Assembly (NCBI RefSeq): GCF_000622245.1
Contig: NZ_JHXW01000014.1
Coordinates: 1-59,893, forward strand
DNA from: Fusobacterium perfoetens ATCC 29250
Lineage (GTDB): Bacteria > Fusobacteriota > Fusobacteriia > Fusobacteriales > Fusobacteriaceae
Direction of reading: 5' to 3'
DNA: 59,893 nt
Shown: piece by piece, positions 1-59,893 of the stretch
How the letters are laid out: each line of letters starts with the position of its first letter
Position numbering within the stretch: position 1 is the first letter of the stretch
The notes under the pieces: generated by a model
Told to the model about the DNA's origin: nothing
What the model saw: the letters and a program-made list of their open reading frames with translations, nothing else
Databases searched by the model: none
Position numbers and translations under genes: made by a program

Positions 1-59
<59 letters not shown>

Positions 60-185
60 AACTTTATATTTATTGACTAGGTCAATTATTAACACTTACC
101 GTTATTAAACACCAAAATATGGTTGTTTGCTTGTCATATATCTCTATTCTGTTGTTAATGTCCTTAGTTCCGTATCTCACGGACA
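60..185 (-). other. 16S rRNA leader region
   Basis: Transcribed spacer between the rRNA promoter and mature 16S. It contains a small perfect stem-loop at 72-86 (ATTGAC, loop TAG, GTCAAT), which may take part in pre-rRNA processing or antitermination, and a second weak pairing around 160-184 (GTCC with GGAC). No protein-coding gene is supported here. Confidence 0.5.
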
Positions 186-191
186 AGATTA

Positions 192-220
192 ATTATACCT
201 TAGAAATTAAAATATGTCAA
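192..220 (-). promoter_or_regulatory. Consensus rRNA operon promoter
   Basis: On the minus strand a perfect -35 box TTGACA (220-215), a 17-bp spacer and a perfect -10 box TATAAT (197-192) lie about 130 bases before 16S. The sequence upstream of the -35 is A/T tract DNA (221-255), as expected of an UP element. Both boxes matching consensus fits an rRNA promoter. Confidence 0.88.
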
Positions 221-259
221 CATATTTTTTTATTATTTTTACGAATTTATAGTTTTTCT

Positions 260-1066
260 TTATTTTTCAATACTTTCTATTTTATTTTTTATTTCGTCAT
301 ATGCTTCTTTTCCAAAAATATTTATTAATGTTTCTTTATAAGATTCAATAAATGGTATATATTTTTCTTCATTAAATCCTATTGGATTTTTCTTTCTAAA
401 TATATTTGTAAGTGAAAATTCTTTATTAATACATGGTATTATATAATAATCTTCTATTGTAAAGCCATTTGTAAAATCATCAGGTAAAGTTATATATAAA
501 GTATTTTCATTATCTTCTATAAATATTTCTAGAGGCCATAAAAGACAAACTAATGGTTTATATTGACAAACTTCTTTATAAGACATATTTTTTTCTAAAC
601 ATAAAGAATGTATTCCACAAAGTGTAGCTCTATCTCCTCTTCTATATCCATAAAAACACATCTCAGTTTCTTCTTCTACTTCTTGAATTATTTCTCTTTT
701 TTCTTCTAAATTCAACTCATCATAAAGTTCTTTTTCTTCATAACCTAATTCTTCAACAATATCTATATTTTTTGTTATTTTATTGAAATCTTTTATATTT
801 TCAAAAATAAATTTACGAGTTTTATCTTTTAAAAATGAAGGACTATCTGCACAACAATCATTAGTACAATTAAAGCAATCAAAATTGACTTCTTTTTCAA
901 AAAGTTCATAATCTATATAAGCTGTATACTCTTTATTTTCTATTTCTAAAGTTGTTTTTAATATATCTTTACTTTTAAAATATTTTCTTACTTTTTCTTC
1001 TGCTTCTGTTGACATTTCATAAACTTCTTTTCCTTTTGGGTGATTTAAAAATAAAAAATACTTCAT
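260..1066 (-). CDS. YkgJ/DUF3109-like cysteine-cluster protein
   Basis: A 268-residue soluble protein with no signal peptide or membrane segment. Nine cysteines are arranged as C64-x2-C67-x3-C71-C72, C137, C150-x5-C156, C167 and C174, and the C-terminal cluster reads KPLVCLLWPL, the pattern of the YkgJ/DUF3109 zinc- or iron-chelating families (established family motif; function of those families is poorly known). Start is the ATG preceded by AGGAGG. It is preceded by its own promoter inside the csoR terminator and runs in the same direction as the downstream rRNA operon without a visible terminator between. Metal binding is inferred from cysteine spacing; the role is unknown. Confidence 0.75.
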   Translation of the reverse strand: MKYFLFLNHPKGKEVYEMSTEAEEKVRKYFKSKDILKTTLEIENKEYTAYIDYELFEKEVNFDCFNCTNDCCADSPSFLKDKTRKFIFENIKDFNKITKNIDIVEELGYEEKELYDELNLEEKREIIQEVEEETEMCFYGYRRGDRATLCGIHSLCLEKNMSYKEVCQYKPLVCLLWPLEIFIEDNENTLYITLPDDFTNGFTIEDYYIIPCINKEFSLTNIFRKKNPIGFNEEKYIPFIESYKETLINIFGKEAYDEIKNKIESIEK

Positions 1067-1087
1067 AAATTTCCTCCTAGAAATAAA

Positions 1088-1137
1088 AAAACTTCCTTAA
1101 TTATATATTATTTACTAAAATTAATCAAGGAAGTTTT
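1088..1137 (-). terminator. Terminator after csoR
   Basis: An 11-bp perfect stem pairs 1088-1098 (AAAACTTCCTT) with 1127-1137, with a 28-base loop. In minus-strand reading the stem runs into a T-rich stretch. It ends the copA-csoR transcript. Confidence 0.75.
1100..1128 (-). promoter_or_regulatory. Promoter of the cysteine-cluster gene, nested in the terminator
   Basis: TTGATT (1128-1123), 17-bp spacer, TATAAT (1105-1100) on the minus strand. The -35 box overlaps one arm of the csoR terminator and the -10 box lies in its loop, so the two signals share the same DNA. Confidence 0.65.
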
Positions 1138-1142
1138 ATATT

Positions 1143-1481
1143 TTAAAGCTTTAACATTTTATCTAAAGTATGAATTAACTCTCCTATTATTTTTTCTTCT
1201 TTTCCTGCTTTTATATCATCTACAACACAATGCTTTAAATGTCCTTCAAGAATTAATTTAGAAACTCCCCCTAAAGCAGCTCTTACTGAAGAAATTTGAT
1301 TTAAAATATCATCACAATAAGCGTCTTTTTCTATCATATTGCTTATTCCTTTTACTTGTCCTTCTATTCTATTTAATCTTGTTTTTAGTTTCTTTTTTAT
1401 ATCAGAAGTACAATAATATCCCTTCTTTTCTAAATTACATCCTATATTTCCACAACTACCACATTTATCTTTCTTTTCCAT
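1143..1481 (-). CDS. csoR: CsoR-family copper-sensing repressor
   Basis: A 112-residue all-helical DUF156/CsoR protein that in characterised members tetramerises, binds DNA, and lets go when Cu(I) binds. The Cu(I) ligand set is visible as Cys56, His81 and Cys85 (in YCDDIL and EGHLKHC), with the helix RLNRIEGQVKG typical of the family. An extra N-terminal cluster C7-x2-C10-x4-C15 is present before the core. The start chosen is the ATG at 1481 with AAGGAG six bases upstream; an upstream in-frame TTG lacks a ribosome site. That ribosome site overlaps the copA stop codon, so the two genes are translationally coupled. It probably represses copA through the G-tract operator near 4085. Confidence 0.92.
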   Translation of the reverse strand: MEKKDKCGSCGNIGCNLEKKGYYCTSDIKKKLKTRLNRIEGQVKGISNMIEKDAYCDDILNQISSVRAALGGVSKLILEGHLKHCVVDDIKAGKEEKIIGELIHTLDKMLKL

Positions 1482-1491
1482 TTTTATCTCC

Positions 1492-4062
1492 TTACTTTCC
1501 AAAATTTTTAAGTCTTAAAGCATTAGTTACTACAGAAACAGAACTCATTGCCATAGCTCCCCCAGCTATCATAGGATTTAATAAATGTCCTGTAAAAAGA
1601 TACAATACTCCAGCAGCTATAGGAATTCCTAAACTATTGTATAAAAACGCCCAAAATAAATTTTCTTTTATATTTTTTATTGTTGCTTGACTTAATTTTA
1701 TAGCCAAAACTACATTATTTAAACTTTCTTTAATAAGAACAATGTCAGCACTTTCTATAGCTATATCTGTCCCTGTTCCAATAGCTATCCCGATATCAGC
1801 TTGTGATAAGGCTGGTGAATCATTTATTCCATCTCCTACCATAGCTACATTATAACCTTTTTCCTGTAATTTTTTAACCTCTAAATATTTATCTTCAGGA
1901 CTAACTTCTGATAATACAATATCTATACCTACTTCTTTTCCTATTATTTCAGCAGTTTCTTTTTTATCTCCAGTAATCATTGCAACTTTTATTCCTAATT
2001 CTTTTAATTTTTTTATACATTCTTTTGAATCTTCTTTAATTTTATCTTTTACACCTATAACTCCTATAAATTCTTCATCTATCCCTATATATATTGGAGT
2101 TTTTCCCTCTAATGCTAGTTTATCACCAATTTCATTTTTAAAATTTTTTATTTTTTTATTTAAAAATAATTTTTTATTTCCTATATATATTTTTTTAGAA
2201 TTTATTTCTCCAATAATTCCTTCTCCTGAAATATTAATAAATTCATCTATTTTTTCAGTAATTCCAGAAAAATTATTTTTTTCAAATTCTTTTACTATTG
2301 CTTCACCTAATGGATGTTCAGAATACTTTTCTAATATCCCAACATACTTTAATACTTCTTCTTTTGAGTATTTTAAATTTTCAATTATAAAATCAGTTAC
2401 TGCTGGTTTTCCTTCAGTTATAGTTCCTGTTTTATCAAAAACTATCATATTAATTTTATGAGCTTTTTCTAAAGATTCTCCTGATTTTATTAATATTCCT
2501 AATTCAGCTCCTCTACCAGTTCCAACCATTATAGCTGTTGGAGTAGCTAATCCCAATGAACATGGACAAGCTATTACTAAAACTGAAATAAAAATAGTTA
2601 ATGAAAAAACTTCTTTACTCATTGATAAATGAACTATTTCCAAACTTCCTAGTGTATACCAAATTAAACTAGAAATTATTGCTATGATTATTACTATTGG
2701 AACAAAATATCTTGATATTTCATCTGCTATTTTAGCTATTGGAGCTTTAGATTCTTGAGCATCTTCAACTAATTTTATAATTTTTGAAAGTATTGTATCT
2801 TTTCCTATGGCTGTTGCTTTTATTTTTATTACTCCATTTTTATTTATTGTTGCTCCAAAAACTTTATCTCCAATAATTTTCTTTACAGCTATACTTTCTC
2901 CTGTAAGCATAGATTCATCTATATAAGTATTACCTTCTATAACTTCACCATCAACAGGAATGCTTTCTCCTGGTCTAACTAAAACTATATCCTCTTTTTG
3001 TACTTCTTTTATATCAATAGTAATTAATTGATTATTTTTTACAATAGTTGCTGTTTTAACTTGTAATCCCATTAATTTTTTTATAGCCTCTGAAGTTTTT
3101 CCTTTACTTCTTTTTTCTAATAATTTTCCAAATCTTATAAGAGCTATTATAACTACAGCTGATTCATAATATAAATTGTGAACATATTCTAAGTTTCCAT
3201 TTATTATTTCAAATGTTCCATATAAACTATATAAAAAAGCTGCTCCTGTTCCTAAAGCAATTAACGAATCCATATTAGGAGATTTTCTAAATAGAGAAGA
3301 AAATCCAACTGTATAAAAATTTCTACCTGTTATTAAAATAGGAATTGTTAAAACCAACTGTATTAAAGCATAATTTATAGGATTATATTGTGGACTAATT
3401 ATTTTTGGAAGGGGTAATCCCATCATATGACCCATTGTAACATAAAAAACTATTAAAGCTAAAAATATTGAAATTTTAAATTCTAAAACTTCTTTTTTTT
3501 CTAAATACTCTTTTTTTTCAAAAAATTCTTCTGTAATTTCCTCTTCTTTTATAGCATTATATCCTAATTTATTTATATTTTCTATTATCTTATCTATTTT
3601 TATTTTATTTTCGTCATAAATAAATCTTCCATTATTTGTCGTAAGATTTACTACAACTTCTTCTATACCATCTAATTTTCCTATATTTCTTTCTATATTT
3701 GAAACACAAGCTTGACAATGTATGTTTTCTATTTTTAAAACTTTTTGTGATAATTTTTTAGAAATATTATTTTCTTTAAAAATTGAAGTTTTATTCTCAG
3801 TCTTTATTTCTCTTTTTTCTTCTAATTTATAGTTTTTTTTTATATCTTCTTCAATTTCATTTTCTATTCCATAACCTAATTCTACTAATTTTTCTTCTAT
3901 ATCTTTAACAGTCAATAGATTTTCATCATAAGAAATATCCATTATTTTAGTTGTTAAATCTACTGTAGCTTTTGATACCCCTTTAAAATTCTTAAAATTA
4001 TCTTGGATTTTATTTACACACATTATGCATCCAACACCACTTAACTTAAATTTCTTTTCCAT
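1492..4062 (-). CDS. copA: Copper-exporting P1B-type ATPase CopA
   Basis: An 856-residue membrane ATPase that exports Cu(I) from the cytoplasm. Two N-terminal heavy-metal-associated domains carry CIMC (Cys12/15) and CQAC (Cys116/119). Then come the membrane helices with the CPC ion-binding motif at 499-501 (ACPCSLGLATP), the phosphorylated Asp543 in DKTGT, the SEHPLG nucleotide motif and the GDGINDSPAL hinge. The TM motif CPCSLGLATP fits copper rather than zinc specificity. The ATG start has AAGGAGG upstream. It is first in an operon with csoR. Length suits two-HMA CopA proteins. Confidence 0.95.
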   Translation of the reverse strand: MEKKFKLSGVGCIMCVNKIQDNFKNFKGVSKATVDLTTKIMDISYDENLLTVKDIEEKLVELGYGIENEIEEDIKKNYKLEEKREIKTENKTSIFKENNISKKLSQKVLKIENIHCQACVSNIERNIGKLDGIEEVVVNLTTNNGRFIYDENKIKIDKIIENINKLGYNAIKEEEITEEFFEKKEYLEKKEVLEFKISIFLALIVFYVTMGHMMGLPLPKIISPQYNPINYALIQLVLTIPILITGRNFYTVGFSSLFRKSPNMDSLIALGTGAAFLYSLYGTFEIINGNLEYVHNLYYESAVVIIALIRFGKLLEKRSKGKTSEAIKKLMGLQVKTATIVKNNQLITIDIKEVQKEDIVLVRPGESIPVDGEVIEGNTYIDESMLTGESIAVKKIIGDKVFGATINKNGVIKIKATAIGKDTILSKIIKLVEDAQESKAPIAKIADEISRYFVPIVIIIAIISSLIWYTLGSLEIVHLSMSKEVFSLTIFISVLVIACPCSLGLATPTAIMVGTGRGAELGILIKSGESLEKAHKINMIVFDKTGTITEGKPAVTDFIIENLKYSKEEVLKYVGILEKYSEHPLGEAIVKEFEKNNFSGITEKIDEFINISGEGIIGEINSKKIYIGNKKLFLNKKIKNFKNEIGDKLALEGKTPIYIGIDEEFIGVIGVKDKIKEDSKECIKKLKELGIKVAMITGDKKETAEIIGKEVGIDIVLSEVSPEDKYLEVKKLQEKGYNVAMVGDGINDSPALSQADIGIAIGTGTDIAIESADIVLIKESLNNVVLAIKLSQATIKNIKENLFWAFLYNSLGIPIAAGVLYLFTGHLLNPMIAGGAMAMSSVSVVTNALRLKNFGK

Positions 4063-4072
4063 TTTACCTCCT

Positions 4073-4123
4073 TATAGGATACCCCCCTACTGTATTTTAA
4101 CATACAATTTGATATAATGTCAA
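4073..4123 (-). promoter_or_regulatory. copA promoter with CsoR-type G-tract operator
   Basis: Minus-strand TTGACA (4123-4118) and TAAAAT (4099-4094), 18-bp spacer. Directly downstream, 4095-4073, is a site with six consecutive Gs flanked by TA-rich arms (GTAGGGGGGTATCCTATA), striking in this AT-rich DNA and like the G-tract operators of the CsoR/RcnR family (established). A related site lies at 17113-17131. Confidence 0.78.
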
Positions 4124-4137
4124 GAATGTATAAAAAT

Positions 4138-4182
4138 AAAAAGTTAAACAAATCTATTCAAAATAAATTTATTTAACTTTTT
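4138..4182. terminator. Terminator after disA
   Basis: Perfect 11-bp stem: 4138-4148 (AAAAAGTTAAA) pairs with 4172-4182, with T-rich flanks in both directions. On the minus strand it closes the long fab-to-disA block and insulates the copA promoter. Confidence 0.75.
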
Positions 4183-4187
4183 TATTC

Positions 4188-5252
4188 TTATTTATCTAAT
4201 TCTACTGTAAATTTTAATCTTTCTATCCCTTTTTTTATAGCATTAGCTTTAAATTTACTTATTCCTTTAATTTCTACAAGCTCATCTATGCTTGCTTCTT
4301 GAATTTTTGGTAATTCTCCAAATTTTTCTACTAAAGTTTCTATATCTCTATCATTTAATTTCCCGAACTTGCTAAGAATACGATATCCTTTAGGAGTTAT
4401 TGTATTATCTAGTTTTGAAACTGTTTTTCCTAGACCTAATATTCCTGCTATTTTTGTTGTATCGAATATATCTACATCTTCTATTTCTCCCAATTCTTTT
4501 TTTACTCTTTCTATATCTTCATCTTCGTCACCTTTTAAATAATAATCACTTAAAAGTTCATCTTCTTCCTCTTCTATTCCTTTTAACAAATCTTCTAATT
4601 GAAGATTTATTAATTTTCCTTCATCACCTAATTCTTGAATACATTCATACACATATTTTTTTATTCTTTTTAACATCTCAAATTTTTGTAAAACTTCACA
4701 AACATCTTCTACTGTTACCATATCATCTAATTCTAATATAGTAAGATTTCCTAACCCTTGTTCCAATACTTTTGTATATCTTTCAACTGTATTTAAAGCT
4801 TGAGAAGCTTCGTTTGTAAGTTCTAATAAACTTTTTAATTTATAACGTTCTTCGCCTTTATATAAAGTTAATACTCTTTTTCTTTCTGAAATTGCTATGA
4901 CTAACCTATTTTTTAATTGTTTTGCTGCTCTTTGAGCTGTTCTATGTCTTGTTCCACTTTCATCTGTTGTATACTCTATATTAGGCTGTAAATGAACATT
5001 AGCATATAAAATTTTAGAAACTTTTTCATCTAATATTATGGCTCCATCCATTTTAGATAATTCAAATAATCTTTCTGGTGTATATTCACACTCTAAAAAA
5101 AATCCCCCATCTATTATCTTTTGAACTTCACTATCCATTCCAACTACTATTAAAGCTCCTTTACTTCCATCTAGTATATTATCTAATCCTTCTCTTAATT
5201 TTGTACCTGGTTGAACTAAATTAAAGACATCTAACATTTTCTCTCTATTCAT
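4188..5252 (-). CDS. disA: DNA integrity scanning diadenylate cyclase DisA
   Basis: 354 residues, near the usual 357 of DisA. It makes c-di-AMP from two ATP and links this to DNA branch structure. The N-terminal DAC domain shows the DGA motif (SKMDGAIIL) and the catalytic RHRTA motif (SGTRHRTAQRAAK); a helical linker and a C-terminal helix-hairpin-helix domain (LVEIKGISKFKANAIKKGI) follow. ATG start with AGAAAGGA upstream. It sits three bases after radA, the common radA-disA pairing, and is last in the block before a terminator. Confidence 0.95.
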   Translation of the reverse strand: MNREKMLDVFNLVQPGTKLREGLDNILDGSKGALIVVGMDSEVQKIIDGGFFLECEYTPERLFELSKMDGAIILDEKVSKILYANVHLQPNIEYTTDESGTRHRTAQRAAKQLKNRLVIAISERKRVLTLYKGEERYKLKSLLELTNEASQALNTVERYTKVLEQGLGNLTILELDDMVTVEDVCEVLQKFEMLKRIKKYVYECIQELGDEGKLINLQLEDLLKGIEEEEDELLSDYYLKGDEDEDIERVKKELGEIEDVDIFDTTKIAGILGLGKTVSKLDNTITPKGYRILSKFGKLNDRDIETLVEKFGELPKIQEASIDELVEIKGISKFKANAIKKGIERLKFTVELDK

Positions 5253-5255
5253 ATA

Positions 5256-6635
5256 CTAAATCCTTTCTAAAAACTCATCTAAGTTTTTAAGATAAATTAA
5301 TTTTAAATTATATTGTTTTTTTTCTATTTCTTTTCTATTACTTTCTGGAACATAAACACCTTTAAATCCTAATTTTTCTAATTCTCTTAATCTTTTATCA
5401 ATAAAAAAGACTTTTCTTATTTCACCTCTTAACCCTAATTCTCCTATAGCTGCTATCTTTTGGCTTATTTCTACATTTTTATAAACTGATAATAATGATA
5501 TTAAAACTCCTAAATCAGCTGATGGGTCTTTTATTGATAAGCCTCCAGGAATATTGACAAAAACATCTTTATTCCCCAAATTTATCCCCATTCTTTTTTC
5601 TCCAATGGCCATTAAAATTTGTATTCTATTTCTATCAAATCCTTGAACAACCCTTTTAGGTATTCCTATAGGATTTCCTTCTGTTATAAGAGTTTGTATT
5701 TCTAATAAAAATACTTTTGTTCCTTCTAAAACAGGAACTATTATACTACCAATATTTTTTTCATTTCTTTCACTTATAAAATATTCAGAAGAATTTTGAA
5801 TTTCTTTTAATCCATCTTCTTCCATACTAAATATCGCTATCTCATTAGTTGAACCAAATCTATTTTTTTCACTTCTAAGTATTCTATAAAAAAGTCCCTC
5901 TTCTCCTTCAAAATTAAAAACTGCATCTACCATATGTTCTAACATTTTAGGTCCTGCAACTTTTCCATCTTTTGTTATGTGTCCAACTATAAAAAAACAT
6001 ATATTATTTTTTTTAGCTACATCTACTATTTTTAAAGTAGCTTCACGAATCTGAGTTGGAGCTCCTGCTGTAGATTCACTATTTTCACTAAATAAAGTTT
6101 GAATAGAATCCACTATAACTACTTTTGGTTTTTTGATAGCAACATACTCATAAATCTTATCAATATTAGTTTCTGAAATTAAAAATAATTTATTATTTTT
6201 AATTCCTAATCTTTCTCCTCTATTTTTTATTTGAGCTAATGATTCTTCTCCTGAAATATAAAAGACTTCTCCATATCTTGTATACTCATTAGCCATTTGT
6301 AATAATAAAGTAGATTTTCCTATTCCTGGATTTCCAGTCAATAAAATAACTTCTCCTTGAACAAGCCCTCCACCTAATATCCTATCAAATTCTTTGACTC
6401 TAGTTTTATATCGAAAGTTATCTTCCATTTCAATTTCATTAAAAGAAATTATTTTTTTATTTATTTCTTCTTCTGAAAATATTTGTTTTGTAATTTTTTT
6501 ATTTCCAACATTTATATCTTTTTCTTCTTCAATTTCTAGGCTTCCCCATTCTCCACAATTTGGACATTTCCCAAGCCATTTTACACTTTTGTATCCACAT
6601 TCTTTACAAATATACATAGAATTTTCTTTTTTCAT
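5256..6635 (-). CDS. radA: DNA repair/recombination ATPase RadA
   Basis: 459 residues, as in RadA/Sms proteins. It promotes branch migration in recombinational repair. In order: a four-Cys zinc finger (C10, C13, C24, C27), a RecA-like ATPase core with Walker A GNPGIGKST near residue 101, the RadA-specific KNRFG motif (SEKNRFGSTNE), and a C-terminal Lon-like domain (GGLSIKDPSADLGVL). The ATG has AAAGGGGG close upstream. It lies between coaD and disA, all in one direction with tiny gaps. Confidence 0.96.
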   Translation of the reverse strand: MKKENSMYICKECGYKSVKWLGKCPNCGEWGSLEIEEEKDINVGNKKITKQIFSEEEINKKIISFNEIEMEDNFRYKTRVKEFDRILGGGLVQGEVILLTGNPGIGKSTLLLQMANEYTRYGEVFYISGEESLAQIKNRGERLGIKNNKLFLISETNIDKIYEYVAIKKPKVVIVDSIQTLFSENSESTAGAPTQIREATLKIVDVAKKNNICFFIVGHITKDGKVAGPKMLEHMVDAVFNFEGEEGLFYRILRSEKNRFGSTNEIAIFSMEEDGLKEIQNSSEYFISERNEKNIGSIIVPVLEGTKVFLLEIQTLITEGNPIGIPKRVVQGFDRNRIQILMAIGEKRMGINLGNKDVFVNIPGGLSIKDPSADLGVLISLLSVYKNVEISQKIAAIGELGLRGEIRKVFFIDKRLRELEKLGFKGVYVPESNRKEIEKKQYNLKLIYLKNLDEFLERI

Positions 6636-6646
6636 TATACCCCCTT

Positions 6647-7141
6647 TTATTTTGGAGCATATATTTTTCCTCTTTCCAATACTTTTTTAGCTATTTTTTC
6701 ATCAACATAACACTCTACTTTTCCACCATATCTAGCTATTTCTCTAGCTGCTGTAGAACTTGTATGAATATATTCTTTCATAGCTGGAATAAATACTGTA
6801 TCGACTTTTTTATCAGAAATCATATAATTTCCATCAGCAAAATATAATTCTAAGGCACAATCCTCTTGATTTCTAACTCCTCTTACAATAAAAGTAATAT
6901 CTTTTTCTATTAAATAATTTACAATAAGTCCTGAATAATTATCAATCTCTATATTATCATAATCTTTTAATAATTCTTTTACCATTTCTGTTCTCTCTTC
7001 TAAAGAAAACCAATATTTTTTTTCACTATTATTGCAAACAACTACTATTAATTTATCGAACATCTGAGCTGCTCTTTTTATTACATCCTGATGTCCTAAA
7101 GTTATTGGGTCAAAACTTCCAGAATATACCCCAATCTTCAT
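6647..7141 (-). CDS. coaD: Phosphopantetheine adenylyltransferase CoaD
   Basis: 164 residues, the normal size. It transfers AMP to 4'-phosphopantetheine in coenzyme A synthesis. The nucleotidyltransferase signature GSFDPITLGHQDVI (T/HxGH) is at residues 8-21, and the second motif reads YIHTSSTAAREI (the ISST type). ATG preceded by AGGAGGAAAA. It follows rng by eight bases in the same operon; supply of CoA next to the ACP and fatty-acid genes is consistent with a shared lipid-precursor theme. Confidence 0.95.
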   Translation of the reverse strand: MKIGVYSGSFDPITLGHQDVIKRAAQMFDKLIVVVCNNSEKKYWFSLEERTEMVKELLKDYDNIEIDNYSGLIVNYLIEKDITFIVRGVRNQEDCALELYFADGNYMISDKKVDTVFIPAMKEYIHTSSTAAREIARYGGKVECYVDEKIAKKVLERGKIYAPK

Positions 7142-7149
7142 TTTTCCTC

Positions 7150-8607
7150 CTATTTTTCCAACGAAATTTCATATTCAAATATTTCTTCTTCTTCAAAAAT
7201 TATTTGCTTATTTTTATTTTTCATATATTCATTTATAAAATCTATATATACTTCTCTTATTATTTTTAAAACTTCTTTTTTAGTTTTTACATATATTTTT
7301 TGGATATCTTTGTCCAAAGAAATTTCTTTTAACTCTTTTAGTAATTCTTTTACTATTGTTTCCGAAGATTTTATTTTCCCTTTTCCTTTACACAAAGGAC
7401 ATTCTTCTTCATAAAAATAACTTAAATGTCTTCCAACTCTTTTTCTTGTCATTTCAACAAGTCCTAAATCAGTAAAATGAACTATATTATTCTTTATTCT
7501 ATCTCTACCTAATTCTGCTCCAAGTTGTTGTAAAACTAATTCTTTATCCTCTTCCAATTTCATATCTATAAAATCTATAATAATTATTCCACTAAGATTT
7601 CTAAGTCTTAATTGTCTTGGAATTTCTCTTGCTGCTTCTAAATTAGTATTTAAAACAGTCCTTTCTAAGTTATAACTTCCTGTATTTTTTCCTGTATTAA
7701 CATCTATGCTTACTAAAGCTTCCGTTTTTTCTATAACTAAATATCCACCACAATCTAACCATACTTCTTTTTCTAAAGCATTTTTTATTTCTATATTTAT
7801 ATTATATTCATCAAAAATATCTTTATCTTTTAAATATAATTTTATTTTAGCTTTTATATTATTTTCATTAAATGTGTTTAAGTAGTCTATAATTTCTAAA
7901 TAAACTTTTTCATTATCAACAATTACTTCATCTATTGTATCATTTAATATATCTCTTAATATAGTAGTTACAATATCATTATCATTATATAAAATTTCTC
8001 CATCTTTAGCTTTGGAAATCTTCTTTTCTATCTCTTCCCATTTTTTCACAAGGTAATTTATTTCTTTTTCAAATCTTTCAATCGTTTTTCCTTCAGCTGC
8101 TGTTCTTATTATCACCCCCATTTTAGAAGGTTTTATCTTTAAAAAAATTTCTTCTAATCTTTTTCTTTCTTCCTCATCTTTTATTTTTTTAGAAATTGCT
8201 AAATGATCATTATTAGGCATTAATACTAAATATTTTCCAGGAATAGTAAAATTAGTTGTTACCCTAGCTCCTTTATTCCCACGAGGAACATTTAAAACTT
8301 GAACAACAACTTTATCTCCTACTGTAAGTAATTCTTCTATTGTCTTATTACTATTTACTAACCCATTCAAATATTTTTCTTCAAACTCTCTCAAATCATC
8401 TATAAAAAGAAATGAATTTTTTTCTAATCCAATATCTACAAAAGCTGATTCCATTCCTGGTAATACATTGGCTACCTTTCCTTTATAAATATTTTTTATT
8501 ATATTAGATTCATCATTTCTCTCATTAAATATTTCTACTACTTTATCATCTTCGATTATAGCAGCTCTTTTTTGAAAGTCATTAACACTTATTACTATTT
8601 TGTTCAC
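7150..8607 (-). CDS. rng: Ribonuclease G/E family endoribonuclease
   Basis: 485 residues, the size of RNase G (489 in E. coli) rather than RNase E. The N-terminal S1 RNA-binding domain (NIYKGKVANVLPGMESAFVDIG) is followed by the RNase H-like catalytic part with the Mg-binding SIDVNTGKNTG and IIIDFIDM segments, and the zinc-link CPLC motif. The start is taken as GTG at 8607, because AGGTGAG lies five bases upstream and gives the usual VNKIVISVN beginning; a GTG nine bases further upstream has no ribosome site. It overlaps the radical SAM gene by 26 bases. Confidence 0.92.
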   Translation of the reverse strand: MNKIVISVNDFQKRAAIIEDDKVVEIFNERNDESNIIKNIYKGKVANVLPGMESAFVDIGLEKNSFLFIDDLREFEEKYLNGLVNSNKTIEELLTVGDKVVVQVLNVPRGNKGARVTTNFTIPGKYLVLMPNNDHLAISKKIKDEEERKRLEEIFLKIKPSKMGVIIRTAAEGKTIERFEKEINYLVKKWEEIEKKISKAKDGEILYNDNDIVTTILRDILNDTIDEVIVDNEKVYLEIIDYLNTFNENNIKAKIKLYLKDKDIFDEYNINIEIKNALEKEVWLDCGGYLVIEKTEALVSIDVNTGKNTGSYNLERTVLNTNLEAAREIPRQLRLRNLSGIIIIDFIDMKLEEDKELVLQQLGAELGRDRIKNNIVHFTDLGLVEMTRKRVGRHLSYFYEEECPLCKGKGKIKSSETIVKELLKELKEISLDKDIQKIYVKTKKEVLKIIREVYIDFINEYMKNKNKQIIFEEEEIFEYEISLEK

Positions 8608-9634
8608 AACTCTCACCTATTTCTTTTCTTAAAATTTCTTTCCTAGTATAAATTTTATCATTAATTTTAATTTCTGAAGTAGAAAGGTTATTATTTATTA
8701 CTATTTTAACTTTTTGAAGTCTTTTTAAATTTTTCTTTTTTATTCCAACTATTTTTGAAATTAATTTTTCATTTGCTTCTATTTCTAATTTTCCTTGAAT
8801 TTCTTCTAAATTTTTCAAAAAATTAAAATAAATCTCTCCATCTACTAACTCTCTAAAAGCTGGATGAAAAGCTCCTTCTACACTGACTCCGCCATTTCTT
8901 AAATCTTCTGATGGTTGAAGTCCTACTCTTATTATATTTATATTATTTAATTCTAGCAATGAACAAATTTTTCTACATCTTTTTATCGCTTCTTCCAAAG
9001 TAAAGACTTCATATTCTCCTCTTTTATACATTCTTTCCATCTCTGTATCTTTTATTATAAGAGTTGGATATACTCTAACATTTTGTGGAGCTATTTCTAT
9101 TACTTTTTTTACTGATTCTATATCACTTTCATAGGAAGAACCTGGTAATCCTGGCATTAATTGAATTCCTAAATTAATTCCATAAGATTTTATAAGAGAA
9201 GAAGCTTCGTATACTTTTTCAATAGGATAGTACCTAGCACTCTTTTTTAATACTTCTTCATCTAAAGATTGTACTCCTAATTCTATGGTTGTAACATGAT
9301 ACTTTTTTAATTGATTTAGTACTTCTTCATTTATATAATCTGGTCTTGTAGATAATCTTATCCCTTGAACCATTCCTTTATCTAAATATTCTTTAACCCC
9401 TTCCAAATATTCTTTTTGTTTTTCCATAGATATTCCTGTAAAAGTTCCACCAAAAAAGGCTACTTCTTTATAAGAATCTTTTGGAAGTATTTCTAAATAT
9501 TCATCTATTATTTTTTTTAAATCTTCTATTGTCACATCTGTTTCTCGTCCATTTATTTTTACTTGGTTACAAAAAACACAAGCATTTGGACATCCAAAGT
9601 GACTTATAAATATTGGTATATTATAATGTTTCAT
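8582..9634 (-). CDS. Elp3-like radical SAM protein
   Basis: 350 residues with the radical SAM cluster motif CPNACVFC (Cys15, Cys19, Cys22) and the AFFGGTFTG and ELGVQSLD segments typical of Elp3/MiaB/NifB-fold enzymes. Genes of this type are commonly found beside rnc in clostridia and fusobacteria; their substrate is not established, a tRNA role being the usual guess. No acetyltransferase domain like that of true Elp3 is present. Its start codon overlaps the rnc stop (TAATG), so the two are translationally coupled. Confidence 0.85.
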   Translation of the reverse strand: MKHYNIPIFISHFGCPNACVFCNQVKINGRETDVTIEDLKKIIDEYLEILPKDSYKEVAFFGGTFTGISMEKQKEYLEGVKEYLDKGMVQGIRLSTRPDYINEEVLNQLKKYHVTTIELGVQSLDEEVLKKSARYYPIEKVYEASSLIKSYGINLGIQLMPGLPGSSYESDIESVKKVIEIAPQNVRVYPTLIIKDTEMERMYKRGEYEVFTLEEAIKRCRKICSLLELNNINIIRVGLQPSEDLRNGGVSVEGAFHPAFRELVDGEIYFNFLKNLEEIQGKLEIEANEKLISKIVGIKKKNLKRLQKVKIVINNNLSTSEIKINDKIYTRKEILRKEIGESCEQNSNKC

Positions 9635-10356
9635 TAGTACTTAACACCTAACTTTTTACAAAGAGCTTGTGCTGCTCCATGTTCTGCCATTTTTTTACTT
9701 TTTCCTATACCTTTTTCTTCTATATCTTCTCCAATTTTCACTACAATTTCAAAAAGTTTTTTATGATCTGGCCCTGTTTCATTAATTACTTCATAAGTTG
9801 GTACTTGTTTATACACTTTTTGGCTATATTCTTGTAATATAGTTTTAAAGTCCATTATCTCTTCATCTTCTTCAACATGATCTATATATTCTTTTAAATG
9901 ATGTAAGGCTATTTTTCTAGCTGTTTCAAAATTCGAATCCAAATAAATAGCCCCTAGTACTGCTTCAAATAAATCCCCTAATATAGAATTTCTTTCTCTC
10001 CCACCTGTTAATAATTCTCCTCTACTTAAATATAAGTACTCTCCCATATTTAACTTTCTTGAAACTTTAGCTAAAACTGGCTCACTAACTGCCATAGATT
10101 TTATTTTTGCTAAATCTCCTTCACTATAATTAGAATGATTTTTATATAAATATTCAGCAACTATAAGATCTAGAACTGCATCTCCTAGCAGTTCTAGTCT
10201 TTCATTGTTTATTTTTTTATATTTTTTATTTTCATTCCCAAAAGATCTATGTACTAGTGAATTTCTTAAAAGTTTTATATTTTTAAATTTATATCCTATT
10301 TTTTTTTCTAAAGAACTTAAATCTATTTTAAAATCCACTTCCATATTTTCTCCCAA
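9634..10356 (-). CDS. rnc: Ribonuclease III
   Basis: 240 residues. Cuts double-stranded RNA, including rRNA precursors. The RNase III signature NERLELLGDAVLDLIV is near residue 48, with the second acidic site in ILGDLFEAVLGAIYLD; a dsRNA-binding domain fills the C-terminus from about residue 165. ATG start preceded by TGGGAGAAA; it follows fabF by three bases, a conserved acpP-fabF-rnc order. Confidence 0.96.
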   Translation of the reverse strand: MGENMEVDFKIDLSSLEKKIGYKFKNIKLLRNSLVHRSFGNENKKYKKINNERLELLGDAVLDLIVAEYLYKNHSNYSEGDLAKIKSMAVSEPVLAKVSRKLNMGEYLYLSRGELLTGGRERNSILGDLFEAVLGAIYLDSNFETARKIALHHLKEYIDHVEEDEEIMDFKTILQEYSQKVYKQVPTYEVINETGPDHKKLFEIVVKIGEDIEEKGIGKSKKMAEHGAAQALCKKLGVKY

Positions 10357-10359
10357 TCA

Positions 10360-11592
10360 TTATTCTTCATATTTTTTCATTGCTATTACAGCATTATGTC
10401 CACCAAATCCTAAAGAACTAGACATTCCTACTCTTATTTCTTTTTCTACTGCTATATTTGGTGTATAATTTAAATCACATTCTGGATCTGGATTTTGATA
10501 ATTAGCTGTTGGAGGAATAATTCCTTCTTTTATACTTTTAGCTAAAATTACTCCTTCTATTCCACCTGCTCCACCAAGAACATGTCCTGTTGCTCCTTTT
10601 GTAGAAGAAATATTTAATTTATAAGCTAAATCTCCAAAAACCTCTTTTATTGCTGCTGTTTCATTTTTATCATTTAAAGGAGTCGATGTTCCATGGGCAT
10701 TAATGTATGTAACATCTTCTAAATTTATATTTCCTTCTTCTAATGCCATTTTAAATGCTCTAACTGCTCCATCTACAGCTGGTGCTGTTATATGATGAGC
10801 ATCACATGTCTCTCCATATCCTATAACCTCAGCATAAATTTCAGCTCCTCTTTCTTTTGCATGTTCTAGTTCTTCTAAAATTAAAACTCCTGCTCCCTCT
10901 CCCATTACAAATCCATCTCTATCAATTGTAAATGGTCTTGAAGCTGTATTAGGATCTGGATTAGTTGATAAAGCTTTCATATTTGCAAAAGAGTTTATTC
11001 CAAATTCTGTTATACATCCTTCAGTTCCACCAGCAAACATTACATCAGCTTTTCCTAATTTTATTATTTCATAAGCATCTCCTATTGAATGTGTTCCAGC
11101 AGCACATGCTGTTACTATTGATTTATTTGGTCCTTTTGCTCCTAAATATATTCCTATATTACCAGCAGCCATATTAGCTATAATAGCAGGTATTGTAAAT
11201 GGAGATATTCTTTTATTTCCTTTTGTTAATTTAGTTTCAATTTGAGCTTCAAAAACTTCCATTCCTCCAATACCTGAAGAAACAATAACACCAACTCTTG
11301 TAGCATTAGTTTCATCTATTACAAATTTTGAATCTTCCAATGCCATTTTTGATGCAGCTATTGCAAATTGTGTGTTTCTTGCTAACTTTTTAATTTCTTT
11401 TTTTTCTATTCCAAATTCTTCTGGAAAAAAGTCTCTTACTTCTCCAGCACATTTTACAGGAGTATTTGTTGTATCAAAACATTCTATTGTTTTTATCCCA
11501 GTTTTTCCTTCCTTTATTCCAGCCCAAGATTTTTCTAATCCTGTTCCTAAAGCTGTAATAAGTCCTAGCCCTGTAACCACAACTCTTCTCAT
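10360..11592 (-). CDS. fabF: 3-oxoacyl-ACP synthase II FabF
   Basis: 410 residues. Condenses malonyl-ACP with acyl-ACP in chain elongation. The catalytic triad is visible: Cys in VTACAAGTHSIG, first His in NAHGTSTPLND, and second His in GATGHVLGGAGG; the C-terminal GFGGHN motif is also present. ATG start with AGGTGA upstream. A terminator hairpin separates it from acpP, so it is reached by read-through. Confidence 0.97.
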   Translation of the reverse strand: MRRVVVTGLGLITALGTGLEKSWAGIKEGKTGIKTIECFDTTNTPVKCAGEVRDFFPEEFGIEKKEIKKLARNTQFAIAASKMALEDSKFVIDETNATRVGVIVSSGIGGMEVFEAQIETKLTKGNKRISPFTIPAIIANMAAGNIGIYLGAKGPNKSIVTACAAGTHSIGDAYEIIKLGKADVMFAGGTEGCITEFGINSFANMKALSTNPDPNTASRPFTIDRDGFVMGEGAGVLILEELEHAKERGAEIYAEVIGYGETCDAHHITAPAVDGAVRAFKMALEEGNINLEDVTYINAHGTSTPLNDKNETAAIKEVFGDLAYKLNISSTKGATGHVLGGAGGIEGVILAKSIKEGIIPPTANYQNPDPECDLNYTPNIAVEKEIRVGMSSSLGFGGHNAVIAMKKYEE

Positions 11593-11618
11593 TTAATCAC
11601 CTCATACTTATATAAAAT

Positions 11619-11643
11619 AAAAGGGGATTTAAAAATCCCCTTT
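11619..11643 (-). terminator. Intercistronic terminator between acpP and fabF
   Basis: Stem of GGGGAT with ATCCCC extended by A:T pairs (11620-11630 with 11633-11643), followed on the minus strand by TTTTATTTTA. It lies after acpP and before fabF inside an otherwise continuous block. Confidence 0.8.
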
Positions 11644-11650
11644 AGATCTC

Positions 11651-11875
11651 CTATTTGTGAGATTCGATATAATCAATTACATCTTGTACTGTTTTTATCT
11701 TTTCAGCATCTGTATCAGGAATTTCTACATCAAATTCTTCTTCGAAAGCCATTATTAACTCAACAGTATCTAATGAATCTGCTCCTAAATCTTCAATAAA
11801 ATTTGCTTCAGGTGTTACTTGGTCAGCATCTACACCTAATTGCTCAACAACTATTTCTTTTATTTTTTCTAACAT
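11651..11875 (-). CDS. acpP: Acyl carrier protein
   Basis: 74 residues, strongly acidic. Carries the growing acyl chain on 4'-phosphopantetheine attached to the Ser in [21 protein letters not shown] start with AGGAGG. It lies between fabD and fabF; the terminator after it and the 98-base gap before it suggest a separate abundant mRNA. Confidence 0.97.
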
Positions 11876-11926
11876 TTTATTTCCTCCTAAATTTTATTTT
11901 CTTTATATAAATTATATTATATAATA

Positions 11927-11955
11927 ATATTACCAAATTTATTTATACTTTTCAA
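11927..11955 (-). promoter_or_regulatory. Possible acpP promoter
   Basis: TTGAAA (11955-11950), 17-bp spacer, TAATAT (11932-11927) on the minus strand in the 98-base acpP-fabD gap. Other AT-rich -10-like hexamers lie nearby, so the exact start is uncertain. Confidence 0.4.
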
Positions 11956-11973
11956 TACTTTTAGATTAAAATT

Positions 11974-12885
11974 TTATAAATTATTCAAATCTTCTATGCA
12001 ATTTACACTAATAACTTTTATTTCTTTATCTATTTTTTTTATAAGACCACTTAATACTTTTCCAGGACCTATTTCATAAATTCTATCTACTCCATTTTCT
12101 TTTAATTTTTTTATTGTATCCACCCATTTTACAGGCCCAAAACTTTGAGAATAAATTTCATTTTTTATTTCTTCTACCTTATTTATAAAGTCTCCTGTTG
12201 TATTAGCTACTAAATAGATTTCAGCATCTTTAAAATTATATTTATCTGCTTCTTCTCTTAATTTTTCTCCTGCTGGTTTCATTAGTGAAGAATGAAATGG
12301 TCCAGAAACTGCTAATTGCATAGCTCTTTTAGCACCTTTATTTTTTAAAATCTCACAAGCTTTTTCTATAGCTAATTTTTCACCAGCTATTACTGTTTGT
12401 TTAGGTTCATTAAAGTTTACAGCTTCCACTATTCCATCTACTTCTTTTAAAGCTTCTATTATATCTGAAGCTTCCATTCCCAAAACAGCAGCCATTCCAC
12501 CATTAACTTTCTCAGCTATTTCATTCATAACTTCTCCCCTAAAAGAAGTTAATTTTACAGCTTCATCTATTGGTAAAAATCCTGAAGAACCCATAGCTGC
12601 ATATTCTCCAACTGAATGTCCTGCTACATAATCAGGAACTATTCCTTTTTCTCTAACTAATTTTTCTAAAACTAAACTCATCGCAACTATTGCTGGTTGA
12701 GTATATTTAGTCTTTTTTAATAATTCTTCTGGTCCATTAAACATTGCATCTTTTAAATCAAAATTTAAATTATTAAAAATTTTATCAAACTCATTTTTTG
12801 CTACTTGATTATTTTCATATAAATCTTTTCCCATTCCAACGAATTGACTTCCTTGTCCTGGAAAAACAAAAGCTATTTTAGACAC
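11974..12885 (-). CDS. fabD: Malonyl-CoA:ACP transacylase FabD
   Basis: 303 residues. Loads malonate onto ACP. Motifs: FPGQGSQFVGMG at the N-terminus, the nucleophile Ser in AGHSVGEYAAM, the substrate Arg in TSFRGEVM, and the catalytic His in SGPFHSSLM. The start is taken as GTG at 12885 with GGAGG five bases upstream; the ATG twelve bases further upstream contributes its own bases to that ribosome site, and an in-frame TTG at 12945 falls in the -35 box. It has its own promoter and operator-like repeat downstream of fabH. Confidence 0.95.
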   Translation of the reverse strand: MSKIAFVFPGQGSQFVGMGKDLYENNQVAKNEFDKIFNNLNFDLKDAMFNGPEELLKKTKYTQPAIVAMSLVLEKLVREKGIVPDYVAGHSVGEYAAMGSSGFLPIDEAVKLTSFRGEVMNEIAEKVNGGMAAVLGMEASDIIEALKEVDGIVEAVNFNEPKQTVIAGEKLAIEKACEILKNKGAKRAMQLAVSGPFHSSLMKPAGEKLREEADKYNFKDAEIYLVANTTGDFINKVEEIKNEIYSQSFGPVKWVDTIKKLKENGVDRIYEIGPGKVLSGLIKKIDKEIKVISVNCIEDLNNL

Positions 12886-12899
12886 TTTAACCTCCATTT

Positions 12900-12945
12900 T
12901 TAAAATTACACGAGTAATTTTAACATAATAATATTTTATAGTCAA
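12900..12945 (-). promoter_or_regulatory. fabD promoter with overlapping operator-like inverted repeat
   Basis: Minus-strand TTGACT (12945-12940), 17-bp spacer, TAAAAT (12922-12917). A perfect 10-bp inverted repeat, TTAAAATTAC at 12900-12909 and GTAATTTTAA at 12914-12923 with a 4-base spacer, covers the -10 box and the expected start point. That position suits a repressor. The regulator is not identified; the site does not look like the FapR or FabT consensus as I recall them. Confidence 0.7.
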
Positions 12946-12955
12946 CTATTATTTT

Positions 12956-13945
12956 TTATTTAGACCATCTCATTATAAGTGACCCATAAGTAAGTCCTGC
13001 ACCAAATCCTGTTAAAGCTATTAAATCTCCTTTTTTTAATTTTCCTTCTTCTAAGGCTTCTGCCATAGCTATTCCAACTGAAGCTGCTGAAGTATTTCCA
13101 TATTTTTGTAAATTAATAAATACTTTTTCCATTGGTATTCCTAATCTCTTAGCTGCTGCATCTATTATTCTAAGATTTGCTTGATGTGGAAATAATATAT
13201 CTATATCTTTTAAATCTATATTTCCTTTTTTAGCGGCTTCTTTTGTTGCGTGTGGTAAAGCTTTTACAGCAAATTTGAAAACATCTGTTCCATTCATTTC
13301 CACATATATTTCTCTATTTAAAACTCTTTCTACAGTAGCAGGATATAATGTTCCTCCAGCTTTTATTCTTAAAGTTCCATCATCTACTCCTTCTGTTCCC
13401 ATATATGAAGAAATTATTCCATACCCCTCTTCAACTTCACCTAATACTGCAGCTGCTGCTCCATCTCCAAATAAAATTGCTGTATTTCTATCTTGCATAT
13501 CTATAAGTTTTGAAATTGACTCAGCTGCAATTACTAAAATTCTTTTATACATTCCTGCTTGTATCATAGCTTGTCCTACAACAAGTGAAAAAATAAAACC
13601 ACTACATGCTGCTTCTAAATCAAATGCCGCTGCATTTACTGCTCCTAATTTTTTTTGAATAAGTGATGAACAATTTTGCACTCTATAATCAGGAGAACAA
13701 GTTGCTAAAATTATTAATTCTACATCTTCTGGAGTCATTCCAGCATCTTTTAAAGCTGCTTTTCCTGCTTCTACTCCTAAATCTGAAGTTCCTTGTCCTT
13801 CAACAACAAATCTTCTTTCTTTTATCCCTGTTCTTGATGTTATCCACTCATCAGAAGTTTCCACTAATTTTTCCCAATCAGCATTAGTCATTATTTTTTC
13901 AGGAACATATTTTCCAAAACCTAATATTCCTACATTTTTTATCAC
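12956..13945 (-). CDS. fabH: 3-oxoacyl-ACP synthase III FabH
   Basis: 329 residues. Starts fatty-acid synthesis by condensing acetyl- (or branched acyl-) CoA with malonyl-ACP. The Cys-His-Asn triad is seen in LEAACSGF, FPHQANLRI and YGNTSAAS. ATG preceded by AGGAGGAATTATT... with good spacing. It follows plsX by 13 bases, the usual plsX-fabH pair. Confidence 0.97.
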   Translation of the reverse strand: MIKNVGILGFGKYVPEKIMTNADWEKLVETSDEWITSRTGIKERRFVVEGQGTSDLGVEAGKAALKDAGMTPEDVELIILATCSPDYRVQNCSSLIQKKLGAVNAAAFDLEAACSGFIFSLVVGQAMIQAGMYKRILVIAAESISKLIDMQDRNTAILFGDGAAAAVLGEVEEGYGIISSYMGTEGVDDGTLRIKAGGTLYPATVERVLNREIYVEMNGTDVFKFAVKALPHATKEAAKKGNIDLKDIDILFPHQANLRIIDAAAKRLGIPMEKVFINLQKYGNTSAASVGIAMAEALEEGKLKKGDLIALTGFGAGLTYGSLIMRWSK

Positions 13946-13958
13946 AATAATTCCTCCT

Positions 13959-14966
13959 CTATATATTTTTTTCTTTTTCTTCGAAAGTTGTCCTTAATTT
14001 TTCTACAAATTTATTTTTCGCAAATTTATCAGCTACTTTTATGGCATTTTTAAAAGCTATAGCATCTGAATTTCCATGAGCCTTTATAGAAATTCCATTT
14101 AAGCCTAAGAATAATGCTCCTCCATATTCAGAAGAATCTAATTTATTTTTCATTTTTTTTAAAGCTTTTTTCATAAAAATAAATCCTATTTTTGCTAAAA
14201 AACTCTTCATTATTTCTTCTTTTAAAGTTTCAAAAATAAATTTTGCAACTCCTTCAGAAGTTTTTAACACCATATTTCCTGTAAATCCATCAGTTACTAT
14301 TACATCAACTTTCCCATCCATCATATCTCTACTTTCAATATTTCCAATAAAATTTATTGAAGAATTTTCTTTTAATAGATTAAAAGCTTCTCTTGTAACT
14401 TCATTTCCTTTTCCTTCTTCACTACCTATATTTAATAATCCAACAGTTGGTTTTTCTTTTTTTAAAATATCTTTTGCAAACTCACTACCCATTATAGCAA
14501 ACTGATTTATAAATTCAGCCTTAGTGTCTGCATTAGCTCCCATATCCATAAAAACAAAATTTCCTTTTTTAGATGGAAAAACTGTTGCAATAGCTGGTCT
14601 TAAAATTCCTTTTATTCTTCTCAATTTTAATTGACTAGCTGATATATGTGCTCCTGTATTTCCAGCTGATACAAAAGCATCACCTATACCATTTTTTACA
14701 AGTTCAAGTCCTACATTTAAAGAAGAATCCTTTTTTTGTCTCACAGCTTGAACTGGATCATCATCCATTTCTATAGTCTCTGTTGCATTAACTACTTCAA
14801 AACGATTATTATCTATATTCAATTTCTTTATTATTTTTTTCAGTAATTCTTCTTTTCCAACAACAATAATATGTATATCAGGTATTTCATTTAGAGCTAA
14901 AGATATTCCTTTTAAAATCTCTTCACTACCTCTATCTCCACCCATACCATCAACTACTATTTTCAT
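13959..14966 (-). CDS. plsX: Phosphate acyltransferase PlsX
   Basis: 335 residues. Converts acyl-ACP to acyl-phosphate for phospholipid synthesis. The N-terminus MKIVVDGMGGDRG and the segments AGNTGAH, VFMDMGAN and VTDGFTGNMVLK are family hallmarks. The start is the ATG at 14966 with GAGGTG six to seven bases before; the GTG nine bases upstream is part of that ribosome site. First gene of the plsX-fabH unit, preceded by its own promoter and by the rpmF terminator. Confidence 0.96.
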   Translation of the reverse strand: MKIVVDGMGGDRGSEEILKGISLALNEIPDIHIIVVGKEELLKKIIKKLNIDNNRFEVVNATETIEMDDDPVQAVRQKKDSSLNVGLELVKNGIGDAFVSAGNTGAHISASQLKLRRIKGILRPAIATVFPSKKGNFVFMDMGANADTKAEFINQFAIMGSEFAKDILKKEKPTVGLLNIGSEEGKGNEVTREAFNLLKENSSINFIGNIESRDMMDGKVDVIVTDGFTGNMVLKTSEGVAKFIFETLKEEIMKSFLAKIGFIFMKKALKKMKNKLDSSEYGGALFLGLNGISIKAHGNSDAIAFKNAIKVADKFAKNKFVEKLRTTFEEKEKNI

Positions 14967-14998
14967 TAAATACACCTCTTTTTTTACAACTTTCCTAA

Positions 14999-15026
14999 AT
15001 TATATCATAATTATCAGATTTGTAAA
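14999..15026 (-). promoter_or_regulatory. plsX promoter
   Basis: TTTACA (15026-15021), 16-bp spacer, TATAAT (15004-14999) on the minus strand, just downstream of the rpmF terminator. Confidence 0.62.
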
Positions 15027-15073
15027 AAACTTTTTTATATTTATTAGATTACACCTATTTTTTCTTTTAGTAT

Positions 15074-15110
15074 AAAAAAAGCAAGTTGGTTGTTTCCACT
15101 TGCTTTTTTT
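15074..15110. terminator. Terminator after rpmF
   Basis: Strong hairpin: AAAAAAAGCAAGT(T)GG at 15074-15089 pairs with CCACTTGC plus a T run at 15096-15110, one bulged T, loop TTGTTT. Works for the minus-strand rpmF; T runs on both sides. Confidence 0.9.
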
Positions 15111-15117
15111 ATCTTGA

Positions 15118-15300
15118 CTATTCTGCTGATGCATTTAGTACTTGTTTTCCGTTATAATCTCCACACTCTAAACAAACTCTATGAGGTCTTTTAGTAGCTC
15201 CACATTTTTCACAAGTAACTAGAGTAGTTCCTGCGATTGCATGGTGAGATCTTCTCATATTTTTTTTAGCTTTTGAAGTCTTTTTCTTAGGTACTGCCAT
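15118..15300 (-). CDS. rpmF: 50S ribosomal protein L32
   Basis: 60 residues, basic N-terminus ([13 protein letters not shown]) and the zinc-ribbon form of L32 with CEKCG and CLECG pairs. GAGGGGGAAAC precedes the ATG. It follows the DUF177 gene by 30 bases, the widespread yceD-rpmF-plsX order. Confidence 0.97.
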
Positions 15301-15330
15301 TTAGTTTCCCCCTCCTCACAAATTCATATT

Positions 15331-15822
15331 TTAATTTTTTATTTTTATATTCATCAGTCCTGCCCATCTTGAATCTGTCTCTTCTCCTGAATATTTTTTA
15401 AGATAAGTTTCATCCTCACATTCTGGATAGCAAGAGGGATATTGGGGCATATCTAATATTAACTGTTGCCTAACAACCTCATCTATATCTACTTCATCAT
15501 TTTCAATCTCTAAATAATCTTTATCATCCATTGCCATATTTTTATCTAAATTATTAAGATATTCCTCATACTCTTTTTTAGAAATTGCTACTCCTAAAAA
15601 ATCTTTATCATTTAAATCTATAATAATTTCTGATAAACATCTAACACAATTAGTTGAAACTTTAGTAGAATATTTTCCAAAAATAATATATTCATTTTTT
15701 TCTCTTTTTATAGTTCCTTCTACTTTAATGTCTTCAACTAAATTTACATCTTCTAATTTTGAAATAGTATAGTTAAATTTTTTATTAATCACAACATCTA
15801 TTTCGCTTAATTTAATTTTCAC
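15331..15822 (-). CDS. YceD/DUF177 family protein
   Basis: 163 residues. DUF177 proteins are linked to 23S rRNA maturation in plants and E. coli (family knowledge); the cysteine pairs CVRC and CYPEC are in place. The start is taken as GTG at 15822 with AGGAGG six bases upstream, giving VKIKLSEIDVVINKKF; an in-frame TTG 60 bases upstream lies in the -35 box and is not credible. Its own promoter precedes it, and rpmF follows in the same transcript. Confidence 0.9.
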   Translation of the reverse strand: MKIKLSEIDVVINKKFNYTISKLEDVNLVEDIKVEGTIKREKNEYIIFGKYSTKVSTNCVRCLSEIIIDLNDKDFLGVAISKKEYEEYLNNLDKNMAMDDKDYLEIENDEVDIDEVVRQQLILDMPQYPSCYPECEDETYLKKYSGEETDSRWAGLMNIKIKN

Positions 15823-15853
15823 AGAAAGCCTCCTATTATTGTGATACCTATCT

Positions 15854-15882
15854 ATTTTACATGTTTTTTTATATTTTGTCAA
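15854..15882 (-). promoter_or_regulatory. Promoter of DUF177-rpmF
   Basis: Perfect TTGACA (15882-15877), 17-bp spacer, TAAAAT (15859-15854) on the minus strand, in the 75-base gap after ychF. Confidence 0.75.
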
Positions 15883-15897
15883 GTAGATTTTTTGGTT

Positions 15898-16992
15898 TTA
15901 TACATTAAATAAAAATTCCATTAAGTCTCCATCTTGAACTATGTAATCTTTTCCTTCTAGTCTCATAAGACCTGCTTCTTGAGCCCCTTTCCAACCATTA
16001 TTATTTATAAAATCATCAAAAGAACAAACTTTTGCTCTTATAAATCCTTTTTCAAAATCTGTATGGATAACTCCAGCCGCTTTAGGAGCTGTATCTCCTA
16101 TGTTAATAGTCCAAGCTCTTACTTCTTTTACTCCTGCTGTAAAGTATGTTTGAAGCCCAAGTAATTTAAATCCTGCTCTTATTAATCTATTAAGTCCAGC
16201 ATCTTCTACTCCTAAACTTTCTAAAAACTCTTTTTTATCTTCTTCTTCCATTTCTTGTAATTCTTCTTCTACTTTGGCAGAAACAATAACAACTTCTGAC
16301 CCTAATTCTTTAGCATAATCTTTTACTAAATCTACATATTGATTTCCTGTTGCTATATCATCCTCTGATACATTTGTAACAAATATCATTGGTTTTATTG
16401 TTAAAAATTGATATACTTTTACTAAATCTTTTTCCTCTTCTGAAAGGTCTAAAGTTTTTAATAATTTTTCTTCCATAAGATGTTTGTAACATTTTTCTAA
16501 AACTGGAACTAATTTCATAGCATCTTTATTTTTTGCCACTAATAATTTTTTATTTTTTTCTAAAGCTTTTTCTACAGTTTCTAAGTCAGCTAGAATTAAT
16601 TCTCCATTTATAATGTTAATATCTTTTAGTGGGTCTACTTTTCCATTTACATGAACTACATTTTCATCTTCAAAACATCTTACTACTTGACAAATTGCTG
16701 CTGTACTTCTTATATTTGATAAAAATTTATTTCCTAATCCCTCTCCTTTTGAAGCACCTTTAACAAGTCCAGCTATATCTACAAATTCTACTGTGGCATT
16801 TACAATTCTTTGAGGATTTATTATTTCAGCTAATTTTTCTAATCTTTTATCAGGTACAGTTACCATTCCGACATTTGGTTCTATTGTACAAAATGGATAA
16901 TTGGCAGCCTCAGCAGCTCCAGCCTTTGTTATTGCATTAAAAAGAGTAGATTTTCCTACATTAGGTAATCCTACTATTCCTATTCCTATCAT
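15898..16992 (-). CDS. ychF: Redox-regulated ATPase/GTPase YchF
   Basis: 364 residues, the family norm. Obg-like P-loop enzyme associated with ribosomes. G1 motif [10 protein letters not shown]3 [14 protein letters not shown], the family-specific NKxE variant TNVSEDD, a coiled-coil insert near residues 130-200, and a C-terminal TGS domain ([23 protein letters not shown]). ATG with AGGAGG. Divergent from the metal ATPase at 17157. Confidence 0.95.
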
Positions 16993-17026
16993 TCAACCTT
17001 CCTCCTGAAAATTTATTTTACTCTAA

Positions 17027-17055
17027 ATTCTATCATAAACTATTTTATTTGTAAA
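17027..17055 (-). promoter_or_regulatory. ychF promoter
   Basis: TTTACA (17055-17050), 17-bp spacer, TAGAAT (17032-17027) on the minus strand. Confidence 0.6.
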
Positions 17056-17076
17056 TTATTTATTTTCTAATATTTT

Positions 17077-17105
17077 TTGACATATTTATTTTTATATGTT
17101 ATAAT
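17077..17105 (+). promoter_or_regulatory. Consensus promoter of the metal ATPase gene
   Basis: Perfect TTGACA (17077-17082), 17-bp spacer, perfect TATAAT (17100-17105). Such a strong promoter followed directly by an operator-like palindrome indicates repression rather than constitutive use. Confidence 0.85.
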
Positions 17106-17112
17106 CATGACA

Positions 17113-17131
17113 TATAGGGGTATACCCTATA
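17113..17131 (+). promoter_or_regulatory. CsoR-like operator of the metal ATPase gene
   Basis: TATAGGGGTATACCCTATA, a 7-bp inverted repeat with GGGTATACCC at the centre, located right after the -10 box. It resembles the copA site (TAGGGGGGTATCCTATA on the minus strand at 4090-4073). One regulator for both is inferred from the match; binding is not shown. Confidence 0.68.
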
Positions 17132-17156
17132 ATTATTGCTGATTTAAGGGGGATTT

Positions 17157-19487
17157 ATGAAATTTATTTTTATTATAAAAAATTTAAACTGTGCTCACTG
17201 TGCTTCAAAAATATCTGATGTTATAAGTAAATTAGATTATATTGAAGAAAGTAATTTAAATTTTCTTTCAAAAAAATTAACTGTTATCACCAAAAATGAA
17301 ATCTCTGAAAAAGAATTATTAGAAAAAATTAATAATATAGCTTCAAATATTGAAGCTGGAGTTTTGGTAATTCCATTCGAAGATGAAAATAATATAGAGG
17401 AAAATACCCATACTAATGAATGTCATGATGAAAACTGTTCTTGTGGTCATTCTCATCATGAAGAACATCACCATAAAGATATTCATAATCATTCTCATAA
17501 TCATAAACATTTTCACTCAGATGAATATCACCATGAAAATTGTTCTTGTGGCGATTCTCATCATGAGGAGCATCATAAAGAACAAAAATATTCTAATAAA
17601 AAAGAAATCTCTTTTAAAGAAAATATAAATAAAATAAAAAGTTTATCTTTTTCTTTTGAAAATATGCTTTTTATTGTAGGAATTATTATGATTTTAAATT
17701 CTTTTCTTATACCAAAAGGATTGGGAAAAACTATTTATCTATTTTTAACTTATATTATAGTAGGAGGAGATATATTATATAAATCTCTTTTACACATTAA
17801 AAATAAAAATTTCTTAGATGAAAACTTTTTAATGAGTATTGCTACTATTGGAGCATTATGTTTAGGAGAATTTTCTGAAGCTATTGGAGTTATGGTTTTT
17901 TATAAAATAGGTGAATATTTTCAAGATAAAGCTGTTAACAATTCAAAAAAATCTATTGAAAATCTTTTAAAATTAAAAGTAGTTTCTGCAAATCTAAAAA
18001 ATGAAGATGGAAGTATTACTACTATTTCTCCAAATAAAATAAAATTAAATGATATTTTAGTTGTAAAAGTCGGAGAAAATATCCCTGTTGATGGAGTTAT
18101 TGTAAAAGGAAATTCTGACCTTAATCTTTCAGCTCTTACTGGAGAATCTCTCCCTGTTTCTGTTGGAGTAGGTGATGAAGTTTTAAGTGGTAGTATAAAT
18201 ATAAATGGTGTTATTGAAATAAAAGCTACTAAAGAATATAAAAATTCAACAATAAATAAAATCATTCAAATGATAGAAGAATCTAGTGATAAAAAAGCTC
18301 ACTCTGAAAAATTTATCACAAAATTTGCTAAATATTATACTCCTATAGTTGTTGTATCTGCTTTAATTGTAGCCTTTATTGTTCCTTTAATATTGGGCAA
18401 CTTTAAACTTTGGTTAGGACGTTCTTTAATATTTCTAGTTATTTCTTGCCCATGTGCTTTGGTTCTTTCTGTTCCTCTTACTTTCTTTAGTAGTATAGGA
18501 TATGCTTCTAAAAAAGGTATCTTAATAAAAGGAGGAAATTTTTTAGAAAGATTAAAAAATATAGACACAGTAGTTTTTGATAAAACGGGAACACTTACTG
18601 AAAATAATTTTAAAATAGAAAAAATACATGTTTTAGAATCTGATGAAAATCATATTTTAGAATTGGCTAAGGCTGGAGAAATTTTTTCTAATCACCCACT
18701 TGGAAAAGTAATTCTTAATTATGGAGATATTAAGATTTTAGAGTCTCATATAAAAGATTATAAAGAAATTGCTGGAAAAGGAATATCTTGTACATATAAA
18801 ACTTCTTCTCTTTTAATAGGAAATAAAAAATTAATGATTGAAAATAATATATCTCTAGAAAATCTTTCTATTAATAACAATGTATCTTCTATTGTATATG
18901 TAGTAGAAAATGGAATTTTATTAGGATATATAACTTTTGAAAATATAATTAAAGAAAATTCTAAATTGACTATTTCAGAATTATCAGAAATGAAAATGAA
19001 ATCATTTATGCTTACAGGTGATAATAAGGATACTGCAAATAAAATTGGTTTATCTCTTGGATTAACTGAAAAAAATATTTTCTCCGAATTATTACCAAAA
19101 GACAAAGTTACTACTTTTGAAAAAATAAAAGAAAATAGTAAAGGAGCTATATTCGTTGGTGATGGTATTAATGATGCTCCTGTTCTTTCAATATCAGATG
19201 TGGGAATCGCTATGGGAGGTTTAGGAAGTGATATTGCCATTGAATCAGCTGACATTGTTTTATTACAAGATGACCCTTATAAAGTTGTAGAAGTTTTAAA
19301 ACTTGCTAAACTTAATAAAAAAGTAGTTAGCCAAAATATAATTTTCTCATTAGGAATAAAAATTTTAGTAATGATTTTGGGAATATTTGGTTTAGCTAAT
19401 ATGTGGATGGCAATTTTTGCTGATGTGGGAGTATCTTTAATTGCTGTATTAAACGCTTCTAAAATTTTAAAAACAAAAAAATTATAA
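17157..19487 (+). CDS. Heavy-metal P1B-type ATPase, Zn/Cd-like, with His-rich linker
   Basis: 776 residues. Exports a divalent or soft metal ion at the cost of ATP. An N-terminal HMA domain with CAHC (Cys12/15) is followed by a linker at 85-140 holding 20 His and five Cys, then the membrane core with SCPCALVLSVP, phosphorylated Asp in FDKTGTLTE, the NHPLG motif and GDGINDAPVLS. The last membrane segment has Asp in ADVGVSLIAVLNA, the signature of Zn/Cd/Pb ATPases (ZntA/CadA). AAGGGGGA precedes the ATG. The CsoR-like operator could instead mean copper control, so exact ion specificity is open. Confidence 0.92.
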   Translation: MKFIFIIKNLNCAHCASKISDVISKLDYIEESNLNFLSKKLTVITKNEISEKELLEKINNIASNIEAGVLVIPFEDENNIEENTHTNECHDENCSCGHSHHEEHHHKDIHNHSHNHKHFHSDEYHHENCSCGDSHHEEHHKEQKYSNKKEISFKENINKIKSLSFSFENMLFIVGIIMILNSFLIPKGLGKTIYLFLTYIIVGGDILYKSLLHIKNKNFLDENFLMSIATIGALCLGEFSEAIGVMVFYKIGEYFQDKAVNNSKKSIENLLKLKVVSANLKNEDGSITTISPNKIKLNDILVVKVGENIPVDGVIVKGNSDLNLSALTGESLPVSVGVGDEVLSGSININGVIEIKATKEYKNSTINKIIQMIEESSDKKAHSEKFITKFAKYYTPIVVVSALIVAFIVPLILGNFKLWLGRSLIFLVISCPCALVLSVPLTFFSSIGYASKKGILIKGGNFLERLKNIDTVVFDKTGTLTENNFKIEKIHVLESDENHILELAKAGEIFSNHPLGKVILNYGDIKILESHIKDYKEIAGKGISCTYKTSSLLIGNKKLMIENNISLENLSINNNVSSIVYVVENGILLGYITFENIIKENSKLTISELSEMKMKSFMLTGDNKDTANKIGLSLGLTEKNIFSELLPKDKVTTFEKIKENSKGAIFVGDGINDAPVLSISDVGIAMGGLGSDIAIESADIVLLQDDPYKVVEVLKLAKLNKKVVSQNIIFSLGIKILVMILGIFGLANMWMAIFADVGVSLIAVLNASKILKTKKL
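17430..17575 (+). repeat. Internal 105-bp-period repeat coding for metal-binding motifs
   Basis: Two near-identical DNA stretches inside the ATPase gene, starting near 17430 and 17535, encode ENCSCGHSHHEEHH (residues 92-105) and ENCSCGDSHHEEHH (127-140). The copies are 35 codons apart. They look like a recent duplication that increased the number of His/Cys ligands. Confidence 0.8.
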
Positions 19488-19500
19488 ATTATGATATAAT

Positions 19501-19531
19501 AAAGCTATCTTAAAATTTTTAAGATAGCTTT
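19501..19531 (+). terminator. Terminator after the metal ATPase gene
   Basis: Perfect 15-bp arms (AAAGCTATCTTAAAA at 19501-19515 and its complement at 19517-19531) followed by a T run. It lies directly before the holA ribosome site. Confidence 0.9.
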
Positions 19532-19549
19532 TTTTAGGAGAGTGATTTT

Positions 19550-20539
19550 TTGATTTATTTTTTATACGGAGATATTCCTTTACAATTAAAATATGAAGAA
19601 TTATTAAAAAAAATTAGACTTGAAAATAAAGGGATACAAGAAACTTTTTTTGATATTTCTCAAGATGAGATAGATGATATTTTTACATCACTTTCTTCTA
19701 ATAATATTTTCTCTCCTTTAACTCTAATTGTTGTAAAAAAATTAGAAAAATTAAAAGATTTAAGTAAATTTTTTAAAGGAATAAGTGAGTTTAATTATTC
19801 TCAAAAAATATTAATCTTAACATACGAGGAATTTTTAAATGATTTTGATAAACCTATTAATGAAGTAGATAAAAGTAGTTTAAAAATTATTGAAAAAATA
19901 GCTAATCTTATTCCAGCAAGAAAATCTTTAGAAAAAAAGTCTTTAGAATTTTTTATTGAAAAAGAACTTGGTTGTTCTCAATATGAGTCAGAAAAGTTTT
20001 TAGAGATTATTGGTGATGATTTTTTTAAAGTAAAAAATGAAATTGAAAAAGTAAAAAATTTTTTTAATGGAGAAACTTTTAGTATTGAGAAAGCTATAAA
20101 TATTTTATCTATAAGTAAAGAATATAATCTTAATAAATTAGTAGAAGATTTCTTATACAAAAAAGAAAAAGAAAATCTTTTAAGTTATCTACAAAAAGAA
20201 AAAAATTATATGTTATTTTTAAATATATTTACAGAAGAACTGACTGTTCTTATGAAATTAAAAAATTTACAAAAAAGAGGTATTATTTTTTCAAATATTT
20301 CATATAATCAATTTAAAGCTGATATATATCCTAATATTAAAAATTTATTTAAAAAAGATTCTTTTAAGTTTATAAGTGAGTATCCATTATTTTTAAAATT
20401 TAAGTATCTTGATAATTTTAATTATGATTTCTTTCAAGGAAAATTATTAAAATGCTTAGAAGCTGAATATAATTTTAAAAGTGGTCTAATAGATGAAAAT
20501 ATTGCTATTGAAATGCTTATCAATGACTTTTTTAATTAA
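19550..20539 (+). CDS. holA: DNA polymerase III subunit delta
   Basis: 329 residues, the size of HolA. This clamp-loader subunit opens the beta clamp. The N-terminus IYFLYGDIPLQLKYEELLKKI matches the HolA beginning (FLYGxD/E), and the rest fits the three-domain AAA-like delta fold; sequence conservation in this family is low. The start is TTG at 19550 with AGGAG nine bases upstream; no ATG start is better placed. It stands alone between two terminators, with no promoter I could place with confidence. Confidence 0.85.
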   Translation: MIYFLYGDIPLQLKYEELLKKIRLENKGIQETFFDISQDEIDDIFTSLSSNNIFSPLTLIVVKKLEKLKDLSKFFKGISEFNYSQKILILTYEEFLNDFDKPINEVDKSSLKIIEKIANLIPARKSLEKKSLEFFIEKELGCSQYESEKFLEIIGDDFFKVKNEIEKVKNFFNGETFSIEKAINILSISKEYNLNKLVEDFLYKKEKENLLSYLQKEKNYMLFLNIFTEELTVLMKLKNLQKRGIIFSNISYNQFKADIYPNIKNLFKKDSFKFISEYPLFLKFKYLDNFNYDFFQGKLLKCLEAEYNFKSGLIDENIAIEMLINDFFN

Positions 20540-20546
20540 AAAATAA

Positions 20547-20584
20547 GAGCTGTACAAATTCTTTATTAGAAAATGTAACAGCTC
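20547..20584. terminator. Bidirectional terminator between holA and the GNAT gene
   Basis: GAGCTGT (20547-20553) pairs with ACAGCTC (20578-20584), A run on the left and TCTTTTTT on the right, so it can serve both convergent genes. Confidence 0.78.
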
Positions 20585-20590
20585 TCTTTT

Positions 20591-21115
20591 TTATAATTCT
20601 AATCCCATATATAATATATCATAAAATTTACCTTTAATATATGTCCCTCTTGTTGTTACTCCCTCTTTTTTAAATCCTAATTTTTCATATAATTTTATTG
20701 CTTTTTCATTATCAAATCTTGTAGTTAAATTAATTTTTAAAATTCCATTTTCTTTTGAATAATTTATAATCTCTTTTATAAGATTTTCACCTATACTATT
20801 TCCCCAAAATTCTTTTTTTATACAGATTCCTATTTCTCCTATATGTTGAACTCTTATTCTTTTTTCATTAACTGATATTGAGCAAGTTCCTACAATTTTA
20901 TTTTCAACCTCTGCCACCAATAAATAAAAACTTTTTGATAAATTCTTTAATAGATTCCTTTCCTCTTCTAAAGTAAGACCATTTCCCTCTTCTCCAAAAC
21001 CTAAAAAATCTGTTTCTTTCCCACAATCATTTAAAGAATTTAAAACTTGCTCAGCATCATTTTCATTAGCTTTTCTAATTATATACTCTCTTCCATCTTT
21101 TAAATTATATTTCAT
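20591..21115 (-). CDS. GNAT family N-acetyltransferase
   Basis: 174 residues. Acetyl-CoA-dependent acetyltransferase fold: the V/I-G-x-C-S-I-S strand (KIVGTCSISV), a motif A region IGICIKKEFWGNSIGENLIKEI, and the C-terminal NEKAIKLYEKLGFKKEG. These are the marks of RimI/YhhY-like GNATs; the substrate cannot be told. Start chosen as ATG 21115 with AAGGTGA upstream rather than the GTG nine bases before it. Single-gene unit. Confidence 0.88.
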   Translation of the reverse strand: MKYNLKDGREYIIRKANENDAEQVLNSLNDCGKETDFLGFGEEGNGLTLEEERNLLKNLSKSFYLLVAEVENKIVGTCSISVNEKRIRVQHIGEIGICIKKEFWGNSIGENLIKEIINYSKENGILKINLTTRFDNEKAIKLYEKLGFKKEGVTTRGTYIKGKFYDILYMGLEL

Positions 21116-21163
21116 AATTATCACCTTTTTATTTTTATTATACCACTTTTTAGTATAAAAAAT

Positions 21164-21200
21164 AAAAATACTACAAATAATAAATATTCATAGTATTTTT
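21164..21200 (-). terminator. Terminator after the SDR gene
   Basis: Perfect 10-bp stem: AAAAATACTA (21164-21173) with TAGTATTTTT (21191-21200); on the minus strand it runs into TTTTTATTTTTTA. Confidence 0.75.
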
Positions 21201-21212
21201 ATAAAATTTTTA

Positions 21213-21932
21213 TTAATCAGCTTGTTTTGTTTTTGCTATTACAATTTCTCTTACACATACACTTTGAGGTTGTTTATAAGCAAACATTACACAATCAGTT
21301 ATTTGTTTTACATCAAGTCCACTTTCAATTGACTTTTTCCAATCATTATAATTGTCTTTTATCTCTTCATCAGTAGTGTGACTTAAAAGATTTGTTTCTA
21401 CAACTCCTGGAGAAATTACAATTATTCTTACATTTTTATCAGAAACTTCTTTTCTCATACTTTCTGTTATTGCATGAACAGCAAATTTACTTCCACAATA
21501 AACAGAATGGTTATCAAAAGTTTTTCTTCCTGCTATAGAACTTATATTTATAATAGTTCCCTCATTTCTTTCCATCATATCTTTTAATACAACTTTTGTT
21601 CCTGTTAAAATTCCTTTAACATTAACATCTATCATTCTTTCCCATTCTTCATAAGATTGAGTATCAGGATGTCCTAATAACATCACTCCAGCACAATTTA
21701 CTAATAAGTCTGTTTTTCCATATTTTTCTTCAGCTTCTCTTATGGCCTTTTCCATATTTTCATAATCTACAACATCTACAGATTTAGATATTGATTCTGG
21801 TAAATTTAAATTTTCCATTATTTCTTTTCTTCTAGCAATCATCAAAACAGGATGTCCTTCATTTGAAAAACTTTTTGCTAAATCCATTCCTATTCCAGAA
21901 CTTGCTCCTGTTATTACAACTAATTTTTTCAT
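21213..21932 (-). CDS. Short-chain dehydrogenase/reductase
   Basis: 239 residues, classical SDR. Cofactor motif GASSGIG at 9-15 followed by ARRKE (basic residues favour NADP), NCAGV, the catalytic Ser in INISSIAG, and Tyr-x3-Lys in YCGSK. The nearest well-known group is the YdfG/serine-3-dehydrogenase type by general look. ATG preceded by AAAGGAG. Divergent from an HxlR regulator 127 bases away, so the regulator may control it. Confidence 0.92.
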   Translation of the reverse strand: MKKLVVITGASSGIGMDLAKSFSNEGHPVLMIARRKEIMENLNLPESISKSVDVVDYENMEKAIREAEEKYGKTDLLVNCAGVMLLGHPDTQSYEEWERMIDVNVKGILTGTKVVLKDMMERNEGTIINISSIAGRKTFDNHSVYCGSKFAVHAITESMRKEVSDKNVRIIVISPGVVETNLLSHTTDEEIKDNYNDWKKSIESGLDVKQITDCVMFAYKQPQSVCVREIVIAKTKQAD

Positions 21933-22021
21933 TTCTACTGACTCCTTTTATTTATAGTTTATTTATTAATAATATGATATAATATTATTTGTATTCTAAC
22001 AAGTACGCAGTTTTTTTGAAG

Positions 22022-22043
22022 TAAGTGAAAATATTTTCACTTA
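22022..22043. promoter_or_regulatory. 22-bp perfect palindrome in the SDR-hxlR gap
   Basis: TAAGTGAAAAT at 22022-22032 is followed by its exact complement at 22033-22043. It lies 16 bases before the hxlR start and upstream of its ribosome site. Position and symmetry suit an operator bound by the HxlR dimer, though an mRNA hairpin is possible. Confidence 0.6.
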
Positions 22044-22059
22044 TATTTAGGAGTAAAAA

Positions 22060-22416
22060 ATGGATAAGATTAAAATTATTTGTGAAATTGAAATAACATT
22101 AAAAATGATTGGTGGAAAATATAAACCTCTAATTCTTCTTTTACTTATTCAACAGGGAACAAAAAGGTTTAATGAGTTACTTTCTGAAATTCATAATATC
22201 TCTCAAAGAACTCTAACAAATCAACTTAGAGAATTAGAAAGTGATGGACTTATAAATAGAAAAGTTTACCCTGAAATTCCTCCAAAGGTTGAATATTCTA
22301 TTTCAGAAAAAGGAAAAACTTTAAAAGATATTTTACTTCTTATGTGTGATTGGGGAGAAAAAAATATAGATGATAGATTTGAATTAACTAATCCCCAATG
22401 TACAGAAAATTGTTAA
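22060..22416 (+). CDS. HxlR-family winged-helix regulator
   Basis: 118 residues. DNA-binding protein of the HxlR/MarR-like group: GGKYKPLILLLL, RFNELLSEIHNISQRTLTNQLRELESDGLINR and VEYSISEKG are the family landmarks. A Cys at residue 8 lies where HypR/YodB/QorR-type members carry a redox-sensing Cys, and two more (PQCTENC) close the protein. Divergent from the SDR gene and 13 bases before hydE, so it may control either or both. ATG with TTAGGAG. Confidence 0.9.
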   Translation: MDKIKIICEIEITLKMIGGKYKPLILLLLIQQGTKRFNELLSEIHNISQRTLTNQLRELESDGLINRKVYPEIPPKVEYSISEKGKTLKDILLLMCDWGEKNIDDRFELTNPQCTENC

Positions 22417-22429
22417 AATAGGAGATTAA

Positions 22430-23512
22430 ATGATAAAAGATATTTTAAAAAAAGAAAATTTATCAAAAGAAGATTTACTTACACTTATACAAATTAAAAA
22501 TCCAGAAGATTTAAAATTACTTTTTGATGAAGCTTATAAGTTAAAACTTAAGTATATTGGAAATAAAGTTTATTATAGAGGACTTATTGAATGTTCTAAT
22601 ATTTGTATAAAAAATTGTAAATATTGTGGTATAAGAAAAGATAATAAAAATGTAGACAGATTTTCTCTTTCACAAGATGAAATTTTAGAAATTTCACAAT
22701 GGGTATATGAAAATGGTTTTGGTTCTCTAGCTCTTCAAAGTGGTGAAAGAAATGATAAAGAGTTTGTTGATTTTATTGAAGATACTCTTATTAAAATTCA
22801 AAATAAGTGTAGTAACTCTTTGGGAATTACTCTATCTCTTGGGGAACAAACTTTAGAGACATATAAAAGATGGAGAAATGCTGGAGCTAGTCGTTATCTT
22901 CTTAGAATTGAAACAACTAATAGAGAACTTTTTAAAAAAATTCATTTTGATGATAAGTTACATTCTTTTGATAAAAGATTACAAGCTCTAAAAGATTTAA
23001 GAACAACTGGTTATCAAGTAGGAACAGGGGTGATGATTGGACTTCCTGGACAAACTTATGAAGATTTAGTTAACGATATAATCTTCTTTAAAGAAAATGA
23101 TATTGATATGATTGGAATGGGACCTTATATAATCCACGAGGAAACTCCTCTTGGAAAAGAGGCTCTAGGAAAAATTTTATCTGATGAAGAAAGATTGACT
23201 CTTAGTTTAAAAATGATAGCTCTTTGTAGACTTTATTTAAAAGATATAAATATTGCTGCTACAACTGCTCTTCATGCTTTACATCCATTTGGAAGAGAAA
23301 AAGGAATTTTAGCTGGAGCTAATGTTATTATGCCAAATGCAACTTCTAAAAATATAAAACCTAAATATCAATTATATAGAGGTAAACCTAATCTTGACGA
23401 TGATGCTTTAAAAGGAAAATTAGCCCTTGAAAAAAGTTTAAAAGAGATAGGGGAAGAAGTTGTTTACTTTAAAAAAGGAGATTCTCCTCATTTCTTTAAT
23501 AGAATAAAATAA
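22430..23512 (+). CDS. hydE: HydE-like radical SAM protein
   Basis: 360 residues. HydE helps build the [FeFe]-hydrogenase H-cluster. The radical SAM motif is CIKNCKYC, preceded by the extra Cys of ECSNIC, and the family segments GLPGQTYEDLVNDI, DMIGMGPYI and ETPLG are present, as are TTALHALHPFGRE and the GANVIMPN stretch near the C-terminus. No hydF or hydG lies in the window. It stands between hxlR and cbiK in one operon. PylB-type enzymes are the near relatives; HydE is preferred from overall motif match. Confidence 0.82.
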   Translation: MIKDILKKENLSKEDLLTLIQIKNPEDLKLLFDEAYKLKLKYIGNKVYYRGLIECSNICIKNCKYCGIRKDNKNVDRFSLSQDEILEISQWVYENGFGSLALQSGERNDKEFVDFIEDTLIKIQNKCSNSLGITLSLGEQTLETYKRWRNAGASRYLLRIETTNRELFKKIHFDDKLHSFDKRLQALKDLRTTGYQVGTGVMIGLPGQTYEDLVNDIIFFKENDIDMIGMGPYIIHEETPLGKEALGKILSDEERLTLSLKMIALCRLYLKDINIAATTALHALHPFGREKGILAGANVIMPNATSKNIKPKYQLYRGKPNLDDDALKGKLALEKSLKEIGEEVVYFKKGDSPHFFNRIK

Positions 23513-23524
23513 TATGGAGGTTTT

Positions 23525-24388
23525 ATGAATTTATTTTTAAATGGATATGAAAATTTAAATTTTTTAGAAAATTTTGGAAAGGAAGATAAAAAAGTTATTC
23601 TTATAGCACATTTTGGAACTACTCATGAAGATACTAGAGAAAAAACTCTTGATTTATTCAATAAAGAAATTAAAGAAATGTTTCTAGATTTTGAAATTAG
23701 AGAATGTTATACTTCTCGTATTATCAATAAAAAATTACAAAGTAAAAATATTTTCAAAGATAATCCAATAGAAGCTATTGAAAAAATTATTAAAGAAAAA
23801 TTTACTCATCTTTTAGTTATCTCTAGTAACATAATTGATGGTATTGAATATGAAGCTCTATTAAAAAATATAGAAAATTTTAAAAGTAATTTTAAAGAAC
23901 TTAGAATTACTCCTCCTCTTTTATCTTCACCAGAAATTTATATTGAAGTAGTAAAAATTTTAAATAAAACTTTTGGAGATTTTTCTAAAGATAAAGCTCT
24001 TTTAATGGTAGGACATGGAACTCATGATAGTAGTAACTCTGCTTATCTTGGTATAGATTATATTTGTAAATATTTAGGCTATAATTATTTTGTTGGTACT
24101 ATTGAAGGTTTTCCAAATTTAGATGAAACTATATCTATTCTAAAAAAACAAAATATAAAAAAAGTAACTTTAATTCCTTTTATGTTTGTAGCTGGAGAAC
24201 ATGCTAAAAATGATATATCTATTGAATGGAAAGAGGAATTAGAAAAAAATAATTTTATAGTTAATATTAATCTTACTCCTTTAGGAGAGATTAAAGAGAT
24301 AAGAGAAATTTTTGGAAATTTTGGAAAATTTTTATTAGAAAATAAAAAGGAAGATATTATAAAGAAAAAATATAATTATAGTAAATAA
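23525..24388 (+). CDS. cbiK: Anaerobic sirohydrochlorin cobaltochelatase CbiK
   Basis: 287 residues. Inserts Co(II) into sirohydrochlorin (factor II) in cobalt-early B12 synthesis. The beginning ILIAHFGTTHEDTREKT is the CbiK hallmark, and the likely catalytic His residues are in VGHGTHDSSNSAY and AGEHAKNDI. No signal peptide, so cytoplasmic. It is 12 bases after hydE and about 16 kb from the main cobalamin cluster, which lacks a chelatase. Iron or nickel chelation is possible in this family. Confidence 0.9.
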   Translation: MNLFLNGYENLNFLENFGKEDKKVILIAHFGTTHEDTREKTLDLFNKEIKEMFLDFEIRECYTSRIINKKLQSKNIFKDNPIEAIEKIIKEKFTHLLVISSNIIDGIEYEALLKNIENFKSNFKELRITPPLLSSPEIYIEVVKILNKTFGDFSKDKALLMVGHGTHDSSNSAYLGIDYICKYLGYNYFVGTIEGFPNLDETISILKKQNIKKVTLIPFMFVAGEHAKNDISIEWKEELEKNNFIVNINLTPLGEIKEIREIFGNFGKFLLENKKEDIIKKKYNYSK

Positions 24389-24436
24389 TAAATTTTTTAT
24401 TTTGGCTGGCGAAAAATTTTTCTTCGTCAAAAAAAC

Positions 24437-24452
24437 GGAAGTTTTAACTTCC
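24437..24452. other. Small perfect palindrome downstream of cbiK
   Basis: GGAAGTTTTAACTTCC, followed on the minus strand by a T run (GTTTTTTTGACG). It may be a secondary minus-strand terminator behind the main one; no gene is seen in 24389-24596. Confidence 0.4.
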
Positions 24453-24492
24453 TAAAATAATTATTAAAAATACAACCTATTAATTTATAAAT

Positions 24493-24552
24493 AAAAAACA
24501 CTCTTTTTAATCTAAGGTACGATTTAACCCTTGATTTTAAGAGTGATTTTTT
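24493..24552. terminator. Bidirectional terminator between cbiK and the MBL gene
   Basis: CACTCTT (24499-24505) pairs with AAGAGTG (24539-24545), A run on the left, ATTTTTTTATTT on the right, and inner pairing AATC with GATT. Confidence 0.72.
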
Positions 24553-24596
24553 TATTTATATTTTTTAATTCTTTATTTTTATTAAAATTAAGTTTT

Positions 24597-25586
24597 TTAT
24601 TTTATAGAATATTTATAAAAATTATCCTTATCTAAGACTTTTTCTATCCTATTTCTACTATATAGATAATCTAAATGTGACATTGTTTCCCCTGTAGCAA
24701 ACCACTTTTGATTATCTGGAAATTCATTCCAACCTTTTCCCCTAGTATTCCATGTCATTTGAGAGGCTATTTCATAGGCTGTTTGAGAGTCTTTCTTAGA
24801 AAGTACTTCTAATAATTCTTCTAGTCTTTCTTTATGATGATTTAAAATAGTTTCAACTCTATCATATATGGAAATACCTGTTTCTCTATGTCCTGGGAAA
24901 GTAGTCTTAATCTCTAATTTTTTTATCTTTTTTAAACTTTCCATATAATCACCTAAGGAATCTTTTTTCCCTAACCATGAAGTTATATTAGGAGTTATAT
25001 CAAAAAGAACATGGTCTCCTGAAAAAAGAATTTTTTCTTTTGGAATATAAAGGCACATATGACCTGGAGTATGTCCTGGAGTATGAATCCCTACTAATTC
25101 TATATTACCTATTTGTATTTTATCTCCATCTTTTAATTTTATAGTTTCAAAAATTTTATCAGGAGCAAATCTTTTGGCATGATTACTTTCTTTCAATCTA
25201 AAAGCTATATCATCTGGAAATCCCTCTACTCTAAATCTTTCTTCTATCTTTTGCCAATTATCTCCTACTAAATTTCCTACAAGATAATCATAATCAATTT
25301 CACTCATGTAAACTTTATTATTATCTGTTGTTAATTTATTAATTAATCCACAGTGGTCTGAATGAAGATGAGTTAAAAAAACATCAGTTTTTTCTAATTG
25401 AAGATTTAATTCAACTAATCCTTCTAATAAAGCTTTCAAACACTCCTCTCTTTTAAATCCAGTATCAATAATTAAATTCCTATTTTCAGTCATAATTACA
25501 TAAGAATTTAAAAGTTTAAGCGGATTCTCTGGAAGAGGGACAAATATTCTATAAATCTTTGGATTTTCATAAACTAATTCCAACAT
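24597..25586 (-). CDS. MBL-fold metallo-hydrolase
   Basis: 329 residues. Two-metal beta-lactamase-fold hydrolase: HxHxDH motif in THLHSDHCG, His in PGHTPGHMCLY, Asp in FSGDHVLFD, final His in FPGHRETG. A C-terminal helical part (ILNHHKERLEELLEVL to the end) resembles that of RNase Z-unrelated lactonase/LACTB2-like proteins. Ribosome site GAGG is nine bases from the ATG. It is the third gene of an osmolyte-transport operon, 15 bases after the permease-binding protein fusion. Substrate unknown. Confidence 0.88.
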   Translation of the reverse strand: MLELVYENPKIYRIFVPLPENPLKLLNSYVIMTENRNLIIDTGFKREECLKALLEGLVELNLQLEKTDVFLTHLHSDHCGLINKLTTDNNKVYMSEIDYDYLVGNLVGDNWQKIEERFRVEGFPDDIAFRLKESNHAKRFAPDKIFETIKLKDGDKIQIGNIELVGIHTPGHTPGHMCLYIPKEKILFSGDHVLFDITPNITSWLGKKDSLGDYMESLKKIKKLEIKTTFPGHRETGISIYDRVETILNHHKERLEELLEVLSKKDSQTAYEIASQMTWNTRGKGWNEFPDNQKWFATGETMSHLDYLYSRNRIEKVLDKDNFYKYSIK

Positions 25587-25601
25587 AAATTATAACCTCT
25601 T

Positions 25602-27158
25602 TTATTTTATAAAACCATTTTTTAATAAGAAATCTCTTGCTACATCTTCTGGTTTTTCTCCTAGTTCATCAACTCTATAATTTAATTCTATCATAACTTC
25701 ATTAGTTAATGCAATTCCTAGTTTTTCTAATAAAGGTTGAATTTCTGGATATTTTTCATAAACTTCAGTTCTAACTAAAGGAATACCATTATATGGTGGG
25801 AAGAAATTTCTATCATCTTCTAATACTTTAAGATTAAATTTCTTTAATAATCCATCAGTTGAAAAAGCATCAATTACATCAACATTTTTATTTAAAAGAG
25901 CTATATATTTAGGAGAACCATCTATTGCTATTTTTTCTCCAAATCTTAATCCATAAACTTTTTCCATTCCAACTAATCCATCTTCTCTGTTCATAAATTC
26001 AAAACTAGTTCCAGATTTTAATTTTGGAGCTATATTAACTAAATCACTTATTTTTTCAAGATTATATTTTTCAGCTGTTTCTTCTGTAACACTAAGAGTA
26101 TAAGTATTATTAAATGTCATCTCTTTAAAAATCTCTATATTATTTTTTTCTTTAAAATCTTTTTTTAAAGTATCATATATTTTTCTTAAATCATTAGTAG
26201 CTGGGTGATTAAAATAATTTACATAAGCTACTCCTGAATATTCCATATATAAATCAATTTCTCCTGTTTGAATAGCTGAATAACAAATTTGTCCTCCACC
26301 TAATGCCATTTTTCTCTCTACTTTAATATCTGTATTCTTTTCTATTATTTCTGACATTAAATTTCCTACTATTTGTTGTTCTGTATAATCTTTAGAGCCA
26401 ACTATAATAACTTTTTTGCTTACTCCTGTACTTTTTAACACATTACTTCCTATAAGTAAGGCAACTACGATTCCAAAAATTCCAAGAATAAACTTTTGTC
26501 TTTGTCTATCCTTTTTAGTTACATTTTTTTGTAGACTTATAGGAGTTACTAATTTTTCTATTGTAGCTGCTATAAAATCTACAGTTAAAGCCAATAAACA
26601 AGCTGGAACAGCTCCAGCTAAAATTTGAGCATTATCTATAAGTCTTATTCCTGAAAATACTAAAAATCCAAGTCCACCAGCCCCTATAAAAGCAGCAATA
26701 GTCATAAACCCAACAGCTGTAACTGATGATATTCTTACACCAGCCATTATAACAGGTAATGCCAAAGGAATTTGTATTTTCATAAGAATTTGAGATTTTG
26801 TAAGTCCAATTCCTTTAGCAGCTTCAATAGTTTGAGGATTTATATTATCTATACCTATGTAAGTATTTTTTATAATAGGAAGTAAAGAATAAAGTACCAC
26901 AGCTGTAATAGCTGGTACAGTTCCAATTCCTAAAAATGGTATCATAAATCCTAAAAGAGCCATACTTGGTATAGCTTGCATTATATTAGCTATTCCTAAT
27001 ACTGGTTTATTTAAAGATTTTACATAAGAAATTAATATCCCTATTGGAACACCTATTAAAACTGCTAATCCAACAGAAATTAAGGTTAAATAAATATGTT
27101 CTAATAATAGTTTTAAAACTTGTTCTTGATTAGTAATAATATATTGTATGAAATTCAT
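25602..27158 (-). CDS. OpuC/OpuB-type permease fused to its substrate-binding protein
   Basis: 518 residues. The N-terminal part (about 1-215) is an ABC permease with several membrane helices and the EAA-like loop EAAKGIGLTKSQILMKIQIPLALP; after one more membrane segment near 220-240, residues about 250-518 form an OpuAC-type binding domain (VGSKDYTEQQIVGNLMSEII, GGGQICYSAIQTGEIDLYMEYSG). Such fusions import glycine betaine, carnitine or choline. It overlaps no gene; the ATP-binding subunit ends one base before it. Exact ligand not decided. Confidence 0.92.
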   Translation of the reverse strand: MNFIQYIITNQEQVLKLLLEHIYLTLISVGLAVLIGVPIGILISYVKSLNKPVLGIANIMQAIPSMALLGFMIPFLGIGTVPAITAVVLYSLLPIIKNTYIGIDNINPQTIEAAKGIGLTKSQILMKIQIPLALPVIMAGVRISSVTAVGFMTIAAFIGAGGLGFLVFSGIRLIDNAQILAGAVPACLLALTVDFIAATIEKLVTPISLQKNVTKKDRQRQKFILGIFGIVVALLIGSNVLKSTGVSKKVIIVGSKDYTEQQIVGNLMSEIIEKNTDIKVERKMALGGGQICYSAIQTGEIDLYMEYSGVAYVNYFNHPATNDLRKIYDTLKKDFKEKNNIEIFKEMTFNNTYTLSVTEETAEKYNLEKISDLVNIAPKLKSGTSFEFMNREDGLVGMEKVYGLRFGEKIAIDGSPKYIALLNKNVDVIDAFSTDGLLKKFNLKVLEDDRNFFPPYNGIPLVRTEVYEKYPEIQPLLEKLGIALTNEVMIELNYRVDELGEKPEDVARDFLLKNGFIK

Positions 27159-27159
27159 A

Positions 27160-28287
27160 TTAGTCCACCTCTACATCTATATATTGTTGACTAAGAGTAG
27201 TAACTAAACTACTTTTAGTAATTAATCCTTTTAATATTCCCTTATCATCTATAACAGGAACTGCAGATGAATGACTTTCATTAACTATTTTTAAAGCTGA
27301 AATTATATTTTCATCTAAATGTAATTTAGGAAATTCTTTTTCCATAACAGCTTCAGCCTTTAAAGTTCTATCTTCTTGTCTTCTAATATCTTTAGGTTTT
27401 ACTATACCTAATATTTTTCTAGTTTTCATATCAATAACAGGAAGACTATCAATTTTATTCTGACGCATTTTTTCCATACATTGAATTATAGTAGAATTTT
27501 TTGTAGTAGTTATAGGTCTTTCAATCATAATATCTCTAACTTTTATAAATTCAGGAGAAGCCCAAATTCTATTTTTTCCAACAAAGTTAGAAACATAGTC
27601 ATCAACAGGATTTTTCAAAATATTTTCCGGAGTATCATATTGTAAAATTTTTCCATTTTTCATAATACATATTTTATCTGCCACTTTGACAGCCTCATCC
27701 ATATCATGAGTTACAAATACAATAGTCTTTTTTAAATTTGAATGTAAGCTCACTAATTCATCTTGCAAATCCGACCTTGTAATAGGGTCTAATGCTGAAA
27801 AAGGTTCATCCATTAAAATAATCTCTGGGTCAGTTACAAAAGCTCTAGCTACTCCTACTCTTTGTTGTTGTCCTCCACTCAATTCTGTAGGATATCTATT
27901 CAGATATTTTTCAGGGTCTAACCCAACCATACTCATTGTATTATTTGTTTTTTCATCTAATATTTTTTGGTCAATTTTTTGAAGTCTTGGTATTATTTCT
28001 ATATTTTCTTTTATAGTCATATGAGGAAATAATCCTGTTTGTTGTATAACATATCCTATTCTCCTTCTAAGGTCTATAACATTATATTTAGTTATATCTT
28101 CATTATCTATCAATATTTCTCCAGAAGATGGTTCAATTAAAAGATTAATCATTTTTAAAAGAGTCGTCTTTCCACAACCACTTTCTCCAATTATAGCAAC
28201 AAATTCACCTGTTTCTATTTTTAAGTTAATTCCTTTTAACACTTGATTTCCTTTAAAATTTTTTGTTATATTTTTAAATTCTATCAT
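27160..28287 (-). CDS. Quaternary-amine ABC transporter ATP-binding protein with CBS domains
   Basis: 375 residues, OpuCA type. Walker A GESGCGKTT near 33-41, signature LSGGQQQRVGVARAF, Walker B EIILMDEPFSALD, H-loop FVTHDMDEAV. Two CBS domains follow (about 255-375), which in OpuA-like systems sense ionic strength or c-di-AMP; c-di-AMP control is plausible here because disA is present. First gene of a three-gene operon. ATG with AAAGGAGT upstream. Confidence 0.94.
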   Translation of the reverse strand: MIEFKNITKNFKGNQVLKGINLKIETGEFVAIIGESGCGKTTLLKMINLLIEPSSGEILIDNEDITKYNVIDLRRRIGYVIQQTGLFPHMTIKENIEIIPRLQKIDQKILDEKTNNTMSMVGLDPEKYLNRYPTELSGGQQQRVGVARAFVTDPEIILMDEPFSALDPITRSDLQDELVSLHSNLKKTIVFVTHDMDEAVKVADKICIMKNGKILQYDTPENILKNPVDDYVSNFVGKNRIWASPEFIKVRDIMIERPITTTKNSTIIQCMEKMRQNKIDSLPVIDMKTRKILGIVKPKDIRRQEDRTLKAEAVMEKEFPKLHLDENIISALKIVNESHSSAVPVIDDKGILKGLITKSSLVTTLSQQYIDVEVD

Positions 28288-28353
28288 TTTTCTTCAACTC
28301 CTTTCTAGTAATACTTGTTGATAATAAAAGATTTTTATTTTTTAAATGTATAT

Positions 28354-28382
28354 ATTTTACATTATTTAAACACTTTTGTCAA
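28354..28382 (-). promoter_or_regulatory. Promoter of the osmolyte-transporter operon
   Basis: Perfect TTGACA (28382-28377), 17-bp spacer, TAAAAT (28359-28354) on the minus strand, giving a 5' leader of about 65 bases with no clear structure. Confidence 0.75.
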
Positions 28383-28417
28383 ATTCAACACTCTAACAAA
28401 GCTAAAACATTGAATTT

Positions 28418-28455
28418 AAAAAAACTCTATTAAAATAATTTTAATAGAGTTTTTT
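28418..28455. terminator. Terminator after glycerate kinase gene
   Basis: AAAAAACTCTATTAAAA with its complement TTTTAATAGAGTTTTTT and T runs on both sides; serves the minus-strand glycerate kinase gene. Confidence 0.88.
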
Positions 28456-28469
28456 ATTTTATTACTAAT

Positions 28470-29606
28470 TTATTTTTTATAAATAGAAATTAATCTTCCT
28501 ATATTTTCTCCAATATATTCCATATTAGCTTTTCCATTTTTTATTGCTTCATCAAGAGTTTCTACTCTAGGAAGTATTGAAAAAATAGAAGTAAATCCAC
28601 ATTTGTATAAAATATCAATATCTTTTCCTACACTACCAGCAATTCCTATGACAGGAATATTATATTTTTGAGAAAGTTTTGCTACACCATATGGAGTTTT
28701 TCCAAAACGAGTTTGCCCATCTATACAACCTTCTCCTGTTATAACTAAATCAGCATCTTTTAATTTTTCTTCTAATTTACTATATTCTATTACAATATCG
28801 ATTCCTTTTCTTAATTTTGAATTTAAAAAGGCAATTAATCCTCCACCTAAACCACCAGCAGCTCCAGCTCCTGAAATATTTTCAATATCTTTTCCTAAAT
28901 CTCTTTTAATAATTTGAGAAAAATGTTTAAGATTATTATCTAATAAAATTCTCTCATTTTCATTAGCTCCTTTTTGTTTTCCAAATATATGAGAAGCACC
29001 ATTAGGCCCAGTTAAAGGATTTTGAACATCACAAGCCACTATTATTTTCACATTTTTTAATCTTTTATCAATACCTGATAAATCTATTTTTTCTATTTTC
29101 GAAAGTTCTCCTCCACCAAATCCAATTTCTTTTCCATTGTTATCTAAAAGTTTTCCTCCAAGAGCCTGAATCATTCCAGCTCCTCCATCATTAGTAGCAC
29201 TTCCACCTATTCCAATCAAAATTGTAGAAACTCCTTTATCTAAAGCTCCTTTTATAAGTTCCCCCGTTCCATAAGTTGTAGTAATCAAAGGATTTCTTTT
29301 TTCTCTAGGAATTAACTCTAATCCACTAGCTGATGCCATTTCAAGAATAGCTGTATTACTATCACCTAGTATTCCAAAACTACTTTTTATTTTTTCCCCC
29401 AAAGGATTAGTTACATAAACTTCATAAAATTTTCCATTAGTAGCATCTACTAATGATTGAGTTGTCCCTTCTCCTCCATCAGCCATAGGAACAAAAATAC
29501 AATCTATATTAGGATTTCCTTTTTTTAATCCTTTTTCTAAAGCTATACATACTTCTTTTGCAGTCATACTTTCTTTAAAAGAATCTGGTGCTAATACTAT
29601 TTTCAT
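28470..29606 (-). CDS. Glycerate 2-kinase (GarK/GlxK family)
   Basis: 378 residues. Phosphorylates glycerate with ATP to feed glycolysis. The N-terminus MKIVLAPDSFKESMTAKEV, the segment FVPMADGGEGTTQ, and GIGGSATNDGGAGM plus DLVITGEGCIDGQT are hallmarks of the family. ATG with GGAGGATAA. Stands alone with a terminator after it; a regulator of the CdaR family, which controls such a gene in E. coli, is 3 kb away. Confidence 0.94.
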   Translation of the reverse strand: MKIVLAPDSFKESMTAKEVCIALEKGLKKGNPNIDCIFVPMADGGEGTTQSLVDATNGKFYEVYVTNPLGEKIKSSFGILGDSNTAILEMASASGLELIPREKRNPLITTTYGTGELIKGALDKGVSTILIGIGGSATNDGGAGMIQALGGKLLDNNGKEIGFGGGELSKIEKIDLSGIDKRLKNVKIIVACDVQNPLTGPNGASHIFGKQKGANENERILLDNNLKHFSQIIKRDLGKDIENISGAGAAGGLGGGLIAFLNSKLRKGIDIVIEYSKLEEKLKDADLVITGEGCIDGQTRFGKTPYGVAKLSQKYNIPVIGIAGSVGKDIDILYKCGFTSIFSILPRVETLDEAIKNGKANMEYIGENIGRLISIYKK

Positions 29607-29904
29607 ATTTATCCTCCATTATTTTTTCTTAATTTTATAATAATTAGAATATAAATACAATGTTTTAAAAACTAATTTTTCATAAAAAATACTATCGAAA
29701 AATATTTTATAAAACAATAATCATTTCAATGAAAAAGCAATTTTTAAAATTACAAAATCTTTGTAACTCCTTATATCAAAACCTGTTTTATTATAAAATT
29801 TATTTAATTTGTATTGAAAATATAATACAAAAAAAATAAAAAGATCTATAGAAACTAACCATAAAGATGATTAGTTCCTTATAGTATCTTTTAATATAAC
29901 TTTT
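29607..29904. other. 298-base gene-free stretch between glycerate kinase and M20 genes
   Basis: Holds the M20 terminator (29839-29893) and presumably the glycerate kinase promoter; a weak TTGTAT-17-TAAAAT pair can be seen near 29660-29640. An inverted repeat TTACAAA-ATC-TTTGTAA lies at 29750-29766 and could be an operator. No coding sequence is apparent. Confidence 0.5.
29839..29893 (-). terminator. Terminator after the M20 amidohydrolase gene
   Basis: Imperfect long hairpin: AAAGAT-CTATAG-AACTAA at about 29839-29858 pairs with TTAGTT-CTATAG/TATCTTT at 29870-29893; on the minus strand it runs into TTTTTATTTTTTTT. Confidence 0.72.
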
Positions 29905-31074
29905 TTAATCTATTTTATATTGAACATCTAAAACATATTGACTATAAAAAGCTGCTCCATATATTAAACTTTCTTCATCAAGATCAAAACATTGATGATG
30001 TAATGAATAACATTGATCATTTTCCTCATTTCTACACCCAACAAAAGCATAGATTCCAGGTTTCTTTTCAAGCATTAAAGCAAAGTCTTCTCCTCCAGGA
30101 GTTTTTGTATATGTTGTTAGTCCTTTTTCTCCTAATATTGTTTTTACAGTTTCTATTGCTATTTTACTATATTTTTTGTCATTAATAGTAGCTGCTGGAC
30201 CATGTATATATTCAAATTCATATGTACCTCTAAAACTTCTTGTAATATTATCTATAACTCTTTCTATTTTTTCTGGTAATTCTTTTCTTAATTCAGGACT
30301 AAATGTTCTAACAGTTCCACTTAATTCAGCACTTTCTTCAAATATATTTGGTAAAGTTCCAGAATGAAAAGTACATATACTAATAACACATGTTTCATTA
30401 GGATTACATTCTCTACTTACTATACTTTGCAAACCATTAACAACTTGACTTCCTATATAAATTGGATCTATAGCAAATTGAGGCATTGCTCCATGTCCAC
30501 TTTTTCCTATAACTTTTATTTTTATAAAATCTGCTGAAGTATATCTAGGACCTTCTTCTACAGAAATAGTTCCTGTTGGTAAATATGGAAAAATATGCAT
30601 TCCTACAAATGTATCAACATCATCTAAATAACCTGATTCTAATACTTTTTTTGCTCCTTGAAAATTTTCTTCTGCTGGTTGGAATATTAATTTAACAGTA
30701 CAATCCAATTTATCTCTATTTTCACTTAAAAATTTAGCTGCCCCTAGCAACATAGAAATATGTCCATCATGACCACAAGCATGCATAACACCTTTATTTT
30801 GAGATTTAAAATCTAAATTTTTAATCTCCTCTATAGGTAAAGCATCTATATCACATCTAAGTCCAATTACAGGTTTTTCTTTTTTTCCTTTTATAATTCC
30901 TATAACTCCTGTTATAGCTACTTCTAAAAAAGGAATATTCAATTTTTCTAATTCTTTTTTTATTTTTTTTGATGTTTCAAATTCTTGCCAACTTAATTCT
31001 GGATATTTATGAAACTCTCTTCTCAATGAAATAATATAATCTTTATCTTTTTTTATACTTTCTAATGTATTCAT
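29905..31074 (-). CDS. M20-family amidohydrolase (N-acyl amino acid / hippurate hydrolase type)
   Basis: 389 residues. Metal-dependent release of an acyl group or cleavage of small peptides. Motifs: MHACGHDGHISMLLG, QPAEE, GMHIFP, the dimerisation domain in the middle (GKSGHGAMPQFAIDP), and the terminal LHHQCFDLDEESL. These match the M20D group (aminoacylase, AbgB-like). It follows a YfcC-type carrier by 27 bases, so it probably acts on the imported compound. ATG with GAGAGGTG upstream. Confidence 0.92.
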   Translation of the reverse strand: MNTLESIKKDKDYIISLRREFHKYPELSWQEFETSKKIKKELEKLNIPFLEVAITGVIGIIKGKKEKPVIGLRCDIDALPIEEIKNLDFKSQNKGVMHACGHDGHISMLLGAAKFLSENRDKLDCTVKLIFQPAEENFQGAKKVLESGYLDDVDTFVGMHIFPYLPTGTISVEEGPRYTSADFIKIKVIGKSGHGAMPQFAIDPIYIGSQVVNGLQSIVSRECNPNETCVISICTFHSGTLPNIFEESAELSGTVRTFSPELRKELPEKIERVIDNITRSFRGTYEFEYIHGPAATINDKKYSKIAIETVKTILGEKGLTTYTKTPGGEDFALMLEKKPGIYAFVGCRNEENDQCYSLHHQCFDLDEESLIYGAAFYSQYVLDVQYKID

Positions 31075-31101
31075 ACCTTAACACCTCTCTTAATAATTAT
31101 T

Positions 31102-32511
31102 TTAAAATGGACCATATCCTATTTCTATTGCTATAATTAAAAATATAATAGCTAAAGAACACAAAATTATTTCTAAAGGAATTATTATTTTATACCATTT
31201 AGATAAAGGAACTTTTGCTAACCCAAAGAATATTAACATTGTTCCATTTGTAAACCAAAATGTATTTGAAATTCCATCTCCAAATTGAAAAGCTAAAATA
31301 GCTGTTTGTCTAGTTATTCCTATCATATCAGCTAATGGTATTAATACAGGCATTATAGCCATTGCTTTTCCACTTCCTGATGGAATAAAAGCATTAATAA
31401 TAGTTATTACAAAAAATATTCCTATTGCTGTTGTCCATGGCGATAATCCTTGTAATAAAGTAGCTAAAAAATTAATTAATGGATCTATTAACCCACCAGT
31501 AGATAAAACCCATTGTATAGATCTTGCTATTCCTATAATTAAAGCTCCCCCAAAAGAAGCTTTCGCTCCAAAAATAAGATTATCAATTATTTCTTCTGCA
31601 GTCATTTTATTAAGAATTCCAACTAAAATACCACTAAGTAAAAATACTGCTGCCATTTCATTAATTTGCCATTTTAATCTTAATAAACCAAATACTGTTA
31701 TTCCAAAAGATAAAGCTAATATTATAAGAGATATGATTTGTATATTACTAATTTTTACATTTTCATATTGTTTAAAATTTCTTTTTAAATCACTAGTATC
31801 TATATCTTTCATCAAACTTTTAGAAGGATCTTTTTTTATTTTTTTTGCATATATTAATATATAAAACATACTTATAATTTCAAATATAAAAAGTATAAGT
31901 AATCTATAACTCATTCCTGAAAAAAGAGGTAATTCTGCTATTTGATGAGAAATAGCAACAGTATACATATTTGTAGGAGAAACTGAAAAGCCTATCATAC
32001 ATACAAATCCTGACACCAAAACTCCAACTAACGAATCATAACCTAAGGCTAAACAAATAGAAACTATTATTGGAACAAAAGGTATAATTTGTTCACTCCA
32101 TCCTAATATCCCTCCAATTGCTGAAAAAAGAATCATTATAATTATTAATATAAATTGACTCCCTATCTTATTAGATAATTTTAATATCTGCACAACACCT
32201 AAATCTATTGCTCCAGTTTTATTGTATACCTCTATAGTCCCACCAACTAATAAAACTAGGAACATCATTCCAGCTGCTCCTTCTAATCCATATGGTATAG
32301 ATCTAAAAATATCAAAAAATGAAATTAGTCTTCTTTCAACAGAGTGATAACTATCTGCAACAACTATTGTTCTTCCGTTTTCTATAACTCTATCATAAGC
32401 ACCTGGAGTTACAAAATAAGAAGCTATAGCACATATAACTACAACTGAAAATAAAATTAAAAATGGATTTAAAGTTTTACTAACATTTTCTTTCTTTTTT
32501 TTAGTGAACAT
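31102..32511 (-). CDS. YfcC/DcuC-superfamily membrane carrier
   Basis: 469 residues with about 12 hydrophobic segments. The signatures NAFIPSGSGKAMAIMPVLIPLAD and FQFGDGISNTFW are typical of the YfcC family (PF03606), whose members carry basic amino acids, peptides or C4-type acids. A charged N-terminus (MFTKKKKENVSK) starts the protein; ATG with AAGGAGG. It leads the operon with the M20 hydrolase and is divergent from a CdaR-type regulator. Substrate not certain; an acylated amino acid or dipeptide would fit its partner. Confidence 0.88.
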   Translation of the reverse strand: MFTKKKKENVSKTLNPFLILFSVVVICAIASYFVTPGAYDRVIENGRTIVVADSYHSVERRLISFFDIFRSIPYGLEGAAGMMFLVLLVGGTIEVYNKTGAIDLGVVQILKLSNKIGSQFILIIIMILFSAIGGILGWSEQIIPFVPIIVSICLALGYDSLVGVLVSGFVCMIGFSVSPTNMYTVAISHQIAELPLFSGMSYRLLILFIFEIISMFYILIYAKKIKKDPSKSLMKDIDTSDLKRNFKQYENVKISNIQIISLIILALSFGITVFGLLRLKWQINEMAAVFLLSGILVGILNKMTAEEIIDNLIFGAKASFGGALIIGIARSIQWVLSTGGLIDPLINFLATLLQGLSPWTTAIGIFFVITIINAFIPSGSGKAMAIMPVLIPLADMIGITRQTAILAFQFGDGISNTFWFTNGTMLIFFGLAKVPLSKWYKIIIPLEIILCSLAIIFLIIAIEIGYGPF

Positions 32512-32654
32512 TATGAACCTCCTTAAAATTTTTTCGAAATAATAAACTAAAAAATTATCAATTTGTATGCTAATAGTATATAATTTTAAAAAAATCTTTT
32601 GAATATTTTTAAAACCAATTTTTTTTATATAATTTTAGTTTAAAAAACAAAAAA

Positions 32655-32683
32655 TTGACTTTTTTTCTAAAATAAAATATACT
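32655..32683 (+). promoter_or_regulatory. Promoter of the CdaR-type regulator gene
   Basis: TTGACT (32655-32660), 17-bp spacer, TATACT (32678-32683). The 202-base gap also carries a minus-strand TATACT (32580-32575) that could be the -10 of the carrier gene, with a weak -35 (TTCAAA). Confidence 0.68.
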
Positions 32684-32713
32684 TTAAAATAAAAATTTTT
32701 AGAGGAGAAATAT

Positions 32714-33757
32714 ATGGAAATAACAACTCAACTTGCTAATAGTATAGTCATTGAAATGAAAAAAATAATACAAAAAGATTTGAATTTTATAAATTCAAAA
32801 GGAATTATAATAGCTAGTACTGATGAAAAACGTGTGAATTCTTATCATGAAGGGGCCTTAAAAGCCATAGAAAAAAATGATTCTATAATTGTTGACTGGG
32901 AATTACAATATCAAGGTGCTAAAAAAGGGATAAATATTCCTATTAAATTTTTAGATGAAATAATTGGTGTTATTGGAATTTCTGGAGAAAGAAAAGAAGT
33001 TGAAAAATATGGTGTTATTATAAAAAAAATGGTTGAAATACTAATAAAGGAAGCTTATTTATTAAAAAAGAAAGAAGAAGAAGAGTATGAAAAACTTTTA
33101 CTTGAATCCATTATTTTTGAAGGTAATAGTAAACAAGAACTAAAAGGAAAAGGAAGAATAGTAATTATAAAATTAAATGCTAATTCTGAAACAAGTATTA
33201 TAAAAAATTTTTTTCAAAAAATAAAAGAATTGGTAAAAAGAGAGAAAGACTTATTAATGTTACGTCATGATAAAATTATTATTCTTTTTTTTGATAAATC
33301 TAAAATTTATCTAAAAAATTTTATATTAAAAATTGATAAATTAAAGATAGAAACTAAAGTTGGAATAGGAGAAGAAAAAGAAGAAATAAAAAAAATAGGT
33401 GCTTCTTATCAAGAAGCATTAACTGCATTAGAATGGTGCGATAAAAATAATAATAAAGAAACTTATTATGAAGAAATGTTATTAGAAATTGTATTAAATA
33501 GTATCAAAGAAAAAGAAAAAAATAAATACTTAAACAAAGTTTTTAAAAATCTAAAACCTGAAGAAATTAAAGAATATTCTAAAATAATCTCTTTATATGA
33601 AAAATATAATGGTTCTTTAAATAAAATATCAAAAGATTTTTGTTGTCATAGTAATACTCTTCAATATAAATTAAATAAATTTTACGACAAAACAGGTTAT
33701 GATATGAGAAGATATACAGATTTTGTTATTATAAAAATAGCTTTTTCTCTCATTTAA
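32714..33757 (+). CDS. CdaR-family transcriptional regulator
   Basis: 347 residues. N-terminal diacid-recognition domain (QLANSIVIEMKKIIQKDLNF, GIIIASTDEKRVNSYHEGA), a degenerate GGDEF-like middle (VGIGEEKEEIKKIGASYQEALTAL) and a C-terminal PucR-type helix-turn-helix (NKISKDFCCHSNTLQYKLNKFYDKTGYDMR). E. coli CdaR activates glycerate and sugar-diacid genes (established). Here the neighbours are a carrier and an amidohydrolase on one side and, 3 kb away, glycerate kinase. GAGGAG precedes the ATG. Confidence 0.9.
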   Translation: MEITTQLANSIVIEMKKIIQKDLNFINSKGIIIASTDEKRVNSYHEGALKAIEKNDSIIVDWELQYQGAKKGINIPIKFLDEIIGVIGISGERKEVEKYGVIIKKMVEILIKEAYLLKKKEEEEYEKLLLESIIFEGNSKQELKGKGRIVIIKLNANSETSIIKNFFQKIKELVKREKDLLMLRHDKIIILFFDKSKIYLKNFILKIDKLKIETKVGIGEEKEEIKKIGASYQEALTALEWCDKNNNKETYYEEMLLEIVLNSIKEKEKNKYLNKVFKNLKPEEIKEYSKIISLYEKYNGSLNKISKDFCCHSNTLQYKLNKFYDKTGYDMRRYTDFVIIKIAFSLI

Positions 33758-33889
33758 GTTTATAAACTAAAAATAAAAAATTTTTTTCTCTTATTTTTGT
33801 TTTTTAAAACATTGAAAAAAATAAAAGTATTCTATAAAATTAAAATTGAATTAAAAATTTTAAATATTTATACATAGGAGAAATAAAAT

Positions 33890-34642
33890 ATGAGTAAACA
33901 ATTTGAATATAAAATACTTAATCTTGCTGGAGATTTGGGAGAATTACTTTTAGAAAATGGTTCTGAAGTATATAGGGTTGAAAATAGTATTTCTTCTCTA
34001 ATTAAATATTTTGGATTTTCTTCTCAATGTTTTGCCACTCTTACTTGTATTATCATAACTCTTGAAAATTCTAATAAAGAAATAATTTCTTTAGTTAGAA
34101 GAGTTAAAAAAAGAGAAGTAAATCTTAATAAGGTTTACAAAGTTTCTACATTAATAAAAAATTTAGATAAATATGAAATTAATACATTAGAAAATAATTT
34201 AAGAATTATAAAACTTGAAAATTCATATTCATTTTTTATAAATAGTTTTGGAAATTGTATTGGAGCTAGTTTTTTTTCCATTCTCTTTCTAGGAGATTTT
34301 TATAACTTTATTTCTTCTTTTTTTTCTGGATTTTTAATTTCTATTTTTTTAAAACTTTCAAATAAAATAAATTTAGGAATATTTTTTACTAATTTACTAG
34401 GTAGTTTTATTGTTACTTCTATTTCTTATTTTTTCTATCACATATACTTTATTTCTAATCCAAGTATAACAATTATTTCTACTTTGATGTTATTAGTTCC
34501 AGGAGTTTCTTTTATAAATTCTATGAGAGATATTTTTGCTGGAGATTTAGTAACAGGAGTTTCTAGATTAATGGAAGTATTAATGATTGGAAGTTCTATA
34601 GCTGTTGGTTCTGGAATTGCAATAAACTTTTTTCAAAATTAA
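33890..34642 (+). CDS. Threonine/serine exporter ThrE N-terminal-type subunit
   Basis: 250 residues of the ThrE/DUF1212 family (PF06738). The soluble start LNLAGDLGELLLENGSEVYRVENSI is the family hallmark; about five membrane helices follow from residue 110 on, with LMLLVPGVSFINSMRDIFAGD near the end. Works with the small ThrE_2-type partner encoded 12 bases downstream. AGGAGAAAT precedes the ATG. Confidence 0.9.
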   Translation: MSKQFEYKILNLAGDLGELLLENGSEVYRVENSISSLIKYFGFSSQCFATLTCIIITLENSNKEIISLVRRVKKREVNLNKVYKVSTLIKNLDKYEINTLENNLRIIKLENSYSFFINSFGNCIGASFFSILFLGDFYNFISSFFSGFLISIFLKLSNKINLGIFFTNLLGSFIVTSISYFFYHIYFISNPSITIISTLMLLVPGVSFINSMRDIFAGDLVTGVSRLMEVLMIGSSIAVGSGIAINFFQN

Positions 34643-34654
34643 GGAGTATTTGTT

Positions 34655-35095
34655 ATGATCAATAACTTTTTTTTTCAAATAATTGCTGCAATAATTACAA
34701 CATTTGGATTTGGAATAATATTTAATATAAAAAATATAAATCTTTTTTACACAAGTATTGGTGGAGGAATAAGTTGGTTTATATTTCTTTTAGGAAAATC
34801 CTTTTTTCTAAATGATGGACTTAATTATTTTTTTGCAACTCTTACTTTAGCTATTTATTCAGAAATAATAGCAAGAAAGTTAAAAACACCTGTTACAACT
34901 ATTTTAATAGCTGGTCTTATTCCTCTAGCACCAGGAGGAGATATATATTATACAATCTATTATTTCATTAATAGAAATTATTATATTGCTGTAGAAAAAG
35001 GAATAAGTACATTTATAATAGCTGGTGCAATGGCTATTGGAGTTTTTTCAGCTGCAAATCTAACTAAAATATTCAAATATTTAAAAAACAAATAA
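34655..35095 (+). CDS. ThrE_2-type small membrane partner (DUF3815)
   Basis: 146 residues, about five membrane helices (PF12821 type). GLIPLAPGGDIYYT is the characteristic loop. In actinobacterial ThrE both parts are one protein; here they are split as in many anaerobes. AAGGAG precedes the ATG. Confidence 0.88.
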   Translation: MINNFFFQIIAAIITTFGFGIIFNIKNINLFYTSIGGGISWFIFLLGKSFFLNDGLNYFFATLTLAIYSEIIARKLKTPVTTILIAGLIPLAPGGDIYYTIYYFINRNYYIAVEKGISTFIIAGAMAIGVFSAANLTKIFKYLKNK

Positions 35096-35159
35096 AATTT
35101 TAATATCCAATGATATTTATCCTTAATATTAAAATATTCAAATAATTATAGTGAAAACA

Positions 35160-35192
35160 AAAAGAATAGCTTAAAACTTAAACCATTCTTTT
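35160..35192. terminator. Bidirectional terminator between the ThrE pair and the HAD gene
   Basis: AAAAGAATAGCTTAA (35160-35174) pairs imperfectly with TTAAACCATTCTTTT (35178-35192), followed by T-rich DNA. Confidence 0.7.
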
Positions 35193-35198
35193 ATTTTT

Positions 35199-36017
35199 CT
35201 AATTCTTATTAAAAATAAATTTTTCTATTAAGTAAGCCATTCCACCATCATCATTTGATTTTGTTATAAAATCAACTTGTTTTTTTATTTCTGGATTGGC
35301 ATTTTCCACAGCTATAGAAAATCCACTAGCTTTTAACATTGGTAAATCATTAAAAGAATCTCCTACAGCTATAACTTCTTCAATAGGAATATTTAAAGTA
35401 GTAGCCAATCTTTTTACAGCTACACCTTTATCAATTCCTAATTTAGTAACTTCTAAGAAAAATGGTTTAGAAATAGCTATACTATATTTATCTCCATATT
35501 CTTTTTTTAATTCTATTTCTACTTCTTTTAAATAAGATGGTTCAGCAAGTAGCATACATTTTACAGCCCCTTGATTAACAAATTCTTTAAAACTTTTTAC
35601 TTTTCTATGTGGCATTTTTGTTAAATCAACTTCTACATCTATATATTCACTATCTGTTTCAGATATAATTTCATCATTGATATATGTAAGTATATGAGTA
35701 TTATATTTTTTAGAAAAATCATACAATAAATGTAAATCTTCTTTCTCTAAAGAAGCTTCAAAAAGATTTTTATTATTTTTAAAATCATTTATTATTGACC
35801 CATTAAAAGATATAATATAACTTTCATATTCATCAGCTTTAACCTCTTTGGCTAAAGATTTCATAGCAAAAGTTGGTCTTCCAGAACAAAGAACAAATTT
35901 AACCCCATTTTCTTGAGCTTTAAAAATCGCCTCTAAATCAATTTTTGATATTTTCTTTTGAGAATTTAAAAGAGTATCGTCTAAGTCTGTAATAATCATT
36001 TTGTATTGTTTTTCCAT
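35199..36017 (-). CDS. Cof-type HAD-IIB phosphatase
   Basis: 272 residues. Haloacid dehalogenase superfamily phosphatase: DLDDTLL (nucleophile Asp), CSGRP, Lys in the KGVAVKRL region and GDSFNDLPMLKASG. The C2B cap domain sits between them. Substrate probably a sugar phosphate or flavin/PLP-like compound, as for other Cof members. The start is the second ATG (36017), because AGGAG lies six bases before it and touches the first ATG. Confidence 0.92.
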   Translation of the reverse strand: MEKQYKMIITDLDDTLLNSQKKISKIDLEAIFKAQENGVKFVLCSGRPTFAMKSLAKEVKADEYESYIISFNGSIINDFKNNKNLFEASLEKEDLHLLYDFSKKYNTHILTYINDEIISETDSEYIDVEVDLTKMPHRKVKSFKEFVNQGAVKCMLLAEPSYLKEVEIELKKEYGDKYSIAISKPFFLEVTKLGIDKGVAVKRLATTLNIPIEEVIAVGDSFNDLPMLKASGFSIAVENANPEIKKQVDFITKSNDDGGMAYLIEKFIFNKN

Positions 36018-36051
36018 AATCATCTCCTATAAATTGTATTATAAATATTTT

Positions 36052-36864
36052 TTAAATAATTGGAACCAAAATTTTAATCAATCCTCCTACTCCCTCTTCA
36101 GTAGAAAATGTTACATTTTTAGAAATTTCTATTGAATAATTTGAAGATTGATAATTTTTTTCTTTTATATATTTTTTTACATCTTGATAAGTCTTTAATA
36201 AATTATTATAAGAACTATTAAATTTTATTTCTAAAACTTTATTTAGTTCTAAAACTTCACTTCCCTTTATATTCATTTCATAAGGTATCTCCATTCCAAT
36301 TTTTAATACTGGAATAATATTATTTTCATTTTCAATATCCTTTAAATCTGTTATTGTAATATATGAAGATTCTTCTAAATTATATTTTTTCATCATTTTA
36401 TTTAATTTTTCATAAAGACTAATCATCTCTATTTCATCTTTTGAATTTTTTAACTCATAATATATCCATTTAATATTTTTCTTTTCTTGAATTTCTATTT
36501 TATTTTCAAATTCTACAGAAAATTCTTTTAAATTTTCAATTCTTTTTATAAGTTCTTTTTTAGATTTTTTTAATTCTTTTATTCTTTCCTCTACCTCTTT
36601 TACTTTTTTCTCTAAAAATAAAATATTTTCATTATAACTTTTTAAACTTCCAAATTTTTTAATTTCATCTAAAGAAAATCCAGCTTTTTTTAATGTTAAA
36701 ATAAGTAATAAATCCCAAATCTGCTCAATAGTATAATATCTATATCCGTTACTTTTATCAATAATATTAGGAACTAAAATATCTTTTTTATGATAAAACA
36801 AAAGAGTTTGCCTAGATATATTAAAAATTTTAGCTAATTCTGAAATTTTATATTTATTTTTCAT
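36052..36864 (-). CDS. MerR-family regulator
   Basis: 270 residues. N-terminal winged helix (ISELAKIFNISRQTLLFYHKKDIL) and NGYRYYTIEQIWDLLLI, then a long coiled coil (about 78-120, KKVKEVEERIKELKKSKKELIKR) and a C-terminal effector domain like the BmrR/GyrI type. Divergent from a MATE pump whose promoter has the 20-bp spacer and inverted repeat expected for MerR control, so it is likely a drug- or metabolite-sensing activator. AAGGAG precedes the ATG. Confidence 0.92.
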   Translation of the reverse strand: MKNKYKISELAKIFNISRQTLLFYHKKDILVPNIIDKSNGYRYYTIEQIWDLLLILTLKKAGFSLDEIKKFGSLKSYNENILFLEKKVKEVEERIKELKKSKKELIKRIENLKEFSVEFENKIEIQEKKNIKWIYYELKNSKDEIEMISLYEKLNKMMKKYNLEESSYITITDLKDIENENNIIPVLKIGMEIPYEMNIKGSEVLELNKVLEIKFNSSYNNLLKTYQDVKKYIKEKNYQSSNYSIEISKNVTFSTEEGVGGLIKILVPII

Positions 36865-36873
36865 AAATTCTCC

Positions 36874-36905
36874 TTGACTATATATTATAGTATATAGTTT
36901 ATAAT
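36874..36905 (+). promoter_or_regulatory. MerR-type promoter of the MATE gene
   Basis: TTGACT (36874-36879) and TATAAT (36900-36905) are 20 bp apart, too far for unaided use. The spacer holds a perfect inverted repeat ACTATATA (36877-36884) / TATATAGT (36891-36898). Long spacer plus palindrome is the classic MerR architecture (established). The same site lies just before the merR ribosome site, so self-control is likely. Confidence 0.85.
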
Positions 36906-36953
36906 ATCATAGAAATATAAAAAAAGCATTATTTTTTTGGAGGATTTACTTTA

Positions 36954-38276
36954 ATGAAAACAAACTTTGAAACAGAAAATATCACTACTTTATTTTTTAA
37001 ATTCGCTATACCGGGTATATTAGGTATGTTAATTGTTTCAGCTCAAACTATGATTGATGGAATTTTTTTAGGTAGGGCTCTTGGACCTTTAGGACTTGCT
37101 GGTGTAAATTTATCAATGCCTCTTGTTAATTTTTTAATGAGTGTTGGTCTTATGATTTGTATAGGTGGGGGAGTTATTGCTAGTATATATAGGGGAAATA
37201 AAAAATTAAATAATTCTAAAGAAATTGCTACTATTACTCTTTCATTATTATTTACTGTATTAGAAGTTTTATCAATAATTATAATTTTAAATTTAGATTT
37301 TTTTATAAAATTTTTAGGAGCCAATAAAGAAATTTATAATTATGTAAAAGATTATTTATTAATTATGATATTAGGAACTTTCTTTTTTACATCACCTATT
37401 TTTACAGAAACTTTTATTAGAATAGAAGAAAAACCTAATTATGTTTTTTTAAGTGGCTTAATAGGACTTCTTGTAAATGTTTCTTTAGATTATTTATTTA
37501 TTGTTAAATTAAATTTAGGAATGAAAGGTGGAGCTTTAGCTACAATAATGGCTTCTAGCTGTTCTTTCTTAGCTCTTATACCTAATATTAAATTTAAAAA
37601 ACCCAAGAATTTAAAAGAATATAAAACTGATATAAAAAATATTTTCTATAATGGAAGTTCAGAGATGTTAACTGTTGTAGCTTCAACTGTAGCAAATTAT
37701 CTATTTAATAGAGTTATTATGAAAAAAATTGGAGTTCTTGGAGTTTCTGCTCTTACTATTGTTTTTTATATCAACCAAATTTTAAATATTTCTCTTTATG
37801 GTTTATCTCAAGCTCTTCAACCAATAGTAGCTTACAATGTAGGAGCTAAAAACTTTGAAAAAATAAAAAAAGTATTAAAAATTTCTTTTATTTCTGGAGG
37901 GACTTTAGGAGTTATTGTATATATTGGAAGTCATATTTTTGGAATTGAAATAATTAAAATTTTTGCTAAAAATAATCAAGATTTAATTATACTAGCTAAT
38001 GAAGCTTTATTTTTTATAAGTTTTGCTTATTTAATAGAATTTTTAAATATAGTTTCATCTTCTTTTTTAACAGCAATAGAAAGACCTTTAGAGTCTGTTA
38101 TTGTTTCTTTATGTAGGTCTATAATATTTGTAGCTATTCCACTTTTTATACTTCCTAATATTATAGGTCCAAAAGGAATTTGGATGACAACACCTATAGC
38201 TGAATTTCTTTGCCTTTTAGTTTCTTTCTATTTAATGAAAAAATCTATAACTTATTTGAAAAAAAGAATAGGATAA
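36954..38276 (+). CDS. MATE-family multidrug efflux transporter
   Basis: 440 residues, 12 predicted membrane helices in two similar halves. FFKFAIPGILGMLIVSAQTMIDGIFLGRALG is typical of the MepA/NorM-like start, and the second half opens at about residue 230 (NGSSEMLTVVASTVANYLFN). Exports cationic drugs using Na+ or H+. GGAGG lies ten bases before the ATG. Controlled by the divergent MerR gene. Confidence 0.93.
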   Translation: MKTNFETENITTLFFKFAIPGILGMLIVSAQTMIDGIFLGRALGPLGLAGVNLSMPLVNFLMSVGLMICIGGGVIASIYRGNKKLNNSKEIATITLSLLFTVLEVLSIIIILNLDFFIKFLGANKEIYNYVKDYLLIMILGTFFFTSPIFTETFIRIEEKPNYVFLSGLIGLLVNVSLDYLFIVKLNLGMKGGALATIMASSCSFLALIPNIKFKKPKNLKEYKTDIKNIFYNGSSEMLTVVASTVANYLFNRVIMKKIGVLGVSALTIVFYINQILNISLYGLSQALQPIVAYNVGAKNFEKIKKVLKISFISGGTLGVIVYIGSHIFGIEIIKIFAKNNQDLIILANEALFFISFAYLIEFLNIVSSSFLTAIERPLESVIVSLCRSIIFVAIPLFILPNIIGPKGIWMTTPIAEFLCLLVSFYLMKKSITYLKKRIG

Positions 38277-38319
38277 AAAAACTGTACAAAATACAATAAA
38301 AGTATTTTGTACAGTTTTT
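38275..38319. terminator. Bidirectional terminator between MATE and ilvA genes
   Basis: A 17-bp stem, AAAACTGTACAAAATAC with GTATTTTGTACAGTTTT, with A and T runs outside, serves both convergent genes. Confidence 0.92.
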
Positions 38320-38324
38320 ATTTT

Positions 38325-39533
38325 TTATCTCATTTGGAATCCAGCTTCTTTTATAGTTTTTATTATTCTATCTCTATGGTCAGCGTCCATACATTCTATA
38401 GCCACTGTAGCTAATTGAGAATTTATAGGAAGATTTGAACTATACATAGTTTGATTTATACTTAAAACACTTGCTTTTTCATGGGCTAAGATAGATAAAA
38501 GTTTATTTAATTCTCCAAATCTATCTTCCACAACAACATTAAGTTCTACTTTTCTTCCAGCTAGAACTAAAGCTTTATTTATAATTCTTTCAACAGCTGT
38601 TATATCAGCATTTCCACCAGAAACTACACAACAAATATTTTTCCCTTTTTCTTGAATTTTTCCAGCCAAAACAGCAGCCAATGGAGAAGCTCCAGCTCCC
38701 TCAGCCAATACTTTACTTTTTTCTAATAAAAATAATAAACTTTTTGCTAACTCATCTTCTGTAACAGTTACTATCTCATCAACATATTCAGAAATAAGTT
38801 TATAAGTAAGTTCTCCAGCTCTAGCAACAGCTATCCCATCAGCTATAGTAGGAGTAACTTTTACTGTTGTAGGGTGTCCTAATTTTATAGCCTCTTTCAT
38901 TGATGGAGCATTAGCTGGTTCTACTCCTATAATTTTTACATTTTTCTTAATGGATTTTATAGCTTTAGCAATACCAGATATTATTCCTCCTCCACCAATA
39001 GGAACAATAACTATATCTACATTTTCTAAATCTTCTAAAATTTCTAAACCTATAGTTCCTTGTCCAGCTATAACATATGGGTCATCAAAAGGATGTAAGA
39101 ATGTAGCTCCTGTTTCTTTTTGTATTTCACAAGCTTTTTGATAAGCATCATCATAAACAGTTCCTACTTGAACTACTTCAGCTCCATAATTTTTTGTAGC
39201 TGCTACTTTTGATAAAGGAGCTGTACCCGGCATAACAATAGTTGATTTTATTCCAAGACTTGTAGCTCCTAAAGCTACTCCTTGAGCATGATTTCCAGCT
39301 GAAGAAGCTATTACTCCTCTTGCTTTTTCTTCCTCTGTAAGATTCATAATCTTATTCATAGCTCCTCTTATTTTAAAAGAACCTGTTTTTTGTAAATTTT
39401 CCAGTTTAAAGAATATTCTATTTCCTGTCATTTCAAAAAGAGTAGGACATTCCATTAATTGAGTTCTTTTAATTGAATCTTTAATCGTGTAAGCTGCTTC
39501 TTTAATCATTTCTAAAGTAACATCATTAACCAT
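38325..39533 (-). CDS. ilvA: Threonine ammonia-lyase
   Basis: 402 residues. PLP enzyme that turns threonine to 2-oxobutyrate. PLP Lys54 is in GSFKIRGAMNK; SSAGNHAQGVA and the glycine loop PIGGGGIISGI bind the cofactor. A C-terminal ACT domain (about 325-402, LNVVVEDRFGELNKLLSILAHE) is present, as in short biosynthetic/catabolic forms (TdcB-like with ACT). It begins 29 bases after cobA-hemD with no terminator between, so it may be last in the hemC-cobA/hemD operon. GAGG is eight bases before the ATG. Whether anabolic or catabolic is not decided. Confidence 0.93.
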   Translation of the reverse strand: MVNDVTLEMIKEAAYTIKDSIKRTQLMECPTLFEMTGNRIFFKLENLQKTGSFKIRGAMNKIMNLTEEEKARGVIASSAGNHAQGVALGATSLGIKSTIVMPGTAPLSKVAATKNYGAEVVQVGTVYDDAYQKACEIQKETGATFLHPFDDPYVIAGQGTIGLEILEDLENVDIVIVPIGGGGIISGIAKAIKSIKKNVKIIGVEPANAPSMKEAIKLGHPTTVKVTPTIADGIAVARAGELTYKLISEYVDEIVTVTEDELAKSLLFLLEKSKVLAEGAGASPLAAVLAGKIQEKGKNICCVVSGGNADITAVERIINKALVLAGRKVELNVVVEDRFGELNKLLSILAHEKASVLSINQTMYSSNLPINSQLATVAIECMDADHRDRIIKTIKEAGFQMR

Positions 39534-39562
39534 TCTAAATACCTCACTTCCTATTTTTAATT

Positions 39563-41032
39563 TTAATTACTTTCTAAAACTTTTAAAACTTCTTCACTTG
39601 TATAAACTTCGCATTGAATAATATTTTTATCTATATATTTTTTTATTACTTTTGTTGTAGATGGTCCTAATGAAATAATTTTTATTTCATTAGGTAATAA
39701 AGATATCTCTTCTAAATTAGAAAAGAAATTCTCTACAGCAGAACCACTAAAAAAAGTAATATGAGTAGCATTTTTTAAATTTCTCTCTAATATTTCTCTT
39801 TTCATTTCAATTTTAGAATTGAAATATCCTATAAATTTTTTAAAATTTCTTTTATATTTTTCTGATAATTCTTTTTCTGATATAGGTGAAACATCAGAAG
39901 TAATTATTAAAATATTATCATTTTCCTCTGTTATCTCTGTCATAGACTTTGCTAAATTTTCACTTAAATATTCTTCTGGAACTATATTTGGTATTATTTT
40001 ATATTTTTTTAATTGACTTGCTGTTTTACTTCCAATAGCTCCTATTTTTATATTTGAAATAATTCTTATATCTGGAATATGTTTAAAAAAGAAATCCACT
40101 CCATTAGGAGAATTAAACATAATTCCTTGATAATTTTTTAAAGTAGAATAATCAAATTTATCCATTGAGTCAGTTAGTTTTATTGTAGGAAGAAGTATAC
40201 TTTCTCCACCTTTTTTTTCAATTTCCCTTGAAAAAATTTCTCCTTGAGTTTTCTCTCTAGTAACAATTATTTTTTTTCCAAAAAGAGGTTTCTTCTCAAA
40301 CCAATTATACATTTCTCTTTTATTAACAACCTCTCCTACTATAACAATAGCTGGAGGAGTTACTTTGTCTACAATCTTATCTATATCTTTTAAAATAGTT
40401 GTATAAGTTTTTTGATTTGTGGTAGTTCCTTTTTCAATAATTCCTATGGGAGTATTAGGATTTTTTCCATTTTTTATAAGTCCATCACAAATATTTTCTA
40501 AATTTTTAACTCCCATTAAAAATATTAAAGTTCCTTCTAATTTACTGATTATTTCAAAGTTTTGTATTCCCTCTCCATCAGCAGTAGAACCTGTAAATAC
40601 ATGAAAAGACCTAGCTATATTTCTATGTGTAACAGGAATTCCACTATATTCAGGAACACTTATAGCTGATGTTATTCCTGGTACAAGTTCAAATTCTATA
40701 TTATATTTATTAAGAGCTTCAATTTCTTCTCCACCTCTACCAAAAACAAAGGAATCTCCACCCTTTAATCTCACTATATTTTTGAAATTTCCAGAAAGAG
40801 CTTTTTCAACTAAAGTATCATTTATAATTTTTTGTAAAGTTCCCCCCTCTGTATTTTCTTTTCCCAAATATATAAGTTCAGCATCATTATTTACAAAGGA
40901 TAAAATTCTTTTATTTACTAATCTATCATAAATGACACAATCAGCCATTTCTAAATATCTTTTTCCTTTTAAAGTAAGAAGTTCAAAATCTCCAGGACCT
41001 GCTCCTATAAAAAAAACTTTTCCTTTATTCAT
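39563..41032 (-). CDS. Fused uroporphyrinogen-III methyltransferase / uroporphyrinogen-III synthase (CobA-HemD)
   Basis: 489 residues. The N-terminal half (about 1-240) is SUMT: FFIGAGPGDFELLTLKGK, RLKGGDSFVFGRGGEE and YSGIPVTHR. It adds two methyls to uroporphyrinogen III to give precorrin-2. The C-terminal half (about 250-489) is the uroporphyrinogen-III synthase fold (FGKKIIVTREKTQGEIFSREI, FFSGSAVENFF). This fusion is known from clostridia. The start is ATG 41032 with AAGGTGA; a GTG nine bases upstream is part of that site. It overlaps the end of the cbiJ-hemC gene by eight bases. Confidence 0.94.
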   Translation of the reverse strand: MNKGKVFFIGAGPGDFELLTLKGKRYLEMADCVIYDRLVNKRILSFVNNDAELIYLGKENTEGGTLQKIINDTLVEKALSGNFKNIVRLKGGDSFVFGRGGEEIEALNKYNIEFELVPGITSAISVPEYSGIPVTHRNIARSFHVFTGSTADGEGIQNFEIISKLEGTLIFLMGVKNLENICDGLIKNGKNPNTPIGIIEKGTTTNQKTYTTILKDIDKIVDKVTPPAIVIVGEVVNKREMYNWFEKKPLFGKKIIVTREKTQGEIFSREIEKKGGESILLPTIKLTDSMDKFDYSTLKNYQGIMFNSPNGVDFFFKHIPDIRIISNIKIGAIGSKTASQLKKYKIIPNIVPEEYLSENLAKSMTEITEENDNILIITSDVSPISEKELSEKYKRNFKKFIGYFNSKIEMKREILERNLKNATHITFFSGSAVENFFSNLEEISLLPNEIKIISLGPSTTKVIKKYIDKNIIQCEVYTSEEVLKVLESN

Positions 41033-42707
41033 CAATATCACCTTTTAAGCTTTCAGCAAGATTATTAATTAAAATATCTCCACATCTTAAAGGTCCTCTG
41101 ATTTTTTTCTTTAAAACTTTATTATTAAAACAATACATTCCAATAACTTCAATAAATTTTTCACAATCATTATCTGTTATAAGTTTTATACTACAACCTA
41201 TTGGAGTATGACAACCACCATCAAATATTTTAGAAAATTGTCTTTCAAGTTTTATGATTTCAGTAGTAGTTTTACAAGATATACTATCTAATATCTCTTT
41301 TACTTCTGTATTCTCTTCTTTATATTGAATACACAAAGCTCCTTGAGCTGGAGCTGGAATAACATCTTCTATATTAAAAAATTCTGTAATTCTATTTTCT
41401 AACCCTGTCCTAATAAGTCCAGCACCTGCTAAAACTATTCCATCATAATTTTCTTCTTCTAATTTTCTAAGTCTAGTATGAATATTTCCACGAAGAGGTT
41501 TTATTATTGCATCTGGTCTTAAAACTTTTATACACTCCCCTCTTCTTAAAGAACTTGTTCCAATAATTGGATTTTTTGGTAACTCACTTAACTTTAAACC
41601 AGATTTTGAAATAAAAACATCTCTGTTGTCCTCTCTTTGAGGTACTCCGCTAAATACAAGTCCTTTTGGATTTTCACTTGGCATGTCCTTCATTGAATGA
41701 ACAGCAAAATCTATTGTATTTTCAAGTAACTCTTTTTCAATCTCTTTTGTAAAAAAACTTTTTATAGAAGTTCCACCACTTCCCCAATTAGTTGTTAAAT
41801 CTTTATCTCCTGTTGTAACTATTTTTTTTATTTCAAAAGTATAATTTGGATATTTATTTTCAAGAATATTTTTTACTATTTCTGTTTGAGCAAGAGCTAA
41901 TATACTTCCTCTAGTTCCTATTACAAAATTTTTTTTCATATTTTTCCTTTCTTGATAAACCTTTATTATTTGACTCATATCTGAAGTTATCCAAGGATAA
42001 TTCAAAAGAGGTCTTTTTAATATAAGAACTTTTATATTTTCTTCAATGGCACTTTCTAATTTCTCTAGTTCTCCACCAATATTTCCACTTTCTTTAGTGA
42101 TAAGATATTTAATATTATAATTTTTAAAAATAGCTTTATTAAACTCTTTTGAGAAAGGTCCTTGTAATGCAATTATATTTTTTGCCATTATATTAGAGTT
42201 TTCTAATTTTTCAACAGAAACTTTAGTTGGCAAAATTCTAAAATATATATTTTTTAAATTTGGAAGAGAGGAAAAATTTTCTATTTGATTACTTCCTAAA
42301 GTTACTAAAATATTTTCTGAAATATTTTTTATATAATCTATTATTTCTTGAATATTTGAAAAATATAAAAAATTATTTTGAATATTAGTTTTTTCTATAT
42401 CTTCTCTCTGAAATCTATAATACTCAATATTAAACTTCTTAGAAACTTCAATTATATTTTCAGATACATTTATTGCATAGGGATGACTAAAATCAAAAAC
42501 TCTAGTTATTGAATTAGAAATAATAAATTTTTCCATCTGATTTTTATCCATAGATTTTACTAAAATATTTATACCATAATCTTCTAATAATTTTTTTCCA
42601 TAATCAGTAACAACAGTTACAATAAAATCTTTTGAAAAATTTTCTGATTTTAAAATTTTTTCTATAAAATTTCTAGAATCTTTTGTACCACCTATAATCC
42701 AATCCAT
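41025..42707 (-). CDS. Fused CbiJ-type precorrin-6A reductase / porphobilinogen deaminase HemC
   Basis: 560 residues in one frame. Residues 1-about 245 are a CbiJ/CobK reductase (WIIGGTKDSRNFIEKI at the start, FDFSHPYAINVSENII, RFQRED), which reduces cobalt-precorrin-6A. Residues 257-560 are a full HemC: GTRGSILALAQTEIV, VHSMKDMPSE, GTSSLRRGECI, and the dipyrromethane Cys in FDGGCHTPIG. HemC builds the linear tetrapyrrole. An internal ATG at 41939 with its own AAAGGA ribosome site starts exactly at HemC, so a free HemC may also be made. Operon with cobA-hemD. Confidence 0.93.
   Translation of the reverse strand: MDWIIGGTKDSRNFIEKILKSENFSKDFIVTVVTDYGKKLLEDYGINILVKSMDKNQMEKFIISNSITRVFDFSHPYAINVSENIIEVSKKFNIEYYRFQREDIEKTNIQNNFLYFSNIQEIIDYIKNISENILVTLGSNQIENFSSLPNLKNIYFRILPTKVSVEKLENSNIMAKNIIALQGPFSKEFNKAIFKNYNIKYLITKESGNIGGELEKLESAIEENIKVLILKRPLLNYPWITSDMSQIIKVYQERKNMKKNFVIGTRGSILALAQTEIVKNILENKYPNYTFEIKKIVTTGDKDLTTNWGSGGTSIKSFFTKEIEKELLENTIDFAVHSMKDMPSENPKGLVFSGVPQREDNRDVFISKSGLKLSELPKNPIIGTSSLRRGECIKVLRPDAIIKPLRGNIHTRLRKLEEENYDGIVLAGAGLIRTGLENRITEFFNIEDVIPAPAQGALCIQYKEENTEVKEILDSISCKTTTEIIKLERQFSKIFDGGCHTPIGCSIKLITDNDCEKFIEVIGMYCFNNKVLKKKIRGPLRCGDILINNLAESLKGDIDE
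41937..41952 (-). promoter_or_regulatory. Internal ribosome-binding site and start for HemC
   Basis: On the minus strand AAAGGA is followed five bases later by ATG (41939-41937), in frame with the fused gene. The resulting 304-residue protein MKKNFVIGTRGS... has the usual length of free HemC. Confidence 0.55.
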
Positions 42708-42739
42708 TATATCAGTCCTTTTTTCTTTTTAATGCTATT

Positions 42740-42792
42740 ATTATACCATAGAAAAGAAATATTGGAAAATTTTTATAAAAATATTGTATAAT
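42740..42792. promoter_or_regulatory. Divergent promoter region of the tetrapyrrole genes
   Basis: Minus strand: TATAAT (42745-42740) with TTTCCA 17 bp upstream, toward cbiJ-hemC. Plus strand: TATAAT (42787-42792) with a weak -35 (TTGGAA, 19-bp spacing), toward cbiA. The 146-base gap is too short and unstructured for a cobalamin riboswitch; I saw no B12-box-like sequence. Confidence 0.5.
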
Positions 42793-42853
42793 ATAGATAA
42801 AATTCAAAATTAGTTATATAACGAAAAAAAAATTAATATAAGGAGGATATTTT

Positions 42854-44320
42854 ATGCAAGGTATTATTATAGCTAGTACTAAAAGTGGAATTGGAAAAAC
42901 AACAATAACTATCGGACTTATGAAAGTTTTAAAAAATGTCTCTCCTTTTAAAATTGGTCCAGATTATATAGATGGAAAATTTCATGAGTATGTAACAAAA
43001 AATAAAAGTTATAATTTAGATTATTTTTTAATGGGTGAAAAAGGGGTATATTATAGTTTTTTTAAAAATAAAAAAAATTTTTCAGTGATAGAAGGAGTTA
43101 TGGGACTCTATGATGGTTTAGGTGATGACTTAGACAATGGAAGTACTGCTCATATATCAAGAATTTTAAATATTCCTGTTATTCTTGTAGTTGATGGAGA
43201 TAAAAGAAGTACAAGTATATGTGCTGAAATCTTAGGATATAAACTTTTTGATGAAAGAGTAAAAATAAAAGGAATTATTTTAAATAGAGTTTCTTCAAAA
43301 AAATCTTATGAAATACTTTCTAAAGCTATAGAAAAATATACTGAAATTCCTTGTGTAGGTTATCTTCCAAAAGTAGATGAAATTTCTTTAGAAAGTAGAC
43401 ATCTAGGGCTTATACAAGCTGATGAAATTAAAGAGTTAGATAAAAAAATAGAAGTTTTAACAGAAAAAATAAAAGAAACTATTAATATAGAAAAAATCTT
43501 AGAAATTTCTAACATAGATACTCCAATATCCAAAAATAATATAAGTGATAAACTTCTAAAAAGTGATATTTTAATGAATGAAGAAATATTAAAAATAGAA
43601 AAAAGAATATTTAAATTTATCGATAAGGAAAAATATAAAGATATAAAAATTGGAATAGCCAAAGATAATGCTTTTTCTTTTTATTATAATGATAATTTAG
43701 ATTTTTTAGAAAAATTAGGAATTGAATTAAAATATTTCTCCCCTATAAATGATGAAAAAATCCCAGAAGATATTGATGGATTATATTTTGGTGGAGGATA
43801 TCCTGAACTTTATGGAAAAGAATTGGAAAATAATAAATCTATGATAGAAAGTATTAAAAGTTTCTATAATGATGGGGGAGTTATTTATGGTGAATGTGGC
43901 GGATATATTTATCTTTCTAAAAAATTAAAAACTTTAAATGATGAAACTTTTAAATTTGTAGGACTGACAAATAATAAATTTCAAATGAAAGAGAGATTAA
44001 ATATTGGAAAATTTGGATATATTAATGTAAATTGTGCTTTAAAAAAAGAAAAATCTTTAAATTTTCCAGCTCATGAATTTCATTACTCTGAAATAATAGA
44101 AAAATCTGGAGAAAATATATTTAAAATTTCAAAAAAAGATGGAAGAACATGGGAATGTGGATATTCAGAAAAAAATCTTTTCTGTGGTTATCCTCATATT
44201 CACTTTTTTTCAAGTCAAGATTTTGTTTATAGCTTATTAGATAAAGCTAAAGAATATCACGACAAAAGAAATAGATTTAATTTTATGAATTTTTTTAATT
44301 TTAGAAAAGGAAAGAGATAA
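42854..44320 (+). CDS. cbiA: Cobyrinate a,c-diamide synthase CbiA
   Basis: 488 residues. Uses ATP and glutamine to amidate side chains a and c of cobyrinate. N-terminal P-loop STKSGIGKTTITIGLMK, GPDYIDGKFHE and EGVMGLYDG; C-terminal glutaminase with YFGGGYPELYGKEL and nucleophile Cys in YGECGGYIYL. A little longer than the typical 460 residues. AAGGAGG precedes the ATG. First gene of nine; its stop overlaps the cbiC start. Confidence 0.95.
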   Translation: MQGIIIASTKSGIGKTTITIGLMKVLKNVSPFKIGPDYIDGKFHEYVTKNKSYNLDYFLMGEKGVYYSFFKNKKNFSVIEGVMGLYDGLGDDLDNGSTAHISRILNIPVILVVDGDKRSTSICAEILGYKLFDERVKIKGIILNRVSSKKSYEILSKAIEKYTEIPCVGYLPKVDEISLESRHLGLIQADEIKELDKKIEVLTEKIKETINIEKILEISNIDTPISKNNISDKLLKSDILMNEEILKIEKRIFKFIDKEKYKDIKIGIAKDNAFSFYYNDNLDFLEKLGIELKYFSPINDEKIPEDIDGLYFGGGYPELYGKELENNKSMIESIKSFYNDGGVIYGECGGYIYLSKKLKTLNDETFKFVGLTNNKFQMKERLNIGKFGYINVNCALKKEKSLNFPAHEFHYSEIIEKSGENIFKISKKDGRTWECGYSEKNLFCGYPHIHFFSSQDFVYSLLDKAKEYHDKRNRFNFMNFFNFRKGKR

Positions 44321-44964
44321 TGGAATATATAAAAGAACCTCAATCAATAGAAAAAAGAAGTTTTGAAATTATAACAGAAGAACTTGGAGAAAAAATAAAT
44401 AATTTTACAGAGGAAGAATTACCTATTGTAAAAAGAATTATTCATACAACAGCTGATTTTCAGTATGCTGATATTATAGAATTTCTTAATAATCCCATAG
44501 AAAATGGTAAAACTGCCATAAAAAATGGTTGTAAAATTTATTGCGATACTAATATGATATTGAATGGACTTAATAAAAATATCTTAAAAAAATTTTCTTG
44601 TGAAGCTTATACATTAATATCTGATGAGGAAGTTGCAAAAAAAAGTAAGGAAAGGGGAATTACAAGGTCTATAATCGGTATTGAAAAAGCTAGTAAAGAT
44701 AAAAATACTAAAATTTTTCTTATAGGTAATGCTCCTACAGCTCTTTATAGATTAAAAGAATTAATTGAAACAAAAGAAATTGAAAAACCATATTTAGTTG
44801 TTGGGGCTCCTGTTGGTTTTGTAGGAGCAAAAGAATCTAAAGAAGTTTTTAAAAGTTTAGATATTCCATATATTACAATAAATGGAAGAAAGGGAGGAAG
44901 TACAGTAACTGTAGCTATATTACATGGAATTTTATATCAGTTATATAAAAGAGAGGGATTTTAG
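44320..44964 (+). CDS. cbiC: Cobalt-precorrin-8 methylmutase CbiC
   Basis: 214 residues. Moves the C11 methyl group to C12 to give cobyrinate. The conserved catalytic His is in RIIHTTADFQYADI, and VVGAPVGFVGAKESKE and NGRKGGSTVTVAILH are family segments. Start and cbiA stop overlap (TAATG). Confidence 0.95.
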   Translation: MEYIKEPQSIEKRSFEIITEELGEKINNFTEEELPIVKRIIHTTADFQYADIIEFLNNPIENGKTAIKNGCKIYCDTNMILNGLNKNILKKFSCEAYTLISDEEVAKKSKERGITRSIIGIEKASKDKNTKIFLIGNAPTALYRLKELIETKEIEKPYLVVGAPVGFVGAKESKEVFKSLDIPYITINGRKGGSTVTVAILHGILYQLYKREGF

Positions 44965-46080
44965 ATGAAAGAATTAAAATCAGGATATACTACAGGAAGT
45001 TGTGTTGTAGCTAGTACATTAGCTGGACTTTATTGTATTTTTAATAATGAATTTTTAAAAAATATAGAAATTTCTCTCCCTTATGATAAAAATTTAATAA
45101 TTCCTATAAATAGAATTAAAAAAAGAAAAAATTTTGTAACCACATCTGTTATTAAATATTCAGGTGATGACCCTGATGTAACCAATGGAATAGAAATTTT
45201 TACTAAAATAAAAATTGTTAAATCTTTTACAGAAGATAGTAAAGGATATAAAGATGAAAATATTTTTATAAGAGGTGGTAGAGGAGTTGGAGTTATCACC
45301 AAAAAAGGATTACAACAACCTATTGGAAAATATGCCATTAATCCGAAACCATTGGAAATTTTAATAAAAAATATAAAAAATTTTTTAGGAAAATATAATA
45401 TAAATGAAAAAATAGAAGTTTTAATATATATTCCAAAAGGAAGAGAGATTGCCAAAAAAACTTTTAATGAGAAATTAGGAATAATAAATGGAATTTCTAT
45501 TCTTGGTACAACAGGAATTTTAAAACCAATGAGCGAAGAAGCTCTAAAAGATTCTCTAAAATTAGAGTTAAAAGTTTTACATGAAAATAGTAATAAAGAT
45601 TGGATAATATTTTCTTTTGGAAACTATGGAAAAAAATATTGTGAAGATTTTGGATTAGACACTAGTAATCTTATTGTTATAAGTAATTATATTGGATATA
45701 TGTTAGATTGTGCTATAGAGATTGGTTATAAGAAAATATTTCTTGTAGGACACATAGGAAAGGCTATAAAAATAGCTGGTGGAATATATAATACTCATAG
45801 TAAAATTGCCGATGCTAGAATAGAGATAATGTTGGCTAATGCTTTTGAAATTGGAGAGAAAAAAGAGATTCTTTATAAAATTCTCTCTTCTAATACAGTT
45901 GAAGAAGCTTGTGAGTATATAGAAAACAAAGAATTTTTTAATTTGATAGCTAATAAAGTTGTAAAAAAATCAAATGAATATATAAAAGATGAAAGTATAA
46001 AAATTGAAGCTTTAATATTTTCTTTTAAAAACCATATAGGAATAAGTGAAAATTTTTATAAAATGGTGAAAGATTTATGA
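44965..46080 (+). CDS. cbiD: Cobalt-precorrin-5B C1-methyltransferase CbiD
   Basis: 371 residues. Methylates C1 in the oxygen-free pathway; CbiD is a marker of the cobalt-early route. The start MKELKSGYTTGSCVVAST is the family hallmark, with YSGDDPDVTNG, GVGVITKKGLQQPIG and FLVGHIGKAIKIAGGI. Begins directly after the cbiC stop; its own stop overlaps cbiE (ATGA). Confidence 0.96.
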   Translation: MKELKSGYTTGSCVVASTLAGLYCIFNNEFLKNIEISLPYDKNLIIPINRIKKRKNFVTTSVIKYSGDDPDVTNGIEIFTKIKIVKSFTEDSKGYKDENIFIRGGRGVGVITKKGLQQPIGKYAINPKPLEILIKNIKNFLGKYNINEKIEVLIYIPKGREIAKKTFNEKLGIINGISILGTTGILKPMSEEALKDSLKLELKVLHENSNKDWIIFSFGNYGKKYCEDFGLDTSNLIVISNYIGYMLDCAIEIGYKKIFLVGHIGKAIKIAGGIYNTHSKIADARIEIMLANAFEIGEKKEILYKILSSNTVEEACEYIENKEFFNLIANKVVKKSNEYIKDESIKIEALIFSFKNHIGISENFYKMVKDL

Positions 46081-46703
46081 TAAATGTTATTGGATTAGGA
46101 GTTGGAAATTTAGATTATTTTTCAGAGGCTGGAAAAAAGCTTTTAAAAACTTCTGAAATTATAATAGGTGGTAAAAGACAATTAGAAGATATAGAAATTC
46201 TTTTAAATAGTAATATAGAAAAATATTATCTAAGTAAATTAGATGATATGAAAATGTATATAGACAAAAATATAAATAGAGAAATTTCTATAATAGTTTC
46301 TGGAGATACAGGATATTATAGTTTACTTTCTTTTATTAAAAAAAATTTTTCAGAAAATTTAATAAGAGTTATCCCTGGTCTTTCCTCTTTTCAATATTTA
46401 TTTGGAAAACTTTGTGATACATGGGAAGATTATTCTCTTTGTAGTTTACATGGAAGAGAGTCAGATATAATAGAAATCTTAAAAAATAGTAAAAGAGGAG
46501 TTATTTTACTTACAGATAAAAAAAATAATCCCTACATGATTGGAAAAAAATTATTAGAAAATAAAATAGAAAATATTGAAATTATAGTTGGAGAAAATTT
46601 ATCTTATGATGATGAAAAAATAAGTAGATTTTTTCTTAGTGATATAGAAAAATATAATAGAGAATTTTCTATAAATGTAATGGTGATAAAAAAATGCATA
46701 TAA
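46077..46703 (+). CDS. cbiE: Cobalt-precorrin-7 C5-methyltransferase CbiE
   Basis: 208 residues. SAM-dependent methyltransferase of the precorrin family: VIGLGVGNLDYFSEAGKK, IIVSGDTGYYS, PGLSSFQYLFGKL, CSLHGRE. Pairs with CbiT, which is separate here (fused as CobL in aerobic species). Overlaps cbiT by ten bases. Confidence 0.93.
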   Translation: MINVIGLGVGNLDYFSEAGKKLLKTSEIIIGGKRQLEDIEILLNSNIEKYYLSKLDDMKMYIDKNINREISIIVSGDTGYYSLLSFIKKNFSENLIRVIPGLSSFQYLFGKLCDTWEDYSLCSLHGRESDIIEILKNSKRGVILLTDKKNNPYMIGKKLLENKIENIEIIVGENLSYDDEKISRFFLSDIEKYNREFSINVMVIKKCI

Positions 46704-47266
46704 AAGACAGTGAATTTATAAGAGGAAATGTTCCTATGACAAAAGATGAAGTTCGTGCTATTTCTATTTCTAAATTAGAACTTGCTGAAGATTCTATATT
46801 AATAGATATTGGAGCAGGTACAGGTAGTATAGGAATTGAAGGAGCTACATATTTAAAAAGTGGTTTCGTTTATGGTATAGAAAAAAATATAGAAGCTGTT
46901 GAACTTATTGAAAAAAATTTAGAAAAATTTAATATAAAAAATTACAAATTAATTTATGGTTTAGCTCCAAAAGATTTAGATTTTTTAGAAGAAAATTCTT
47001 TTGATAGAATTTTTATAGGTGGAAGTTCTAATAATATGGAAAATATCTTAGATTTTTTTATAAAAAAATCTAAAAAAAATAGTAGATTTGTAATAAATTT
47101 AATAACTCTTGAAAATTTAGGAAAAGTTATAGATTTATTAAAAGAAAAAAAATTACTAGATATAGAGATTATAAATGTTAATATATCAAGAAATAAAAAA
47201 ATAGGAAATTATAATATGATGATTGGAGAAAATCCAATATATATAATAAGTGGAAGAAAGGACTAA
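46694..47266 (+). CDS. cbiT: Cobalt-precorrin-6B C15-methyltransferase (decarboxylating) CbiT
   Basis: 190 residues. Rossmann-type methyltransferase, SAM motif LIDIGAGTGSIGIEGA, start FIRGNVPMTKDEVRAISISKL and FIGGSSNNM typical of CbiT. Methylates C15 and removes the C12 acetate carboxyl. The gap to cbiL is seven bases. Confidence 0.94.
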   Translation: MHIKDSEFIRGNVPMTKDEVRAISISKLELAEDSILIDIGAGTGSIGIEGATYLKSGFVYGIEKNIEAVELIEKNLEKFNIKNYKLIYGLAPKDLDFLEENSFDRIFIGGSSNNMENILDFFIKKSKKNSRFVINLITLENLGKVIDLLKEKKLLDIEIINVNISRNKKIGNYNMMIGENPIYIISGRKD

Positions 47267-47273
47267 AAAATAA

Positions 47274-48002
47274 ATGAGTAAATTTTATGGAATAGGGGTT
47301 GGTGTTGGAGACCCAGAAATGATAACTTTAAAAGCTATTAATATTCTAAAAAAACTAGATATTTTAATCTTACCAAATGCTGGAAGAGATATAGAGAGTA
47401 CTGCTTACAAGATTGTGAGAGAATATTTAAAAAGTGATATAAAATTTGTAGATATGGAAATTTCTATGAATCCCAATATAGAAAAAAGAAAAGAAGAGAG
47501 AATAAAAAATAGTAAAATTATTGAAGAATATTTAGAAAAAAATTTAGATGTAGGTTTTATAACTATAGGAGACCCTATGACTTATAGTACTTATGTTTAT
47601 CTTTTAGAAAACATTAATGAAAAATATCAAGTAGAAACAATCCCAGGTATATCATCTTTTGTAGATATTTCTTCAAGAATAAATATTCCTTTAGTTGTAG
47701 GAGATGAAACTTTAAAAGTCATATCTCTTTCAAGAAAATGTACATCAAAACATATAGCTGAAGAAATTCAAAGTAGTGATAATATAGTTGTTATGAAAGT
47801 TTCATTGAGATTTGATGAATTAAAAGAAGCTTTAAAAATCACAGGAAATGAGAAGAATATTGCTCTTGTATGTGAATCAGGAAAAGCTGAACAAAAAATT
47901 TATTTTGATTTAGAGAATTTAACAAAAGAGGATATTCCTTATTTTTCAACTCTTATATTAAAAAAAGGAGGAATTGAAAAATGGAAAAAGTTTATTTCAT
48001 AG
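47274..48002 (+). CDS. cbiL: Cobalt-precorrin-2 C20-methyltransferase CbiL
   Basis: 242 residues. Start KFYGIGVGVGDPEMITLKAI is the CbiL/CobI form of the methyltransferase P-loop-like motif; TIGDPMTYSTYVYL and PGISSFVDISSRINIPLV follow. Acts on the first cobalt intermediate. Overlaps cbiF by 22 bases. Confidence 0.94.
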   Translation: MSKFYGIGVGVGDPEMITLKAINILKKLDILILPNAGRDIESTAYKIVREYLKSDIKFVDMEISMNPNIEKRKEERIKNSKIIEEYLEKNLDVGFITIGDPMTYSTYVYLLENINEKYQVETIPGISSFVDISSRINIPLVVGDETLKVISLSRKCTSKHIAEEIQSSDNIVVMKVSLRFDELKEALKITGNEKNIALVCESGKAEQKIYFDLENLTKEDIPYFSTLILKKGGIEKWKKFIS

Positions 48003-48745
48003 GAGCTGGACCTGGTGACCCAGAACTTATAACTGTTAAAGGACAAAGAATTATAAAAGAAGCTGATATAATTATATATGCTGGTTCTTTAGTTCCAAGA
48101 GAAGTTATAGAATGCCATAAAGATGGGGCTTTAATTTATAATTCTGCAACAATGACTTTAGAAGAAGTTATGAATATAACAATAAATGGTATTAAATCAG
48201 GAAAAAAAGTAGCTAGAGTTCATACAGGAGACCCAAGTATTTTTGGAGCTCATAGAGAACAAATGGATATATTAGATGAAAATAATATAGAGTATGAAGT
48301 TATCCCTGGAGTAAGTTCTTTTTTAGCAGCAGCAGCTTCTCTAAAAAAAGAATATACTTTACCTGATGTAAGTCAAACTGTTATATGTACAAGACTTTCT
48401 GGAAGAACTTCCGTTCCTCAAAGAGAATCTTTAGAAAGTTTAGCTTCTCATCAGTCATCAATGGCAATATTTTTATCTGTTCAAATGATAGATGAAGTTG
48501 TAAAAAAACTTTCTATTCATTATCCAGAAGATACTCCAATAGCTGTTGTTCAAAGAGCTAGTTGGAAAGATGAAAAGAAAGTTATAGGAACTTTAAAAAA
48601 TATATCTCAATTAGTAAAAAAAGAAAATATTAACAAGACTGCTCAAATTCTTGTTGGAAATTTTTTAGGGAATAATTATTCAAAATCAAAATTATATGAT
48701 AAAACCTTTACTCATGAATACAGAAAAGGAAAAGAAAATGTCTAA
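47981..48745 (+). CDS. cbiF: Cobalt-precorrin-4 C11-methyltransferase CbiF
   Basis: 254 residues. VYFIGAGPGDPELITVKG, VHTGDPSIFGAHREQMD, PGVSSFLAAAASLKKEYTLPD and TRLSGRTSVP fit CbiF/CobM. Its last codons overlap the cbiG ribosome site and start. Confidence 0.95.
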   Translation: MEKVYFIGAGPGDPELITVKGQRIIKEADIIIYAGSLVPREVIECHKDGALIYNSATMTLEEVMNITINGIKSGKKVARVHTGDPSIFGAHREQMDILDENNIEYEVIPGVSSFLAAAASLKKEYTLPDVSQTVICTRLSGRTSVPQRESLESLASHQSSMAIFLSVQMIDEVVKKLSIHYPEDTPIAVVQRASWKDEKKVIGTLKNISQLVKKENINKTAQILVGNFLGNNYSKSKLYDKTFTHEYRKGKENV

Positions 48746-49748
48746 AAATAAAATTGGAATTATTACTGTCACTAAAAAAGGTATTGAATTAGGAAAGAAA
48801 ATAAAAAAACTTTATCTAGAAAAGTATAATAAAGATATTGTTATTTTTACACTAGAAAAATTCTCTGATAAAGAAACTGAAATAATAGAAATTTCAATTA
48901 AAGATACTTTAAAAGATATTTTCCAAAAATATTTTGGATTTATTTTTATAACAGCCACAGGAATAGCTGTGAGAAGTATAGCTTCTTTTATAGAATCTAA
49001 AGATATTGACCCTTGTGTTTTAGTGGTAGATGAAAATGGAAATTTTGTAATTCCTATCCTTTCAGGACATTTAGGTGGTGGAAATAATTTAACAAAAGAG
49101 ATAGGCTCTCTTTTAAATTCAATTCCTATTTTAACAACATCTTCAGATATTTCAGGAAAAATTGCTGTTGATACTATTGCTATGAAGATAAATGGAAAAT
49201 TAGAATCTTTAGAGAGTGCAAAAAAAGTTACAAGTCTTATAGTAGCAGGAGAAAAAATTGAAATAAAAGTTCCAGAAAACATTTCAAATGAAAATCCTAA
49301 GGGAATTATTATTATTTCAAATCAAAAAAATATTGAAATAACTCAAATTTTTCCTAAAAATATCTCTATTGGAGTAGGTTGTAAAAGAGGAACTTCTAAA
49401 GAAAAAATAATTTCTGCAATAAAAAATTCTTTAGAAAAATATAATCTTTCTGAAAAATCTTTAAAAGTTATAGGAACTGTTGATATAAAAAAAGATGAAA
49501 TTGGAATAATAGAAGCCTCTAAATATTTTAATGTTGATTTAAAAATTATTTCAAAAAATGAAATAAAAAAAATAGAAGGTAAATTTCAAAAATCAGAATT
49601 TGTAGAAAAAACTCTAGGTATAGGAGCTGTTTCAGGTCCTTGTGCTATGTTAGCTTCTAGAAAAAAAGGAGAAATTATAGCAGAAAAAATAAAATATGAT
49701 GGAATCACTATATCTATATTTCAGGAGGAAACAAGAAAAGATGGGTAA
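48738..49748 (+). CDS. cbiG: Cobalt-precorrin-5A hydrolase CbiG
   Basis: 336 residues. Opens the lactone ring and releases acetaldehyde. FIFITATGIAVRSIASF, PILSGHLGGGNNLTKEI, and the C-terminal GVGCKRGTSKEKI to GIGAVSGPCAMLAS are the family segments. The start is ATG 48738 with AAGGA upstream inside cbiF; upstream in-frame codons fall well within cbiF and are not used. Confidence 0.94.
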   Translation: MSKNKIGIITVTKKGIELGKKIKKLYLEKYNKDIVIFTLEKFSDKETEIIEISIKDTLKDIFQKYFGFIFITATGIAVRSIASFIESKDIDPCVLVVDENGNFVIPILSGHLGGGNNLTKEIGSLLNSIPILTTSSDISGKIAVDTIAMKINGKLESLESAKKVTSLIVAGEKIEIKVPENISNENPKGIIIISNQKNIEITQIFPKNISIGVGCKRGTSKEKIISAIKNSLEKYNLSEKSLKVIGTVDIKKDEIGIIEASKYFNVDLKIISKNEIKKIEGKFQKSEFVEKTLGIGAVSGPCAMLASRKKGEIIAEKIKYDGITISIFQEETRKDG

Positions 49749-50475
49749 AATTTATGTGGTTGGAATAGGACCAGGAAATAAAGAAAATATGACTTTTAGA
49801 GCTTATGATACTCTAAAAAATTCAGATATAATAATAGGATATAAAACTTATATTTCTCTTATAGAAGATTTATTTCCAGAAAAAATATTGATAAAATCTT
49901 TTATGAAAAAGGAAATAGAAAGATGTGAAGAATCTTTAAAACTAGCAGAAGAGGGAAAAATTGTATCTTTAATCAGTTCTGGTGACCCTGGAGTTTATGG
50001 AATGGCTGGACTTATGTTAGAAGTTGCCAAAAATAGTGATATAGATATAGAAATAATTCCTGGAATAACTTCCTCTAATGCTTCAGCTAGTTTAGGGGGT
50101 GCTCCTATTGTCCATGATAGTGTTAATATTTCTCTTAGTAATCTTTTAACAGATTGGGAAGTCATAAAAAAAAGAATTGATTTAGCTTCTCAAGGAGATT
50201 TTGTAATCACTCTTTATAATCCTAAAAGTAAAGGAAGAGAATTTCTTATAAATGAAGCTAGAGATATAATGTTAAAATATAAATCTAAAAATACTCCTGT
50301 ATTGATAGCTAGAAATGTTGGAAGAGAAGGAGAAGATTTTGTTATAACCACTTTAGAAAAAATGTTAGACTATGAAATAGATATGTTTTCTACAGTTATT
50401 ATAGGGAATTCTAATAGTTTCATTTTAAAAAATAAGATAATAACACCTCGTGGATATAAAATTATTCATAAGTAA
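49741..50475 (+). CDS. cbiH: Cobalt-factor III (precorrin-3B) C17-methyltransferase CbiH
   Basis: 244 residues. YVVGIGPGNKENMTFRAYDTL, SSGDPGVYGMAGLMLE, PGITSSNASASLGGAPIVHD and LYNPKSKGR are CbiH/CobJ motifs. It contracts the ring while methylating C17. Start is ATG 49741, overlapping cbiG by eight bases; AGGAGG lies 12 bases before, a long gap, with a weaker AAGAAAAG nearer. Last gene of the cluster; no clear terminator follows. Confidence 0.94.
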   Translation: MGKIYVVGIGPGNKENMTFRAYDTLKNSDIIIGYKTYISLIEDLFPEKILIKSFMKKEIERCEESLKLAEEGKIVSLISSGDPGVYGMAGLMLEVAKNSDIDIEIIPGITSSNASASLGGAPIVHDSVNISLSNLLTDWEVIKKRIDLASQGDFVITLYNPKSKGREFLINEARDIMLKYKSKNTPVLIARNVGREGEDFVITTLEKMLDYEIDMFSTVIIGNSNSFILKNKIITPRGYKIIHK

Positions 50476-50535
50476 AAGAAATTTAAAATAATAAATTAAA
50501 AAAAAATAAAAAAAATTAAACAAATTATCTTTTTT

Positions 50536-50564
50536 TTGAGTCTTATATAATAACTTAATATACT
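50536..50564 (+). promoter_or_regulatory. HU gene promoter
   Basis: TTGAGT (50536-50541), 17-bp spacer, TATACT (50559-50564), preceded by A and T tracts (50499-50535). Confidence 0.7.
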
Positions 50565-50598
50565 TTAATATTTATTTATATTTTTAAAGGGAGGAATC

Positions 50599-50925
50599 AT
50601 GAAAAAAGTAGAATTTGCAGAATTGTTCATGAAAAAGGCTAATTTGCCTAGTAAAGAAGAAGCAAAAAGACAAGTAGAAGTTTTTGTAGAAGTATTAAAA
50701 GAAGCACTTGCAAAAGAAGAAGTTTTAGTTTTTAGAGGGCTAGGAACTTTTGAAAGAAAAACTACAAAAAGAGCAGAAGGAATTAACCCTAGAACTGGGG
50801 AACCTATTAAAATAACTCCTAAAAACTATATAAAATTTAAAGTTGGTAAAGATTTATCTGATAGATTAAATGTAAAAAAAGAAGAACCTAAGAAAAAAAG
50901 AACTTGTAAAAAGAAAGCTAAATAA
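50599..50925 (+). CDS. HU-family DNA-binding protein with Lys-rich tail
   Basis: 108 residues. Histone-like dimer that bends DNA: the HU/IHF core spans residues 1-about 92, with GLGTFERKTTKRAEGINPRTGEPIKI matching the beta-arm signature (RNPRTG). A tail after residue 93 (VKKEEPKKKRTCKKKAK) is Lys-rich and holds one Cys, longer than the 90-residue standard. AAGGGAGGAA precedes the ATG. Monocistronic, with promoter and strong terminator. Confidence 0.93.
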   Translation: MKKVEFAELFMKKANLPSKEEAKRQVEVFVEVLKEALAKEEVLVFRGLGTFERKTTKRAEGINPRTGEPIKITPKNYIKFKVGKDLSDRLNVKKEEPKKKRTCKKKAK

Positions 50926-50967
50926 ATTAAAAGATTAAACTTTTAATAAAAATTATTTTTTTAAGAT

Positions 50968-51005
50968 AAAAAAGTTAAAGAGAAAATTTCTCTTTAACTT
51001 TTTTT
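50968..51005. terminator. Terminator after HU gene (bidirectional)
   Basis: An 18-bp stem, AAAAAAGTTAAAGAGAAA (50968-50985) with TTTCTCTTTAACTTTTTT (50987-51004), flanked by A and T runs. Confidence 0.92.
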
Positions 51006-51048
51006 ATTTTAATATTTCTAAAAAAATTATTTATCATAATTTTTTAAA

Positions 51049-51918
51049 TTATACTTTAGCATCCCAAATGAATACATCATAATTATCAAGATTTTTTTCT
51101 AAAGTTTCTATATTTTCTGTAGCTTCATTTACTATAGCTTTTCCTAATTCATTAGCTATTGCTTCAACAATAAACATAGATGGTAAATTAGCTAAAGTAC
51201 TATTAACTGAGTTAGTATCTATAACAACATCTGCATATCTAGCTATAGGATTTAAAGTTGTATTTGTTATTAATATTATAGGAACATTTCTTTCTTTAAA
51301 TATTCTAGCAATTTCTATTGTTCTTTTTGTACATGGCCATACAGAAAAAACAACTAAAACATCTTCTGCCTTCGCTCTTAAAGCTCTATCATATAAAAAA
51401 TCTGATTCATTGCTTAATTGTCTAACTTTTGGATAAAATCTTTCTATCATATATTCAAAATATAAAGCTACAGCTTTTGAAGAACGTAATCCTAGAACGT
51501 TTATAGTTTGACTATTAATCATTAATTCTACAGCTTTTGAAATTTCTTCAATATTTTTAGGTGTAATAAAATTTTCTATAGTATGAATAGCTTCATAACA
51601 AGTTTTAGTAAGTATATCGGTATTTGGACTATTTACTATATTTTTAAATCCTTCTTTTATATTACTATATGATGTTGTTTTATTTTTTAAAGAATAATCT
51701 AATAAATCATGTTTAAAATCACTATAATTTTCATAATTTAGTAACTTCATTAATCTCATTACTGTTGTAGTTCCAACTCCAGAAGCCTCAGCTAATTCTG
51801 CTACTGTCATCATCCCTACTTCTGTATATTTCAAAACTATAAAATCACACAACATTCTCTGTTTTTTGGGTAATACATCCTTTATTCTCATTATTTCTTC
51901 TACTATATTTTTTTCCAT
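51049..51918 (-). CDS. MurR/RpiR-family transcriptional regulator
   Basis: 289 residues. N-terminal RpiR helix-turn-helix (MTVAELAEASGVGTTTVMRLMKLL) and a C-terminal SIS domain (about 125-260, INVLGLRSSKAVALYFEYMI, DVLVVFSVWPCTKRTIEIA) that normally binds a phosphosugar or related ligand. The start is ATG 51918 with GGTGGGAG upstream; an in-frame TTG at 51933 is less likely. It is the only regulator in the 51-59.9 kb transport neighbourhood, so it is the best candidate to read the repeated upstream elements there (inference). Confidence 0.93.
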   Translation of the reverse strand: MEKNIVEEIMRIKDVLPKKQRMLCDFIVLKYTEVGMMTVAELAEASGVGTTTVMRLMKLLNYENYSDFKHDLLDYSLKNKTTSYSNIKEGFKNIVNSPNTDILTKTCYEAIHTIENFITPKNIEEISKAVELMINSQTINVLGLRSSKAVALYFEYMIERFYPKVRQLSNESDFLYDRALRAKAEDVLVVFSVWPCTKRTIEIARIFKERNVPIILITNTTLNPIARYADVVIDTNSVNSTLANLPSMFIVEAIANELGKAIVNEATENIETLEKNLDNYDVFIWDAKV

Positions 51919-51948
51919 ACTCCCACCTATCAAATAATTATATTTTAA

Positions 51949-51977
51949 AGTATAACAAAATTTTATTTTTTAGTCAA
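51949..51977 (-). promoter_or_regulatory. RpiR gene promoter
   Basis: TTGACT (51977-51972), 17-bp spacer, TATACT (51954-51949) on the minus strand. It lacks the AAAAAAG-N8-TTCTTTTTT element seen at the neighbouring promoters. Confidence 0.7.
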
Positions 51978-52065
51978 AATAATATAAAAAATTTTATATT
52001 TTACATTATACTACAATTTTTATATTTTTCTTTAAATTTTTATTAAAAAATTATAGTTTTATAAT

Positions 52066-52105
52066 AAAAAAACTACCTCTTTATAAATAAAGAGGCAGTT
52101 TTTTT
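52066..52105. terminator. Terminator after the hydrolase-fold gene
   Basis: AAAAAACT(A)CCTCTTTA pairs with TAAAGAGG(C)AGTTTTTTT, loop TAAA; T run on both sides. Closes the minus-strand alpha/beta-hydrolase-fold gene. Confidence 0.85.
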
Positions 52106-52152
52106 AGGGTATTTATAATTAGCTTTTATATCAAATTTGGATTAGATAGCTA

Positions 52153-53079
52153 TTAGATAAATTTAGCAAAGAAAGCTGATAATGCATCCATTAATCCAAC
52201 TAGTTTTGGATCATTGTCAAACATCCATTCATTGTGTTTTCCTTCTACAAAGTATAATTCTTTTGGTCCTTTTGCTAATCTATAAGCTTCTTCAGCTTCT
52301 ATTTTATCATGTAATTCATTATATCTTCCATGTCCTACAAATACTCCACACTCTAATTTAGATAGTGCATATTCAACATTAAATCTGAAGAAAGAGTCTC
52401 CTATTGCTGTTGACATTGGTGTTGGGAATGATTCTCCAGCATCTTCATCAGCTTTTCCTCCAACTCCTCCATTTAATTTTTTCAATGTACTGTCTATATA
52501 GAAATCTCCTGATTCTTCAATATTTGGGTATACTACATATGGATGTCTTAATACGATATCTCCAGTAGTAGCTCTAGTTATTTTATCTTGCTCTAATAAT
52601 TCTAATGATCTATGGTATTTGTCATTTCCCATTCCCATTCTCATCCAACGATCTCCGTCAACAAAAGAGTTTAAAGTAGCTACAACTTTTACAGTTTCTT
52701 TTTCTCTTCTAGCTGCTTCAATACATACAGCTCCTCCAACTCCCCATCCGATTAATCCTATTTTATTTCTATCTACTTCAGGTTGAGCTTTTAAGAAGTT
52801 AATAGCAGCACATACATCCTCTACTTCTCTTTCTAGAGTTGTATATTTAGTTAGTCCTTCAGATGGTTTGAATCCTCTGTAATCGAATCCCATACATACA
52901 TATCCTCTTTTAGTTAAGTCTCTAGCGAACATTGCTGGGTATACTATATTTAATCCTGTCCATCCTGAGTTAGCGATTATTGTAGGTCTTTTTTCTCCTT
53001 CTTTGTAATCATCTGGTAGATAAATAGTTCCTACTAATTTATCTCCTTCACTGTAAAATACAACTTCTCTTTGTTTCAT
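52153..53079 (-). CDS. Alpha/beta-hydrolase-fold protein without the catalytic serine
   Basis: 308 residues, cytoplasmic. The fold is clear: NSGWTGLN where the oxyanion loop lies, FDYRGFKPSEG, the nucleophile elbow after DRNKIGLIG, and a late His in EGKHNEW. But the elbow reads GWGVGG, so the usual Ser of G-x-S-x-G is Gly, and the acid position looks like Asn (GHGRYNELHD). The codons are confirmed by reading the DNA (GGA TGG GGA GTT GGA). Codon choice differs from neighbours: many TTC, TAC, ATC, AAC and GAC codons, as in highly expressed genes. A consensus promoter and strong terminator surround it. Function unknown; it may be a non-hydrolytic or binding protein, or use unusual chemistry. Confidence 0.85.
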   Translation of the reverse strand: MKQREVVFYSEGDKLVGTIYLPDDYKEGEKRPTIIANSGWTGLNIVYPAMFARDLTKRGYVCMGFDYRGFKPSEGLTKYTTLEREVEDVCAAINFLKAQPEVDRNKIGLIGWGVGGAVCIEAARREKETVKVVATLNSFVDGDRWMRMGMGNDKYHRSLELLEQDKITRATTGDIVLRHPYVVYPNIEESGDFYIDSTLKKLNGGVGGKADEDAGESFPTPMSTAIGDSFFRFNVEYALSKLECGVFVGHGRYNELHDKIEAEEAYRLAKGPKELYFVEGKHNEWMFDNDPKLVGLMDALSAFFAKFI

Positions 53080-53146
53080 TTTACTTCCTCCTGTTTGATT
53101 TTATTTTTATTTTGTTTTATTTTTTATCTTTTATCTTTATGATATG

Positions 53147-53175
53147 ATTATACTCTTTTTTATTCTTTCTGTCAA
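53147..53175 (-). promoter_or_regulatory. Consensus promoter of the hydrolase-fold gene
   Basis: Perfect TTGACA (53175-53170), 17-bp spacer, perfect TATAAT (53152-53147). Leader of about 60 bases with AAATAAAA-type repeats and then AGGAGG. Confidence 0.88.
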
Positions 53176-53186
53176 CTCTTTTTTTA

Positions 53187-53210
53187 AAAAAAGTTTATTT
53201 GTTCTTTTTT
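53187..53210 (-). promoter_or_regulatory. Shared upstream element, copy B
   Basis: On the plus strand AAAAAAG-TTTATTTG-TTCTTTTTT. It ends 11 bp from the -35 box, the same distance as in copies at 55638 and 58352. It may be an operator or an UP element. Confidence 0.6.
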
Positions 53211-53268
53211 TTATAAAAAAACAATCTTTTTTAATTATTTATAATTTGAAAATATTTATTTTTTAATT

Positions 53269-54036
53269 TTATTTTATAAAAATACTAATACCCATACTTA
53301 TTATTGTAAAAAAACAAATTATTAAAAAAATTATTTTTACAAATCTTACTCCTTTTGTTATAGCATATTTTGCTCCTAGTTGTCCTCCTAAAAACATAAA
53401 TATTCCCATTGGAACAGAATATAAATAATCTATTTTTCCTAAATATATAAATGATAATAACCCAGCAAATGTAGATGTAAAACTAATAATTTTAGCATTT
53501 CCCGAAGCAGTAACAAAATCATACTTATAAATTTTTATAAACATAAGCATCATTAATCCACCACTTCCAGGACCAAAAAATCCAGAATAAAATCCTAATA
53601 TAAGAGACCATGCTGTTCCTAAAAAATTTATTTTTTTAGTAATTTCTATAAACTCATTTTTTACCCCTAAGTTTTTATTTAATAAAGTATAAATTAATGT
53701 AAAGATTAATAAAAATATTACAATATATTCTAAAATATCTTCTTTTATTAATGTTGCACTTTTAGCTCCTAATATTCCCCCAATAAAAGAAACTATTATA
53801 GGATATTTTAAAACTTTAAGATTAATTTTTCCTGATAATATATATTTTAGACTACTCCCTAAACAACCAAAAGTTACAGCAAATTTATTTGAACCTAAAG
53901 CATAATGCATTGGCATTCCTGATAATATATAAGCTGGTAAACTTATAACTCCTCCCCCTCCTGCTATAGCATCTATAAAAGCAGCTAAAAAGCATGAAAT
54001 ACTTAGAAAAATAAAAATATTTAAATTAAAATCCAT
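53269..54036 (-). CDS. TSUP (TauE/SafE) family permease
   Basis: 255 residues, about seven to eight membrane helices. AAFIDAIAGGGGVISLPAYI and the second repeat GFYSGFFGPGSGGLMMLMFI are the paired glycine-rich motifs of the family, which carries sulfite, sulfonates or other small anions. AGGAGG directly follows the gltS terminator, so expression seems to depend on read-through. Substrate unknown. Confidence 0.9.
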   Translation of the reverse strand: MDFNLNIFIFLSISCFLAAFIDAIAGGGGVISLPAYILSGMPMHYALGSNKFAVTFGCLGSSLKYILSGKINLKVLKYPIIVSFIGGILGAKSATLIKEDILEYIVIFLLIFTLIYTLLNKNLGVKNEFIEITKKINFLGTAWSLILGFYSGFFGPGSGGLMMLMFIKIYKYDFVTASGNAKIISFTSTFAGLLSFIYLGKIDYLYSVPMGIFMFLGGQLGAKYAITKGVRFVKIIFLIICFFTIISMGISIFIK

Positions 54037-54047
54037 TAAAACCTCCT

Positions 54048-54083
54048 AAAAAAATAATCCTCTAAAATTAATTAGAGGATTAT
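54048..54083 (-). terminator. Terminator between gltS-like and TSUP genes
   Basis: A 12-bp perfect stem, ATAATCCTCTAA (54054-54065) with TTAGAGGATTAT (54072-54083), six-base loop, then seven Ts on the minus strand that run into the TSUP ribosome site AGGAGG (54047-54042). Confidence 0.85.
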
Positions 54084-54108
54084 CATAAATACAAGTTTCA
54101 CAATACGA

Positions 54109-55494
54109 TTATTTTCTTCCTATTATTTCTGCTTCACCAGGTCTTAAAGCATCCATTGGTAAACTATATGAACCATATTTAATTTTACATAATAATAACA
54201 TTCCTAATGCTATTGTTGTTAATACTGCTCCTATAGGTATAACACCTATAGATACACAAAATACTGGAACCATTGTTATTAAAAATAATTCAATAATTGA
54301 TTGTAAAGTATATGCTGTTCCAAAATCATCTAATGTACCACTCTTCATTTCAGGGTCTACTATTCTTAATAACGTAACTCCTACTGCCACAACTCCTGTT
54401 ATATATCCAAAAATAAATATTGATCTTTCAAACCAAAAGTTTCTAAATAATTTTCTAGCAACATAAAATACTAATATTACTGGCCAAGCTGTTCCTATTA
54501 TACATAAAACTAATATAGGGCCTATAAAATCTAAAACTACTGATACTTGAATAGTTGCAACCCCAAAAGCAACTAAATAATCTGTTACTCCACTTCCAAT
54601 TCTATCAATAACCCTTTTATCTACATATGAACCATAACCTATTTTATTTAATATTCCTTGAATAACAACTCCAACTAACATAGCCACACACATTAAAGGA
54701 ACTTCTATATTTGGAAAATATTGTTTATAGAAACTATAAATAGCAAATCCTATTCCTGTTGTCATAAGTATAAGTCCTATATGCCAAGCTAATGGGTCCA
54801 TTGCCATTGGATGAACTGTTTCATCTCCCATTGTTTGTCTTTTTTCTACTGGAATCATTCCTGTTTTACACTCTTCAGGAAGAGAACCAATACTCTCTAT
54901 TAATTTTGTTGCTCTTTTTCTAGTAGCATAATTTATACAAATTATACCTCCAAATATACCAACTAATAGTCCTATTGTAGCAAATGTTTGACCTATTACT
55001 ACTCCGTCTGTTCTATTCAATAATGTGTTTAATGTTCCTCCAATAGCAGCAGCATAACCATGTCCTCCCATAAATCCTGATGGTAAAAGAACAGATATTT
55101 CCACAAACACATTTGGAAAAAATATTTTTACTAAAATACCACCTAATAAACATGCCAATCCAAAGCACATAAATTCACTTGACATATTTATTAAAAATGT
55201 ATCTCCAACTTTATTTACAGTTTCTTTTAAATTAAATTTTTCTTGTTTTCCTAAAAATATTCCTGCAAATAATACACAAACTAATAAATAAGCATAAGAC
55301 CCTGTCTGATTACTAAAAGGTAAAATATCTAAAAATTGTGGTCCCCCAAATAATCCTAAAAAACCAGCAACTAAAGATGAAGGTATATAATAGTTTTGTA
55401 AAAATTTAATTTTACTTCTCATCATTTGAGCTATAAATAATAAACCTGACATAATACAAAAATCTAATAACATTGACCATGCTGTAAACTGCAT
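54109..55494 (-). CDS. GltS-family sodium/glutamate symporter
   Basis: 461 residues, longer than the 401 of E. coli GltS, with about 12 membrane helices. The reentrant-loop motif LPSGFMGGHGYAAAIGGTL and its pair in the second half (SVVLDFIGPILVLCIIGTAWPVI) fit the family (PF03616). A soluble loop at about 205-230 separates the halves. Substrate may be glutamate or a related acid. AAGGAGG precedes the ATG. Strong promoter with the shared upstream palindrome. Confidence 0.88.
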   Translation of the reverse strand: MQFTAWSMLLDFCIMSGLLFIAQMMRSKIKFLQNYYIPSSLVAGFLGLFGGPQFLDILPFSNQTGSYAYLLVCVLFAGIFLGKQEKFNLKETVNKVGDTFLINMSSEFMCFGLACLLGGILVKIFFPNVFVEISVLLPSGFMGGHGYAAAIGGTLNTLLNRTDGVVIGQTFATIGLLVGIFGGIICINYATRKRATKLIESIGSLPEECKTGMIPVEKRQTMGDETVHPMAMDPLAWHIGLILMTTGIGFAIYSFYKQYFPNIEVPLMCVAMLVGVVIQGILNKIGYGSYVDKRVIDRIGSGVTDYLVAFGVATIQVSVVLDFIGPILVLCIIGTAWPVILVFYVARKLFRNFWFERSIFIFGYITGVVAVGVTLLRIVDPEMKSGTLDDFGTAYTLQSIIELFLITMVPVFCVSIGVIPIGAVLTTIALGMLLLCKIKYGSYSLPMDALRPGEAEIIGRK

Positions 55495-55597
55495 ATTTTC
55501 GCCCTCCTTATTTTTCCTTTTAAAAGTTTTAGTTTAAATTTTAAAAAACATAATAAGTCTTTTTTGTACAAAATTAAGACAATAATTTTATAGTATA

Positions 55598-55626
55598 AGT
55601 ATACATCAAAAAAGAAATGTTGTCAA
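55598..55626 (-). promoter_or_regulatory. Promoter of the gltS-like gene
   Basis: Perfect TTGACA (55626-55621), 17-bp spacer, TATACT (55603-55598) on the minus strand. Confidence 0.82.
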
Positions 55627-55636
55627 TTGTTTTTTC

Positions 55637-55662
55637 TAAAAAAGAATTTAAATTCTTTTTTA
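55637..55662 (-). promoter_or_regulatory. Shared upstream element, copy C (26-bp perfect palindrome)
   Basis: The left arm TAAAAAAGAATTT at 55637-55649 is followed by its exact complement at 55650-55662. The inner 24 bases (55638-55661) match the AAAAAAG-N8-TTCTTTTTT pattern and end 11 bp from the -35 box. Confidence 0.68.
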
Positions 55663-55735
55663 TAATAATTTATTTTTATTTTTAAATTAAAAAACAAAAT
55701 AAATATCTTTTTTTGTTTTTTTACATATTAATAAT

Positions 55736-55767
55736 AAAAAAAGGAACTATTTTTTAGTTCCTTTTTA
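55736..55767 (-). terminator. Terminator after the BCCT gene
   Basis: AAAAAGGAACTA (55738-55749) pairs with TAGTTCCTTTTT (55755-55766), T run on the minus strand. Confidence 0.85.
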
Positions 55768-55801
55768 TTTTTATTCAATTATTCACTATCTGCAACTCAT
55801 T

Positions 55802-57361
55802 TTATTCACAACAATCATTACACTTAGAAACTTTATCATATTTTTTATGATTTACTATTAACATTATCAAACTTGCTGTTGCTCCTATCATAATAAGTGC
55901 TGCAAACATTCCTCCAAAGTTAGCAATTACTTTTACTCCATTTACTCCAAATAAAGAAATCATAATATATCCTAAGGACATTGTTATAGCTCCCCAAATA
56001 AGTTTTAATCTATTTGGTGCCTCTGGATTATCAGGATCAATTCCATGAGTAGATATTCCTGCCATTGCAATTGTATTAGAGTTACATGCAGTAACTATTG
56101 ATAAGAAAATTAAAATAACAAATAAAGGTATTATGATTTTTCCTAAAGGCATCGCTGCTAACATATCATATGGAACATTTTCAACACCTCTATTGTAAGA
56201 ATCTACTAAGTCAACAGCCCCACTTTTATGTAACCATAATGAAGTCCCACTTACAAGAGTCATCCATAAAGCACTTACAGTAGCACATATTCCTATATAT
56301 AAACCTAAAACATGTTTTATTTTACGTCCATAAGCAATTCTTCCCATAAATGCTCCTGAAGTTGGCGCCCAAGACATCCAACTGAACCAATAGAAAGTTG
56401 TCCACCATTGTGGCCATTGAGTTTCATGGGCTGCTCCTGTAACTAACATTTTTTCAAAAAATCCTCCAATAAATCCTCCCATTGCTTCTGTTGCTAAATT
56501 AAACAAGAAAGGAGCATTTGAGAAAATAATTAAAAATACTAAGAAAACTATATAACCATAAACATTTATATCAGCTACATATTTTAATCCTTTTTGAATT
56601 CCAGATATTGAAGTGGCAACTACAGTAATCCCTATTATTATTCCTATAATTAACCATAATTTTGGATTACTTGGAATTCCCATCATTTTAGAAACTCCTC
56701 CAGCTACATTCATAAATCCTTGAGCTACTGAACCAGCCATTCCTGCTGAAATTGAGAATAATGTAATAGCATCTATTATATTTACTGTTTTTTGATTATC
56801 TGCATATTTTCCTAATACTGGTGCCATCTCACTAGCAATAGAAAATGGCTTTTTACCATTATAATACATAAAAGCAAAAACTACAGCTGGAACTGTATAG
56901 ATTGCATATGGAACTACAGTCCAATGTAAAAACATTGTTTCCATAGAAAATTTTAATGCATCTTTTGATAATGGTTCTATTCCTGTGATATCTGTAGCTG
57001 GATTTAATAAGTGAGCTATTGGTTCTGCTGGTCCCCAGAATAATACTCCTGCAGCCATTGTTGTTGTAAGAGCTATTGTAAACCAAGAAAAATCAGATAA
57101 TTCTGGTTTAGCATCTTCTCCTCCAATACGAACATCTCCAAATTTTGAAAACATTGCTACAATTCCTACTATTGTTACAGCTAAAGCTAGAATACTTTCC
57201 AACCATCCAAAATTGTTAATAATTCCATTGTTAATAGTATTAATAGCATTAATAAATTTATCTTCACTAACTATTCCTAATAATACAAACACCAATAAAA
57301 TTATAAATGGTGGAAAAAATGTCATTTTACGTAATTTTAGATTCTTTCCTCTATCTTCCAT
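55802..57361 (-). CDS. BCCT-family betaine/carnitine/choline transporter
   Basis: 519 residues, about 12 membrane helices. The aromatic-box segment FYWFSWMSWAPTSGAFMGRIA and the TM3 stretch MAAGVLFWGPAEPIAHLL are diagnostic of BCCT carriers; HWTVVPYAIYTV follows. The glycine stretch (TTMAAGVLFWG) differs from that of sodium-driven BetP, so coupling is not certain. The ribosome site AGGAGG is within the end of the nitrilase gene, which stops one base before. It probably brings in the nitrilase substrate, a quaternary or N-methylated amine (inference). Confidence 0.93.
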   Translation of the reverse strand: MEDRGKNLKLRKMTFFPPFIILLVFVLLGIVSEDKFINAINTINNGIINNFGWLESILALAVTIVGIVAMFSKFGDVRIGGEDAKPELSDFSWFTIALTTTMAAGVLFWGPAEPIAHLLNPATDITGIEPLSKDALKFSMETMFLHWTVVPYAIYTVPAVVFAFMYYNGKKPFSIASEMAPVLGKYADNQKTVNIIDAITLFSISAGMAGSVAQGFMNVAGGVSKMMGIPSNPKLWLIIGIIIGITVVATSISGIQKGLKYVADINVYGYIVFLVFLIIFSNAPFLFNLATEAMGGFIGGFFEKMLVTGAAHETQWPQWWTTFYWFSWMSWAPTSGAFMGRIAYGRKIKHVLGLYIGICATVSALWMTLVSGTSLWLHKSGAVDLVDSYNRGVENVPYDMLAAMPLGKIIIPLFVILIFLSIVTACNSNTIAMAGISTHGIDPDNPEAPNRLKLIWGAITMSLGYIMISLFGVNGVKVIANFGGMFAALIMIGATASLIMLIVNHKKYDKVSKCNDCCE

Positions 57362-57362
57362 T

Positions 57363-58223
57363 TTAAAAACCTCCTAATTTTTCCATACTTTCTATATTTT
57401 TTATATTTTCAGTTAATTGGTGATATGATTCAATATTTCTATCAGTCAATACTGTATTAAATGCTCTATCAGATTTAACTCTATCTAAATGAATATCTTG
57501 ATATAAAATAGTTTCTTCTTCAATTCCCAATGTTCCCAAAACTTGTCCTAATGGATTTACTATTTGAGATTTTCCTGCATACATATCATTTTCATCTCCT
57601 GTTACTCCACATTGATTACAAGCTACTACATACATTAAATTATCTAATGCTCTACAAGAAAGTGTTAAATCCCACCATTCTTTAAAATAGTATCCACCTC
57701 TCCAAGCTGCTGGAGTTATCATTAATTCAGCTCCATTAAGAGCTAATATTCTACTGCTTTCTGGAAAACAAGCATCATAACAAATTGTCATCCCAATTTT
57801 TCCTAATTTAGTATCAAATACAGGATATTTCATTCCTTTTCTTACTAATGTACGTTCTTCCCCAACAGGATGAGTTTTAGCATAAGTCCCTATAATATTT
57901 CCTTCGTCATCAATTATAATTGCTGTATTTTCATATATATTTTTTTCTACTTCTAAAAGTATTGTACAAACAATATGAACTGTTAATTCCTTTGCTAGAG
58001 ATTTTAATTTTGTTAAAGTATATCCATCTTCTTTTTCTATTAAATTAGTATATTTATCCATTCCTCTAAATTTTAACCCAGTATTAAATACTTCAGGAAG
58101 ACATACTAACTTAGCTCCTTTCTGTGCAGCTTCTCTAATAAATTTTTCTGCTTTTTCTACATTTTCTTTAACTAAGCCAAAATTACTACTCATTTGAACT
58201 ACTGCTACCTTATAACTTCTCAT
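57363..58223 (-). CDS. Carbon-nitrogen hydrolase (nitrilase superfamily amidase)
   Basis: 286 residues. Hydrolyses a C-N bond of an amide or carbamoyl compound. The Glu-Lys-Cys triad is seen in VCLPEVFNTG, YAKTHPVGEE and TICYDACFPES; the later Glu-containing AAWRGGYYFKEWW is also family-like. By size and motif it fits omega-amidase or N-carbamoyl-amine hydrolase, not a true nitrilase. The start is ATG 58223 with AGGAGG six bases upstream; an ATG 21 bases further upstream has none. It is transcribed with the BCCT gene. Confidence 0.93.
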   Translation of the reverse strand: MRSYKVAVVQMSSNFGLVKENVEKAEKFIREAAQKGAKLVCLPEVFNTGLKFRGMDKYTNLIEKEDGYTLTKLKSLAKELTVHIVCTILLEVEKNIYENTAIIIDDEGNIIGTYAKTHPVGEERTLVRKGMKYPVFDTKLGKIGMTICYDACFPESSRILALNGAELMITPAAWRGGYYFKEWWDLTLSCRALDNLMYVVACNQCGVTGDENDMYAGKSQIVNPLGQVLGTLGIEEETILYQDIHLDRVKSDRAFNTVLTDRNIESYHQLTENIKNIESMEKLGGF

Positions 58224-58311
58224 AATAAACCTCCTATTTTTCATATATTATCAAAACTTTAATTTCTAAAACAAAACATTCTAACTATTATAAGTTCATA
58301 TTACAGTTATA

Positions 58312-58340
58312 ATTATAAACGATATCAAGGAAGTTGTCAA
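58312..58340 (-). promoter_or_regulatory. Consensus promoter of the nitrilase-BCCT operon
   Basis: Perfect TTGACA (58340-58335), 17-bp spacer, perfect TATAAT (58317-58312) on the minus strand. Confidence 0.88.
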
Positions 58341-58351
58341 CCTTTTTTGTA

Positions 58352-58375
58352 AAAAAAGTTTTTTTATTCTTTTTT
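58352..58375. promoter_or_regulatory. Shared upstream element, copy A, in a divergent gap
   Basis: On the plus strand AAAAAAG-TTTTTTTA-TTCTTTTTT, 11 bp from the nitrilase -35 box and 13 bp from the -35 box of the divergent DUF6282 gene, so it could serve both. Confidence 0.6.
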
Positions 58376-58388
58376 TTGATATAAAGTA

Positions 58389-58417
58389 TTGTCTATTTTT
58401 TTTATTTGTGATACAAT
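58389..58417 (+). promoter_or_regulatory. Promoter of the DUF6282 gene
   Basis: TTGTCT (58389-58394), 17-bp spacer, TACAAT (58412-58417). Confidence 0.62.
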
Positions 58418-58455
58418 TACTTCAAAATATATTTTTATTAAGGAGGAAGTATAAA

Positions 58456-59325
58456 ATGGAACAAAATTTTCATGAAATAGCTAAAGAATTAATGAAAGGA
58501 GCATATGACTTACATACTCATACAGAACCTTCTGCTTTTAATAGAGCCCTTGATGATTTTGAACTAGTATTAGAAGCCCAAAAATATGGAATGGCTGGAG
58601 TAATGATTAAAAGCCATTACGAACCTACTCAATCAAGAGCAAATCTTGTTAATAAAAGATTAAATTCCAATACTAAAGCTTTTGGAGGAACTGTTTTAAA
58701 CTGGCCAAATGGTGGTTTAAATCCTTTTGCTGTAGAAAATGCTTTAAAAAATGGAGCTATTATTGTTTGGATGCCTACAAGAGATTCTAAAAATTGTTTA
58801 AGATATGGAGATATGCCTGGAGATTTCTTTAAAAGACCAGGAATAACAATTTTTGACAAAAATAAAAATTTAATAAAAGAAGTTTATGAAATATTTGAAA
58901 TAGTAAAAAAATATGGAGCTTATCTTGCAACAGGACACTTAAGTCCAGAAGAATCTATAAAACTTTGTGAAGAGGGAAGAAAAAATGGAGTTAATATGAT
59001 TTTAACTCATCCAGAATGGCCACGTACTGTAGTAAATGGTGAAACTCAAAAATATTTAGCTAGTCTTGGAGTTCTTATTGAAAAAAATTGGTTAAATGTA
59101 GCTGAAAATTCTATTTCTATAGAAGAAATGGCAAAAAATATAAGAATGGCTGGAATTGAAAATACGTATTTAGCAACAGATAGAGGACAAAATGGTTTCA
59201 AACATCCAGCTGAAGAGATGTTGAATTTTATAGTTGCTTTATTAGAACAAGGATTTACAAAAGATGAAATAAAAACAATGATACAAACAGTCCCTTCATA
59301 TATAGCTAATAAAGTAAAAAGATAA
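58456..59325 (+). CDS. DUF6282-type amidohydrolase-superfamily protein
   Basis: 289 residues, soluble. The metal-ligand pattern of the amidohydrolase superfamily is visible: DLHTHTEPS (His20, His22), Lys and His in VMIKSHYEPT, His in ATGHLSPEE, His in LTHPEWPR, and Asp in LATDRGQNG. These suggest a TIM-barrel metal-dependent hydrolase; the family has no established substrate that I know. The start is ATG 58456 with AGGAGG, not the upstream in-frame codons. It is divergent from the nitrilase-BCCT operon and followed by an anion permease. Confidence 0.8.
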   Translation: MEQNFHEIAKELMKGAYDLHTHTEPSAFNRALDDFELVLEAQKYGMAGVMIKSHYEPTQSRANLVNKRLNSNTKAFGGTVLNWPNGGLNPFAVENALKNGAIIVWMPTRDSKNCLRYGDMPGDFFKRPGITIFDKNKNLIKEVYEIFEIVKKYGAYLATGHLSPEESIKLCEEGRKNGVNMILTHPEWPRTVVNGETQKYLASLGVLIEKNWLNVAENSISIEEMAKNIRMAGIENTYLATDRGQNGFKHPAEEMLNFIVALLEQGFTKDEIKTMIQTVPSYIANKVKR

Positions 59326-59337
59326 TAAAATTTTATT

Positions 59338-59374
59338 AAAGGGTAAATCATAATTTATTTTTGACTTACCCTTA
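59338..59374 (+). terminator. Weak terminator or attenuator between DUF6282 and permease genes
   Basis: AAGGGTAA (59339-59346) pairs with TTACCCTT (59366-59373), then ATATTTTTT. The 3' arm is close to the permease ribosome site AGGAGG (59394), and the stem overlaps a possible TTGACT -35 box. Confidence 0.6.
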
Positions 59375-59405
59375 TATTTTTTCATAAAAATTAGGAGGAA
59401 AAAGT

Positions 59406-59893
59406 ATGTTAATATTAATTGGTATACTAATCTTTTTGGTTACTTTCTATTTTATTATTACAGAAAAATATCCAAAATCTTTAGTATCTATTATTGGTGG
59501 TGGACTAATGGTTGTTATCAGAATTTTAAATGAAGAACAAGCATTAGAAGTTGTTGGATATAATCTTGAAATTCTAGTTCTTTTAATTGGAATGATGGTT
59601 ATTGTTGAAATTATGTCTGAAACAGGAATTTTTCAATGGATAGCTATAAAATTAGCTCAAGTAGTTAAAGGAGACCCTATTAAAATTCTAGTTCTTCTAT
59701 CTATTGTTACAGCTACTTGTTCAGCTTTTTTAGATAATGTTACTACTATTCTTTTAATAGTTCCTGTAACTATTTTCTTAGCTAATAGGTTGAAATTAGA
59801 ACCAAAACCATTTGTATTAATGCAAATATTTATGTCTAATATTGGTGGAACAGCTACAATGATAGGAGACCCACCTAACTTAATTATTGGAAG
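59406..59893 (+). CDS. SLC13/ArsB/NhaD-type ion permease (5' part, cut by window edge)
   Basis: The first 162 codons of a membrane carrier that is open at the right edge. Hydrophobic segments alternate from the start; FLDNVTTILLIVPVT and GGTATMIGDPPNLIIG are the paired signature loops of the ArsB/NhaD/P-protein group within the ion-transporter superfamily. Substrate might be an organic acid, arsenite or Na+; not decided. ATG with AGGAGG eight bases upstream. It follows DUF6282, so the two probably share a function. Confidence 0.88.
   Translation, partial: MLILIGILIFLVTFYFIITEKYPKSLVSIIGGGLMVVIRILNEEQALEVVGYNLEILVLLIGMMVIVEIMSETGIFQWIAIKLAQVVKGDPIKILVLLSIVTATCSAFLDNVTTILLIVPVTIFLANRLKLEPKPFVLMQIFMSNIGGTATMIGDPPNLIIG

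Follow-up and report, generated by a model that had tools for sequence, protein, structure and literature searches.

Why three promoters in one gene neighbourhood of an AT-rich, 2.1-Mb Fusobacteriaceae genome carry the same element at the same distance from the −35 box is the question raised by the window, i.e. the entire contig C10 of 59,893 nt. The element, AAAAAAG-N8-TTCTTTTTT (hereafter O1), has three exact copies in the genome, all inside 5.2 kb, and every copy lies exactly 11 bp upstream of a minus-strand TTGACA followed by a 17-bp spacer and TATAAT or TATACT. Judged by sequence comparison, O1 is probably the operator of an RpiR-family regulator encoded nearby (51049–51918, minus strand), which would govern one local regulon, most likely by repression through a tetramer on O1 and a second site, O2.

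At promoter P1 (53147–53175, minus strand; TTGACA at 53170–53175, TATAAT at 53147–53152, 17-bp spacer), O1 occupies 53187–53210, reads AAAAAAGAACAAATAAACTTTTTT in the promoter sense on the minus strand, and lies 5′ of an α/β hydrolase gene (52153–53079, minus strand). At P2 (55598–55626, minus strand; TTGACA at 55621–55626, TATACT at 55598–55603, 17-bp spacer), it occupies 55638–55661 (minus strand) 5′ of a GltS-like symporter gene (54109–55494, minus strand), and a TauE/SafE-type permease gene (53269–54036, minus strand) 3′ of the latter presumably belongs to the P2 transcript, as its orientation suggests. At P3 (58312–58340, minus strand; TTGACA at 58335–58340, TATAAT at 58312–58317, 17-bp spacer), O1 (58352–58375) sits between two divergent units: the P3 transcript with a nitrilase-superfamily (CN_hydrolase) enzyme gene (57363–58223, minus strand) followed by a BCCT transporter gene (55802–57361, minus strand), and on the plus strand a DUF6282 gene (58456–59325) followed by a CitMHS-type permease gene cut by the contig end (59406–59893). 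The gltS copy is a perfect palindrome (AAAAAAGAATTTAAATTCTTTTTT) that reaches 26 bp with its flanks (TAAAAAAGAATTTAAATTCTTTTTTA), while the hydrolase and nitrilase copies each have 4 of 12 pairs mismatched, all in the core. The initial annotation had reported the three copies, the 11-bp distance, the 17-bp spacer and the −10 boxes, all of which were exact on re-measurement, and its 26-bp palindrome was borne out by a pairing check. The DUF6282 gene is the target of its own divergent promoter across the third operator, P4 (58389–58417, plus strand), predicted from the sequence as TTGTCT, a 17-bp spacer and TACAAT; the O1 of P3 ends 13 bp upstream of it, a distance that by eye is not kept in G005. 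Of the transcripts proposed earlier as regulon members, the hydrolase, gltS-like and nitrilase-BCCT ones are retained, and membership of DUF6282-permease is likely but weaker because of this separate promoter.

Genome-wide, the reversed pattern used as a control gave no match, against three for the exact pattern. Allowing up to 3 mismatches for O1 with TGTCAA at the fixed distance, no further true site was found in the genome: the sole extra match was the opposite strand of the gltS palindrome, and the control gave 3 matches. The search for the pattern with TTGACA, proposed in the initial annotation, thus returned three sites only, with unrelated strong promoters carrying no full element; and the remaining well-matched promoter-like sites in the window proved to be without O1, as had been noticed for those inspected before. 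Chance is excluded as the cause of the O1 clustering. A relaxed operator-plus-−35 pattern had 20 matches in this genome versus 23 in the reversed control, so no additional regulon members are visible in the genome, and the palindrome score alone (A5G-N10-CT6) was not enriched genome-wide. The RpiR gene's own promoter in this genome has no O1 site. Since the O1 pattern had been read off the same three sites, weight was placed on out-of-sample tests.

Within Fusobacteriota, an RpiR ortholog (at least 51% identity) and the hydrolase were found in exactly the same 5 of 98 genomes, and in all five RpiR is the only regulator seen beside the cluster. The orthologous upstream regions, a comparison also suggested earlier, carry the palindrome in the hydrolase promoters of four relatives (G004, G005, G006 and G027), where the core letters differ and the G-N10-C frame is the same; its form in related genomes is A5-6(R)G-N10-C(Y)T5-6. 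Across the 98 genomes the operator with a −35 box occurs at background level, except in the relatives with the cluster. Two apparent cluster copies in G006 are one, since the 18.9 kb of its contig C5 that were compared read identically on either strand.

A first contig scan with RpiR alone as the query found no relatives; they were recovered by hydrolase alignment, and in Firmicutes and Synergistaceae the cluster is RpiR-centred, with RpiR adjoining the same genes. An unseeded search for a 24-bp palindrome in ten Firmicutes promoters yielded AAAAAGGAATATATATTCCTTTTT, and this Firmicutes-only model put the three window sites first, second and third among 459,000 positions of this genome (459 kb: the window plus 400 kb of contig C24), with the O2 of P3 at rank 6. 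The fourth high scorer (32922) falls within the coding frame 32714–33757 and was taken as chance. The search score was 221 versus 135 ± 3.6 in dinucleotide shuffles, a statistic that is too generous because the finding was already known when the 24-bp palindromic form was selected and orthologous promoters are not independent; other widths rank the window sites lower (1, 4 and 7 for width 22; one of the three beyond the top 12 for width 23). A site of at least 12 bits was present at a cluster promoter in all 17 RpiR-bearing loci, 10 of which were in training, while among 8 related loci without RpiR in the fetched stretch none had such a site within 200 bp and one had a site at 211 bp (14.0 bits).

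These comparisons refine the element itself, which, judged by sequence, is a 24-bp palindrome and one of a pair whose partner overlaps the −35 box. In Firmicutes promoters O2 is centred 28–31 bp downstream of O1 and holds the −35 box in its core, and the same spacing was found in L175 and in the gltS promoter of L168, both outside the training set. Paired sites at a set spacing over the promoter occur in several Firmicutes, in Synergistaceae, in G027 and at P3. In the window a clear O2 is found only at the nitrilase promoter P3 (58324–58347, minus strand; AAAAAGGTTGACAACTTCCTTGAT, whose core contains the −35 box), scoring 14.1 bits with the Firmicutes-trained model. One good half-site is left at each of the other two: the O2 position of P1 (53159–53182, minus strand) retains the left half AAAAGAG and has lost the right (score −10.8), and that of P2 (55609–55632, minus strand) retains the right half TTTCTTTTT beside a poor left half (score −0.4). 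The fixed distance between O1 and the −35 box probably arises because the O2 partner overlaps that box. The poor O2 at P1 and P2 counts against a paired-operator explanation.

The candidate regulator has HTH_6 and SIS domains, both above cut-off (PF01418, E = 8.8e-9; PF01380, E = 8.2e-21). Its recognition-helix arginine, R55, is invariant in 16 orthologs and aligns with an Arg of 4ivn, and the SIS phosphate-loop position reads SxWPCT in 15 of the 16 orthologs and SxWPCG in L172, with Trp in place of one serine of the Ser, Ser, Thr set and the others retained. Among known systems it resembles NanR of Streptococcus pneumoniae (SpNanR), an RpiR-family protein with an A/T-rich palindromic operator, several sites in one gene cluster, and a full site with a weaker partner closer to the promoter (PMC12713135). 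SpNanR Arg56 contacts operator positions 4 and 15, and the contacted bases are 10 bp apart, the same separation as in G-N10-C here (PMC12713135). NanR differs in being an activator with its site ∼55 bp upstream of the −35 box, whereas here O1 is 11–13 bp from the −35 box and O2 contains it; moreover, NanR senses ManNAc-6-phosphate, and by eye its Arg67 corresponds to Ser66 here and its phosphate-contacting Ser181 to Trp194. For Escherichia coli MurR (EcMurR), an RpiR-family repressor, a tetramer is described as proposed to bridge two adjacent operators 17 bp apart, spanning 47 bp over the −35/−10 region (PMC12713135). This arrangement is close to the 28–31 bp centre spacing here; the genes, effector and operator sequence are different.

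From these features we infer RpiR binding, tetramer bridging, repression over activation, and an effector. An RpiR dimer would bind the palindrome, and in the wider family a tetramer would bridge O1 and O2, most likely shielding the −35 box together with the A/T tracts upstream of it, so that RNA polymerase is blocked; an effector would then release the tetramer and lift the block. The hydrolase, gltS-like, nitrilase-BCCT and probably DUF6282-permease transcripts would form one regulon serving an uncharacterised uptake and catabolic pathway.

UP elements are A/T tracts directly upstream of the −35 box that are bound by the α-CTD, and the A/T tracts of O1 likewise adjoin the −35 box. That the three elements are strong UP elements only, with no specific regulator, was the other reading of the initial annotation and is now very unlikely, even though T5..A4..TTGACA is commoner in this genome than its reversed control. 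About 10 other TTGACA sites with an upstream T-tract/A-tract lack the distal A6G...C half, and the full element is confined to one cluster; on this genome-wide uniqueness and these comparison sites the reading was rejected. Neither such confinement nor a G-N10-C palindrome is expected of UP elements, whose function needs neither the G nor the C conserved across species, and the site was recovered from G+C-richer Firmicutes as well. O1 does match UP elements in composition, and its conservation could therefore be due in part to RNA polymerase. By contrast, the reading as an operator of the local RpiR is supported by an element that is unique to this place in the genome, tracks the RpiR gene between species, is conserved as a palindrome with an unvarying G-N10-C core and was independently re-found in Firmicutes RpiR clusters. 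Binding of another factor encoded elsewhere is highly improbable: RpiR co-occurrence is a correlation, but no regulator other than RpiR was seen beside the cluster in the five Fusobacteriota genomes, and the loci of Firmicutes and Synergistaceae likewise have RpiR next to the cluster. Intrinsic terminators of upstream genes, which a palindrome followed by T's might suggest, have a negligible chance and were rejected on weak folds and location; the folding energy is −7.2 kcal/mol for the gltS copy but −2.6 kcal/mol for each of the others, which have no G+C stem; BCCT has its own stronger hairpin (∼55739–55768); and the copies of P3, G004 and G006 are flanked by divergently oriented genes, none of which ends there.

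Activation, in which RpiR at O1 beside the α-CTD site would recruit RNA polymerase as proposed for SpNanR, appears unlikely and is the alternative that deserves most weight. O1 has its centre ∼23 bp 5′ of the −35 box, SpNanR itself activates with a full site and a half-site near a UP element (PMC12713135), and P1 and P2 have only a degenerate O2. However, the −35 and −10 boxes of P1 and P3 match the consensus, and such promoters rarely need an activator; the −35 box lies inside O2 in many relatives, fitting occlusion; and, according to the SpNanR authors, every other reported RpiR regulator is a repressor (PMC12713135). The position of O1 upstream of the −35 box, a region also used by activators, counts against repression.

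With repression through O1 and O2 as the favoured reading, the unlinked transcripts would fall into a single regulon whose candidate regulator is named, whose operator is defined and whose effector can be tested for. An open-literature search found no paper naming DUF6282 or describing such a regulon, which does not prove absence. Regulator, genes and site are shared by three phyla, mostly by anaerobes of the gut type; a single experiment in a tractable relative within Clostridium, e.g. [Clostridium] symbiosum (L170), would therefore be enough to annotate the pathway throughout. The conserved operator pair, one member of which contains the −35 box, also yields a model for the action of this RpiR clade that can be tested. 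Rather tentatively, these proteins may represent an RpiR subfamily not described before, with an effector loop altered from SxSGxT to SxWPCT and paired operators, one containing the −35 box, that would control a conserved hydrolase-nitrilase-BCCT-GltS-DUF6282 pathway in Fusobacteriota, Firmicutes and Synergistota; if so, the compound sensed would not be one of the usual sugar phosphates.

The element AAAAAAG-N8-TTCTTTTTT (O1) lies at 53187-53210 in the hydrolase promoter (P1), at 55638-55661 in the gltS-like promoter (P2), where it is a perfect 26-bp palindrome, and at 58352-58375 in the nitrilase-BCCT promoter (P3). In each promoter, 11 bp separate it from TTGACA on the minus strand, and a spacer of 17 bp leads on to a TATAAT (P1 and P3) or TATACT (P2) box. 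Thus, the common element at constant distance described in the initial annotation is real, and its reported absence from other promoters of the window was confirmed among promoter-like sites with ≤1 mismatch to consensus. The genome-wide search proposed at that time yielded three occurrences in the entire 2.1-Mb genome, all at these promoters and none at unrelated ones; querying the element plus −35 box with ≤3 mismatches added only the gltS palindrome read on its opposite strand.

The cluster is present in four further Fusobacteriota genomes, and the likewise proposed comparison of orthologous upstream regions identified the element in all four hydrolase promoters with differing core letters, namely TAAAAAGTTTTTAAAAACTTTTTT in G004, AAAAAAGAATAAATAAACTTTTTT in G005, AAAAAAGTTTTTAAAAACTTTTTT in G006 and AAAAAGGAATAAATATTCTTTTTA in G027. 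The constant parts were the A/T arms, a single G and, ten bases from it, a single C, whose distance to the −35 box varied by ≤2 bp between species; in G005, the gltS copy has one additional base separating G from C, and the nitrilase copy has a weaker distal half. Judged by sequence, conserved arms and a G/C frame around a variable core are how a dimer operator behaves. The candidate binder is the RpiR protein (HTH_6 and SIS domains) encoded at 51049-51918 on the minus strand, the sole regulator seen adjoining the cluster in 5/5 genomes. Its orthologs (at least 51% identity) occur in exactly the five hydrolase-bearing genomes among ~98, the next-best match having 26% identity. By using the hydrolase alignment as query, the same cluster was found in Lachnospiraceae, [Clostridium] symbiosum, Anaerotruncus, Lawsonibacter, Faecalispora and one Synergistaceae genome, with a 44-60% identical RpiR alongside.

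The best 24-bp palindrome, every possible start being tried, was then derived from ten Firmicutes loci, using the 260 bp that precede the hydrolase gene and excluding Fusobacteria. It was AAAAAGGAATATATATTCCTTTTT, with a total score of 221 bits versus 135 ± 3.6 (maximum 145) in 40 dinucleotide shuffles, a generous comparison given that width and palindromic form were picked after the finding was known and that the promoters are orthologous and share ancestry. Scanned over the window plus 400 kb of the genome, this palindrome ranked the three O1 sites 1-3 and a second site at P3 sixth. Width 24 had the highest total score; the O1 sites took ranks 1, 4 and 7 when the width was 22, and one of them was outside the top 12 when it was 23. 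A strong operator-model match at 32922-32945, within coding frame 32714-33757, is probably due to chance. The unique element, its conservation in relatives and the ranks of the Firmicutes-trained palindrome uphold the earlier operator reading, namely that the neighbouring RpiR, through predicted binding, would control a local regulon. The regulon itself is new and its kind already known, with a well-defined operator and an uncharacterised pathway.

Firmicutes promoters carry the palindrome twice: the core of the second copy (O2) encloses the −35 box, and its centre lies 28-31 bp downstream of that of O1, a range partly set by a search confined to 26-34 bp spacing and TTGA/TTGT within O2; this placement would explain the constant O1-to-−35 distance. 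O2 reads TAAAAGG-TTGACAAATT-CCTTTTT at locus L185, AAAAAAG-TTGAAATATT-CTTTTTT at L167 and, outside the training set, AAAATAG-TTGACTTATT-CCTTTTT in the Synergistaceae genome (L175); L168 has a gltS promoter of its own, likewise outside training, and this too carries the O1/O2 pair. In the window, O2 is clear at P3 (58324-58347), and P1 and P2 each retain a single half-site. A Faecalispora pair (L172, 8452-8503) is directed leftward, away from the RpiR gene, which makes a further target gene likely in that genome. The initial annotation had also considered a general UP element, and ~10 further genomic TTGACA sites do have a T-tract and A-tract just upstream, exceeding the reversed-pattern control. 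That reading was not supported, as all ~10 lack the distal A6G half and the G-N10-C frame; a relaxed operator plus −35 pattern fell to chance level genome-wide once the three sites were set aside, and AAAAG-N10-CTTTT with a TTGAC 12-16 bp further on equalled the control rate in 98 Fusobacteriota genomes, this cluster excepted. Given the O1/O2 pairing, the UP-element-like A-tract beside TTGACA reads as the left arm of O2.

In the operator of SpNanR, likewise an RpiR protein, TCTGAAAGTACTTTTAGA, Arg56 contacts positions 4 and 15 (PMC12713135), the same separation as that of G and C here, and its counterpart R55 is invariant in 16 orthologs. Because a tetramer of E. coli MurR has been proposed to link two sites across a promoter, and the same paper (PMC12713135) describes every other reported RpiR regulator as a repressor, the present RpiR would by analogy most likely repress, its putative binding and tetramer bridging covering the −35 box; SpNanR-style activation is the main rival. 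Unlike the usual SIS loop SxSGxT (phosphate-binding Ser179, Ser181 and Thr184 in SpNanR), the loop is SxWPCT here, as in 15/16 orthologs, and SxWPCG in Faecalispora, one serine being replaced by Trp, which suggests an unusual effector. The cluster encodes an alpha/beta hydrolase, a nitrilase-type enzyme, BCCT, GltS-like and CitMHS permeases and DUF6282, with no sugar enzymes, and the ligand may be something besides a sugar phosphate.

Downstream of BCCT and ahead of the P2 operator lies a hairpin with a T-run (55739-55768, AAAAAGGAACTA...TAGTTCCTTTTT) that is likely an intrinsic terminator. The DUF6282 leader of G006 (L055, 10552-10600), and also that of G004, contains a hairpin (−14.9 kcal/mol) enclosing the Shine-Dalgarno AAGGAG; this hairpin is absent in the window species. 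Both strands of G006 contig C5 (L055, L056) read alike, with 100% mirror identity across the 18.9 kb that were compared; this is probably an artefact of assembly, and matches occurring twice were accordingly counted once. In G005, DUF6282 is divided among three contig ends (C15, C12 and C28), which suggests that the assembly broke at near-identical copies, and one copy adjoins TRAP transporter-like genes.
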